Source of the DNA: a virus
Strand: one strand, 5' to 3'
IMG/VR virus record: IMGVR_UViG_3300008448_000259
Span: 1 to 37,862 of that record
DNA length: 37,862 nucleotides
Positions within the stretch are counted from its first letter, which is position 1, and every line of letters starts with the position of its first letter. Under the pieces are notes generated by a model. The model was not told the origin of the DNA. It was given only the letters and a program-made list of their open reading frames with translations, and did not search any database. Positions 1 to 37,862 of the stretch are shown here, one piece after another. The position numbers and the translations under genes are program-made.

Positions 1-202
1 CCGCCGCTGATCAGGAGGCTGTCCGGGGGGCTGACGGCGGGGGGAGGGGGGTGGGAGGGGGGGTCTGGGCGTGGGTATTGCCGGCAAAGTCCCGGGGAAA
101 GCCGGGGTTTTGCGGGGGTTTGTCTACTGCGGAGGGGGAGGGAGTTCCTGTCTTGGGGGTTGTTCCCCTGAGAGAGGGACGGATCTAAATAGGAGACAGC
201 AC
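1..202 (+). other. G-rich left edge and leader of the first gene
   Basis: No convincing gene lies here. Positions 25-69 are almost pure G in several runs (25-30, 39-44, 46-51, 53-55, 57-63, 67-69), which fits a G-quadruplex-forming tract on the + strand. This contrasts with the C-rich + strand of the next 9 kb. Further down, a short hairpin (155-168, GGGG/CCCC around a GTTGTT-type loop) is followed by AAATAGGAGACAGCAC and the first start codon at 203. I see no clear -35/-10 pair. A GTG at 71 opens the same frame as the first gene, but the leader hairpin and the ribosome site argue against its use. Confidence 0.5.
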
Positions 203-427
203 ATGAAGAAGTCCAGCAACAGCACGGTTACCCTGACGCTCAAGCCCGTCAAGCCGGGGACCGTCACGCCCAAGGGCCACCACGTGGCCTATGCGGCGGT
301 TCTCCCGGAAGGGATCGTCGGCGTCGTGCAGGGCGGAGCATCCGCCCGCGAGGTGCTTCTGATCGCGAGTTGGGCGCCGAAGGCGAAGAAGCTCGATCTC
401 AGCGAGATCTTCGACAGCCTCCGCTGA
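203..427 (+). CDS. Small hypothetical early protein (74 aa)
   Basis: I do not recognise this protein. It is basic, with an MKKSSNS start, a Thr/Lys/Pro-rich first third, a hydrophobic middle (AAVLPEGIVGVVQGG) and a C-terminus ending in a short acidic helix (LDLSEIFDSLR). The ATG at 203 is chosen because AGGAG lies at 191-195, seven bases upstream, within the GGAGACA leader shared by neighbouring genes. It is the first of four single-gene cassettes, each with its own leader hairpin and terminator-like hairpin. Small phage proteins in this position often modify the host, but nothing in the sequence shows a specific role. Confidence 0.7.
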   Translation: MKKSSNSTVTLTLKPVKPGTVTPKGHHVAYAAVLPEGIVGVVQGGASAREVLLIASWAPKAKKLDLSEIFDSLR

Positions 428-445
428 TGACGATGACCCCCATCA

Positions 446-480
446 CCCAGCAGGTACTACGGTACCTGCTGGGTTTTTTT
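446..480 (+). terminator. Strong intrinsic terminator with TACG tetraloop
   Basis: A perfect 12-bp stem (446-457 with 462-473) closes on the four-base loop TACG, a UNCG-type loop known for high stability, and is followed at once by seven T residues (474-480). It lies 18 bases after the first gene's stop. This is the most canonical terminator in the window. Confidence 0.92.
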
Positions 481-497
481 ATGTCCCGGTGTGGTGC

Positions 498-514
498 CGG
501 GGGGTGTTCCCCCG
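498..514 (+). promoter_or_regulatory. Leader hairpin of the second early gene
   Basis: CGGGGG (498-503) can pair with CCCCCG (509-514) around a five-base loop. It lies 40 bases before the next start codon. The first gene has a similar GGGG/CCCC hairpin at 155-168. It may protect or process the 5' end of the transcript; that role is inferred. Confidence 0.45.
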
Positions 515-553
515 TCAACCACCCACAATCCAACAATCAGGAGACAACAAACA

Positions 554-811
554 ATGGACAGCATGTGGACTCCCAAGTCCCCCTACAGCATGGCTCGGGA
601 GGAGGCCCATCGCCTCCTCCAGTCCTCCCTGCGAGACCGACCAAGGGGTCTCGCGGGATTGGAGTCGGATCTGCTCCTCATGGACCAGATGATCAAGGCG
701 GGAAACTTTCCCGCCAGCGTCGACCCGACCCAATGGCGGGCCGGACTCCAGTCTGTGAGGCAGTCGTGCCGCCTCGCGCTCCTCGAGGCGCAGTGGATGG
801 ACCTCCGATGA
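554..811 (+). CDS. Small hypothetical early protein (85 aa)
   Basis: I do not recognise this protein. It is predicted mostly helical, with a Ser/Met-rich start, a central amphipathic stretch (LAGLESDLLLMDQMIKAGNF) and a C-terminal helix ending in LLEAQWMDLR. Other in-frame ATGs lie upstream, but the one at 554 follows AGGAG (539-543) in the GGAGACAACAA leader also used by the next gene. The gene sits alone between a terminator at 446-480 and another at 823-860. Confidence 0.7.
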   Translation: MDSMWTPKSPYSMAREEAHRLLQSSLRDRPRGLAGLESDLLLMDQMIKAGNFPASVDPTQWRAGLQSVRQSCRLALLEAQWMDLR

Positions 812-822
812 GACCTTCCCCT

Positions 823-860
823 CCCTCCTCCGTCTAACCACGGAGGAGGGCTTTCTCTTT
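823..860 (+). terminator. Terminator-like hairpin with CTTTCTCTTT tail
   Basis: CCCTCCTCCG (823-832) pairs perfectly with CGGAGGAGGG (841-850) around an eight-base loop, followed by CTTTCTCTTT. The same tail follows the hairpins at 1238 and 1747. The tract is interrupted by C, so termination may be partial. Confidence 0.8.
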
Positions 861-865
861 GACCA

Positions 866-900
866 TTGGTTTCCTGTCCTTGCATGGAGCAGGCAACCAA
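866..900 (+). promoter_or_regulatory. Conserved leader hairpin, copy 1
   Basis: TTGGTT (866-871) pairs with AACCAA (895-900), CCTG (873-876) with CAGG (890-893), and TCC (877-879) with GGA (886-888), around loop TTGCAT. There is one T/C mismatch (872/894) and a single-base bulge (889). It starts only six bases after the previous terminator tail and ends 27 bases before the start codon at 928. A second copy lies at 1285-1320. A processing site (RNase III type) or an operator are both possible. Confidence 0.6.
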
Positions 901-927
901 ACCCAATCATCCATGCCGGAGACAACA

Positions 928-1221
928 ATGGAACGCAAGCCCGAATACGCCCTCGTCCACATCGTCTCGAACCCCGGCGATGCCACCAAGTTCGAGCCTT
1001 CACACCGTTCGGTCAACACCATCGGACTCTTCCGATGGTACACCGACGCCCAGACCGCCCTGCTGGGGTTCCTGACCAACGGAAACCCGGGATCGGTCTT
1101 CGCCATCCTCGACCTATCAAGCGGTCGCTTGGGGTCGGAGACCACCGTCCCCACCCCCACCGTCGACGAGCCGGAGCTCGACCCCTACGATGGGGTGCCC
1201 GCTGACACGGGCAGCATCTGA
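928..1221 (+). CDS. Small hypothetical early protein (97 aa)
   Basis: I do not recognise this protein. The N-terminal two thirds look like a compact alpha/beta fold (EYALVHIVSNPGDATKFEP... IGLFRWYTDAQTALLGFL). The C-terminus is acidic and Pro/Thr-rich (TPTVDEPELDPYDG). GGAG at 918-921 is six bases from the ATG. It is the third gene of the single-gene cassette series, with a leader hairpin at 866-900 and a terminator-like hairpin at 1238-1279. Confidence 0.72.
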   Translation: MERKPEYALVHIVSNPGDATKFEPSHRSVNTIGLFRWYTDAQTALLGFLTNGNPGSVFAILDLSSGRLGSETTVPTPTVDEPELDPYDGVPADTGSI

Positions 1222-1237
1222 GCCTTTCCCCCTGACG

Positions 1238-1279
1238 CCCCCTCCTCCCCACCGCCAGGGGAGGAGGGGGTTTCTCTTT
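1238..1279 (+). terminator. Terminator-like hairpin with TTTCTCTTT tail
   Basis: CCCCCTCCTCCCC (1238-1250) and GGGGAGGAGGGGG (1258-1270) form a perfect 13-bp stem around a seven-base loop, followed directly by TTTCTCTTT. Six bases after the tail the second conserved leader hairpin begins, leaving no room for a promoter between them. Confidence 0.82.
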
Positions 1280-1284
1280 CACCT

Positions 1285-1320
1285 TTGGTTGCCCGTCCTT
1301 GCATGGAGCGGGCCAACCAA
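1285..1320 (+). promoter_or_regulatory. Conserved leader hairpin, copy 2
   Basis: TTGGTTGCCCG (1285-1295) pairs with CGGGC (1309-1313) plus AACCAA (1315-1320), with one bulged C (1314). An inner TCC/GGA helix sits around loop TTGCAT. It is nearly identical to copy 1 at 866-900, including GTCCTTGCATGGAGC (876-890 and 1295-1309), but one stem pair differs on both sides: T875-A891 in copy 1 is C1294-G1310 here. The downstream CATCCATGCCGGAGACA is also shared (908-924 and 1328-1344). Confidence 0.62.
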
Positions 1321-1347
1321 TCCAACCCATCCATGCCGGAGACAGCC

Positions 1348-1731
1348 ATGCACAGCAGCGAAACCATCACCGCCCTCTTCGCCCGACTCTCCGGCGAGCG
1401 TAACGCCGGCATCGACGCCATCCACACCCACGGCGATCGCTCCTACTCCGCCATGGAGTGGGACTTCAACCACGCCCCCCGCTCCACCAACTGGAAGATG
1501 CTCGAGATGATCGGCATCGACCCGGCCACCGCCACCCTGCCGGAAATCCTCTCCGGCCTCTCGGTCTGGAACATCAACGTCGTCATCGAGCCGGGCTGCG
1601 AGGACTCCTACGTCCTCGACACCCTCCGCACCAAGATCTTGGTCGAGGAGATCACCATGATCGCCCCCACCCCCGACCTGCAGGAGTTCCTCCACATCAA
1701 CAACCCGGCGACCGTCGCCCGCCTCGCCTGA
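1348..1731 (+). CDS. Hypothetical early protein (127 aa)
   Basis: I do not recognise this protein. It is acidic and mixed alpha/beta, with an N-terminal helix (ETITALFARLSGERNAGID), a Trp-rich segment (AMEWDFNHAPRSTNWKMLEMI) and a C-terminal half rich in Ile/Glu (KILVEEITMIAPTPDLQEFL). GGAG (1338-1341) precedes the ATG at 1348. It is the fourth and last single-gene cassette. The next gene, 1799, starts a run of overlapping genes. Confidence 0.72.
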   Translation: MHSSETITALFARLSGERNAGIDAIHTHGDRSYSAMEWDFNHAPRSTNWKMLEMIGIDPATATLPEILSGLSVWNINVVIEPGCEDSYVLDTLRTKILVEEITMIAPTPDLQEFLHINNPATVARLA

Positions 1732-1746
1732 ACCCCGTTGTCTCCG

Positions 1747-1788
1747 GCCCCCTGCATCGTGCGGTTCGATGCAGGGGGCTTTCTCTTT
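1747..1788 (+). terminator. Terminator-like hairpin with TTTCTCTTT tail
   Basis: GCCCCCTGCATCG (1747-1759) pairs perfectly with CGATGCAGGGGGC (1767-1779) around a seven-base loop, followed by TTTCTCTTT (1780-1788). GGAG of the next ribosome site begins right after, so this element separates two genes by 67 bases in total. Confidence 0.85.
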
Positions 1789-1798
1789 GGAGCCCACC

Positions 1799-2050
1799 AT
1801 GATCAAAGAACTCTTCACCTTCCGACCACACCCCACCGACATCGACCTCGTGCGGGTCTCCACCAAGTGCTGCGACTGCCGCACCACCGTGCAGTTCGAC
1901 ATCCACGAAGCCGAATGGTTCGCCGGCCTCATGGCCCTTCAGGAAGGCCAGCTCATGCAGCGGGCCTTCCCCAACCTCAAGCCCGAGTGGCGGGAGCTTC
2001 TCATCTCCCGCCTCTGCCCCTCCTGCTTCGACTCCATCACCCATGACTAG
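1799..2050 (+). CDS. Small putative zinc-binding protein (83 aa)
   Basis: Two cysteine clusters suggest one zinc site: CCDC near residues 28-31 and CPSC near residues 74-77. Between them lies a helical stretch (EAEWFAGLMALQEGQLMQRAFP). Small zinc-ribbon proteins are common among phage early genes and bind nucleic acid or host proteins; the specific role here is unknown. GGAG at 1789-1792 supports the ATG at 1799. The end overlaps the next gene by eight bases, which suggests translational coupling. Confidence 0.72.
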   Translation: MIKELFTFRPHPTDIDLVRVSTKCCDCRTTVQFDIHEAEWFAGLMALQEGQLMQRAFPNLKPEWRELLISRLCPSCFDSITHD

Positions 2051-2333
2051 ACGATCCCCCTACATCATCGGCTACTGCTTCAACTCCGCTCTCGTCTGCC
2101 CTGCCTGCACCGCCGCAGCCCTCGAAGACGGAGAGATCATCCACCTCTTGACGGACGGCGAGGGCAAACCCCTCACCAATGCCGTCACCCCGTTCAACTT
2201 CCACGGAACCCACCCCTTCACAATCCCCGAAGCCATCTTCACCACCAACCTTGAGCCCGTCACCCCCGTCTTCAACACCGACGACTACCCCGACGGCTAC
2301 ACCTGCGACACCTGCGGCGAGGTTCACCCATGA
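2043..2333 (+). CDS. Small putative zinc-binding protein (96 aa)
   Basis: CPAC near residue 19 and CDTCGEVH at the C-terminus form a possible split zinc ribbon, like the preceding gene but without clear sequence similarity outside the cysteines. The middle is Pro/Thr-rich and probably beta (TPFNFHGTHPFTIPEAIFTTN). The ATG lies inside the previous gene, and its stop overlaps the next start as ATGA. This gives a three-gene coupled run, 1799 to 2554. I cannot assign a function. Confidence 0.72.
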   Translation: MTRRSPYIIGYCFNSALVCPACTAAALEDGEIIHLLTDGEGKPLTNAVTPFNFHGTHPFTIPEAIFTTNLEPVTPVFNTDDYPDGYTCDTCGEVHP

Positions 2334-2554
2334 CCAACCCTCTGCCACTCGGACCAACCACCACCTACCGCGTCTCCTGCATCTCCACCCTCCTCTACCG
2401 CACCGAGTTCACGGTCGCGGCCACGTCCCCGCAGCAGGCCATCGACTTCTGCATCCAGCGCCTCGATGCCAACGGCAACTACCTCGAGTCCGACTCCGAG
2501 AAGTTCCTCGAGACCGAGGACGAAACCGGATGGGAGGCCGAGCCCCTCGACTAA
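2330..2554 (+). CDS. Small hypothetical protein (74 aa)
   Basis: A beta-strand pair (TTYRVSCISTLLYRTEFTVAA) is followed by a helix (SPQQAIDFCIQRLDANGNYLES) and a strongly acidic tail. This arrangement is seen in many short phage proteins of unknown function. The start overlaps the previous stop by ATGA. The gene ends at 2554, just before a candidate promoter at 2559-2586. Confidence 0.7.
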   Translation: MTNPLPLGPTTTYRVSCISTLLYRTEFTVAATSPQQAIDFCIQRLDANGNYLESDSEKFLETEDETGWEAEPLD

Positions 2555-2558
2555 CCCC

Positions 2559-2586
2559 TTCACAACCAACCCAACCTGTGTACAAT
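2559..2586 (+). promoter_or_regulatory. Candidate sigma70-type promoter
   Basis: TTCACA (2559-2564), a 16-base spacer and TACAAT (2581-2586) lie in a short AT-richer gap between genes. Each box is one base from consensus. The predicted start point near 2593 would leave almost no leader for the GTG at 2595, so it may serve the gene at 2837 or make a leaderless message. Confidence 0.42.
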
Positions 2587-2594
2587 GGAGGACC

Positions 2595-2840
2595 GTGACA
2601 CCGCAAACCAACGACCTGATCATCTTCAACCCATGGCAAACCTTGCTACTCGATCATCCCGATGTCGACGTAGCCCAGTTCTATCTGACGCTCGTCACGA
2701 GCACCACTAACAATCACTTCACGTTCGAGGTCCTCGACAGCGGCGCGTGTGCCCTTGTCGAAGCCCTCGCCATCTCCGGCTGCACGAAGGGGCAGCGGGT
2801 CTGGTTCGCAAAGTCACCCTTCGGAGACTCCACTCAATGA
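2595..2840 (+). CDS. Small hypothetical protein (81 aa), GTG start
   Basis: I do not recognise this protein. It begins TPQTNDLIIFNPWQTLLLDHP and continues with a beta-rich part (FYLTLVTSTTNNHFTFEVLDSG) and ALVEALAISGCTKGQRVWFAKS. No in-frame ATG exists near the start. The GTG at 2595 has GGAGG (2587-2591) only three bases upstream, closer than usual. The stop overlaps the next start as ATGA. The unusual start spacing and the overlapping candidate promoter make this start the least certain in the early region. Confidence 0.55.
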   Translation: MTPQTNDLIIFNPWQTLLLDHPDVDVAQFYLTLVTSTTNNHFTFEVLDSGACALVEALAISGCTKGQRVWFAKSPFGDSTQ

Positions 2841-3664
2841 GCAATCTCATGCTCCATGCCGGCGGCTACTCCGCCTCCCTGTCCGACATCACCAACGTCG
2901 AGACGCCCCGCCCCACCGCCACGCACCAACCCATCCCGCACCGTCTGTTCCTCGAGAACTTGCTCGAAGCCCTGGCCTACCACGGCTACACCGTGACCCG
3001 CCAGCAGCACGGGCTCATGGGCAAGGCCGGCGAAGACTACTTCGGCGTCCTCGACCTCTCCCGCACTGGTCCCAACGGGGACTTCTGCCATGTCCTCGGT
3101 CTTCGCAACAGCCACCGCATGCGCTTCTCCGCACAGGCTGCGCTCGGTAGCCGCGTCTTCGTGTGCGACAACCTCGCCTTCCGTGCGGACAACGCCGTCG
3201 TCAAGTTCAGCCGCAAGCACACCGCCTTCATCCTGCGCGATTTCCCTCGTCTCTGCATCGACAAGGTGGCCGAGCTCCCCGGCTACTTCGCCGACACCGA
3301 GCAGCAGATCGACCGCTGGAAGAACTGCCTGCTCGGCACCGACGCCATCGACGTGCGCCGCAACGCCGCCGACCTGTGCATGACCGCCCTCACCAAGGGC
3401 GCCACCAACGGTCGGCTCCTGCCCCGTGTCTGGCAGGAGTTCAACCGCGAGGACGGACCCGGCGGCCACTCCTGCCTCAAGGGCACCTCGCTCTGGTCCC
3501 TCTTCAACGCCTTCACCGAGGTCGAGAAGATCACCGACTCGCCCGCTGAATCTCAGCGTCGCACCGCCCGACTCTCGACCATCCTCGACGGCACCTGCCA
3601 TGCCCTCGACGTCGAGCCCCTCGACGCCGGCGACTTCGACTTCTACCCGGTCGACATGGTCTGA
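2837..3664 (+). CDS. DUF932-like phage/plasmid protein (275 aa)
   Basis: The central region (LLEALAYHGYTVTRQQHGLMGKAG... GLRNSHRMRFSAQAALGSRVFVCDNLAF... VKFSRKHT) has the order and spacing I associate with the DUF932 family, found in phages and plasmids and of unknown biochemical function. That family is usually about 250-400 residues, so this looks full length. The C-terminal part is helical (SLWSLFNAFTEVEKI). The ATG at 2837 overlaps the previous stop and follows GGAG (2823-2826) in a GGAGACT leader. One copy of CCCCCACTGG begins immediately after the stop codon. Confidence 0.78.
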   Translation: MSNLMLHAGGYSASLSDITNVETPRPTATHQPIPHRLFLENLLEALAYHGYTVTRQQHGLMGKAGEDYFGVLDLSRTGPNGDFCHVLGLRNSHRMRFSAQAALGSRVFVCDNLAFRADNAVVKFSRKHTAFILRDFPRLCIDKVAELPGYFADTEQQIDRWKNCLLGTDAIDVRRNAADLCMTALTKGATNGRLLPRVWQEFNREDGPGGHSCLKGTSLWSLFNAFTEVEKITDSPAESQRRTARLSTILDGTCHALDVEPLDAGDFDFYPVDMV

Positions 3665-3685
3665 CCCCCACTGGTTCCTTCCGCA

Positions 3686-3715
3686 CCCGGCGATGCGACC
3701 GCCGGGCTTTCTTTC
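3686..3715 (+). terminator. Terminator-like hairpin with CTTTCTTTC tail
   Basis: CCCGGCG (3686-3692) pairs with CGCCGGG (3700-3706) around a seven-base loop, followed by CTTTCTTTC. The 15-base core GGCGATGCGACCGCC (3689-3703) is repeated exactly in another intergenic hairpin at 5346-5360. Confidence 0.72.
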
Positions 3716-3734
3716 ACCCCCAACGGAGACACGC

Positions 3735-4439
3735 ATGAGACACACCTTCGAGTGGAGAGGACGCACCCGCAGCCTCTTCACGTGGACATCGGCCATGGCC
3801 TGCTGGTCATGGTCCCTGCCCGCCGGCAAGGCGTACGCCTGCCCCGCCGAGTACCAGGGACCCGGCACCATCTGCTCCTCCTGCTACGCGCAGCAGGGGA
3901 ACTACCTGTTCCGCAACGTGCTCGACTCGCAGATCGACCGCTTCGAGTTCTTCAAGTCAGAGCCCGAGCGCTGCGATTCCCTCATCGTCAACGCCATCAA
4001 CCGCTCCGACCTCCCGTACTTCCGGGTCCACGACAGCGGCGACTTCCACTCCATCGACTCCATCAACCGATGGACCGCGATCGTGCGCCGCTGTCCGTCC
4101 ACCCTCTTCTGGTTTCCCACTCGGACCTACCTCTTCCCCGCATGGCTTCCCGCCCTGCGCCGGCTCCACTCCCAGCTCAACGCATGCGTCCGTCCGTCTG
4201 CCCTCCGCTTCGGCGACGAACCGCCCGTGACCGACGGCCTCGGGCACGGCACCGTCTCGATGCACTCGTCCCTGCCCGGCATCCACGACTGCCCCAAGTC
4301 CGTGTCCGGCGGATCGTGCGAGACATACTCGTGCCGCACCTGCTGGCACGACACCACCTACGTGAACTACCGCCCGCACGGACACGCCATCACGCCCCGT
4401 GAGCGCAGCGTCCGCCTCACCATCGGAGCCACATCGTGA
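3735..4439 (+). CDS. Gp88-like protein (234 aa)
   Basis: The protein matches the layout of the phage Gp88 family, whose function is not established: a Cys pair and CYA motif (CSSCYAQQGNY, about residue 43), then HDSGDF (about residues 98-103), a Trp-containing helix and a Phe/Tyr strand (TLFWFPTRTY). A second cysteine group near the C-terminus (SCETYSCRTCWHD) could complete a metal site. GGAG (3725-3728) supports the ATG at 3735. An in-frame ATG at 3693 lies in the upstream hairpin loop and is less likely. The stop overlaps the next GTG start. Confidence 0.75.
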   Translation: MRHTFEWRGRTRSLFTWTSAMACWSWSLPAGKAYACPAEYQGPGTICSSCYAQQGNYLFRNVLDSQIDRFEFFKSEPERCDSLIVNAINRSDLPYFRVHDSGDFHSIDSINRWTAIVRRCPSTLFWFPTRTYLFPAWLPALRRLHSQLNACVRPSALRFGDEPPVTDGLGHGTVSMHSSLPGIHDCPKSVSGGSCETYSCRTCWHDTTYVNYRPHGHAITPRERSVRLTIGATS

Positions 4440-4795
4440 CCACCATCGAAGTCACCGGACCACGCACCGTCCAGATCACCATCGACGACCTCCCCTGCCC
4501 GCTGCTCGTCGTCGTGTACGACGTGTGGTGGAACGGATCGTTCGCATTCACCGACATCCTCGACGGCGACGCCGTCTCCCTCTACGAGTCCTCGCCTCCA
4601 CCATGGGTCGACGAACTCTACGACCAGCTCGTCCAGCGCTACGGCGTGGAGCGCAAGGTCGAGGACTTCCTCCTGTCCACCGACACCCGCATCGGCCGGA
4701 TGTTCCGCAGCCGGGAGCCCCTCGCCGACGACCCCGACACCGACGCCAAGAACCATCGGCTCGACGCCGAGGAGAGGAGCCGCATGAGTGAGTGA
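4436..4795 (+). CDS. Hypothetical protein (119 aa), GTG start
   Basis: I do not recognise this protein. The N-terminal half is beta-rich (TIEVTGPRTVQITIDDLPCPLLVVVYDVWW). The rest is acidic and helical (WVDELYDQLVQRYGVERKVEDFLL), with a charged tail ending EERSRMSE. The GTG start overlaps the previous stop (GTGA), and GGAG is at 4424-4427. Its last codons overlap a very short membrane-peptide gene that starts at 4788 in another frame. Confidence 0.68.
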   Translation: MTTIEVTGPRTVQITIDDLPCPLLVVVYDVWWNGSFAFTDILDGDAVSLYESSPPPWVDELYDQLVQRYGVERKVEDFLLSTDTRIGRMFRSREPLADDPDTDAKNHRLDAEERSRMSE

Positions 4796-4895
4796 AGAAC
4801 GAGACCCCACCCGCTACATCAACCCGACCACCTTCTACCTGTTCCTGATCGTGTACCTCGTGGTCACGATCCTCGCATCCTGTCAAGCCCACTGA
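4788..4895 (+). CDS. 35-aa single-span membrane peptide, possible lipoprotein
   Basis: A GTG at 4788 with AGGAG (4775-4779) eight bases upstream opens a 35-residue frame, different from that of the gene it overlaps by eight bases. The peptide has a polar start (MSEERDPTRYINP), one hydrophobic stretch (TFYLFLIVYLVVTILA) and a short SCQAH end. LASC resembles a lipobox, but it is near the C-terminus, so a simple membrane anchor is more likely. Short peptides like this in phages include inhibitors and lysis accessories; none can be chosen here. It fills most of the gap between 4795 and 4903. Confidence 0.58.
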   Translation: MSEERDPTRYINPTTFYLFLIVYLVVTILASCQAH

Positions 4896-4902
4896 GACAA
4901 CC

Positions 4903-5331
4903 ATGTCCGACAACATCATCGACAATCTCGCAGACGACGTCGCTCTCGCCACCGCCCTCCGCAACTTCCTCACCACGCCGGCCGTCATCGACCTCGTCCG
5001 TGCCGTCGTGACCGAGGAGGTCAACGCCGAGCTCGCCCGCACCAACGTCCTCACCCCCGCCCGCCTCCTCGAGATCCTCGACGTCGAGACCCTCGACGGG
5101 CAGTTCGCGACCGAAGCGAAGGCGCGGTCCGCCATCCGTGGCCACATCACCGCCAGCATCGAGCACGAGATCGAGACCCGCCTCGCGTACTACATCCACG
5201 AGGACGACTTCGAGACCAAGTTCGACGAACTGATCGACATCGACTCCAAGATCGAGGCCAAGGTCTCCGACGCCATCTCCGAGGAGATGGACGAGATCGT
5301 CCGAGACCTCCGCATCATCCGTCGCGACTGA
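4903..5331 (+). CDS. Hypothetical acidic helical protein (142 aa)
   Basis: I do not recognise this protein. It is strongly acidic and almost wholly helical. The segment TPARLLEILDVETLDGQFATEAKARSAIRGHI is followed by long Glu/Asp/Ile/Lys heptad-like stretches (DELIDIDSKIEAKVSDAISEEMDEIVRDL) that suggest a coiled coil. The ribosome site is weak (GAGACAACC), but the spacing matches the GAGACA leader of neighbours. An acidic coiled-coil early protein could mimic DNA or scaffold another protein; this is only a possibility. Confidence 0.68.
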   Translation: MSDNIIDNLADDVALATALRNFLTTPAVIDLVRAVVTEEVNAELARTNVLTPARLLEILDVETLDGQFATEAKARSAIRGHITASIEHEIETRLAYYIHEDDFETKFDELIDIDSKIEAKVSDAISEEMDEIVRDLRIIRRD

Positions 5332-5340
5332 CCCGCACCG

Positions 5341-5364
5341 GAGGGGGCGATGCGACCGCCCCTC
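5341..5364 (+). promoter_or_regulatory. Intergenic hairpin sharing a 15-base core with 3689-3703
   Basis: GAGGGGGCG (5341-5349) pairs with CGCCCCTC (5357-5364), with one bulged G. The core GGCGATGCGACCGCC (5346-5360) is identical to that of the hairpin at 3689-3703. No T tract follows, so it is not a clear terminator. GGAGG (5340-5344) and an ATG in the loop (5350) suggest it may control translation of the next gene. A CCCCCACTGG copy lies just downstream (5369-5378). Confidence 0.5.
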
Positions 5365-5688
5365 TCCACCCCCACTGGACACGCCATGACCGCCAACAAG
5401 CCCAAGCCCCGCCACCCGTGGCGCAAGGACGCACCCCGCTGGACCCACAACGTCCAGCTCGTGCGCCTTCCCTTCCCCCCGTTCACCGACACCGTGCACC
5501 ACGAGAAGCTGGTCGCCTTCAACCGCGACCTCGAGGACCTGCTGACCAAGCACGACCTCCCTCGCGAGCCCTCCTACATCGGCTTCTACCGGGCCAACGC
5601 CGACTGGGACAACATCGACACGCCCGATGCCTGCGTCTGCCACCCCAATCGCGGCGTCAACGCCGACGGAGTCGACAATGAACCCTGA
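5350..5688 (+). CDS. Small hypothetical protein (112 or 100 aa)
   Basis: I do not recognise this protein. The body is PRHPWRKDAPRWTHNVQLVRLPFPPF followed by a helix (HHEKLVAFNRDLEDLLTKH) and a Cys/Asp-rich tail (DTPDACVCHPNRG). Two starts are possible. The ATG at 5350 has GGAGG five bases upstream but sits in a hairpin loop. The ATG at 5386 lacks a ribosome site. The upstream version would begin MRPPLSTPTGHA; an in-frame ATG in the matching hairpin before the Gp88-like gene would likewise begin MRPP. The end overlaps the next gene by 11 bases. Confidence 0.58.
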   Translation: MRPPLSTPTGHAMTANKPKPRHPWRKDAPRWTHNVQLVRLPFPPFTDTVHHEKLVAFNRDLEDLLTKHDLPREPSYIGFYRANADWDNIDTPDACVCHPNRGVNADGVDNEP

Positions 5689-6076
5689 ACCCACCGACCT
5701 CAACGACCTCGCCGCCATCGCCCGCACCACCAAGTCCACCCGCTACCGCCGTGCCCTCGCCAAGGCCACTTCGGAGATCGAACTGCTGCGCGCCGAGACC
5801 AAGTTCCAGACCGACCGCATCCGCTACCTCGAGGGCAAGCTCGGCATGGACCTGCCCTCCATGTACGACCCCGACGACCGGGCCCAACTGCGGGCCCGCA
5901 TCAAGGAACTCGAAGGCATCATCGACTGGCACATCGACATGGTCGTCGGCGACGCATGGCTCTGCCGCATCGAGGGCAAGTTCGAGGACATCGACCTGCT
6001 CCTCGGCAACGCCGTCGGCAAACAGATCTCCGCCTACGAGATCGACACCTCCCACCACGAGTCCACCAACCCATGA
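5678..6076 (+). CDS. Hypothetical coiled-coil protein (132 aa)
   Basis: After a short acidic start, a long heptad-like helix (YRRALAKATSEIELLRAETKFQTDRIRYLEGKL) predicts a coiled coil. A second helical block follows (RAQLRARIKELEGIIDWHIDMVVGD), then a C-terminal region with GKFEDIDLLLGNAVG. I do not recognise the family. GGAG (5668-5671) supports the ATG at 5678. The stop overlaps the start of the uracil-DNA glycosylase gene as ATGA, so it is probably translated together with it and may be an accessory to replication or repair. Confidence 0.68.
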   Translation: MNPEPTDLNDLAAIARTTKSTRYRRALAKATSEIELLRAETKFQTDRIRYLEGKLGMDLPSMYDPDDRAQLRARIKELEGIIDWHIDMVVGDAWLCRIEGKFEDIDLLLGNAVGKQISAYEIDTSHHESTNP

Positions 6077-6729
6077 ACCTGCCCGTCTTCCCATCGCATC
6101 CCGACTGCCGTGCCTGCGGTCGATGGGAACTGGTGCCCCGCAACCCGGGCGTCCCCACCACACAGTGGGGATTGCCCGGGCCGGGTGCGCCGGTCCTCGT
6201 CGTCCTCGGCCCCGCCCCCGGATACCACGAGCACGTCCGCAACGAGCCCTTCGTCGGCAAGCCCGGTCGCCTGCTGCGCGACATCCTGCTTGCCGAACTC
6301 TCCACTTTGTGTACCATCTATCTTTCTTATTTGGTGCGTTGCGGCCCGGAGCCGGACGCCCGGCCCAGAGACTACAAATCCTGCCGCTCCCACCATGACG
6401 ACGACCTGCGCTCCATCCTCTCCTCGCACCCCGACGCACCGGTCCACGCGCTACTGCTCGGGTCCGACTGCGCGTCGCAGTTCCACCGCCTGCACCTCGG
6501 CCTCCGCGTCTCGCACCGGGACGCCATCTCCCGCAACGGGAAGCCGCACCAAATCCTCGGCCGCACGGTCCACGTCTTCACCACCCTCCACCCTGCCGCC
6601 GTTCTCCGCAACAACTCCCTGATCCACACCGTCGAGGACCACGTTGAACTCCTCATCTCCACGATCCGTGGCCAAGCCCCCGTCCCAACCGACCCGGACA
6701 TCCAGCCACCCCGATCCCCGCACCATTAG
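6073..6729 (+). CDS. Uracil-DNA glycosylase superfamily protein, family 4-like (218 aa)
   Basis: It has the expected order: C12 and C15 (CRAC), motif 1 at residues 46-50 (GPAPG), PFVGKPGRLL at 59-68, C90, C104, and motif HPAAVLR at 173-179. Four cysteines at these places are typical of iron-sulfur family 4 enzymes, which remove uracil from DNA. The usual motif 1 is GEAPG; here the acidic residue is replaced by Pro, so activity or mechanism may differ, or the protein may be nearer another family. The last 86 bases overlap the DNA polymerase frame. An AT-rich stretch (6301-6340) with unusual codons lies inside. Confidence 0.82.
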   Translation: MNLPVFPSHPDCRACGRWELVPRNPGVPTTQWGLPGPGAPVLVVLGPAPGYHEHVRNEPFVGKPGRLLRDILLAELSTLCTIYLSYLVRCGPEPDARPRDYKSCRSHHDDDLRSILSSHPDAPVHALLLGSDCASQFHRLHLGLRVSHRDAISRNGKPHQILGRTVHVFTTLHPAAVLRNNSLIHTVEDHVELLISTIRGQAPVPTDPDIQPPRSPHH

Positions 6730-8704
6730 CCTGGACATCGAGACCTATGGAATCACACGATTCACCCCCACTGGCCGACTCCTCCCCGAACAGTCCGTCT
6801 TCCACCCCGCCCGCTCCGTCGATGCGGATGGGTGCCATCAACGTGACCTTGTTCAGACCGTTTCCGTCACGGTTGCCCGTGCTGATGTTCGACTGGAACA
6901 CCTCGCCCCCGGACCTACCTTCGTCTTCCAGCTCCACATCCCCGCCCACCGACGGCACCTCGCCCGATGGCTCGCCCATTCCCGAACCATCCTCGGAATG
7001 AACCTGCAGTTCGACCTGCTCTACCTCCGGTCCCAGCCCGACTTCCGCTTCCACCTCGAGCACCAGACCCTGGTCGACCTCTCCGTCCTCAACTACCTTC
7101 ACTCCGAACTCCGACCCGAACGCTCCCTCAAGGCGCTCGGTCCCATCCTCGGGACCCACGCCTACCCCAAGGAACAGCTCGACCGAACCAAGAGGTACCA
7201 CGATGCACGAGATCCCGAACTCCACCGGTACAACGCAGCCGACACCCACAACACCCTGCTCGCATGCGCCGAGCTCGCCCGCCGCATCCGCTCTGACTAT
7301 CCCGACACCGACAAGCTCGGCCCCGAGTGCATCGCCCACTACTCGGACACGATCTGGACTGTGGTCCGCATGTCGGAATCGGGAGTGCCTATGGACCGGG
7401 CTGGCCTACTGCGACTGGAGGGAGACGTCATGTCCCGCATGCGGGATGCTGAGGATTCCGCTGCCGCCCTCGGGCTCGTACTCTCGGGGACAGGAAGCGC
7501 CAAGTCCAAACTGGCCCTGATGCAGGAAGCCTGCGCCCACATCGAGACCACCTGCCCCGACCTCCGTTCCCACCCGCTCTTCCAGCTCACCGAAGCCAAG
7601 CGGGAGATCGCGGTCAACGACGTGAACCGGCAGCTCTTCCTCTCGCACCACCTGCCCGAGTCCGTCCGCTCCCGCCTCGAGATCCTCGGCACCCACTCCT
7701 CCCTGCAGAAGCTCCTCTCCTCCTACCTCTTCCCGCTCCTGCGCCACCAGCGCATGGACCCATCCAACAAATCCTCCCGCCTGGTGCCCCGCCCCAAGTC
7801 ACCAGTGGGGGTCTCCTATCCCACCTGGTTCGTCACGCCCACCGCCTCGAAGGACGGAGCCGGCGGCGAAGGCGGCACCCTGCAGGGCCGCATCACCTGC
7901 AAGAACTTCCGCCACCAGACCGACCCCGACGAGATCAAGTCCCTGTACCGCAGCCGCTGGACCGGCGGCCGCATCGTGGGCTACGACCTGTCCCAGATCG
8001 AGATGGTCGTGGCCGGCCTCCTGTCCGGAGACGAGACGCTGCTCTCCGCCTTCCGTGCGGAACCCCCACTGGATCTGCACACCGGGCGGGCGATCCAGGT
8101 CTTCGGCCCCGACATCGTGAACCATCCCGACTTCAAGAAGGTGTACCGTCAGGCGGCGAAGGGCGCCAACTTCGGAGACCTCTTCCGCGCCGGCGCACCC
8201 ACGCTGCAGACCCAAGTGTTCAAGATGACGGGCGTCGTCGTGCCCATGTCCATCTGCGAGAACATCGTGAAGACCAGGGCCGCCTCCCGCCCCGGCCTGT
8301 GGTCTTGGCAGGAGCAGCTCATCAAGGACACCCGTGCCCGTGGGTACGTCGCCCTTCCGTTCATCGGACAATCGCGCCGCTTCATGGGCGGCGACGCATA
8401 CGACGTGTCCGAAATCGTGAACATGCCCATCCAATGCACGGCCGGCAACGTGCTGCTCCGCATCCAGCACCACCTGCACCGGACGCTGCCGTCCATCAAC
8501 GCCGCAGCTCCCGACATCCTCATGTTCCTCAACGTGTACGACGCCGTGTACTTCGACTGCCGCTCCGACGCAGCCGTTGACCGGCTCGACTTGCTGTTCC
8601 GTGACGCCTTTACCTACGTGACAACAGAGGGATACTGGGCTAGACTGTGCGCCAGCCTGGGTCGATCCGTTCCGATCCGGTACGAACGCACCATCTATTC
8701 CTGA
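6644..8704 (+). CDS. Family A DNA polymerase with 3'-5' exonuclease domain (686 aa)
   Basis: This is the replicative polymerase. Exonuclease motifs are intact: D31/E33 (SLDIETYG), D124 (NLQFDLLYL), and Y196 with D200 (YNAAD). Polymerase motif A has D448 (YDLSQIE); motif B has R502, K506 and F510 (RQAAKGANFG). Motif C reads VYDAVYFD, so the usual His-Asp-Glu is Tyr-Asp-Ala at 632-634; the catalytic Asp remains. Length fits a phage enzyme with no 5' nuclease domain. The start is uncertain: TTG at 6644 (GAGGA at 6634-6638) or GTG at 6668, both inside the glycosylase gene. It contains three CCCCCACTGG copies (6765, 7802, 8063). I see no primase or helicase in the window. Confidence 0.95.
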   Translation: MNSSSPRSVAKPPSQPTRTSSHPDPRTISLDIETYGITRFTPTGRLLPEQSVFHPARSVDADGCHQRDLVQTVSVTVARADVRLEHLAPGPTFVFQLHIPAHRRHLARWLAHSRTILGMNLQFDLLYLRSQPDFRFHLEHQTLVDLSVLNYLHSELRPERSLKALGPILGTHAYPKEQLDRTKRYHDARDPELHRYNAADTHNTLLACAELARRIRSDYPDTDKLGPECIAHYSDTIWTVVRMSESGVPMDRAGLLRLEGDVMSRMRDAEDSAAALGLVLSGTGSAKSKLALMQEACAHIETTCPDLRSHPLFQLTEAKREIAVNDVNRQLFLSHHLPESVRSRLEILGTHSSLQKLLSSYLFPLLRHQRMDPSNKSSRLVPRPKSPVGVSYPTWFVTPTASKDGAGGEGGTLQGRITCKNFRHQTDPDEIKSLYRSRWTGGRIVGYDLSQIEMVVAGLLSGDETLLSAFRAEPPLDLHTGRAIQVFGPDIVNHPDFKKVYRQAAKGANFGDLFRAGAPTLQTQVFKMTGVVVPMSICENIVKTRAASRPGLWSWQEQLIKDTRARGYVALPFIGQSRRFMGGDAYDVSEIVNMPIQCTAGNVLLRIQHHLHRTLPSINAAAPDILMFLNVYDAVYFDCRSDAAVDRLDLLFRDAFTYVTTEGYWARLCASLGRSVPIRYERTIYS
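8618..8646 (+). promoter_or_regulatory. Candidate sigma70-type promoter at the end of the polymerase gene
   Basis: GTGACA (8618-8623), a 17-base spacer and TAGACT (8641-8646). The -35 box is one base and the -10 box two bases from consensus. It lies 60 bases before the helix-turn-helix gene at 8706, which has no visible ribosome site. Placement inside a coding region makes chance plausible. Confidence 0.33.
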
Positions 8705-8705
8705 C

Positions 8706-8996
8706 ATGCAGCCCAACCATCGCAAGGTCATCGCCCTTCTCAACCGTGGACACAACGCAGCCGAGGTAGCCCAGGAGGTCGGCCTCTCCCGCAAGCGCGT
8801 GTTCGACCTGGCCCGACGGCACAACGCCCCGACCAATCCGCTGGTCATGCCCGGCGGCAGGATCGAGCGGCAGATCGTCGAAGCCTCCCGGGTCCTCACC
8901 ATCCCCGAGATCTCCTGGTCCTTCCGGATCGCCGAGTCCAAGGTCAAGGAGATCCTGGCCCGGGTCGACCGGGAGACCAAGGCGCTGCTCCGTTGA
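8706..8996 (+). CDS. Small helix-turn-helix protein (96 aa)
   Basis: A clear N-terminal helix-turn-helix (VIALLNRGHNAAEVAQEVGLSRKRVFDLARRH) resembles those of resolvases, terminase small subunits and regulators. A second possible HTH follows (LTIPEISWSFRIAESKVKEILARV), so the protein may have two. Basic residues dominate. It probably binds DNA as a regulator or replication helper; the family is not certain. It starts two bases after the polymerase stop codon without an obvious ribosome site. Its stop overlaps the next start as TTGA. Confidence 0.72.
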   Translation: MQPNHRKVIALLNRGHNAAEVAQEVGLSRKRVFDLARRHNAPTNPLVMPGGRIERQIVEASRVLTIPEISWSFRIAESKVKEILARVDRETKALLR

Positions 8997-9541
8997 ACCG
9001 GTCGTGGACCATCCTGCAGGACGACCGGGAGAAGACACCCCTCCTGTTCCCCTCGCACATGGTCATGCTCGACGACGCCCATGTCCCCTGCGACCGGCGG
9101 ACCTGCACCGTCTCCCTCACGGTCGCCAAGAAACGCCTGACCACCGGCGACTACGCCCTGGAAGGCTTCGAGTCCCGGGTCCTGATCGAGCGCAAGAAGC
9201 ACCTCGTGGAGCTGGCCGGCAACCTGCTCACCCCCACTGGTCGGGAGCGGTTCGTCAAGGCATGCGACCGCCTGCGATCCGAATGCCGCCATCCGATACT
9301 CATTCTCGAAGGGACCGTCTCCCACCTCGTGGCCACCGCCCGTGCCCAGCTCGAGCACGATCCGTGGCTGGTGGTCGACGCCCTTCACCGCATCTGTCTT
9401 GAACGCAACATCCAGGTCCTCTATCTTCCTGCGACCACGCCCCACCAACGACGATCAGTGGGGGAGGAAGTCGCCAGGCTGCTGATCAACGGAGCCATCA
9501 CCCATGCCGAACACCCCGCTTCAGACGTTCCGTGCAGTTGA
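8993..9541 (+). CDS. ERCC4-type structure-specific nuclease (182 aa)
   Basis: The protein begins ILQDDREKTPLLFP, continues with TTGDYALEGFESRVLIERKK and later RERFVKACDRLR. This DDRE, GDY and IERK series is the catalytic core of ERCC4/XPF-type nucleases, which cut branched or flapped DNA and occur as stand-alone proteins in many phages. It lacks a clear C-terminal HhH domain. A TTG start overlaps the previous stop. Its 38-base overlap with the next gene is long. A CCCCCACTGG copy is at 9231 and a one-mismatch copy at 9455. It probably acts with the polymerase and recombination proteins. Confidence 0.85.
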   Translation: MNRSWTILQDDREKTPLLFPSHMVMLDDAHVPCDRRTCTVSLTVAKKRLTTGDYALEGFESRVLIERKKHLVELAGNLLTPTGRERFVKACDRLRSECRHPILILEGTVSHLVATARAQLEHDPWLVVDALHRICLERNIQVLYLPATTPHQRRSVGEEVARLLINGAITHAEHPASDVPCS

Positions 9542-10388
9542 GCCGGCCAACTACGGCTTCGGCGCGGCAGCCACCCTCGCCTCCCGTCCCTTCGTTCTGA
9601 ACCACTGCACCTACACCTTCACGGGTGCAGGCTCTGCCGTCACGACCCAGGCGGTGACCTTCAATGCCGCCACCGCCGATGCGAATCGGTTCATTCCGTG
9701 GCTCGCCAGGAACTTCGACAATCCAGCCACCACTGGTTCGTACTACCCGGTCAGGGTGCCGCAGGCGTACGATCGGATCTACGTCTTCCCGATGTACCGT
9801 ACCTCGACCGACGACACTCAGGTCAACGCCAACGCCGTCACCCTGACGCAGTCCAGCTACGACGCGCCGCGCGTATTCCCGATGGGTCTTTTCCCCGAGA
9901 CCCGAGACTACACCACTTCCAACCCGAACAACCCGCTCAACGCAGTGATCCCCGAGGACGTGATCCGCAAGGGGTACCCCACGCACGTGTCCAATGCGGA
10001 TTACAACACGAGGACGCACGGCATCTGGAGCCCGCTTCCCCCCTACGCCAGCAACTTCTCCACGTCCAACGGCGAGCTGGCGGTCGGAGGCACCAACAAT
10101 CCGGTGTCGTTCGGTCGAACCGGCGTGGGAACCGGAACCGCGTACGCGCTGCCGGACGACCTCACGATCTCGAAGGCAGGATCGAGTCAGCTCCTCCTGA
10201 ACAACGCCTTCTTTGTCGGAGGAAACGCTGCGTACATCGGCATGGGCCACGAGTACCAGACGATGGGTTGCGAGGAGATCGTGCTCTCGATCGGAGCGAT
10301 ACCGAGCAACCTCCAGCTGGCTGCTCCTGGAACGAACGGCAAGGTCTACGTGGTCCACTGGTTCATGATGGGCGTCCTTCTGGGGTAA
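9504..10388 (+). CDS. Putative virion protein (294 aa) in the + arm
   Basis: I do not recognise the family. It is rich in Thr, Asn, Gly, Tyr and Pro with short predicted beta strands throughout, few long helices and low charge, as in phage head-decoration or tail proteins. It contains no transmembrane segment and no signal peptide. It ends in a hydrophobic strand (GKVYVVHWFMMGVLLG). GGAG (9490-9493) is ten bases from the ATG. It is out of place: all other virion-type genes are on the - strand. Two membrane-protein genes follow, so a lysis-linked or late function is possible. Confidence 0.62.
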   Translation: MPNTPLQTFRAVEPANYGFGAAATLASRPFVLNHCTYTFTGAGSAVTTQAVTFNAATADANRFIPWLARNFDNPATTGSYYPVRVPQAYDRIYVFPMYRTSTDDTQVNANAVTLTQSSYDAPRVFPMGLFPETRDYTTSNPNNPLNAVIPEDVIRKGYPTHVSNADYNTRTHGIWSPLPPYASNFSTSNGELAVGGTNNPVSFGRTGVGTGTAYALPDDLTISKAGSSQLLLNNAFFVGGNAAYIGMGHEYQTMGCEEIVLSIGAIPSNLQLAAPGTNGKVYVVHWFMMGVLLG

Positions 10389-10391
10389 GCC

Positions 10392-10661
10392 ATGACCGAT
10401 CAAAGCAGGCAGAGCGCCCAGCTCGTAGCGTCCTGGGCACAGTTCGTAGCGATCTGCGTCGGCATCGGAACCATCCTGCTGTACATCGGCCGCAAGGACC
10501 AGCAGCTGCAGGTGACCACCGAGCAGGTGCGCGAGCTCAGCAGCATCGTGTCCGATCTGGCCAAGTCGCAGATCGTGTCCGGACTCAAGGACCAGCAGCT
10601 TGAGGAACGCCTCAAGGAGCTGGCCTCCCGCATCGACCGAATCGAAAGAGGTAGATCGTGA
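10392..10661 (+). CDS. Small membrane protein with coiled coil (89 aa), possible holin-like
   Basis: There is one N-terminal transmembrane helix (about residues 12-33, AQFVAICVGIGTILLYI). It is followed by a long charged coiled coil (QQLQVTTEQVRELSSIVSDL... LEERLKELASRIDRIERG). One-span proteins with a coiled coil occur among holins, lysis regulators and membrane anchors of phages. The stop overlaps the next GTG start as GTGA, so the two membrane proteins are likely made together. I see no endolysin in the window to support a lysis cassette. Confidence 0.62.
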   Translation: MTDQSRQSAQLVASWAQFVAICVGIGTILLYIGRKDQQLQVTTEQVRELSSIVSDLAKSQIVSGLKDQQLEERLKELASRIDRIERGRS

Positions 10662-11152
10662 ACTGGATCAAGAACAACCCGGCCGCCGTCTCGCTCATGG
10701 TCTTCACCGTCCTCGTTGCTCTCTTCCTCGGCACCATGCAGGGCTGCGACCTGCGCGAGCTCACCTCGCTCGAGGTCCCGCCCTCCGTGTCCCAGGTCCT
10801 CGACCCCGGCGGTCCTCCGCCCGAGTACACCCTGGCCGACGCCGACCGCATCGTCGACGACTGGCGCCGCTTCGTCGACACGTCCACCCGCCAGCTCGAG
10901 GACGCCCTTGCGGATGCGAACGAGCGCCACGCCGTGCTCGCCTCCGTCGTCGACCTCGGCATCGCCACGGTGAACGAGGTCGCCCCCACGCTTCCGGGCG
11001 GCGCGTTCCTCGTCGGCGGCCTCAGCCTTCTGACCGGACTCTTCCTCAAGCGTCCTGGTGAGGACAAGCGCGTCGCCAAGGAGAAGGAAGACAGCTACAA
11101 CGCCGGCATCGAGCTCGGCAAGAAGATCGCCGAGGAGATCAAGAAGGTCTGA
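10658..11152 (+). CDS. Membrane protein with two hydrophobic segments (164 aa)
   Basis: An N-terminal hydrophobic stretch (about residues 8-28) ends in GTMQGC, which weakly resembles a lipobox. A helical domain follows (ADADRIVDDWRRFVDTSTRQLEDALADANER). A second hydrophobic stretch (LPGGAFLVGGLSLLTGLFL) and a basic coiled tail (KRVAKEKEDSYNAGIELGKKIAEEI) complete it. I do not recognise the family. AGAGG (10647-10651) supports the GTG at 10658. With its upstream neighbour it could form a holin or spanin-like pair, but this is inferred from position only. Confidence 0.6.
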   Translation: MNWIKNNPAAVSLMVFTVLVALFLGTMQGCDLRELTSLEVPPSVSQVLDPGGPPPEYTLADADRIVDDWRRFVDTSTRQLEDALADANERHAVLASVVDLGIATVNEVAPTLPGGAFLVGGLSLLTGLFLKRPGEDKRVAKEKEDSYNAGIELGKKIAEEIKKV

Positions 11153-11159
11153 GCATGGG

Positions 11160-11723
11160 ATGGCGATCAACCGCAGCAGGAACGCCGCAGACCACATAGG
11201 GTTCCTCACGCTGTGGGCCCTGGACGCCCATCGGAAGAAGCGCTTCCCCCTCTGGACCAAGGACGAGATCCTGTCGGAGTCCTACGTCCAGACGCACCGC
11301 CTGCTCACCACGGTGTACGACCCGGACAAGTCGACGGTCGTGACGTTCCTCAAGGGGTTCCTGTGGGGCGCCGTCCACTACGCCTACTGGACGTCCAACG
11401 GGTTCCGGTTCACGGAGGACGGACCCCGCTTGAAACTGCAGGTGACAAGAGATACAATCTGTGAAGAGCTTGTCACGTTCGACATGCCTCCACTGGAGGA
11501 GCTGCCCATGCTCACCGAGGAGGAATGGACGATCGTGCGCCTGCGGATGAACGGGTACACCATGACCCGCATCGCAGGCGTGATCGGACTGAAGAGTCCC
11601 CAGTCCGTGTACAACAGGCTCGTCCGAATCAGGGACAAGTTTCGAGGTGAACAAGATGGAACCAGAGACGCTGCCAGTTCAGATGCCGAAGGACAGAGGG
11701 AGGAGTGCCCGCGCGTACCTTGA
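11160..11723 (+). CDS. Sigma-factor-like protein (187 aa)
   Basis: The middle (about residues 30-77, LWTKDEILSESYVQTHRLLTTVYDP... FLKGFLWGAVHYAYW) resembles sigma70 region 2, including the yDp.k...fL pattern. The C-terminal part (118-161, LTEEEWTIVRLRMNGYTMTR... SVYNRLVRIRDKF) resembles a region 4 helix-turn-helix. With no phage RNA polymerase in view, it could redirect host polymerase to later genes. A plain HTH regulator is the alternative. The ATG at 11160 follows AAGAAGG (11141-11147). The last 68 bases overlap the exonuclease gene, and the tail residues there look unstructured. Confidence 0.62.
   Translation: MAINRSRNAADHIGFLTLWALDAHRKKRFPLWTKDEILSESYVQTHRLLTTVYDPDKSTVVTFLKGFLWGAVHYAYWTSNGFRFTEDGPRLKLQVTRDTICEELVTFDMPPLEELPMLTEEEWTIVRLRMNGYTMTRIAGVIGLKSPQSVYNRLVRIRDKFRGEQDGTRDAASSDAEGQREECPRVP
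11430..11458 (+). promoter_or_regulatory. Candidate sigma70-type promoter inside the sigma-like gene
   Basis: TTGAAA (11430-11435), a 17-base spacer and TACAAT (11453-11458) are each one base from consensus, with ideal spacing. It lies about 200 bases upstream of the exonuclease start and could drive the recombination genes. Confidence 0.4.
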
Positions 11724-13080
11724 GTCGGAGGGGCTCGTCGCCCGCATCCCGTCGATCCGCTCGTCGGACTACGGCTCCGCCCTGTCCGATCCCTTCGGCT
11801 ACTACATCCGCCGCCGGCTGGGCCTGATCCCCGCCCTCTCGTACTCCGAGGCCCTGTCCCGAGGCTCGTACTTCCACACGCTCTTCGCGCTCTACGACAG
11901 GGGAGACCGGCACCAGATCTTCAAGCGCATGTGCGAGTCCCGCCTCGCCGAGATCAACTCGATCTGCAAGGAGCTCCGCATCTCGGAGACCGCGCGGGCC
12001 GACGCCATCGAGAACGAGCGCGTCGACCAGGCGTCCGCATCCGCATGGTTCTCCGCATTCGAGACGCTGCCCTGCCTCGACCGGCGCACCCCGCTCGACT
12101 TCCTCCGCAACGGCTACGACAAGATCGGCGCCGAGACCAGGCTCACCTGGGTGGACGAGCGGTTCCCGCGCACACGCCAGGTCGCCCAGTTCGACCTGCT
12201 CCTCCTCAACCGCAAGACCAACAAGCTCTGGATCGTGGATGCGAAGACGACCGCGTCACCCCCACTGGTCAGGCTGGCCACCGTGAAGGAGGAGTTCCAG
12301 ACCATGCACTACCTCCACGCCCTCGAGTGGTTCCTCGAGCGGGGCCTGCTCCACAAGGAGTACGACCTGCCCGACGGCGTGTCGATCGGCGGCATGATGC
12401 ACGTCGCCATCCTCAAGCCGACCATCCAGTTCGGGCAGGCCGACCGCGACTTCCACTGGGAGTCGGACGGCAAGCGCACCGGCATCGCCGGCCGCATCAT
12501 GCGGTCGCCTGTCAACCTGCGGGAGTTCGGCGACTACGTCATCAAGTGGACCCGCAACCAGCCGTCGCCCGAGCCGTGCTGCGGCACGATGGAGGAGGTG
12601 CTCAGCACCCTGCACCAGGTCACCGGCAAGAAGCCGGAGCGCGTGTACCAGGGCGAGCCGTCCCTTCACAACTACACCGAGCGGTGCATGCGCTGGTACA
12701 AGGGACAGGGTGAATACCTTGACAAGGCCCCGGATTTCGAGAACGACCCGCCCATCAACATTTCGTACACTCATTCATCGGTGATGCTTGACAAGGATTG
12801 GCGGACCGACTATCTTTCCCGTGTTGCCATGATCTACGATTTGGCAACACGCGAGGCGAACCCATGCAACTTCCTGAAGAACATCGACGCGATCCGGATG
12901 GGCTCGAAGCTGGCCCACTACAGCCCGTTCTACCTGACGGAGCCGAAGGACTGGCCGGCGCTGGTGCAGGCCCAGCACTTCCTCGTCGCTCATCGCGACG
13001 CGGGCGAGCTGCCCGGCAGGCCGGAACCGCACGAGTTCGACGGGATGATCGAGAGCCTCGAGCCCGAACGCCTCACGTGA
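11656..13080 (+). CDS. RecB/Cas4-type PD-(D/E)XK exonuclease (474 aa)
   Basis: Catalytic features are visible: GSYFH (about residues 70-74, RecB motif I), FDLLL with D180, and IVDAKTT with D195 and K197. These match the PD-(D/E)XK exonucleases that make single strands for phage recombination. The C-terminal half holds several Cys residues (EPCCGTMEE, YTERCMRWY), but I cannot show an iron-sulfur site. The ATG at 11656 has GAGG eight bases upstream; a GTG at 11647 is the alternative. A lower-GC stretch near 12711-12850 contains two CTTGACAAGG repeats and a candidate promoter. The next gene's ATG overlaps its stop. Confidence 0.86.
   Translation: MEPETLPVQMPKDRGRSARAYLESEGLVARIPSIRSSDYGSALSDPFGYYIRRRLGLIPALSYSEALSRGSYFHTLFALYDRGDRHQIFKRMCESRLAEINSICKELRISETARADAIENERVDQASASAWFSAFETLPCLDRRTPLDFLRNGYDKIGAETRLTWVDERFPRTRQVAQFDLLLLNRKTNKLWIVDAKTTASPPLVRLATVKEEFQTMHYLHALEWFLERGLLHKEYDLPDGVSIGGMMHVAILKPTIQFGQADRDFHWESDGKRTGIAGRIMRSPVNLREFGDYVIKWTRNQPSPEPCCGTMEEVLSTLHQVTGKKPERVYQGEPSLHNYTERCMRWYKGQGEYLDKAPDFENDPPINISYTHSSVMLDKDWRTDYLSRVAMIYDLATREANPCNFLKNIDAIRMGSKLAHYSPFYLTEPKDWPALVQAQHFLVAHRDAGELPGRPEPHEFDGMIESLEPERLT
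12788..12816 (+). promoter_or_regulatory. Candidate sigma70-type promoter inside the exonuclease gene
   Basis: A perfect TTGACA (12788-12793), a 17-base spacer and TATCTT (12811-12816). It is about 265 bases upstream of the small HTH gene and the Sak4-like gene. Local GC is lower and codon use differs from flanking regions, which argues for a non-coding signal. Confidence 0.42.
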
Positions 13081-13421
13081 TGTTCGAGGAGGAGTACGTC
13101 CGCCTGGTGATCAAGCCGAAGATCGACGCCGTCCTCGAGGACGGGATCGGTTCGATCGGCGAGCTCACCTCCAAGTTCAACGAGGCGTTCGGCTGCAAGG
13201 TGTCGAAGTCCCGCATCACCGAGTGGCTCAAGGCCATCGGCTACCGCGTGACCCGCACCGTGCAGATCGACCGCCCCTCCCGTCCGCAGCCCGCGCGTCC
13301 CCGCATGGACGAGCCGGCCCCGCAGCAGGAGTTCAGGACCATGCACCGCCAGCCCACGTTCGATTTCCCGTCGCCGGTCGGCGTGTTCTCGAACGTGCAG
13401 ATGCCGGGCTTCCAGGAGTAA
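13080..13421 (+). CDS. Small HTH-containing protein (113 aa)
   Basis: The N-terminal 60 residues are helical, with a probable helix-turn-helix (SIGELTSKFNEAFGCKVSKSRITEWLKAIGY). The C-terminal half is Pro/Arg/Gln-rich and probably disordered (RPSRPQPARPRMDEPAPQQ), ending in an aromatic motif (FDFPSPVGVFSNVQMPGFQE). The tail could be an interaction peptide, as in SSB-like proteins. The ATG overlaps the exonuclease stop, and the Sak4-like gene begins six bases after its stop, so it belongs to the recombination operon. The exact role is unknown. Confidence 0.65.
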   Translation: MFEEEYVRLVIKPKIDAVLEDGIGSIGELTSKFNEAFGCKVSKSRITEWLKAIGYRVTRTVQIDRPSRPQPARPRMDEPAPQQEFRTMHRQPTFDFPSPVGVFSNVQMPGFQE

Positions 13422-13427
13422 GAAGAG

Positions 13428-14327
13428 ATGACAGTCACTACGCATGCAGGAAAGCTGCCGCAGCAGCGGTACCCCGGCCTCGGGTTCTCCGGGGTCAAGA
13501 TGATCCATCCGCCGGAGAAGCTGTTCGGCCTGATCTGCGGCCTGCCTGGAGAGGGCAAGTCCCAGTTCATACACAGCCATCCGGACTCGTGGGTGTGCAA
13601 CATGGACTGCACGTCCAGCGTGGGCGACCCGAGCGCCACGATCTGGCCGGGCATCAATACGCAGGGCCAGCCGATCGACGTCAACAACGAGCCGCTGATC
13701 CTCACGTGGGAGGCGGTGCAGACCAAGGTCGACCTGCTCTGCAACCTCGCGAAGAACAACCAGCCGCGCCCGGCCACCGTGTTCTTCGACTCGCTCGGCA
13801 CGTGGATCCCGCTCCTCAAGGACTGGATCACCAGGGCCAACGACAAGAAGGACTGGCGCGAGATGGACGGTCGCCGCTCGTGGGACCAGCTGTACGACAT
13901 GGTGATCGACACGTGCCTAACGCTCCGGCGCTACGGCTACGGCGTCTACATCATCTGCCACGTGGTCAACGCCAAGATCCCCCTGGGCGACGACCGCTAC
14001 GTCTTCAAGCCCGAGCTCACGATCACCGACGGCTTCTACAAGCGCCTCTACCCGCTGTTCGAGATGGTCGCAGCCATCTCGTCCGACTGGGTCACCGAGC
14101 AGCGTGAGATCCAGCAGCCGCCCATCGTGAAGGACGGCAAGACCATCACCCTCAAGCCGAAGCTGGTCACGGAGAAGCGCAAGCGCTACCTCTTCTCGGT
14201 AGACTCCGAGCAGCTGTCCGGCATCACCAAGCACCGTGTCAAGATGGACGCAGAGTTCGAGCTCCCCGAGACCGGGGGCTGGGCCGAGTTCGTCCGCCGC
14301 TACCACGCCAACCAGGCCAGCGCGTAA
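13428..14327 (+). CDS. Sak4-like/AAA_24 RecA-fold ATPase (299 aa)
   Basis: Walker A is GLPGEGKS (residues 38-45). Walker B is ATVFFDSLG with D121. The protein ends in a long basic-hydrophobic region (KRYLFSVDSEQLSGITKHRVKM). This matches phage nucleotide-binding proteins of the AAA_24 group, which include Sak4-type single-strand annealing recombinases of about 240-300 residues. Its place between a PD-(D/E)XK exonuclease and a probable SSB supports a recombination role. A general ATPase or replication loader is the alternative. The AAGAAGAG stretch before the ATG serves as ribosome site. Confidence 0.75.
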   Translation: MTVTTHAGKLPQQRYPGLGFSGVKMIHPPEKLFGLICGLPGEGKSQFIHSHPDSWVCNMDCTSSVGDPSATIWPGINTQGQPIDVNNEPLILTWEAVQTKVDLLCNLAKNNQPRPATVFFDSLGTWIPLLKDWITRANDKKDWREMDGRRSWDQLYDMVIDTCLTLRRYGYGVYIICHVVNAKIPLGDDRYVFKPELTITDGFYKRLYPLFEMVAAISSDWVTEQREIQQPPIVKDGKTITLKPKLVTEKRKRYLFSVDSEQLSGITKHRVKMDAEFELPETGGWAEFVRRYHANQASA

Positions 14328-14359
14328 CGCTGGCAGTACCTTTCAGGAGAGTCAGAGTC

Positions 14360-14926
14360 ATGGCAAACAGCAAGATCAGCGCGATGTTCGCAGCCCAGAA
14401 GGCCGCCTTCGGTGACGCCAACCCGGACACCGGAGTGGGCGGTCTCGGCGAGTGGCCGACGGAGGGCGAGCACGACTGCTACGTCCTCGGCCTCGAGATC
14501 AACGAGAAGGCGACCTACCGGTTCCAGGACGGCCAGGGCCAGCAGGTCGAGCTCCCGGCCACCGAGTTCCGCTTCCGCTACCAGCTCCTCAACGACCAGG
14601 CCAACCCCGACAACCCGCTCGTCTGGGGCGGCGCACCGTTCACCTTCCCGGAGAACGCCGGCGCTGTCACCGCCGAGGGTCGTCGGACCGGCCTGACCAT
14701 CGAGCGCAACCGCTTCTGCGGCCATCTCAGCACCCTCCTTGGAACCAAGGTCGGGACCGCTGATGGTCTGGACATCGCGGATGCGATCGAGAAGACGATG
14801 GCCGTCCTCTCGTCGGAGAAGCAGCTTGTCGCGACGGTCCGTTGCCAGTACCGTAAGGGCAAGGGCAACGCCGCGTCCAAGGTCTACAAGACCGAGTTCC
14901 TCAACAAGCTTCTCTCCGAAGCCTGA
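14360..14926 (+). CDS. Probable single-strand DNA-binding protein (188 aa)
   Basis: After a basic start (ANSKISAMFAAQKAAFG), a probable OB-type beta domain follows (EGEHDCYVLGLEINEKATYRF... TEFRFRYQLL). A C-terminal part carries basic beta strands (LVATVRCQYRKGKGNAAS). Proteins of this type (DUF669-like and related) often follow Sak4/AAA_24 genes in phages and coat single-stranded DNA. The match is by layout rather than by diagnostic residues. AGGAG lies just upstream of the ATG. It is the last gene before a terminator-like hairpin, so it probably closes the operon. Confidence 0.58.
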   Translation: MANSKISAMFAAQKAAFGDANPDTGVGGLGEWPTEGEHDCYVLGLEINEKATYRFQDGQGQQVELPATEFRFRYQLLNDQANPDNPLVWGGAPFTFPENAGAVTAEGRRTGLTIERNRFCGHLSTLLGTKVGTADGLDIADAIEKTMAVLSSEKQLVATVRCQYRKGKGNAASKVYKTEFLNKLLSEA

Positions 14927-14945
14927 ACCGAAACCCCCACTGGTC

Positions 14946-14993
14946 GAGGGGGCGGGGCCCACAAGCTCCGCCCCCTCCTCTCTTCTATTCTCC
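14946..14993 (+). terminator. Terminator-like hairpin after the recombination operon
   Basis: GAGGGGGCGG (14946-14955) pairs with CCGCCCCCTC (14968-14977) around a 12-base loop, followed by a pyrimidine stretch (CTCTCTTCTATTCTCC) rather than a pure T run. A CCCCCACTGG copy (14934-14943) sits immediately upstream. Confidence 0.65.
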
Positions 14994-15003
14994 TGATCGA
15001 AGG

Positions 15004-15057
15004 GTGGTCTGGGGTGCATCCCGACCACGAAGACCGGATGCCATGTCTCACATCCGG
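15004..15057 (+). promoter_or_regulatory. Structured leader with two hairpins and an alternative pairing
   Basis: Hairpin 1 is GTGGTC (15004-15009) with GACCAC (15023-15028), plus an inner GGG/CCC. Hairpin 2 is CCGGATG (15034-15040) with CATCCGG (15051-15057). The 3' edge of hairpin 2 covers part of GGAGG, the ribosome site of the next gene. A competing long pairing is possible between GGTCTGGGG (15006-15014) and CCCCAGACC (15084-15092) inside the coding region. This suggests translational control. Confidence 0.5.
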
Positions 15058-15065
15058 AGGTCCCG

Positions 15066-15593
15066 ATGGATCGACCAATCGAGCCCCAGACCCCCTTCCG
15101 GGAGATGCAGATACAGACCCGCATGGTGGATCAGGTGGGATCCCCCCGGGTCTGGGTACCACCCGTCCCCCTGAGAGTGCGATGGACCGGGTTCCGGTCG
15201 CTGGGCCTGCTTGCACCCAACAGGCCCTCGACCAACCAGGTCTCCACTCTCAGGGTGGACGGCTTCTGCAGCCTCCGCACCTACGCCGGCCAGCGTCACT
15301 GGCTCGTAGTGACCGCCCCTCTGGCCCCAACCACCGAACCAGTGGGGGTGGACGACGCAGAGACCACGGTCGACGGCGGGCCCTGCCGAACCACCTACAC
15401 GCTCTCCAAGACCGGCTTCGTGTACATGGCCTACACGGACCTAAGCCGCCCGGTGCTGGCCCGTATGGCAGCCTCCGTGGCTGAGCGTACGCCCCGCTCG
15501 AACATCCTGGCCCGGCTCCTCCCCCGCTACGCAGTGGGCGCCGTGCGCTGGTTCCCTGCCGCCAACGGCGTCGAGTTCTGGGCCGCCATCTAG
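15066..15593 (+). CDS. Hypothetical protein (175 aa), last gene of the + arm
   Basis: I do not recognise this protein. It is basic, Arg/Val/Pro-rich and mostly predicted beta, with Trp pairs (RVWVPPVPLRVRWTGF), a Cys/Thr segment (GGPCRTTYTLSKTGFVYMAYTDL) and a C-terminal helix (ARMAASVAERTPRSNILARLL). GGAGG just upstream fits the ATG at 15066 and lies at a hairpin edge. The stop codon shares CTAG with the stop of the converging - strand gene, leaving no intergenic space. It contains a reverse copy of the repeated 10-bp word at 15339. Confidence 0.65.
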   Translation: MDRPIEPQTPFREMQIQTRMVDQVGSPRVWVPPVPLRVRWTGFRSLGLLAPNRPSTNQVSTLRVDGFCSLRTYAGQRHWLVVTAPLAPTTEPVGVDDAETTVDGGPCRTTYTLSKTGFVYMAYTDLSRPVLARMAASVAERTPRSNILARLLPRYAVGAVRWFPAANGVEFWAAI

Positions 15594-18500
15594 AACCCCT
15601 GGAACCCCTGGAACGGCTGGGCTTCCTGGAACGCAGCCTGCTGCTCCGGGTTGAGCGGAACCGCCTGGATCCGCCTGGCCTCCATCCGCTGCCGTGCGGT
15701 GTCCGCCCCGACGATCGCCTCCTCCGGCAGGCCCAGCTGCGCCGACCGCCCCTGCGCCAGCTGCATGAACTGCGGCCGCAGGTCCGGAGGCATCCGGTCG
15801 AGCAGGCGCTCCGTCCTCGAGACCATCCTGTTCTTGGTGGCCTCGTCCAGCTGCTCCTTGCTGATGGTCAGGTCCATGCCGTACCGCCGCTTGAACTCCG
15901 ACCGGACCGACTGCATCTTCGGGATGTCGTTGGCCAGCAGGGCCGAGATCGCCTTGCGCCGGTACTCCACCACCTGATCCCGGTTCTTGATCAGGAACGC
16001 ATCGAAGTCCGCCGTCTGCTTGAACCGTCCGAAGTCCACGCCCAGCGCCTTGGCGAAGATCTGGCCCGGGCTCTGGTAGTCGATCAGCGATCCGTCGCCC
16101 TTGAACACCGGGATCATCCCGTCCTCGGTGCGCCTGTTCGGGTCGATGTACGTCTTCTGGACGGAGCCGGGAAGACCGAAGAGCGGAGTCTCCTGCAGGT
16201 TGGGCAGCAGGTTCATCACCCGTGCGGCAGCGATGCCGCCGGGCACGAGACGCGGGATGTTGTTCTGCAGCAGATCGCGCTGCCCAGGATCCAGCGCCCC
16301 CCGGATGATGTTCATCGGGATGTCGATCACCGGAGGGATCGGCACGTACTCGTTGCCGTCCTGGAAGAACCGGTCCCCGCCCACCGCCTGCGTCAGGCTC
16401 GCTCCGAACAGACCCGGGCTGAGGTCCGCGTTGAACGTGTTCTTCCCGAACTCGTAGAAGATCGCGCTGATCCCCATGCCCCGCAGCCAGTCCTGGCCCA
16501 CGCCCTTGAAGAAGCCACGGTCCGCCATGCGCGGGCTGTCGTACGCCAGCGTCGTGACCGACCGGAGCGGGAAGCTGAGGAACTGGCGGAACAGAGGGTT
16601 GTTGCCTACGCGCCCGAACGGACCCGCGCCCTGGAACGCCATCGGCGTGTTCAACGTGGAGCCGCCGAACTGCGTGGCGCCCACCATCTCGTACACGTCG
16701 CTGAGCAGCCGCTGGTATCCGACGCCGCCCCGACGGATGTCCACGTTCTGCGCCCGGTACAGGTTCTCGACCGAGTGCGCCGCGACGCTGCGGTTCAGCC
16801 ACTCGGCCTTCTCGAACAGCTTCATCGGGTAGTCGAAGAAGTACGACTCCCTGCGGTTCACGCCCTGCAGCGCCTGGCTCTTGTACGAGATCGAGTCCAG
16901 CGTCGAGAACGTGTCCCGTCCGATCTGGATCAGGTTCTCTCCATCCACGTTCGAGTACTTGAAGTGCCGGTTGATCAGCTGCAGGTGCTCGTCGTCCGTC
17001 AGCGCCCGGAACCCGAACGACCCGACGCGCTCGCCGATGTAGCCGCCCAGCTCCTTGAACGCCTGCGTGTATCCCTTGAGCACGTTGTCCAGTCCGCCGT
17101 ACACGCTCGAGTAGAGCAGCGGCTGCATCATGTTCATCGTCACGCTGCTCAGGTTGAGACCTAGATGCGTCACGTAGAAGTAGCGGGCCAGGTCCCCGCT
17201 CATGCTCTTGGCCTCGCCGAACGTCAGCTCGGCGTTCGCCATGTCGTCGAGCCTCTTGTACAGCCCCTGCCCCCAGCTGCCGGAATCCCGCATCGCCTTG
17301 CCGATGCCCGAGTCCAGCATCGTCCGGATGCCCTGCTTCCCCTTCATCAACGCCATGTGGGTGGCCACGTGCTCCACCTTCTGCAGGCCCATCGACCCGC
17401 GCAGGATCGTCTCGAGCGCCTCCTTCGCGAACCGGTCCTCGAGCAGGAAGTGCTCCTGCTGGAACACCTCCGCCAGGCTCGTCCTCTCGTCGCGGAACTT
17501 GCCGCGCTTCATCTCGTCCGCCAGCACCTTCACCTTCTCCGGCTTCGCCGCACCCCGCGTGTCCTTGATCCGCTGCCCGAGCACCGGCAGCTGATCCACC
17601 GTCTGCACGTACAGCGCATGCGTCGTGCCCGTGTCCCGGAAGTACCGGCTCAGTCCCTCCTGCGTGTTCATGCGGTACGTCCGGGCCACTTCGCCCCGGT
17701 CCATGATCTGCTGGATCTCCTTGCGGCTCCTGACCAGGATCTTCTGACCCCCACTGGTCGAGCCGAACCGGGAGAACATGCGCTCCAGATCCTCGGGATC
17801 CCACTTGCCGGTCCTGCTGGTGCGGCCGAGCGTCGAGCCCGTGGCCACCAGGCTCCTGCTCTTCCGCTGCTCGAGCACCTCGCGCATGCTGGCCGCGCCC
17901 TTCAGGTCCATGACGTTGCGCGGCATGTACGGCGTCGGCTGCATCTCGATCGACTTCTTCAGCATGGCCAGCGCCTGCCCCTCGTCGAGCTTGCCCGACG
18001 CGATCAGCTTTGCCGTCTCCGGATCCATGAACAGCTGGGCCAGGCCCTCGGCAGTTCCCTTGAACGCGCCGTCGTTCTTGAACCCGAACCGGATTCCCTG
18101 CCACGCCCGCAGCAGCTTCTGCTCGTCCGGAACGAACCGACCCTGTGCCGCGCTCGCCGCCTCGTCTCCGAACAGCCGCATGCGCCGCTGGTCCATCGAG
18201 CTTCGGAACGCATCCCGCAGCTCGGTCAGCCCAAGCCTGTCGATCACGCGGTCCATGTCCGCCTGCACCAGCCGCTCCGACGTCTGCTCCACCACGTCGA
18301 GCTCGTACCTTCCGCGCTGCTCGATGAGCTTCTTCGTCTTCTTGCCGTGCACCTTGGGGTCGTACTTCTTTCCGTCGATCAGCAGCTTCCGCACCAGCCG
18401 GCCCTGCTTGACCTCCTTGTCGAAGCCCGCGAGCGACGCGAACAGCGCGTCCGACAGCTCCTGCGCCTTCGCCTTCTTCGCCGCATCGCGCACCATCTCG

Positions 18501-19021
18501 GGGTTCAGCGACTCGAGCCCGTGCTTCTCGAGCACCTTACGCAGCGGGCTCGACACCGTCCCCATCATCTCCTTCTCGAGCTGGTCGACGCCCTTCGTGA
18601 ACGCCTGCACCGCCGGCGTCAGCGCCGTGCCCTTGAACAGCTGCGTGGGCGCCAGCATGCCGAGCGCCGCCATCATCCCGCCCTGCTCCTTGACGAACGG
18701 GCTGTACCTCTCGCCCACGTCGAAGATCGCCTTGCCCGCCCTGCTCAGCGCGGTTCCTGCCGCCGGGCTCGTCACCATCATCAGCAGCACGAACGGGTTC
18801 GTCAGGATGTCGATGGCCGAATCGGTGACCGGGTTCCTGCCCACCCGTTCCTTCAGCCTGGTCGTGAACAGATCCCGCTCGTTCGGACTCAACCCGTCCG
18901 CATCCACCAGCGTCTGCAGCGCACCTCTCGTGGTCAGCTCGTTGTCAAGCAGCTGGGTCAGCAGCACCTGCGGCTTGTCGTAGCTCGCGAGCTGCTCGAA
19001 CGGTAGGGACATCTGGCTCAT
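15590..19021 (-). CDS. Large putative ejection/internal virion protein (1143 aa)
   Basis: Its size, helical content and place at the end of the virion operon fit the large internal proteins that short-tailed phages inject with DNA. N-terminal hydrophobic stretches (NPFVLLMMVTSPAAGTAL, MMAALGMLAPTQLF) and a central one (THLGLNLSSVTMNMMQPLL) could touch membranes. The NPLFRQFLSFPLRSVT segment recalls conserved regions of other phage internal proteins. The last residues repeat FQGF. The ATG at 19021 is preferred over the GTG at 19057, because the GTG falls inside a terminator-like hairpin. Its own ribosome site (CCAGG) is weak. No lytic-enzyme motif is visible. Confidence 0.72.
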   Translation of the reverse strand: MSQMSLPFEQLASYDKPQVLLTQLLDNELTTRGALQTLVDADGLSPNERDLFTTRLKERVGRNPVTDSAIDILTNPFVLLMMVTSPAAGTALSRAGKAIFDVGERYSPFVKEQGGMMAALGMLAPTQLFKGTALTPAVQAFTKGVDQLEKEMMGTVSSPLRKVLEKHGLESLNPEMVRDAAKKAKAQELSDALFASLAGFDKEVKQGRLVRKLLIDGKKYDPKVHGKKTKKLIEQRGRYELDVVEQTSERLVQADMDRVIDRLGLTELRDAFRSSMDQRRMRLFGDEAASAAQGRFVPDEQKLLRAWQGIRFGFKNDGAFKGTAEGLAQLFMDPETAKLIASGKLDEGQALAMLKKSIEMQPTPYMPRNVMDLKGAASMREVLEQRKSRSLVATGSTLGRTSRTGKWDPEDLERMFSRFGSTSGGQKILVRSRKEIQQIMDRGEVARTYRMNTQEGLSRYFRDTGTTHALYVQTVDQLPVLGQRIKDTRGAAKPEKVKVLADEMKRGKFRDERTSLAEVFQQEHFLLEDRFAKEALETILRGSMGLQKVEHVATHMALMKGKQGIRTMLDSGIGKAMRDSGSWGQGLYKRLDDMANAELTFGEAKSMSGDLARYFYVTHLGLNLSSVTMNMMQPLLYSSVYGGLDNVLKGYTQAFKELGGYIGERVGSFGFRALTDDEHLQLINRHFKYSNVDGENLIQIGRDTFSTLDSISYKSQALQGVNRRESYFFDYPMKLFEKAEWLNRSVAAHSVENLYRAQNVDIRRGGVGYQRLLSDVYEMVGATQFGGSTLNTPMAFQGAGPFGRVGNNPLFRQFLSFPLRSVTTLAYDSPRMADRGFFKGVGQDWLRGMGISAIFYEFGKNTFNADLSPGLFGASLTQAVGGDRFFQDGNEYVPIPPVIDIPMNIIRGALDPGQRDLLQNNIPRLVPGGIAAARVMNLLPNLQETPLFGLPGSVQKTYIDPNRRTEDGMIPVFKGDGSLIDYQSPGQIFAKALGVDFGRFKQTADFDAFLIKNRDQVVEYRRKAISALLANDIPKMQSVRSEFKRRYGMDLTISKEQLDEATKNRMVSRTERLLDRMPPDLRPQFMQLAQGRSAQLGLPEEAIVGADTARQRMEARRIQAVPLNPEQQAAFQEAQPFQGFQGF

Positions 19022-19040
19022 GCCTGGAGTATCGCATCGC

Positions 19041-19074
19041 CCCAAAGCAAAGACCACTGTTTCCAGTGGTCCTT
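19041..19074 (-). terminator. Terminator/attenuator hairpin with GAAA loop before the ejection-protein gene
   Basis: Read on the - strand, an 11-bp stem (one G-U pair) closes on a GAAA tetraloop and is followed by GCTTTGGGG, with TTT at the base of the stem (19049-19074, tail to 19041). It separates the 146-aa gene from the last gene of the operon and may lower expression of the latter. Confidence 0.5.
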
Positions 19075-19097
19075 GCCGGAGGGGAAAAGATGATCGT

Positions 19098-19538
19098 TCA
19101 GTACTGGCTGCGCCATCGCAGCTGTACCAGGATGTTCGTCGAGATGTTGATGTTGCCGTTCGCGAGCAGCCACACCATGTTGCCCGCAGGCACCCGGTTG
19201 TTCGACACGTTGACCTCGAAGCCGCTCGTCGGCACCGTCGTGTCCCAGATCAACGGAGCACCCGATGTCGCCAGGTTCTTCGCGGCCAGCAGCAGGTCCG
19301 TCTGCCCCGAGATCGGAGTGCCGTAGTCCGGAAGGTTCGGAGCCGGAGCGTGGACGAACTTCAGATCCCGCGCCCCGCTCGGATTGCCGCCCGCATAGAA
19401 CCGGATCGAGTCGATGGCGATCTCTCGGTCCGCCACTATGATCGGGTACTTGTCGTGCTGCGGGGAATGCAGCGTCCACGTCGTGACCTGGAAGTCGGAC
19501 GGCTGGTTCCGCGTGACGATGACCGGCGAGCCCGCCAC
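19098..19538 (-). CDS. Putative virion protein (146 aa), paralogue of the next gene upstream
   Basis: A beta-rich protein of low charge. Its C-terminal third (VPAGNMVWLLANGNINISTNILVQLRWRSQY) aligns well with that of its upstream neighbour (IPAGSVLWMNFDN... INVLVRWRSQL), and both have a middle segment of the ARDLKFVH/ARNVKFKV type. They are therefore a tandem duplication. Small repeated beta proteins in virion operons are often head-decoration or tail-surface proteins; this is inferred. A GTG start abuts the neighbour's TAA stop without a gap. Confidence 0.68.
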   Translation of the reverse strand: MAGSPVIVTRNQPSDFQVTTWTLHSPQHDKYPIIVADREIAIDSIRFYAGGNPSGARDLKFVHAPAPNLPDYGTPISGQTDLLLAAKNLATSGAPLIWDTTVPTSGFEVNVSNNRVPAGNMVWLLANGNINISTNILVQLRWRSQY

Positions 19539-19982
19539 TTACAGCTGGCTCCGCCACCGGACCAGGACGTTGATGCTCGTAGCCGCAGTGAAGGCCAGGC
19601 TGTTGTCGAAGTTCATCCACAGCACCGAACCAGCCGGGATGATGTTGTTGTTCGGCGTTCCGTTGGTGGTCGCGAACGTCATCGTCTTCTCGAACGGGTA
19701 GTCGCCCGAGCTAATGCTGAGAGCCTGCGCCGTGGTCACGTCCTGAGACGCCGTGGCGTACGTCGGCAGGATGCCCGTGGTCACCTTGAACTTCACGTTC
19801 CGCGCATTCGTAATCAGCTCAGTGGGGAAGAAGATCTGGATCGAGTCCACCACCACCGTCTTGTCCGGAGCAAGCAGCGCCCAGTTCACCTGGACCTCAT
19901 TGGTCAGCAGCTTGAAGCAGTAGCTGTTGCACTGGAAGTCGGCGGGGTAGTAACGAGGCTCAAGAGCGATCTGTCCAGGCAT
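19539..19982 (-). CDS. Putative virion protein (147 aa), tandem paralogue
   Basis: This is the upstream member of the tandem pair. It is beta-rich, with conserved blocks VVVDSIQIFF (IAIDSIRFYA in the partner), NARNVKFKV and the C-terminal INVLVRWRSQ. Two Cys residues (QCNSYCFK) are unique to this copy. GAGGTGA precedes the ATG at 19982. The pair may form different parts of one surface structure, or one may be a minor variant. Confidence 0.7.
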   Translation of the reverse strand: MPGQIALEPRYYPADFQCNSYCFKLLTNEVQVNWALLAPDKTVVVDSIQIFFPTELITNARNVKFKVTTGILPTYATASQDVTTAQALSISSGDYPFEKTMTFATTNGTPNNNIIPAGSVLWMNFDNSLAFTAATSINVLVRWRSQL

Positions 19983-19990
19983 GGTTCACC

Positions 19991-20467
19991 TCAGAAGGAG
20001 TCTGCGATTGCCTGGAGAGAATCGGGGGATCCAGTGGTGGTTCCAAATCCACCCGTTGCCATCTGGTACGCCACGCTCTCCAGGAAGTCCGTCTTGCGAC
20101 CTCCGCCCAGGACCACGGCTCCCTGCGGCAGCGCCCGCCCGACCATCAGCTGATTGTAGAGCTGCGGGTTCGCAGCCGCCAGCCGCATCATGTTGTCCGC
20201 CATGGCCTGCTGGAGACGCCGGGCCTTGAGGGCCTGAGCCGCCTGATAGCGGCGTCGCTGCATCTCCACCTTGAGGTCCTTGTCGAACCCGACCACGGAC
20301 TCCTTGACCGCACCGCCCAGGTTTCCGAGGATGTCCCCGGCGAACATCGCCGTGGGAACACCCACGCCGAGCGCGACTCCGGGACTGCTGAAGTCAAGAC
20401 CTAAACCCTTGGCTCCGCCGACCAGACCCGACAGGCTCTTGAAGGCTGATCCTGCTAGACGGCTCAT
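19991..20467 (-). CDS. Small putative internal virion protein (158 aa)
   Basis: The N-terminal part is Gly/Ala-rich and hydrophobic (LSGLVGGAKGLGLDFSSPGVALGVGVPTAMFAG). It is followed by a basic helical segment (VEMQRRRYQAAQALKARRLQQAMADNMMRL) and a Gly-rich end. This mix is typical of small membrane-active or DNA-contacting core proteins of short-tailed phages, but I do not recognise the family. The start overlaps the previous stop as ATGA, and it ends just before the tandem paralogues. Confidence 0.6.
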   Translation of the reverse strand: MSRLAGSAFKSLSGLVGGAKGLGLDFSSPGVALGVGVPTAMFAGDILGNLGGAVKESVVGFDKDLKVEMQRRRYQAAQALKARRLQQAMADNMMRLAAANPQLYNQLMVGRALPQGAVVLGGGRKTDFLESVAYQMATGGFGTTTGSPDSLQAIADSF

Positions 20468-20826
20468 GGGCCCACCTCGATGAACTGGTACTCGGGATTG
20501 ATCGTCGACAGCTTCTCGGCGGCCTTGCGGCTGGTCATCACGGCCAGCCCGACCAGGCTGACGTTCCGATCCTCAAGGTACCTGGTCCACACCCAGGTCC
20601 TGTCCTTGCGCCTGAGACCCTTGTGGCTCGTCTCCCACAGGAAGCGCCGGATGTCCGCCTTAGCCCGGAGCTCCTTGCCCGGACGCATGATCGGTTCCTT
20701 GGTCAGGTTGAGGAGGACCCCCACTGGTGGGTGGGCCTCGGTCAGCTTGACCAGCGCATAGCCACGGGCGTTGTGGGATTCAACGACCTCGTGGGAGATG
20801 CGCTTCACGTCGTCGATCTGCACCAT
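20464..20826 (-). CDS. Hypothetical protein (120 aa) in the virion operon
   Basis: I do not recognise this protein. It has a mixed alpha/beta pattern with a strand pair near the start (GYALVKLTEAHPPVGVLLNL) and a basic Trp-rich middle (IRRFLWETSHKGLRRKDRTWVWTRYL). A strand-helix end follows (VSLVGLAVMTSRKAAEKLS). The fold could resemble small acetyltransferase-like or chaperone-like proteins, but no active site is visible. The ATG at 20826 overlaps the previous stop (TGATG); a GTG at 20829 is the alternative. A CCCCCACTGG copy is at 20718. Confidence 0.62.
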   Translation of the reverse strand: MVQIDDVKRISHEVVESHNARGYALVKLTEAHPPVGVLLNLTKEPIMRPGKELRAKADIRRFLWETSHKGLRRKDRTWVWTRYLEDRNVSLVGLAVMTSRKAAEKLSTINPEYQFIEVGP

Positions 20827-23705
20827 CACATCCTCGCCATCATCTCCGCGATGCTCGGTCGGCTGGGCTGGGCCAGCGCCGCCAGGGAAGCCTCGTGTCC
20901 GCGCAGGATAGCATCGAGCGCGGCCTGGTCGCTATACCGGCTTCGCATCTCGTCAACCTGTCGCTGCCGCTCGATGCCGGCAAGGTCGACGAACTGCCTC
21001 ATCTGCTGCATCTGCTGCCGCGCCGCGATGTCCTGCTCGACGCCGCCCGAAACCGCAGACAGGGCCTCGAGGTTCTGGAGCCGCTGGCGATCCGCATCGC
21101 CGATGGTCCGCTCCCGCATCGCGCTTGTCAGTTCGTACGCGCCGTACGCCAGGCCGAGCGGTCCGAGCACCCGCATCAGCGGCGACATCCGGGCCGCGAC
21201 ACCGGCACCCCGTCCGATGCCCATCCCCGCCGCACGACTCTTGACCGCCTTGAGCGCCGTCGCGGAACGACCCGCACCCTTCGGCCCCTTCTTCCAGGCT
21301 CCCGACGTGAGCGCCGACGCCTTCGGCTTGGGACCAGTGGGGGTCGCAACGGCCGCAGCCCCCGCCACCTCCGCAGCCACCGCCGCCGGGGCCGCAGGTA
21401 CAGCCGGGGCCGCCTCCGCAACCTTGGCGGCTTCTTCGGCCGCCTTCTTCGCAGCAGCCACCTCCGCAGCCTTGGCGGCTGCCTTTGCAGGATCCTTGCG
21501 ACGCAGGGCTTCCGCCTCAAATGTGGCGATCTGGCTTTTCAGGCTAGCCACCCGCTGGGGAATGAGTTCTTTGGCGAGATCTCCAGTCTTGCCCCTGCCT
21601 CGGCTGTACTTGCCTTTCTCCGCAAGAGCCAGGTCTCTCTTGAGGCTGGCGAGCTTTCCCTTCAACGATGATTGCGGGATCGTTTCGGGGCTGTAGTCGA
21701 TCTTGTAAAGCCCGCCACCACGGGAAGCAATCGTCTTGTCGAGTTCGGCGATGCGATCCTGGAGCACCTTCTTCTTCGCGGGGTCGGCTTCTTGATCAAG
21801 CGCTTCCACCAGCTTCTGCTGCTCAAACCACTCGGTGATGACCGCGTTTCCCTGCCCCTGCATACGGGTCTTCTTCTGACGCTCGGCCACGTCGCTGAGC
21901 AACATGATGTCCTTGACCGCAGTGGCCCGGAGATCACGGAGATTCCGCATCTCCCTGCTGTCCAACGCCATGCCCTTCTCGATGTTCTTGTCGATCTGCT
22001 CGGAGTAGCGCTTGTGCTTCTTGAACAGGGTCTCGACCGTCTCCTGCTTGGTCTCAAGCTCGGCGATCCGCTCCTTCTGTCGGGCCCGCGACATGGTGTT
22101 CGCGATGGCCCGCTGCGTCCTCTCTGGACCGGTTCCGCCCAGGAACTCGGCCTTCAAGGAGCCGTTGGTTTTCAGGACCCTCTTCCGAACCTTCTCGTCC
22201 ACCTCCAGAAGACGCTGGCCGGCGCCTTCCAGACCGGGCTTGAGGGCGTAGTCGATCTGAGAAAGAACGATTCGCCCGTATTCATCGGCATTCACGGACC
22301 GGGACGCGATGGTCGAAGCCTTGCCGTACTTTTCCAGGACGGACATCGCGTTGTTGTCCTTGGACAAAGCCGCGAAGGATTCCGGATCGTCGATGATGTC
22401 CAGGATGCGGGCTCGTGCGCCTTCCTGATTGACGGAATCAAAGGCTCCCTGCTCAGCCAGGTACTTGACCCGGATCGCGCGGGCCTCATTTCCGGTCTTG
22501 TCTCCGATCAGTTTCCTGAGCTCCGCTGAATCGAGATAGTCCTTGGCCTCGTTGACAACCGCCTTGGTCTTGGATCCTCGGCGACCCTTGGACACGACCT
22601 CGGCGACGTTGGTGGCAGGAACCAGCCCGAGGAACTTGTAAGCCTGGCCGAAGTTGGGCTTGACCGGGATCTGCTTGCCGTCAGCTCCCTTCTTGACAAG
22701 GAGCATGTTGTTCTTGGCCCGCTCAAGTATCTGCTTTCCGGCATCGTCGAGACGATCCGGATCCGCAGCCATCTTCGTCGCCATCGACTCGAGCAACTCT
22801 TCTTTCTTCTTTCCCTTCTGAGATTGGACGAACGCATCCCACTCTTCAGGAGCGGCGTTGATGCGGGCCTTGAGATCGTTCCTCGCCGCCTCCAACCGTT
22901 GGGCGCGAAGAAGGTTCGCACCACGTCCCGCCTCGTCCAGATCTCCCCCCTCAAGACTCGCCGCCGTGGTCGCATTGGAACGAGTCGTGGATCCCCGCTT
23001 CCTGGGCTGGTCGGACTTCTGCTTTTTCCGATCCTCGAACGCCTGCTTCTCAACGGGCGTGTACAGCTCGGGAGCGTCCTTGTTCTTTGCCCTCAGCGCC
23101 TGCAGCCTGGCTGACGCCTCCTGTGCCATCTGATCGGCTCTCACCGGTCCGGACGCACCGAGCACGTTGGGGGTGTAGTCCATCTGCTCCATCGAATAGA
23201 TGAGACGCTCGGTGGGCTTGTCCGCGCCCTGACTGCGGGCCCAGGCCACGGCCTTCGCCTGCGCCGCCTTTCCCGTAGCTGCACGGACAACCGTCTCCTT
23301 CGTGACATACTGCCCGTCCGAGTTCTTCACCGTGGCGCGGACATACCGATACACGCCCTTGGACTTCGGCTCGAACGTCTCCTCGAAGTTGACCTGCTTC
23401 GGAGCCTTGGCCGCCGGCTTCGCGGCCGGAGGGTTCTTCGGCTCGGGCTTGGGCGCGGCTGTCGCACCACCGCTCTCGAGGTTCTTCTTCGCAGCCTCGA
23501 CATCCGCGGCCGTCGCCGGCATGGTGGCCGCTGCCTTCAAGCCCTCCTCGATCTGTGCAAACTCTTCGGTGGTGGCCTGGCGAAGATTGATCTCCTTCAG
23601 CATCTCGGCCAGTTGCTCGCGAACCGCCTCATCCTTGATCGCCTGGATCTTCGTCCTCAAGGCGATCTCGCGAGTCTTAGCTGCCTTCAAGCCCATCTTT
23701 GCCAT
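20826..23705 (-). CDS. Long Lys/Ala/Pro-rich helical virion protein (959 aa)
   Basis: It is almost wholly helical. An N-terminal coiled-coil part (KTREIALRTKIQAIKDEAVREQL) leads to an Ala/Pro/Lys linker (about residues 80-105), then a long central coiled coil with many Lys/Glu. A second Ala/Val/Pro linker follows (AEAAPAVPAAPAAVAAEVAGA), then a basic Gly-rich stretch and a C-terminal helix pair. It is probably one of three internal-core or ejected proteins. GGAGG precedes the ATG at 23705. A reverse copy of the 10-bp word lies in the second linker, encoding TPTGPK. Confidence 0.7.
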   Translation of the reverse strand: MAKMGLKAAKTREIALRTKIQAIKDEAVREQLAEMLKEINLRQATTEEFAQIEEGLKAAATMPATAADVEAAKKNLESGGATAAPKPEPKNPPAAKPAAKAPKQVNFEETFEPKSKGVYRYVRATVKNSDGQYVTKETVVRAATGKAAQAKAVAWARSQGADKPTERLIYSMEQMDYTPNVLGASGPVRADQMAQEASARLQALRAKNKDAPELYTPVEKQAFEDRKKQKSDQPRKRGSTTRSNATTAASLEGGDLDEAGRGANLLRAQRLEAARNDLKARINAAPEEWDAFVQSQKGKKKEELLESMATKMAADPDRLDDAGKQILERAKNNMLLVKKGADGKQIPVKPNFGQAYKFLGLVPATNVAEVVSKGRRGSKTKAVVNEAKDYLDSAELRKLIGDKTGNEARAIRVKYLAEQGAFDSVNQEGARARILDIIDDPESFAALSKDNNAMSVLEKYGKASTIASRSVNADEYGRIVLSQIDYALKPGLEGAGQRLLEVDEKVRKRVLKTNGSLKAEFLGGTGPERTQRAIANTMSRARQKERIAELETKQETVETLFKKHKRYSEQIDKNIEKGMALDSREMRNLRDLRATAVKDIMLLSDVAERQKKTRMQGQGNAVITEWFEQQKLVEALDQEADPAKKKVLQDRIAELDKTIASRGGGLYKIDYSPETIPQSSLKGKLASLKRDLALAEKGKYSRGRGKTGDLAKELIPQRVASLKSQIATFEAEALRRKDPAKAAAKAAEVAAAKKAAEEAAKVAEAAPAVPAAPAAVAAEVAGAAAVATPTGPKPKASALTSGAWKKGPKGAGRSATALKAVKSRAAGMGIGRGAGVAARMSPLMRVLGPLGLAYGAYELTSAMRERTIGDADRQRLQNLEALSAVSGGVEQDIAARQQMQQMRQFVDLAGIERQRQVDEMRSRYSDQAALDAILRGHEASLAALAQPSRPSIAEMMARM

Positions 23706-23707
23706 GG

Positions 23708-25357
23708 TCAACCTCCGATGTCTCGAACGAGATCCTCAAGACCCGCCTGCGCTCCGCGATACACCTGCGCCTGCCGTCCGGCCACCACCTGGCCCTGCGT
23801 CTGGGCAAGCAGCTCGTCGAGATTCTCGGCCTCCTGCCCGGCCGCGACCTGGCGCCTGCCGAGCGCCTGCGCCTGGCTCCGAAAGAAGTCGGGCCGCAGG
23901 TTCTCGAGACCCGGCGCGGCATCGGTGAGCAGACGCACGTACTCCGCCCTCTGCTCCGGGGAGACTCCCATCGCATCGAGCTCCTGCATCAACGTCTGGA
24001 ACTCGGCGCTCTCTCCGAGACCGTACGCCTGCTGCGCCCGTCGGATCGTTCCGGCGTAGTCGTACTTCGACTGGTCCGACAGCGCGCCTCCGTACTTCGC
24101 CATCAGCGTCTTGTCGCTGGCGACGCCGTCGATCAGGTCGTGAATGCGTCCGACGCCCGTCAGCGATTCCTGCAGCATCGTCTGCTCGGGACCACCGAGT
24201 TCCGTCGGGTCCATCATCCGCAAGGTCTCCGCCCGGTTCTCAGCCAGGGTCTCGAGTCCGTCAAGGATCCCGCCGATCTGCTCGTCACCCATGCCGATGG
24301 ACCGCAGTTCCTGGATGTTCGCCGCGATCTTCTCGCGCTGGGCGTTCATGTCGGAGCCGGTCGTCCGCATCTCCGGAGTGACTCCCCGCATGATGGACGC
24401 GGTCGAGATGATCTCTCCCATCAGTCTCTTCGCCTTCTCCTGGTCCGGGCCCTTCAGACCGAATGCGCTCCCGCTCACATCGAAAGTGTTCTCCACGATG
24501 GACGCCGCCATCGCTCCGCCGTTCTTCGTGAAGTTCGTGGCTGCAAGCCGAGCCAGATCCTCGCTACCCCCACTGGCCCCAAGCACCCACTTGGCCACGT
24601 TGTTCATCGCAAGCATCGTCACCGGCGCTACCCCGGCCAGGTTCGCGGCGGCGGTTCCGACGTTCCCCAGTTCCTGTCGCATAAGCGCGTCCAGCCGACG
24701 CACCTGGTTGACGAAGCTTTCCTTGCCGGCGTTCTGCAGGCTCGCGTAGTCGAAACCGCTGCGAACCGCATCCGTCGCGTTTGCGTAGCGGGTCGCCAGT
24801 GCTTCGCTGTGCGCCGTAAGCCGGGCCGTAATCTCTGAAAGGCGGTCGCTTCGGACCTCGCCGGCCATCTGCGACGCCAGACCGGCGGCCGACACCAGCT
24901 GCTCCAGGTTCCGGCCCTCGTCGCGCAGCGTTTTCCGGCGGGCCCGCATCTCGACGAGCCGTGGATCGTTGTCGGCGGAGGCCGCGATCTCCCGGTCTGC
25001 GGCAGCCATCTCGAACTCGATGTTCTTCATCTTGACCGAAAGCAGCTGCTCGAGCCGGGCCTGCTCCCGGTCGAACTCCATGCGCTGGTTGAACTGGGCG
25101 CCCTGCTGACCGAGCTCCTGCGCCTGCATGCGCTCGCGGCTCTCGTTCAGGCGACGGTAGTTCTCCTCCTCCGCCTTGAGCCCGCGCTCGAACTGCTGGC
25201 CCTGCTGGGCCATCTGCCGGTCGCGCTGCGCCAGCTCCTGCAGGGCGATGTCGCGCTGCGACGAGATCTGGAAGTTCTGCGCCGCCTGCCCGACGTTCTG
25301 AACGCCGGCCGCCACGCCTCCCAGGAACTGCTCCGTGTTGCTCGGGATCCGGCTCAC
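23708..25357 (-). CDS. Coiled-coil virion protein (549 aa)
   Basis: A Gln/Arg/Glu-rich N-terminal coiled coil (about residues 30-110, QRDIALQELAQRDRQMAQQGQQF) is followed by a longer helical body with a short hydrophobic patch (AANLAGVAPVTMLAMNNVAKWVLG). The end is again Gln/Ala-rich. Position between two other helical proteins suggests the internal core that passes into the cell during infection. A GTG start overlaps the previous stop (GTGA). I see no lytic motif. Confidence 0.68.
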   Translation of the reverse strand: MSRIPSNTEQFLGGVAAGVQNVGQAAQNFQISSQRDIALQELAQRDRQMAQQGQQFERGLKAEEENYRRLNESRERMQAQELGQQGAQFNQRMEFDREQARLEQLLSVKMKNIEFEMAAADREIAASADNDPRLVEMRARRKTLRDEGRNLEQLVSAAGLASQMAGEVRSDRLSEITARLTAHSEALATRYANATDAVRSGFDYASLQNAGKESFVNQVRRLDALMRQELGNVGTAAANLAGVAPVTMLAMNNVAKWVLGASGGSEDLARLAATNFTKNGGAMAASIVENTFDVSGSAFGLKGPDQEKAKRLMGEIISTASIMRGVTPEMRTTGSDMNAQREKIAANIQELRSIGMGDEQIGGILDGLETLAENRAETLRMMDPTELGGPEQTMLQESLTGVGRIHDLIDGVASDKTLMAKYGGALSDQSKYDYAGTIRRAQQAYGLGESAEFQTLMQELDAMGVSPEQRAEYVRLLTDAAPGLENLRPDFFRSQAQALGRRQVAAGQEAENLDELLAQTQGQVVAGRQAQVYRGAQAGLEDLVRDIGG

Positions 25358-26520
25358 GCTCCACCTCCCAGGTTCGGCAGGCTAATCCGGCTCAGGCCCG
25401 GAGTGCTGGCTCCCGCAAGGTAGCCGGTCAGCCCGGCGAACTGGCTGACGAACTGCATCGGGTTGCCCTGGATCATCTCGTAGAGCGCGGTCCTTCCCTG
25501 CAGCAGAGCCGCGTTCGCCTGGAACTGAGCCGACACGGCCGCGTTCTCCGCCGACGTGCGGATCGAGGCGCCGAGCTCCTGCATGCTCTGGTTCATGCGC
25601 TCTGCCTCGAGACCCTGCTGGCTCATGGTCGTGCCGACCTGCCCGATCAGCCCGGCACCCTGCTGGGTGGTCGAGGCACGGGCCATCTGGACCTGCGACA
25701 GCTGGCCCTTGAGGCTGGCCATCATGTCGTTCATGCGGCTGAAGATGCCGCTCACGTTCTGGGTGACCTGCGACTCGGTCTCGGTCCGCAGCTGGAACAT
25801 CGCCGCCTGCTTCTCAGCCGGCGTCATGTCGGGGTTGGTCTCGATCTCCTTCATCGCACCCTGCACGTTGCGCCGCATGCCGAACGCCAGGTTGGCCGCG
25901 TCCTGAGCGCTCGAGTCCCGGAAGCCCGACACCATCTGCTCCGCAGTCTGCACGGCCTCGCCCGCCTGCACGTCCGCGCGGTCCACGCGCTGGCGAACCT
26001 CTCCGAGCACGTTCTGCCGCTCCGTCTGGGTGCGCTGCAGCATCTCCCGGCCCTGTCGCTCAAGACCCCCGGCGATGCCCTGCATGTTGCCGTACTGCTG
26101 CGCGGCCTGCCGATTGAACGCCCCAAGGCCCCCCAGCATGTCCCGCTCGTACTGCCCGATCTGGCCCGCCAGCGCCCCGTACTGCTGGTTCATGGCGCCC
26201 TGCTGCTGGCTCATGTCGGTCCGCATCGCGTTCGCGAGCGCCTGATCCCACGCGAGTGCCTGCGCGGGAACCCCACCCATCGAGAACGAGCCCGAAGGAC
26301 CCCGGTTCGTCGGCTCCACCGGCGAACCCCGGAACCCGCTCTGATACGGCTGATACCCACCCGCCAGCTGTGGACGGTTTGGGGACGTCATGGGGGCTCG
26401 TCCGGCCGGCCGGGGAGCCTGCTGGGAGAACGGTCCAGGGAACTGGGCCAGGCTCTCGAGTCCCTGGTACCCGCCCTGCTGACCCTGGTTGAACCCAAAG
26501 TTGGTCTGGAACTGGCTCAT
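25354..26520 (-). CDS. Gln-rich helical virion protein (388 aa)
   Basis: The N-terminus is low-complexity (FQTNFGFNQGQQGGYQ, Pro/Gly-rich). A long helical region rich in Gln, Met, Ala and Arg follows (DMSQQQGAMNQQYGALAGQIGQYERDML), and the protein ends with a hydrophobic segment (FVSQFAGLTGYLAGAS). It is the first of three consecutive coiled-coil proteins after the nozzle gene, an order that recalls the internal-core genes of T7-like phages, though no sequence similarity is claimed. The start overlaps the nozzle stop (TGATG). Confidence 0.66.
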   Translation of the reverse strand: MSQFQTNFGFNQGQQGGYQGLESLAQFPGPFSQQAPRPAGRAPMTSPNRPQLAGGYQPYQSGFRGSPVEPTNRGPSGSFSMGGVPAQALAWDQALANAMRTDMSQQQGAMNQQYGALAGQIGQYERDMLGGLGAFNRQAAQQYGNMQGIAGGLERQGREMLQRTQTERQNVLGEVRQRVDRADVQAGEAVQTAEQMVSGFRDSSAQDAANLAFGMRRNVQGAMKEIETNPDMTPAEKQAAMFQLRTETESQVTQNVSGIFSRMNDMMASLKGQLSQVQMARASTTQQGAGLIGQVGTTMSQQGLEAERMNQSMQELGASIRTSAENAAVSAQFQANAALLQGRTALYEMIQGNPMQFVSQFAGLTGYLAGASTPGLSRISLPNLGGGA

Positions 26521-29500
26521 CAGCTACCTCTGTGGTTGCTTGTCCGCTCGACGTTCGTGATGGTCCCACGAACAATGCACCCGAGCAACCGGAAATCGAG
26601 ATCGGGGCACAAGATGCGGATCCCCGGATTCAGGGACGTTCCCTTGGCGCCGTAGCGCCCATCGGAAGAATCGGATCCGAAGGCGGCATACACCATGCCT
26701 TCCCCGTCCTGCACCGACTTGTACGGCTGCCCGTCCCCGTTCAACGTCCGGGCGGTCCGCTCCGGCACGTCGCCCGTCCCCGAGTACAGGAGCCCGAAGA
26801 ACTGGGCCAGCGGCTTGGTGGCCGTCACCGAATCGACCAGTGGGGGTCCCGCCACGTCGGTGAAGGCCGCGCCCACGGACGAGGCGATCTTGACCCGGAA
26901 GAAGTCCGCGTTCGAGAACACCATGCCCTGGTCGGTCTGCATGCCGAGCGGATGCCCGGCCCACTCGAACACGACCGGGCTCACCACGAAGACGTCGCCG
27001 GCCACGGTCTGCTTGACCCAGTCCGCCTCCGCCTTGGTCGTGTCGAAGAACACGTTCGTCGTGTTGTTCCACATGACCTTCGCCTTCTTGCCGACGTTCC
27101 CGGGGTTGGCCGTCGAATGCACCAGGTACACGTACGCGAACTGCCAGGCTCCGCTCGGAACCGTGGTCCCCGTGGCCACCGAGACCGGCACCGACAGCGA
27201 CAGGGTGTTGAAAGCGCCGGACGCCACGAAGCGGCTGTCCCCGCTGAAGTCGAGCGTCGTAATCCGCCGGTTCGTGTTCCATGCGGCGGAACCCCCACTG
27301 ATCGTCTTGACGGCGCCGCTGTCCACCACGTAGATCCGGGGGCCCGGGTACGAGGTCAGGCCCGTGCCGGACGTGCGGGTCTCCTGGCTCTGCTCCAGGA
27401 AGAACGCGCGACGGGTCAGCGGAAACCGGTAGGCGGTGGTCTTCGTGCCCTCGGTCCAGTTCGACGGCCACGGACCCTGCGTGACATGTGCGAAGGTCGT
27501 GTCCGCGATCTTCGTAGTCTTCCCCGACGAGAACCAGAGGACATAGGTCTCCTCCTGCACCGGGTTGAGCACGAACAGGCAGTTCATCAGCGGGTCGTGC
27601 GCGACCTCGACCGACAGCAGGTCGGACCGCCACTCGCGCACCATCACCGAGTTGAGGTTGCGGATCTCGTCCAGCTGGCCCTGCATGTCCACGGCCTTGA
27701 GACCGTGCGACGTGACGAAGTACGCCGCCGAACCCACCGAGTCCACGGCCCGCTGGTTCGCCACGCCGTAGCCCTCGTGCATCTCCGTGACCTTGATGTA
27801 CGGCCCGCTCTTGCGGATGTGGTACACCTTGTCGCGGCTCATGCCCAGCATGTTCCCGCCGGCCCGGACGAACGTGATCACCTCGTTGCTCGGGATCGTG
27901 GGGTTGTACCGGTTGAACGGCGGAAACAGCTCCGGGCTCAGCTCCATCAGGCTCGACCACCGCATCTCGCCGAGTCCCCGCGTCACGTCCTCCGGCCGAT
28001 CCTCCACGGTCGTGCTCTTCGGCGGAGCCTCGATCCGCGAGACCAGCATCGTGTTCTGGTAGAACGCGGCCGCGCCGCCGAACGGCATCTGCTCGTCGAA
28101 CACGCTGCGGTCCGTGTACGGAGTCTGGTAGACGAGCTGCTTGTCCTCGAGCTCGTAGAAGTACATCGCGTGACGCAGGGTCGTCGTCGCCGTGTTGAAC
28201 GTGTACGAGCCCCCGTCTCCGTTCTTGCACGTCTGGTAGTCCTGCAGCGTGACCACGGCGTCGAGGAACGGAAGTCCCGCCATCATGGTGCCGCCTGCGT
28301 CCTGGATCTTGACGCTGCGGTACACGTACATCAGGTCGTACTTGGCCGAGTCGTACACGATCTCGACGCCCATGAACTGGTCCTGCTTCACCGAGATGGT
28401 GTTGCCGCCCTGGATGCGGGCCACGAGGAAGTCCTCGCTACGCGCCTGCGCCACCTCGCTGAACGCGCTGCGCCTTCCCGTCTTGGAGTCGACCAGCACG
28501 TACCCGAAGCTGTAGTCGCCGGGCTCGAACTTGCGGGCCAGGAACTTCTCCTCCGTGGTGAACGACGCCGTCATGCTCTCGACGAAGAAGTCGTCGCAGT
28601 CCATCCGCTTCGCCACGACCTTCCACAGGAACTTCTTCCCGTACGGCATCTTCCCCCCGGGCCACAGCTGTCCGGGCTCGTAGTACGACACCGTCAGTCC
28701 GGACGCCACGCGCTTCTGTCCGAGGACGCCCTTGCCTTCCTCCACCAGATACACGTCCCACACCATGTTCGGGCTGAGCGCCTGGCCGTCCGCGTAGTAC
28801 GAGGTCCAGTCAAGTCGCGGCGTGACGGACACGCCGGTCTGCTTGTTCGCCGGCGTCAGCAGCTGCGTCGTCAGCCCCGCGCTCGTGGTGGGATCGGCAA
28901 CCACCGCAGAACACGCGCCGGCCGTAGGAGTGTGCGCTCCTGGGCTGGTTCCCGGCACCGTCGGGCTCGCGGGCGCGGGGAACGTGTCCGAGACGCACAG
29001 GCCCGACACCGGATTGGGAAAGTTGGCCTCGTTCGAGTACGGGTTGTCGGACACCAGCACGATCTGAGCGCTCGCCGGAACCCCCGACTCGATCGACGTG
29101 AAGCTGCCCGGCGAAATGCCGCGCTCCGGACTCTTCAGGGTCGGCTGCTTGCCCGGACCCGGGATCGGATCCACCGCCGGATCCTCGCCCACGATCACCG
29201 GAGTCAGGAACACCTTGTCCGAGTACGTCACCGTCAGCTTCGGCCGAATGCCCAGGTTCCCCTGCGACACGGCCGCCACCGACAGCACCCGGTTCGACGT
29301 CGACCCGCGCACGATCAGGTCCACCTTGTCGGTGAACGACTGCGTGACCGACGACAGCCCGGCCTGCACCGCATCCTTCACGTTCATCGAGACTCGCCCG
29401 AAGAACCCGACCGGAATGGTCGTGGTCGTCTCGATCGAGCCATCCCAGGTTCCACCGGCCGTCTGCCAGTTGACCGCAGTCTTCCGGAGATTCCACGTCG

Positions 29501-30266
29501 CCGTCGTCGATTCCCAGAGCTGTCCCGTCGCACCCGGATCGGTCACCGGATTGACCCTCACGGTCGACGAAGGATCGCCCGCGACCATCGCGTTTCCGGA
29601 CACGGTGAACTCGAGCGTCGCCGACTCCACAGTCTTGTCGGCCTCGTTCTCGGTCGCGAACCTGAACAGGATGTTCCGGGTCGTGGCTCCTCCGCCCTGC
29701 AGCTCCAGCGTGGCCGCAGTCCCGTAGTTGGTAGTCGCAGTGTCCGACCGCAGGTACGTGTCGAACTCCGCGAAGTACTCCTTCGTGCGGGTCGCATCCA
29801 CGTAGAACAGCGCCGGACTACGGCCCGACGCGAACGTGTACACGAACCTCCCGGCCACCTCGACGTCGAACTGGGCGTCCTTGCTCACCCCGTCCATCAG
29901 CTTGACGCAGGTGCTCCACGTGTTCTCCACCGAGTTCCAGTAGTCGATGAACACGTCGCATAGGTTGCCGGTCGTCCGCTGCGCCCGGTACACGAACCCG
30001 TACCCGTAGTACTCGCTGCCGATGCGGAAGTCGACGGGCCGGAAGTCCAGGATCCTGGACGCCGTGCTGTGCCCGGACTGCAGCCGCAGAGCCGACAGCG
30101 TGTACACCAGCTGGAACCCTGGAAACGGCTTGAGCCCGCCCTCGCTGCGGCCGTCGACGCCGGTCATCTCCGACGAGAACCCCTGCTGGACACCAGGCTT
30201 CTCCACGCGCTTGTCGAGCGTGGTCTCCATGACGGGATACGACCAGTCTGTCTTGATCTCAGGCAT
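26520..30266 (-). CDS. Large tail nozzle-type protein with DNRLRE-like and Ig-like insertions (1248 aa)
   Basis: The N-terminus (KPFPGFQLVYTLSA) and the region after about residue 575 (FGGAAAFYQNTMLVSRIE, repeated beta segments) resemble tail-tube nozzle proteins of short-tailed phages. Inserted at about 168-348 is a DNRLRE-type beta domain (TYLRSDTATTNYGTAATLEL... IRPKLTVTYSD), known from secreted cell-surface proteins. At about 468-570 there is an Ig/FN3-like segment (LLTPANKQTGVSVTPRLDW). The extra domains may bind host surface sugars or other tail parts. AGGTGA precedes the ATG. It contains one exact (26837) and one near copy (27292) of the 10-bp word. Confidence 0.75.
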   Translation of the reverse strand: MPEIKTDWSYPVMETTLDKRVEKPGVQQGFSSEMTGVDGRSEGGLKPFPGFQLVYTLSALRLQSGHSTASRILDFRPVDFRIGSEYYGYGFVYRAQRTTGNLCDVFIDYWNSVENTWSTCVKLMDGVSKDAQFDVEVAGRFVYTFASGRSPALFYVDATRTKEYFAEFDTYLRSDTATTNYGTAATLELQGGGATTRNILFRFATENEADKTVESATLEFTVSGNAMVAGDPSSTVRVNPVTDPGATGQLWESTTATWNLRKTAVNWQTAGGTWDGSIETTTTIPVGFFGRVSMNVKDAVQAGLSSVTQSFTDKVDLIVRGSTSNRVLSVAAVSQGNLGIRPKLTVTYSDKVFLTPVIVGEDPAVDPIPGPGKQPTLKSPERGISPGSFTSIESGVPASAQIVLVSDNPYSNEANFPNPVSGLCVSDTFPAPASPTVPGTSPGAHTPTAGACSAVVADPTTSAGLTTQLLTPANKQTGVSVTPRLDWTSYYADGQALSPNMVWDVYLVEEGKGVLGQKRVASGLTVSYYEPGQLWPGGKMPYGKKFLWKVVAKRMDCDDFFVESMTASFTTEEKFLARKFEPGDYSFGYVLVDSKTGRRSAFSEVAQARSEDFLVARIQGGNTISVKQDQFMGVEIVYDSAKYDLMYVYRSVKIQDAGGTMMAGLPFLDAVVTLQDYQTCKNGDGGSYTFNTATTTLRHAMYFYELEDKQLVYQTPYTDRSVFDEQMPFGGAAAFYQNTMLVSRIEAPPKSTTVEDRPEDVTRGLGEMRWSSLMELSPELFPPFNRYNPTIPSNEVITFVRAGGNMLGMSRDKVYHIRKSGPYIKVTEMHEGYGVANQRAVDSVGSAAYFVTSHGLKAVDMQGQLDEIRNLNSVMVREWRSDLLSVEVAHDPLMNCLFVLNPVQEETYVLWFSSGKTTKIADTTFAHVTQGPWPSNWTEGTKTTAYRFPLTRRAFFLEQSQETRTSGTGLTSYPGPRIYVVDSGAVKTISGGSAAWNTNRRITTLDFSGDSRFVASGAFNTLSLSVPVSVATGTTVPSGAWQFAYVYLVHSTANPGNVGKKAKVMWNNTTNVFFDTTKAEADWVKQTVAGDVFVVSPVVFEWAGHPLGMQTDQGMVFSNADFFRVKIASSVGAAFTDVAGPPLVDSVTATKPLAQFFGLLYSGTGDVPERTARTLNGDGQPYKSVQDGEGMVYAAFGSDSSDGRYGAKGTSLNPGIRILCPDLDFRLLGCIVRGTITNVERTSNHRGS

Positions 30267-30269
30267 CGG

Positions 30270-30734
30270 TCACCTACTCCTAGTATCGGTCGAGGGCCAC
30301 GCCTGTACAGGACACTTAGCCTTGGGCATCCGGGCCTTCACGGTCAGCTCGGCCCGTGCATTCTGCCCGCAACCGCAAGCCTTGCACCAGCCCAGCTCGC
30401 CTTCCTTCTCCGACTTCCTCAGATGCTGGCAGCCGCCGCAGGCCGCGAGCCGGGCCCGGTACTCTTCTTCCCCCACTGGTCCCTGGGTGATGAGGCTGGC
30501 CTCCGCCGCGATCCAGCTGGCTGCCTTCTCGAGCATCCCCGGCTTCACCTGCACCGCGTTCTCCGGCAACCCTTCCAGTGGGGGTTCCTTCCTCTCCACC
30601 CGGACCTGCACCTTCGGCGACTCCTGCGGCGTGGCCCGGTACCTGGAGCACGTCGAGCACCGCTCCTCCGTGGCCGCTCCTCCTCCGATCCTCGGATCCC
30701 TGCACTTCCCGTCCCGGTTCCAGTAGCAAGTCAT
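30270..30734 (-). CDS. Cys-rich zinc-binding protein (154 aa)
   Basis: Two cysteine clusters are visible. The N-terminal cluster holds CYWNRDGKC and later CSTC. The C-terminal one holds CGGCQHL, then GWCKACGCG and KCPVQAW. The second pattern (CxxC, CxxCGC, CP..W) is one I associate with small zinc-binding proteins in phage structural operons, whose role is unknown. The region between is helical (GMLEKAASWIAAEASLI). The start overlaps the previous stop as ATGA, and the nozzle gene begins three bases after its stop. Two copies of the 10-bp word, in opposite orientation, lie 105 bases apart (30470 and 30575). Confidence 0.68.
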   Translation of the reverse strand: MTCYWNRDGKCRDPRIGGGAATEERCSTCSRYRATPQESPKVQVRVERKEPPLEGLPENAVQVKPGMLEKAASWIAAEASLITQGPVGEEEYRARLAACGGCQHLRKSEKEGELGWCKACGCGQNARAELTVKARMPKAKCPVQAWPSTDTRSR

Positions 30735-32077
30735 GCTCCCCCCAGCGTCACGCCCCAGGTCCACGTCCGCGAGTCCACCGTCGTCTCGCACCACGGATTC
30801 CAGTAGCAGAAGTACGTGTCGATGATGCACAGTTCAGGATCCTTCACCGCCTCCCAAGCACAGTACAGATTGTTCTTGATCATGTAGTCCTCGTCGCGGC
30901 ACTCCTTGTTGGAGTCGATCCGCTCGAGCGGCGAACACGGCTGATCGCAGATTCCGATCATGTCCACATGATCGGAATATCCGCCGGGGACAGACGGTTG
31001 AGTGCCAACGCAATCCCACCAGGGCCACGGAAAGTAGCACTCGCCCGTGGTCGGCTCGTCGAAGGTCGTGGCGTCGAGGCAATCGCCCTTGCCGACGATG
31101 ACGAACGGCCAGATGTACCACGGCTGAATGGCTCCGCCGGTGGTCAGACAGACTTCAGGAGGATTGCAAGGGTTGGCGTTGCAGCATGCATCCATGGTCC
31201 GGTCAAACTCCGTCTGCACGAACACGGAGGAGCTGTCCGGATTGAACATCAGCATCGGCTTGACGCAATCCCCGCCGCACTCGTCGGTGCACACGATCAC
31301 CAGCACCGGAGGAGTCGCCAAGCTTGACCGGGACAGCCAGTCGTATCTGGTGTTCTCCACCTGGCCGGCAAAGTTGCCTTCGCGCGGACACGATCCCAAT
31401 GCCGCTGCAAACCCAAACTGCTTTCCGTAGAGCGTTCCGGTCCAGCTGTTCGTGGTCACCTGGATCAGACGGAACTCGATCACGTCCTCGCATCCGGCGG
31501 TTCCGCACCCGGCCGATTCATCGAACGGCTTGCAGTTCCAGCTGAAGCAAGAGTTGCCTGTGGGACCTCCTGCTTCCGGAGTCAAGCCGGTGTATGTCTC
31601 AAGGCAGGCGATATCTCCGGGGAAATAGATGTAGCACGGGTCGCCCGGGCCGCAAGGGCCTTCCGGAGTCGCCTGCAGTCCCGGTCCGGAAAGAGGTTCG
31701 CAAAGCCAATCGGAACACTCGCAGCAGACGGTGAAACAATATTCGGCGCATGATTTGCGGTTTCCGTGGGAGTAGATGCGGCGCACCTTCTCCCACGAGA
31801 ACTCGCAGCTGGCGGCCTCGTACCGGTAGAGGTTGGGATAGCCTGGACTCGTGTCGGTGCAGGTGCTGCCGGTGCGCTGCATCGTCGCCGTGATCGACCA
31901 GGAGATCTCCTCCTCGATCCAGTTCTGTCCGCCCGGCGTGATCGTGCGCGTCACGATCTTCGACCCGGTCAACGTGACGTTGATCTCTCCGTCGGGAGAG
32001 CAGGCCCACCATCCGCAGCAGTCGGTCTGGCAACCCTGGTTGCAGCAGCATGCGGATGTCACGACGCCGTTCGACAT
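30731..32077 (-). CDS. Extremely cysteine-rich virion-operon protein (448 aa)
   Basis: I count 40 cysteines in 448 residues, starting with ACCCNQGCQTDCC and continuing in pairs to the end. Trp, Tyr, Thr, Gly and Pro are also frequent, and predicted structure is mainly beta. No signal peptide or transmembrane segment is visible. It could bind several metals or form a disulfide-stabilised fibre outside the cell; both are guesses. Its place between fibre-type and nozzle genes suggests a tail or baseplate part. GGAGG precedes the ATG. I do not recognise the family. Confidence 0.7.
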   Translation of the reverse strand: MSNGVVTSACCCNQGCQTDCCGWWACSPDGEINVTLTGSKIVTRTITPGGQNWIEEEISWSITATMQRTGSTCTDTSPGYPNLYRYEAASCEFSWEKVRRIYSHGNRKSCAEYCFTVCCECSDWLCEPLSGPGLQATPEGPCGPGDPCYIYFPGDIACLETYTGLTPEAGGPTGNSCFSWNCKPFDESAGCGTAGCEDVIEFRLIQVTTNSWTGTLYGKQFGFAAALGSCPREGNFAGQVENTRYDWLSRSSLATPPVLVIVCTDECGGDCVKPMLMFNPDSSSVFVQTEFDRTMDACCNANPCNPPEVCLTTGGAIQPWYIWPFVIVGKGDCLDATTFDEPTTGECYFPWPWWDCVGTQPSVPGGYSDHVDMIGICDQPCSPLERIDSNKECRDEDYMIKNNLYCAWEAVKDPELCIIDTYFCYWNPWCETTVDSRTWTWGVTLGGA

Positions 32078-32311
32078 TCACCCTCCCAGGATCTCGTCTG
32101 CCCTCGCGCGCGTGAGCAGCGCCAGCGCGACGAGGTAGTCCATTCCTGCGGTCGTCTTTGGATCCGTGTTCACGACCTCGACCGCGCATTCGAGCAGCAT
32201 CAGGAAGTCGGCAAGATCGTCGTCCGTCTGCGCCTCCAGGCGGATCGCCGCACGTTCCGCTGCCGTGAAGCGGTTCAGGAACTCGAAAGAGCCATACGCG
32301 ACTTCGATCAT
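32078..32311 (-). CDS. Small helical protein (77 aa) next to the fibre gene
   Basis: The sequence FLNRFTAAERAAIRLEAQTDDDLADFLMLLE, then TAGMDYLVALALLTRARADEIL, matches a type of short helical protein often placed beside tail-fibre genes in phages, with unknown function (possibly assembly). It is acidic and lacks a membrane segment. The start overlaps the fibre gene stop as ATGA, and the cysteine-rich gene starts directly after its stop, so it is coupled on both sides. Confidence 0.65.
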   Translation of the reverse strand: MIEVAYGSFEFLNRFTAAERAAIRLEAQTDDDLADFLMLLECAVEVVNTDPKTTAGMDYLVALALLTRARADEILGG

Positions 32312-33177
32312 GCAAGCCTCAGGTATACGGCCGGCATGACCGCGCCGGACAGCCAGTTTGCGACATTCGAGAAGTTCGACGCGGTCAGCGTCGGGAACGC
32401 TCCGGCGGTCGAGTATGTCGAGGTGATTCCGATCCCGACGTAGCTCGAGGTCGCGGCCGGGTTGAAGAAGATTGCCGGCAAGCTACCGATCGAATGTCCT
32501 CGAACGGTCGTCGCGGCCGTTCCGCACCAGATCGCAAGCCAGTACTGGGTGTACGCGGAAAGCGTGTACGAGACCGCCTGTGTCTTCGTGCCGGTTCCGT
32601 TGCTCGAGACCTCTCCCGAGGCGACGAGCGCGGCGCCATCCGGAACCCCGTTCGCGTTCGACCCGTAGATGGCCGCTCGCATGAGGCCCGTCGCCGCAGA
32701 GGTAGTCACGGCCCAGGCGATCTGGTCGATCGTGATCGCGTGCGGAAATATTACCGGGTAGGCGCGGAGCCCGTTGATGGGAACCGCGACCGTCGACATG
32801 GTCGTCGCGTTGAAGTGCGCTCCGGAGGTGTACTGCCCAGTGAACGGCTTTATCGTCGGCTGAACGTTGACCGCAGCCGACGCCCAGGTGTTGTCCCCCC
32901 GCAGGAAGTTCGACGCGGTCGGTGTCCCGGTCGCCGAGAGCTTCGCAAGCGATACGACGCCGTTGTCGATCGTCCAGGAGGAACCCCCACTGGCAACAGT
33001 GATGTCTCCCTTGTCGCCATCGGTCACTCCTCCGCCGACCTGGACCACGGTTCCGTCCGATTTCTTCAGGTAGACCTTGCCGTCGGCCGTGTTGATCGCC
33101 AGCTCGCCGAGGGACAGCTCGGTGGCTGCCGGAACCACAGATGCGGTGGACGATCTCTTGTGCAGGATGATGGCCAT
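32308..33177 (-). CDS. Tail fibre-type protein (289 aa)
   Basis: The N-terminus (HKRSSTASVVPAATELSLGELAINTADGKVYLKKSDGTVV) is the common fibre start repeat seen in many phages. A Gly/Ser/Thr-rich linker (TGTPTASNFLRGDNTWASA) leads to a C-terminal beta domain (IFPHAITIDQIAWAVTTSAATGLMRAAIYG... YWLAIWCG), which may be the host-binding tip. A copy of the 10-bp word is at 32984. The TGATG overlap with the previous gene suggests joint translation. It is probably a receptor-binding or accessory fibre. Confidence 0.78.
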   Translation of the reverse strand: MAIILHKRSSTASVVPAATELSLGELAINTADGKVYLKKSDGTVVQVGGGVTDGDKGDITVASGGSSWTIDNGVVSLAKLSATGTPTASNFLRGDNTWASAAVNVQPTIKPFTGQYTSGAHFNATTMSTVAVPINGLRAYPVIFPHAITIDQIAWAVTTSAATGLMRAAIYGSNANGVPDGAALVASGEVSSNGTGTKTQAVSYTLSAYTQYWLAIWCGTAATTVRGHSIGSLPAIFFNPAATSSYVGIGITSTYSTAGAFPTLTASNFSNVANWLSGAVMPAVYLRLA

Positions 33178-34019
33178 CAGGTTCCGTCGAAGACGCCTCC
33201 GTCAATGGTCTCGATCAGCCCGGAGTTGCAGTCTACGGCGAGCGGGTTCTCCAGGACGAACCAAGGGGTGCAGGATTCGTCGAGCAGCAGGTCCACCTTC
33301 GCCCCGTCCGGAATCCGCTTCCTCGACACGGTGGCCGTCGTGGGAACGTCGTTATCGCCGTCGTTGTCCACTGTCAGCTCGTATTCATTGGAGGCAAGTC
33401 CGGAGGTTGTGCTGGTCCGAACCGTCGCGGACGTCGTGATCTCGGTCCACGTGTAGGTCCAGTACTTGCGCCCAGTCCCGGTGGTGTACCCGGCTCCTGG
33501 TCCGATGATGCCTGTGATCTCCGCCTTGAGCACGGTGAGGGACGGACCGCAGCCACAGTCGCAGCCCTTCGAGGGACCGCCGCCACCCCCACTGGTCCCG
33601 CAGGCATCCGCCAGGCATTCGTCGATGCCGTAGTAGACGCCGTTCGGATCCTGGAGGCACTTGCCCGAGACGCACGAGAACCGAAGCCGTTCCTCCGGAC
33701 CCACCGGCGGCTCGGATCCCGGATTCGCAGGACCGTAGAACGTGGGACCGCCGATCAAGTTGAAGACGATCGACTGCCCTTCGCCGCCGTTCGGCCCGGA
33801 ACCACCCGGCATCACGGCATCCGAGAACGGACTCGGCCCAGTCTGGTACGGCATTCCGCCGGGGGCGGTGAACGCGCGTTGTCCGATCTGCGGCAGACCG
33901 GGAACGAGCGTGACCATCTGGAACGCAAGCCGCATGCGCTGGTCAAGCGCACCGCTTCTGGTCGGAAGGATCTGCTCGAACTCACGGTTCGCAAGCTCGA
34001 GCTGTGATTCCTCGTTCAT
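33177..34019 (-). CDS. Fibre-associated Cys/Gly-rich protein (280 aa)
   Basis: A helical N-terminus (about 45 residues) is followed by Gly/Pro-rich stretches. A Cys motif block comes next (FSCVSGKCLQDPNGVYYGIDECLADACG), of a type I have seen in surface-exposed proteins, then a poly-Gly linker (GGGGGPSKGCDCGCG). A C-terminal beta domain with Thr-rich strands ends it (TYTWTEITTSATVRT). The overall plan fits a structural adaptor or fibre. GAGGTGA precedes the ATG at 34019. The poly-Gly linker is encoded over a CCCCCACTGG copy (33586). Confidence 0.66.
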   Translation of the reverse strand: MNEESQLELANREFEQILPTRSGALDQRMRLAFQMVTLVPGLPQIGQRAFTAPGGMPYQTGPSPFSDAVMPGGSGPNGGEGQSIVFNLIGGPTFYGPANPGSEPPVGPEERLRFSCVSGKCLQDPNGVYYGIDECLADACGTSGGGGGPSKGCDCGCGPSLTVLKAEITGIIGPGAGYTTGTGRKYWTYTWTEITTSATVRTSTTSGLASNEYELTVDNDGDNDVPTTATVSRKRIPDGAKVDLLLDESCTPWFVLENPLAVDCNSGLIETIDGGVFDGT

Positions 34020-34027
34020 GGATCACC

Positions 34028-37006
34028 TCACGGCCGCTCGCCGAACTCCATCATCAGCTGCACCTTCTCCGCTTGAGAGGCCCACTGCCACGCCCCGTAG
34101 ACCTTGAGCTGCGGGTTCGAGCCGAGGGCGACCCAGCTGGACTTCGGATACGAGATCCACTCGCCGTGGCTCGGAAGCTGGGCGTCGGCCAGGCCTACGA
34201 AGGACACGTTGGGCGCCGTGCCTGTGTCGTGCGGAAGCCGGGTCGAGTACGGAAGCACCGGCCCATTGACCCCGTTACCATCCATGTTGCTCGTTCCCAA
34301 CGTCCCCTCGTCGATCCAGACTGCAGATGAGTTGGCAACAGCTCCCCCACTGGGGACATCCTGGCCGATGAAGATGGTTCCGCCACGGTTGTAGCGTACG
34401 CGACGCGGGGTGCCTTCGTAGTAGTTGTTGCGGATCAGCGACTTGAAGCCCGCGTGGTACAGGTTGTTGTTGTTGTTGGCGGTCGTGTGGTTCGATCCGC
34501 TCACGTCGTCCACCACGACGATCGGCGTCACCAAGGCATCCGGATCCGTCGGGCATTCGTCGGACTGGAACAATGCGCAGTACGACATCTTGAGCTTCTG
34601 CCCGGTCCTCGTCTTGATGATTCCGAGAGAGGCAGGTCCGGATCGGTTGCCCTGCACGAACGTGCAGTTCTGAAGATCGTATTCCATGGCCACCGTGGCT
34701 TCGGTGTCCACCATGAACCTCGTATCGAGGTAGGTCGCGATGATCTCGCACCCCCGCATCACGAGCAGACGAGTCTTGTTCTGAACGACCCGGTCCCCCG
34801 TGACCGCGCCGGTGTGCAGCACGGAGGAGACGATGACGGTCTTCGACCCTGCAAGCTCGGAGCCTCCGAACACGAGGCTCTTGCAGTTCACGAACTTCGA
34901 GTCCGAGACCAGCAGCTTGGTGAAGTCTCCGCCGATCGAATAGTCGACCCGCTCGCACGTGCAGTTGCGGATCACGACCTGGCCGTAGGGCGTGGACGAG
35001 GTGGCTCCGTGGCAATACCAGCCGAATACGCCGTCGTCCGTGCTGAACGCGCCGTACACGGAGCACTCGTCGTACACGACCTTCAGCGCCGAAGGATCGG
35101 TCTTGAATGCCACGAACAGGGTAGCGCCGCCCATGCCGGTCTCGCCGGTGACGCCGCGCTTGTTGGCCACCGAGCAGCGGACGCGCTTGAGGTATCCGCT
35201 TTCGACGTAGCAGTTGTGCTTCGATCCGTCGTTACACTCGCAGTCCTCGACCCGCGCGTTCAGCCCGAGCACCAGCGACCCGTCGTCGTGCGCGTTCCGC
35301 ATCATGCGGATTCCCCTCACGGTGCAGTTGTCGCGCAGCCGGATCGCATACGGACGCACCGCGATCTCGATCAGCCGTCCTACCAGCGACACAGTGTCGG
35401 ACCACACGAAGTCCACATTGCCAGTGGGGGTGTAGTTGGGGCTTCCGCTCGTCGCCACATAGAAACCGGGATTCGTCGACAACGGTGGCTGAAGCGAAAC
35501 GTCTTGCTGGGCCAGCTGAATACCGTCGACGTAGACGCCGACGTGGATCTTGCCCGGATAAGAGGAGTACGAGTAAGCCGAGACGGCGGCCGAGATGCTG
35601 CCGGTCACGTAGTAGTATGCGTCAGTGACGTCGTAGGTTTCCGCCCAGCCGCCGGATCCTAGGGTGATCACGTCCGAGCCGTCGATGATCGGCTTCTCCC
35701 CAGCCCCGTAGGACGAGACCGTGAGGTTGTCCATCGAAGGCGCGTTGATCTGCTCGCGCCAGCGGTCGCCGCACTTGAGCAGGATCTCGTCGTACGGCTG
35801 GGCCACGGTCATCACCTTGGCCAGCGTCTTGAACGGAGTCGCCGGAGTCAGTCCGTCGTTGGTGTCGAGACCCTGGGACTGCGAGACGTACCAGCGGAAC
35901 TCTCCGCCCGACTGAGGCGGAATCGGCTCAGGCACCCACGCGCCTGCGGTCGAGTCCCACGTCAGGACCTCTCCGTCCGCCGGAGCATCCGTGCTCACCG
36001 GATTCCCCTGGAGCGCCTCGACCGTCAGGTTGGGCCAGGTTCCCGACACGTCGTCCTCGGCCGGCTCGCACGGCGGAAGGCACGTGGGAATGGTCCCGCC
36101 GCCGCCACCCCCACTGGACGAGCCACCTGGGAAGGCGGTCGAGATGGTGCCGTAGGTGTCGATGATGCCGGTGAACCGCTTGCCGGCCCGGGAGTTCATG
36201 TTCCCAATCGTGTCGTACGCGGTCTTGATCGCCTGCTTGTAGGCGAACGCCATGCTCTGCATCTGCGCCTGCGTGACCTTGCGGCCGACGCCCGCCCGCA
36301 TCGCGGCGCTCAGCGAGATGGCGTCCACCATCGGCTCCATCAGGAACGGGACGATCTCGTAGGTGTACGTGCCGGCCGCGTTGGTCGCGGCGATACGGGT
36401 CGACAGCACCCGGGTCACGGTGTCGTGCGCCGAGATCAGGACCTCGTCCACCACGTTCGCGCCGAGGATCCGCAGGTAGCTGCCGATGTACGCGCCCGGA
36501 CGCTTGTCGAGAGAACCGATCGTCGGCACGGCACCCATCGTGAAAGTGCCGTTCGCGTTCAGCGTTCCCGTTCCGTAGTGACAGGCGATGTCGCCTGACG
36601 GCACGTACAGGACCACGTACTCCTTGTTCTCCGAGGGAACCGGACGGAACGCGATCTCGTTGCCCTCGAGCGCCCAGCCGGGTCCGAACAGGCTCAGCTC
36701 GTTGCGGGGACGGAAGTCCTCCGTGTAGAGCTTGGTCTCGTCCTCGAGCGGTCCGAGGCGAAGCACCTGGCGCACGACCGGGGGCAGCTTGTAGCGCTCG
36801 GTCCCGGCCGTCACCTGCAGGGTGAACCGGCACAGGATCTGGTTGTCCGACATCATCGACACGCGCGAGATGACGTCGGTCATGGACGACGACAGGAAGA
36901 ACCGGACGAGGTAGTTGTCGTCGTACTTCGCCTCGACGTCGGGATCGTCCAGGTAGTGCCGGACCTTCTCGATGTACGTCTTGATGATCGAACCGGTTGA
37001 ATGCAT
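34028..37006 (-). CDS. Adaptor-tailspike fusion (992 aa)
   Basis: Residues 1-295 resemble head-tail adaptor proteins (SIIKTYIEKVRHYLDDP... TLQVTAGTERYKLPPVVRQVLRLG... EIAFRPVPSENKEYVVLYVP). Residues 296-304 are a Ser/Gly linker. Residues about 318-360 carry a fibre-type motif (DVSGTWPNLTVEALQGNPVS). From about 372 to 930 there is a right-handed beta-helix-type spike (GLTPATPFKTLAKVM, GEKPIIDGSDV and later repeated strands). Adaptors and spikes are normally separate proteins, so this is unusual. Host binding or polysaccharide cleavage is likely for the spike; no catalytic residues can be named. Three copies of the 10-bp word lie within, one in the linker. Confidence 0.76.
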   Translation of the reverse strand: MHSTGSIIKTYIEKVRHYLDDPDVEAKYDDNYLVRFFLSSSMTDVISRVSMMSDNQILCRFTLQVTAGTERYKLPPVVRQVLRLGPLEDETKLYTEDFRPRNELSLFGPGWALEGNEIAFRPVPSENKEYVVLYVPSGDIACHYGTGTLNANGTFTMGAVPTIGSLDKRPGAYIGSYLRILGANVVDEVLISAHDTVTRVLSTRIAATNAAGTYTYEIVPFLMEPMVDAISLSAAMRAGVGRKVTQAQMQSMAFAYKQAIKTAYDTIGNMNSRAGKRFTGIIDTYGTISTAFPGGSSSGGGGGGTIPTCLPPCEPAEDDVSGTWPNLTVEALQGNPVSTDAPADGEVLTWDSTAGAWVPEPIPPQSGGEFRWYVSQSQGLDTNDGLTPATPFKTLAKVMTVAQPYDEILLKCGDRWREQINAPSMDNLTVSSYGAGEKPIIDGSDVITLGSGGWAETYDVTDAYYYVTGSISAAVSAYSYSSYPGKIHVGVYVDGIQLAQQDVSLQPPLSTNPGFYVATSGSPNYTPTGNVDFVWSDTVSLVGRLIEIAVRPYAIRLRDNCTVRGIRMMRNAHDDGSLVLGLNARVEDCECNDGSKHNCYVESGYLKRVRCSVANKRGVTGETGMGGATLFVAFKTDPSALKVVYDECSVYGAFSTDDGVFGWYCHGATSSTPYGQVVIRNCTCERVDYSIGGDFTKLLVSDSKFVNCKSLVFGGSELAGSKTVIVSSVLHTGAVTGDRVVQNKTRLLVMRGCEIIATYLDTRFMVDTEATVAMEYDLQNCTFVQGNRSGPASLGIIKTRTGQKLKMSYCALFQSDECPTDPDALVTPIVVVDDVSGSNHTTANNNNNLYHAGFKSLIRNNYYEGTPRRVRYNRGGTIFIGQDVPSGGAVANSSAVWIDEGTLGTSNMDGNGVNGPVLPYSTRLPHDTGTAPNVSFVGLADAQLPSHGEWISYPKSSWVALGSNPQLKVYGAWQWASQAEKVQLMMEFGERP

Positions 37007-37009
37007 GGG

Positions 37010-37555
37010 TCAGCCCGTGGAAATGATCTTGTCCTTCATGGCCCAGTTCAGCAGCTCGCGCATCTGGTCGAGCTCCGGACCTTCATCCGGCACGTCTTCA
37101 AGACTCAGATTGTCGGCGGCCTCGTCCAGCCCCCTCTTCCGCAGCACCTTGTCCATGTCGTCGAGCGCCGTCTTCCGGTCAAGCAACGCCCGGTGCTTCT
37201 CCGACAAGGCCTGCATCCTCTTTCGACGCTCTTCGTCGAACGTCACGTGTTCCGGCTGGCAGCGCCAGACCAGCCACTCGAAGTCCGGAAGGTCCTTGGG
37301 ATTCTGGTCCGGAGGCGCCGAGAACAGGCAGATCTCCACGGCAACCGCGATCCCCTGCCCGAACACGGCCGGCTTGACCCGCCACTGGGCCACCCCGAAC
37401 CGCTGGCTCTTCCGATGCCGGTAGACGAACAGGTCCTTCTGTCCCGTTCTGCGCCTGAGCGATTCGATCCAAGGTCCGTCTGGGACCAGCTCGAATCGTT
37501 CCTGCGAAAACTCCGTTCCAAACAGCAGTTCCCGAGAGATCAGATCGTCGCTCAT
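37010..37555 (-). CDS. Hypothetical protein (181 aa) before the adaptor gene
   Basis: I do not recognise this protein. The N-terminal half is mixed (PWIESLRRRTGQKDLFVYRHRKSQRFGVAQWRVKPAVFG), with beta strands and several Trp. The C-terminal half is a charged helix (FDEERRKRMQALSEKHRALLDRKTALDDMDKVLRK). It may be an assembly or connector protein, judging by its place just ahead of the adaptor gene. The start overlaps the previous gene's stop (ATGA). Confidence 0.65.
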   Translation of the reverse strand: MSDDLISRELLFGTEFSQERFELVPDGPWIESLRRRTGQKDLFVYRHRKSQRFGVAQWRVKPAVFGQGIAVAVEICLFSAPPDQNPKDLPDFEWLVWRCQPEHVTFDEERRKRMQALSEKHRALLDRKTALDDMDKVLRKRGLDEAADNLSLEDVPDEGPELDQMRELLNWAMKDKIISTG

Positions 37556-37862
37556 GTGTCCAGTGTATCACCATTGTCAAGGTGCTGATTCCTCTTGTGC
37601 TCGTTCTTCTCTCTGATTCGCCGCACGGCGTCGGTGACGGCGGCTTGGCTGACTCCGAGCCATCGGGCGGTCTGCGTCTTGGTGAGCCCATCAACGAGAA
37701 GACGCACCATCCTGAGTTGTCCCGGCGACAGGTCCCAGCCGTCGAGGTAGTCGTCCGGATGATGAGGCGGATCGCGGGTGGCGAGGTCGGATGGGATCTG
37801 CTGGAACTTGCGCCGGAGCGGTTCTCCGGTTCGCGCTCGCCTTCCTCTTTCCTTCCGGTAGG
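37552..37862 (-). CDS. HTH protein, 5' end outside the window (102 aa seen)
   Basis: Translation is open to the window edge. The visible part begins with a basic segment (YRKERGRRART), then an acidic/aromatic segment (HHPDDYLDGWDLSPGQLR). A helix-turn-helix follows (VRLLVDGLTKTQTARWLGVSQAAVTDAVRRIREK) of the sigma region 4/LuxR type, quite like that of the sigma-like protein at 11160. It ends with a short polar tail. Leading the virion operon, it could be a terminase small subunit or a late regulator. The stop TGA overlaps the next ATG. Confidence 0.7.
   Translation of the reverse strand, partial: YRKERGRRARTGEPLRRKFQQIPSDLATRDPPHHPDDYLDGWDLSPGQLRMVRLLVDGLTKTQTARWLGVSQAAVTDAVRRIREKNEHKRNQHLDNGDTLDT

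Follow-up and report, generated by a model that had tools for sequence, protein, structure and literature searches.

A duplicated hairpin in an uncultured virus

Why should two consecutive small genes of an uncultured virus carry nearly the same hairpin in their leaders, and what could such a structure do? The question arises at the left end of an IMG/VR virus record (IMGVR_UViG_3300008448_000259; 37,862 bases), which we analysed at full length and call the window. It codes for a family A DNA polymerase, a Sak4-like annealing protein, a PD-(D/E)XK nuclease, a DUF932 protein and a Gp88 protein, and its left end holds small orphan genes in a row, several with terminator-like hairpins between them. 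A search of the phage collection gave no DNA match to the first 8 kb. The window is probably an incomplete genome, because several close relatives measure 50-54 kb. A second contig (L022 and L194; IMGVR_UViG_3300042691_042834, 44,481 bp) agrees with the window at 100% identity across the end of the DNA polymerase protein, and it carries a primase-like gene that was not seen in the window. The two genes and the terminator-like hairpins around them are as follows.

823-850, plus strand: terminator-like hairpin with the tail CTTTCTCTTT, which ends the previous transcription unit (from a scan)
928-1221, plus strand: small gene g3, 97 aa, no family; its C-terminal DPYDGVPADTGS is common to relatives
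1237-1271, plus strand: terminator-like hairpin with the tail TTTCTCTTT (from a scan)
1348-1731, plus strand: small gene g4, 127 aa
1746-1780, plus strand: terminator-like hairpin after g4 (from a scan), with TTGTCTCCGGC (1738-1748) before it, which is complementary to the Shine-Dalgarno (SD) element

Neither g3 nor g4 matched a Pfam family, and g4 had no PHROG match at E<=0.001. The AlphaFold2 model of g4 is a confident fold (pLDDT 91); it has no PDB match at E<=0.001 and one viral look-alike (A0A6J5S1Z0), and so no informative fold match. Single-sequence searches with g3 and g4 returned no relatives, nor did an over-strict search with an exact DNA pattern; the relatives used below were obtained solely via the DNA polymerase, DUF932 protein and primase queries. 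We infer from their position that the leader-bearing genes are early.

The first hairpin (866-900) reads TTGGTTTCCTG TCC TTGCAT GGA G CAGGCAACCAA and the second (1285-1320) reads TTGGTTGCCCG TCC TTGCAT GGA G CGGGCCAACCAA. Folded alone they reach about -16 and -21 kcal/mol, respectively. Over 59 nt (848-906 against 1267-1325) the leaders share 83% identity, and each lies 10-15 nt 3' of a terminator-like hairpin (823-850 and 1237-1271). An unpaired T.C at position 872 of copy 1 corresponds to a G-C pair and a bulged C in copy 2. The initial annotation had described this duplication and a compensatory difference in the stem, T875-A891 in copy 1 against C1294-G1310 in copy 2, and both its coordinates and its folds proved correct. 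It had also called the loop TTGCAT unchanged, which holds for the two window copies but not across the clade, where GCATGG, GCAGGG, GCACGG, GCAGG and GCCGG are found. Two copies in a single genome with one double change are weak evidence by themselves.

A pseudoknot that ends at the ribosome-binding site

In both copies the loop holds GCATGGA (882-888; 1301-1307), the perfect complement of a downstream TCCATGC (910-916; 1330-1336), and a single base separates the latter from the SD element GGAGACA. The hairpin that was first noticed is half of a larger fold: together with the helix between its loop and the SD-proximal strand it is an H-type pseudoknot that ends at the ribosome-binding site. 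Its parts, with the hairpin stem as S1, the second helix as S2 and the connecting loop as L3, are listed here.

866-876, plus strand: 5' arm of S1 in leader 1 (fold, covariation)
882-888, plus strand: loop strand of S2 in leader 1, GCATGGA, complementary to 910-916; the equivalent pairing is found in 12 of 12 distinct leaders
890-900, plus strand: 3' arm of S1 in leader 1, with A891 (fold, covariation)
901-909, plus strand: A/C-rich connecting loop L3 of leader 1 (base composition)
910-916, plus strand: SD-proximal strand of S2 in leader 1, TCCATGC (complementarity, covariation)
918-924, plus strand: GGAGACA, SD-like start-associated element (motif distribution)
1285-1295, plus strand: 5' arm of S1 in leader 2, with C1294 (fold, covariation)
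1301-1307, plus strand: loop strand of S2 in leader 2, GCATGGA (fold, complementarity, covariation)
1309-1320, plus strand: 3' arm of S1 in leader 2, with G1310 and one bulged C (fold, covariation)
1330-1336, plus strand: SD-proximal strand of S2 in leader 2, TCCATGC (complementarity, covariation)
1338-1344, plus strand: GGAGACA, SD-like element (motif distribution)

For each window copy, an equal or better pseudoknot was found in 0 of 1000 dinucleotide shuffles of the 65 nt before the SD. In these two copies a plain hairpin lengthened by TCC/GGA has about the same stability as the knot, with which it competes for part of S2. The SD element itself has a biased distribution: GGAGACA occurs at 192, 540, 918, 1338 and 3725, before five of the first 10 genes and before none of the other 30 called genes.

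Conservation in related viruses

Reading upstream of the g3 and g4 homologues in eight relatives (L003, L007, L189, L011, L013, L014, L015 and L032) gave 11 further leaders, which brings the total to 13, from nine related contigs of uncultured viruses, the window among them. Twelve of these are distinct, as the knot of L189a has the same sequence as that of L007a. The pseudoknot leader precedes g4 homologues in all eight clade relatives in which the region is readable.

In every leader the hairpin makes up one half of an H-type pseudoknot, with a GCANGG loop that pairs with CCNTGC just 5' of a GGAGACA-like SD. The two strands change together. GCATGG with CCATGC is found twice in the window and in L013 and L032b, GCAGGG with CCCTGC in L007b and L189b, and GCACGG with CCGTGC in L007a, L003, L014 and L015, while L032a has a paired deletion (GCAGG with CCTGC) and L011 a second one (GCCGG with CCGGC). 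The sequence of S1 is almost wholly different between relatives and its pairing is retained; its positions are variable, most with at least three pair types. The initial annotation had argued for selection on the folded RNA, and had offered loss of pairing in relatives as a test. We ran this test: the related leaders conserve the pairing with different sequence, which strongly supports such selection.

MAFFT alignments of the leaders left S1 unaligned, because the loop lengths differ, and we therefore used a structural alignment made by hand. In this alignment 188 of 198 pair cells hold standard pairs, counted with bulges omitted; a few loop columns outside the pairs are approximate, which does not affect the pair columns. 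Position 4 of S2 is T-A in four leaders, C-G in five and G-C in two, thus paired in 11 of 11, in addition to the paired deletion in L032a. Since the remaining S2 pairs do not vary, S2 draws its independent support from one variable pair and two paired deletions. Among the g4-type leaders alone, at least two double changes appear to have occurred at position 4, and each paired deletion would add one more event.

Covariation was scored against an R-scape-like null, in which the inferred substitutions are redistributed along the tree. Of 1,326 column pairs, the eight that score highest all come from S1 or S2. Six pairs of S1 reach E<0.05 when every column pair is counted, in an alignment that for S1 is structure-guided and leans towards the structure, and that holds twelve sequences, which are few. 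The S2 columns leave little such freedom, and position 4 of S2 has E=0.2 over all 1,326 pairs and E=0.0026 among the 17 pairs tested.

The dimensions of the knot are compatible with H-type geometry: S1 has 8-11 bp, L1 0-5 nt, S2 5-7 bp, L2 0-3 nt and L3 9-15 nt. The composition of L3 over 12 leaders is 62 A, 58 C, 12 T and 1 G. S2 ends 11-14 nt before the ATG in all leaders checked. Between S2 and the SD-like element there are 0-3 nt; L003 is the exception, with its GAGACA element farther away and AGGA directly 3' of S2. When the 65-nt upstream regions were shuffled leader by leader, preserving dinucleotides, the observed quality was reached in 0-1 of 1000 shuffles for 11 of the 13 leaders. 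L011 is weaker in this test (17 of 1000), and a 1x3 internal loop kept the automatic knot finder from recognising L032b.

Comparison of the leaders shows both predicted stems, their topology, a near-fixed distance to the ATG and a placement 3' of a terminator-like hairpin. We are highly confident that the pseudoknot is a real RNA structure.

The initial annotation had allowed for an inverted-repeat operator instead, which the comparison disfavours. Inverted repeats near gene starts are common phage operators, and the GCANGG and CCNTGC half-sites are conserved, as they might be if the dyads were bound by a repressor as DNA. However, the S1 dyads stay symmetric with unrelated sequence, the gap between the S2 halves varies from 22 to 25 nt, and no promoter match is found at the leaders. 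That the dyads are DNA operators and not RNA structures is thus highly improbable.

Distribution of the pseudoknot

How widespread is this structure? All of IMG/VR was scanned with the pattern GCANGG, 22-25 nt, CCNTGC, 1-3 nt, GAGAC, with N free on both sides. This gave 23 matches in 21 stretches. All seven matches from the clade have a complementary N and an enclosing hairpin; among the 16 from elsewhere two have a complementary N and none has an S1-type hairpin. The covariance models of Rfam 15 gave no relevant match at E<=5 in positions 1-4000 of the window, nor at E<=1 in L007, L013 and L032. Generic pseudoknot descriptors, run on whole loci, did little or no better than on reversed-sequence controls (108 versus 88 and 56 versus 56 matches), so a knot of this general type is uninformative without the conserved S2 and its SD context.

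Distant homologues of g4 (L037-L042) have another leader, in which a terminator-like hairpin is followed by a CCTGNN..NNCAGG hairpin, a GCGGC..GCCGC hairpin and AGAAGGA. This may be a second type of structured leader. The knot is therefore a trait of the close clade, and we regard the leaders that carry it as a new family of SD-abutting H-type pseudoknot leaders.

Transcription and possible processing of the leaders

A terminator-like hairpin with a T-rich tail stands 5' of every leader read in the relatives. Of ten contigs scanned, nine have a single copy of a conserved sigma70-like promoter pattern. This pattern, built on the conserved g8 promoter, lies in each case 5' of a downstream gene, g8, and never at the leaders. 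With terminator-like hairpins upstream and no promoter match of their own, the leaders are probably reached by read-through or made by processing.

Two further observations concern these regions. The g8 promoter of the window (2559-2586) consists of TTYACN, a 16-nt spacer and a TACAAT-like box; its -10 box directly adjoins the g8 ribosome-binding site, so that the g8 mRNA may be nearly leaderless. In addition, a conserved GCATCTTTTCCCC lies between the stop codon and the terminator, 5' of pseudoknot leaders, in L007 (2764-2780), L003 (3417-3430) and L032 (near 4829).

This arrangement raises the possibility that the knot is an element for 5'-end stability or processing. The long transcript would be cleaved, or extended by read-through, in the stretch that separates the terminator-like hairpin from the knot. 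The knot would protect the new 5' end, and the products would be discrete small mRNAs, each with a knot at its 5' end and a hairpin at its 3' end. The terminator-like hairpin just 5' of every leader and the restriction of the g8-type promoter pattern to g8 both fit this. However, the strictest constraints are on S2 and on the distance to the ATG, which end protection does not need. We consider this explanation unlikely, although it is a serious rival.

The initial annotation had pointed to RNase III sites in the early leaders of other phages. T7 early mRNA shares hairpins between small phage genes with this locus, but its RNase III sites are long duplexes, not knots, and no T7-type long duplex was seen at the leaders. 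With 8-11 bp, S1 is short for an RNase III substrate, and S1 and S2 would give 13-18 bp if stacked; the structure is a pseudoknot, not a long duplex, and its best-conserved part adjoins the SD. Processing by RNase III is thus not specifically supported.

The genes downstream of the element are not all homologous: they are g3-like, g4-like or, in L007, a 63-codon gene unrelated to g4 that has a leader of its own. The same leader is also kept in L189, although the gene upstream of it differs. For these reasons we regard the element as a cassette.

Probable control of translation initiation

It seems fairly probable to us, judging from the sequence comparison, that the leader is a cis-acting RNA pseudoknot that controls translation initiation of the small phage gene downstream. 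We argue for control at this step because the knot abuts the SD and lies at a fixed distance from the ATG. In the proposed mechanism, a cis-acting RNA pseudoknot of about 50 nt would be joined to the ribosome-binding site. S1, free in sequence, would present GCANGG in its loop, and this would pair with CCNTGC to form S2, directly 5' of the SD, with an almost G-free A/C-rich strand linking the two stems. Folded at the edge of the 30S landing site, the knot would control initiation. Most likely it would be a translational operator, in which folding limits the access of the ribosome and a phage or host factor stabilises or opens the knot. A single signal would then govern several unrelated small genes.

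More tentatively, the leaders may represent a new family of phage RNA operators, in which a phage or host trans factor recognises the GCANGG/CCNTGC stem and the A/C-rich strand and switches unrelated small genes as one regulon. We put this forward as a possibility, and with considerable doubt. An operator of this kind could lead to its regulator and to what orphan phage genes do, and other repeated start-associated elements in phages, such as the ESAS described below, would merit a search for pairing between loop and SD.

A knot next to the SD could also act in the opposite direction. It may promote translation by drawing in the 30S subunit or protein S1, the role suggested for the standby pseudoknot of tisB from E. 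coli, another 5'-leader pseudoknot that affects initiation. The tisB mRNA requires its 5' pseudoknot for 30S and S1 binding (PMC7708055), and the unpaired, A/C-rich L3 beside the SD could bind S1. However, the geometry differs: in this toxin mRNA the knot acts at a standby site about 100 nt upstream of a sequestered ribosome-binding site (PMC7708055), whereas here the knot adjoins the SD, which is itself unpaired. Recruitment is quite unlikely here, yet still a serious rival to a translational operator.

A riboswitch for a small molecule, of an undescribed class, is very unlikely. PreQ1-I riboswitches typically have an H-type knot adjacent to the SD, and some of them occlude the SD indirectly (PMC11625349); the sequence of S2 is strongly conserved, as might be expected of such an element. 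However, there is no Rfam match, the genes downstream are unrelated orphans and not metabolic, and S1 and the loops offer hardly any conserved sequence from which a binding pocket could be built. The preQ1-I knot resembles ours in standing just before the SD, or partly including it, and in its A-rich connecting strand. In contrast, the leaders have a longer S1, SD nucleotides that lie outside S2 and no metabolic gene context, and the preQ1-I consensus was not matched among the Rfam models in window positions 1-4000 or in L007, L013 and L032.

Two phage systems also invite comparison. The autogenous operator of gene 32 in T4 and RB69 is likewise a pseudoknot in a phage mRNA, located 5' of the ribosome-binding site. 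That knot is found some 40 nt or more upstream of the ATG, is accompanied by UUAAA repeats and has a single-stranded DNA-binding protein as its regulator (PMC535899). Here, by comparison, the knot ends at the SD and precedes unrelated small genes, with no Pfam family for g3 or g4 and no PHROG for g4. In Cluster K mycobacteriophages, a repeated SD-like motif with an upstream inverted repeat (SAS/ESAS) stands before many small unrelated genes (PMC3203893), much as in our clade. However, the ESAS inverted repeats are conserved in sequence, with no reported pairing between loop and SD, whereas the sequence of S1 is free; the Cluster K motif GGGATAGGAGCCC is absent from the window, where its best match has three mismatches. 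Gene 32, preQ1-I and SAS/ESAS each have a defining feature that we tested for and that the leaders lack.

The leaders thus provide a specific RNA element that is testable by mutation and has strong comparative support, in a phage clade without a close relative in the phage collection searched. It stands right at the site of translation initiation and recurs in front of small genes that are unrelated to one another.

Other pairings and repeats

Several further candidates were found. An element like TTTGTCTCCGGC lies between g4 and its terminator (window 1737-1748), is conserved in relatives and is complementary to the SD. In the window the SD could form a 12 bp duplex of -24.5 kcal/mol with this TGTCTCCG element. 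We do not claim this pairing, because in the relatives the partners from the same genome are usually not the best partners; nor was covariation found between the TTTGTCTCCGGC-like element and the SD in the relatives.

A knot-like pairing of GAAGGG with CCCTTC (window 2785-2828) lies 5' of the SD of the DUF932 gene g9, within the coding end of g8, and is conserved in relatives. It was rejected as a candidate, as the conserved protein motif KGQR..PFGD explains it equally well.

Finally, the repeat ACCCCCACTGG is dispersed through the window from position 3664 on, with 23 matches on both strands (at most one mismatch) where one is expected. The sequence CCCCCACTG is over-represented in all close relatives (L003, L007, L011, L013, L014, L015 and L032), with a last base, G or A, that is specific to each genome, and is absent in most distant ones. 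The dispersed ACCCCCACTGG copies lie mostly within genes, and a repeated protein-binding site is a possible explanation.
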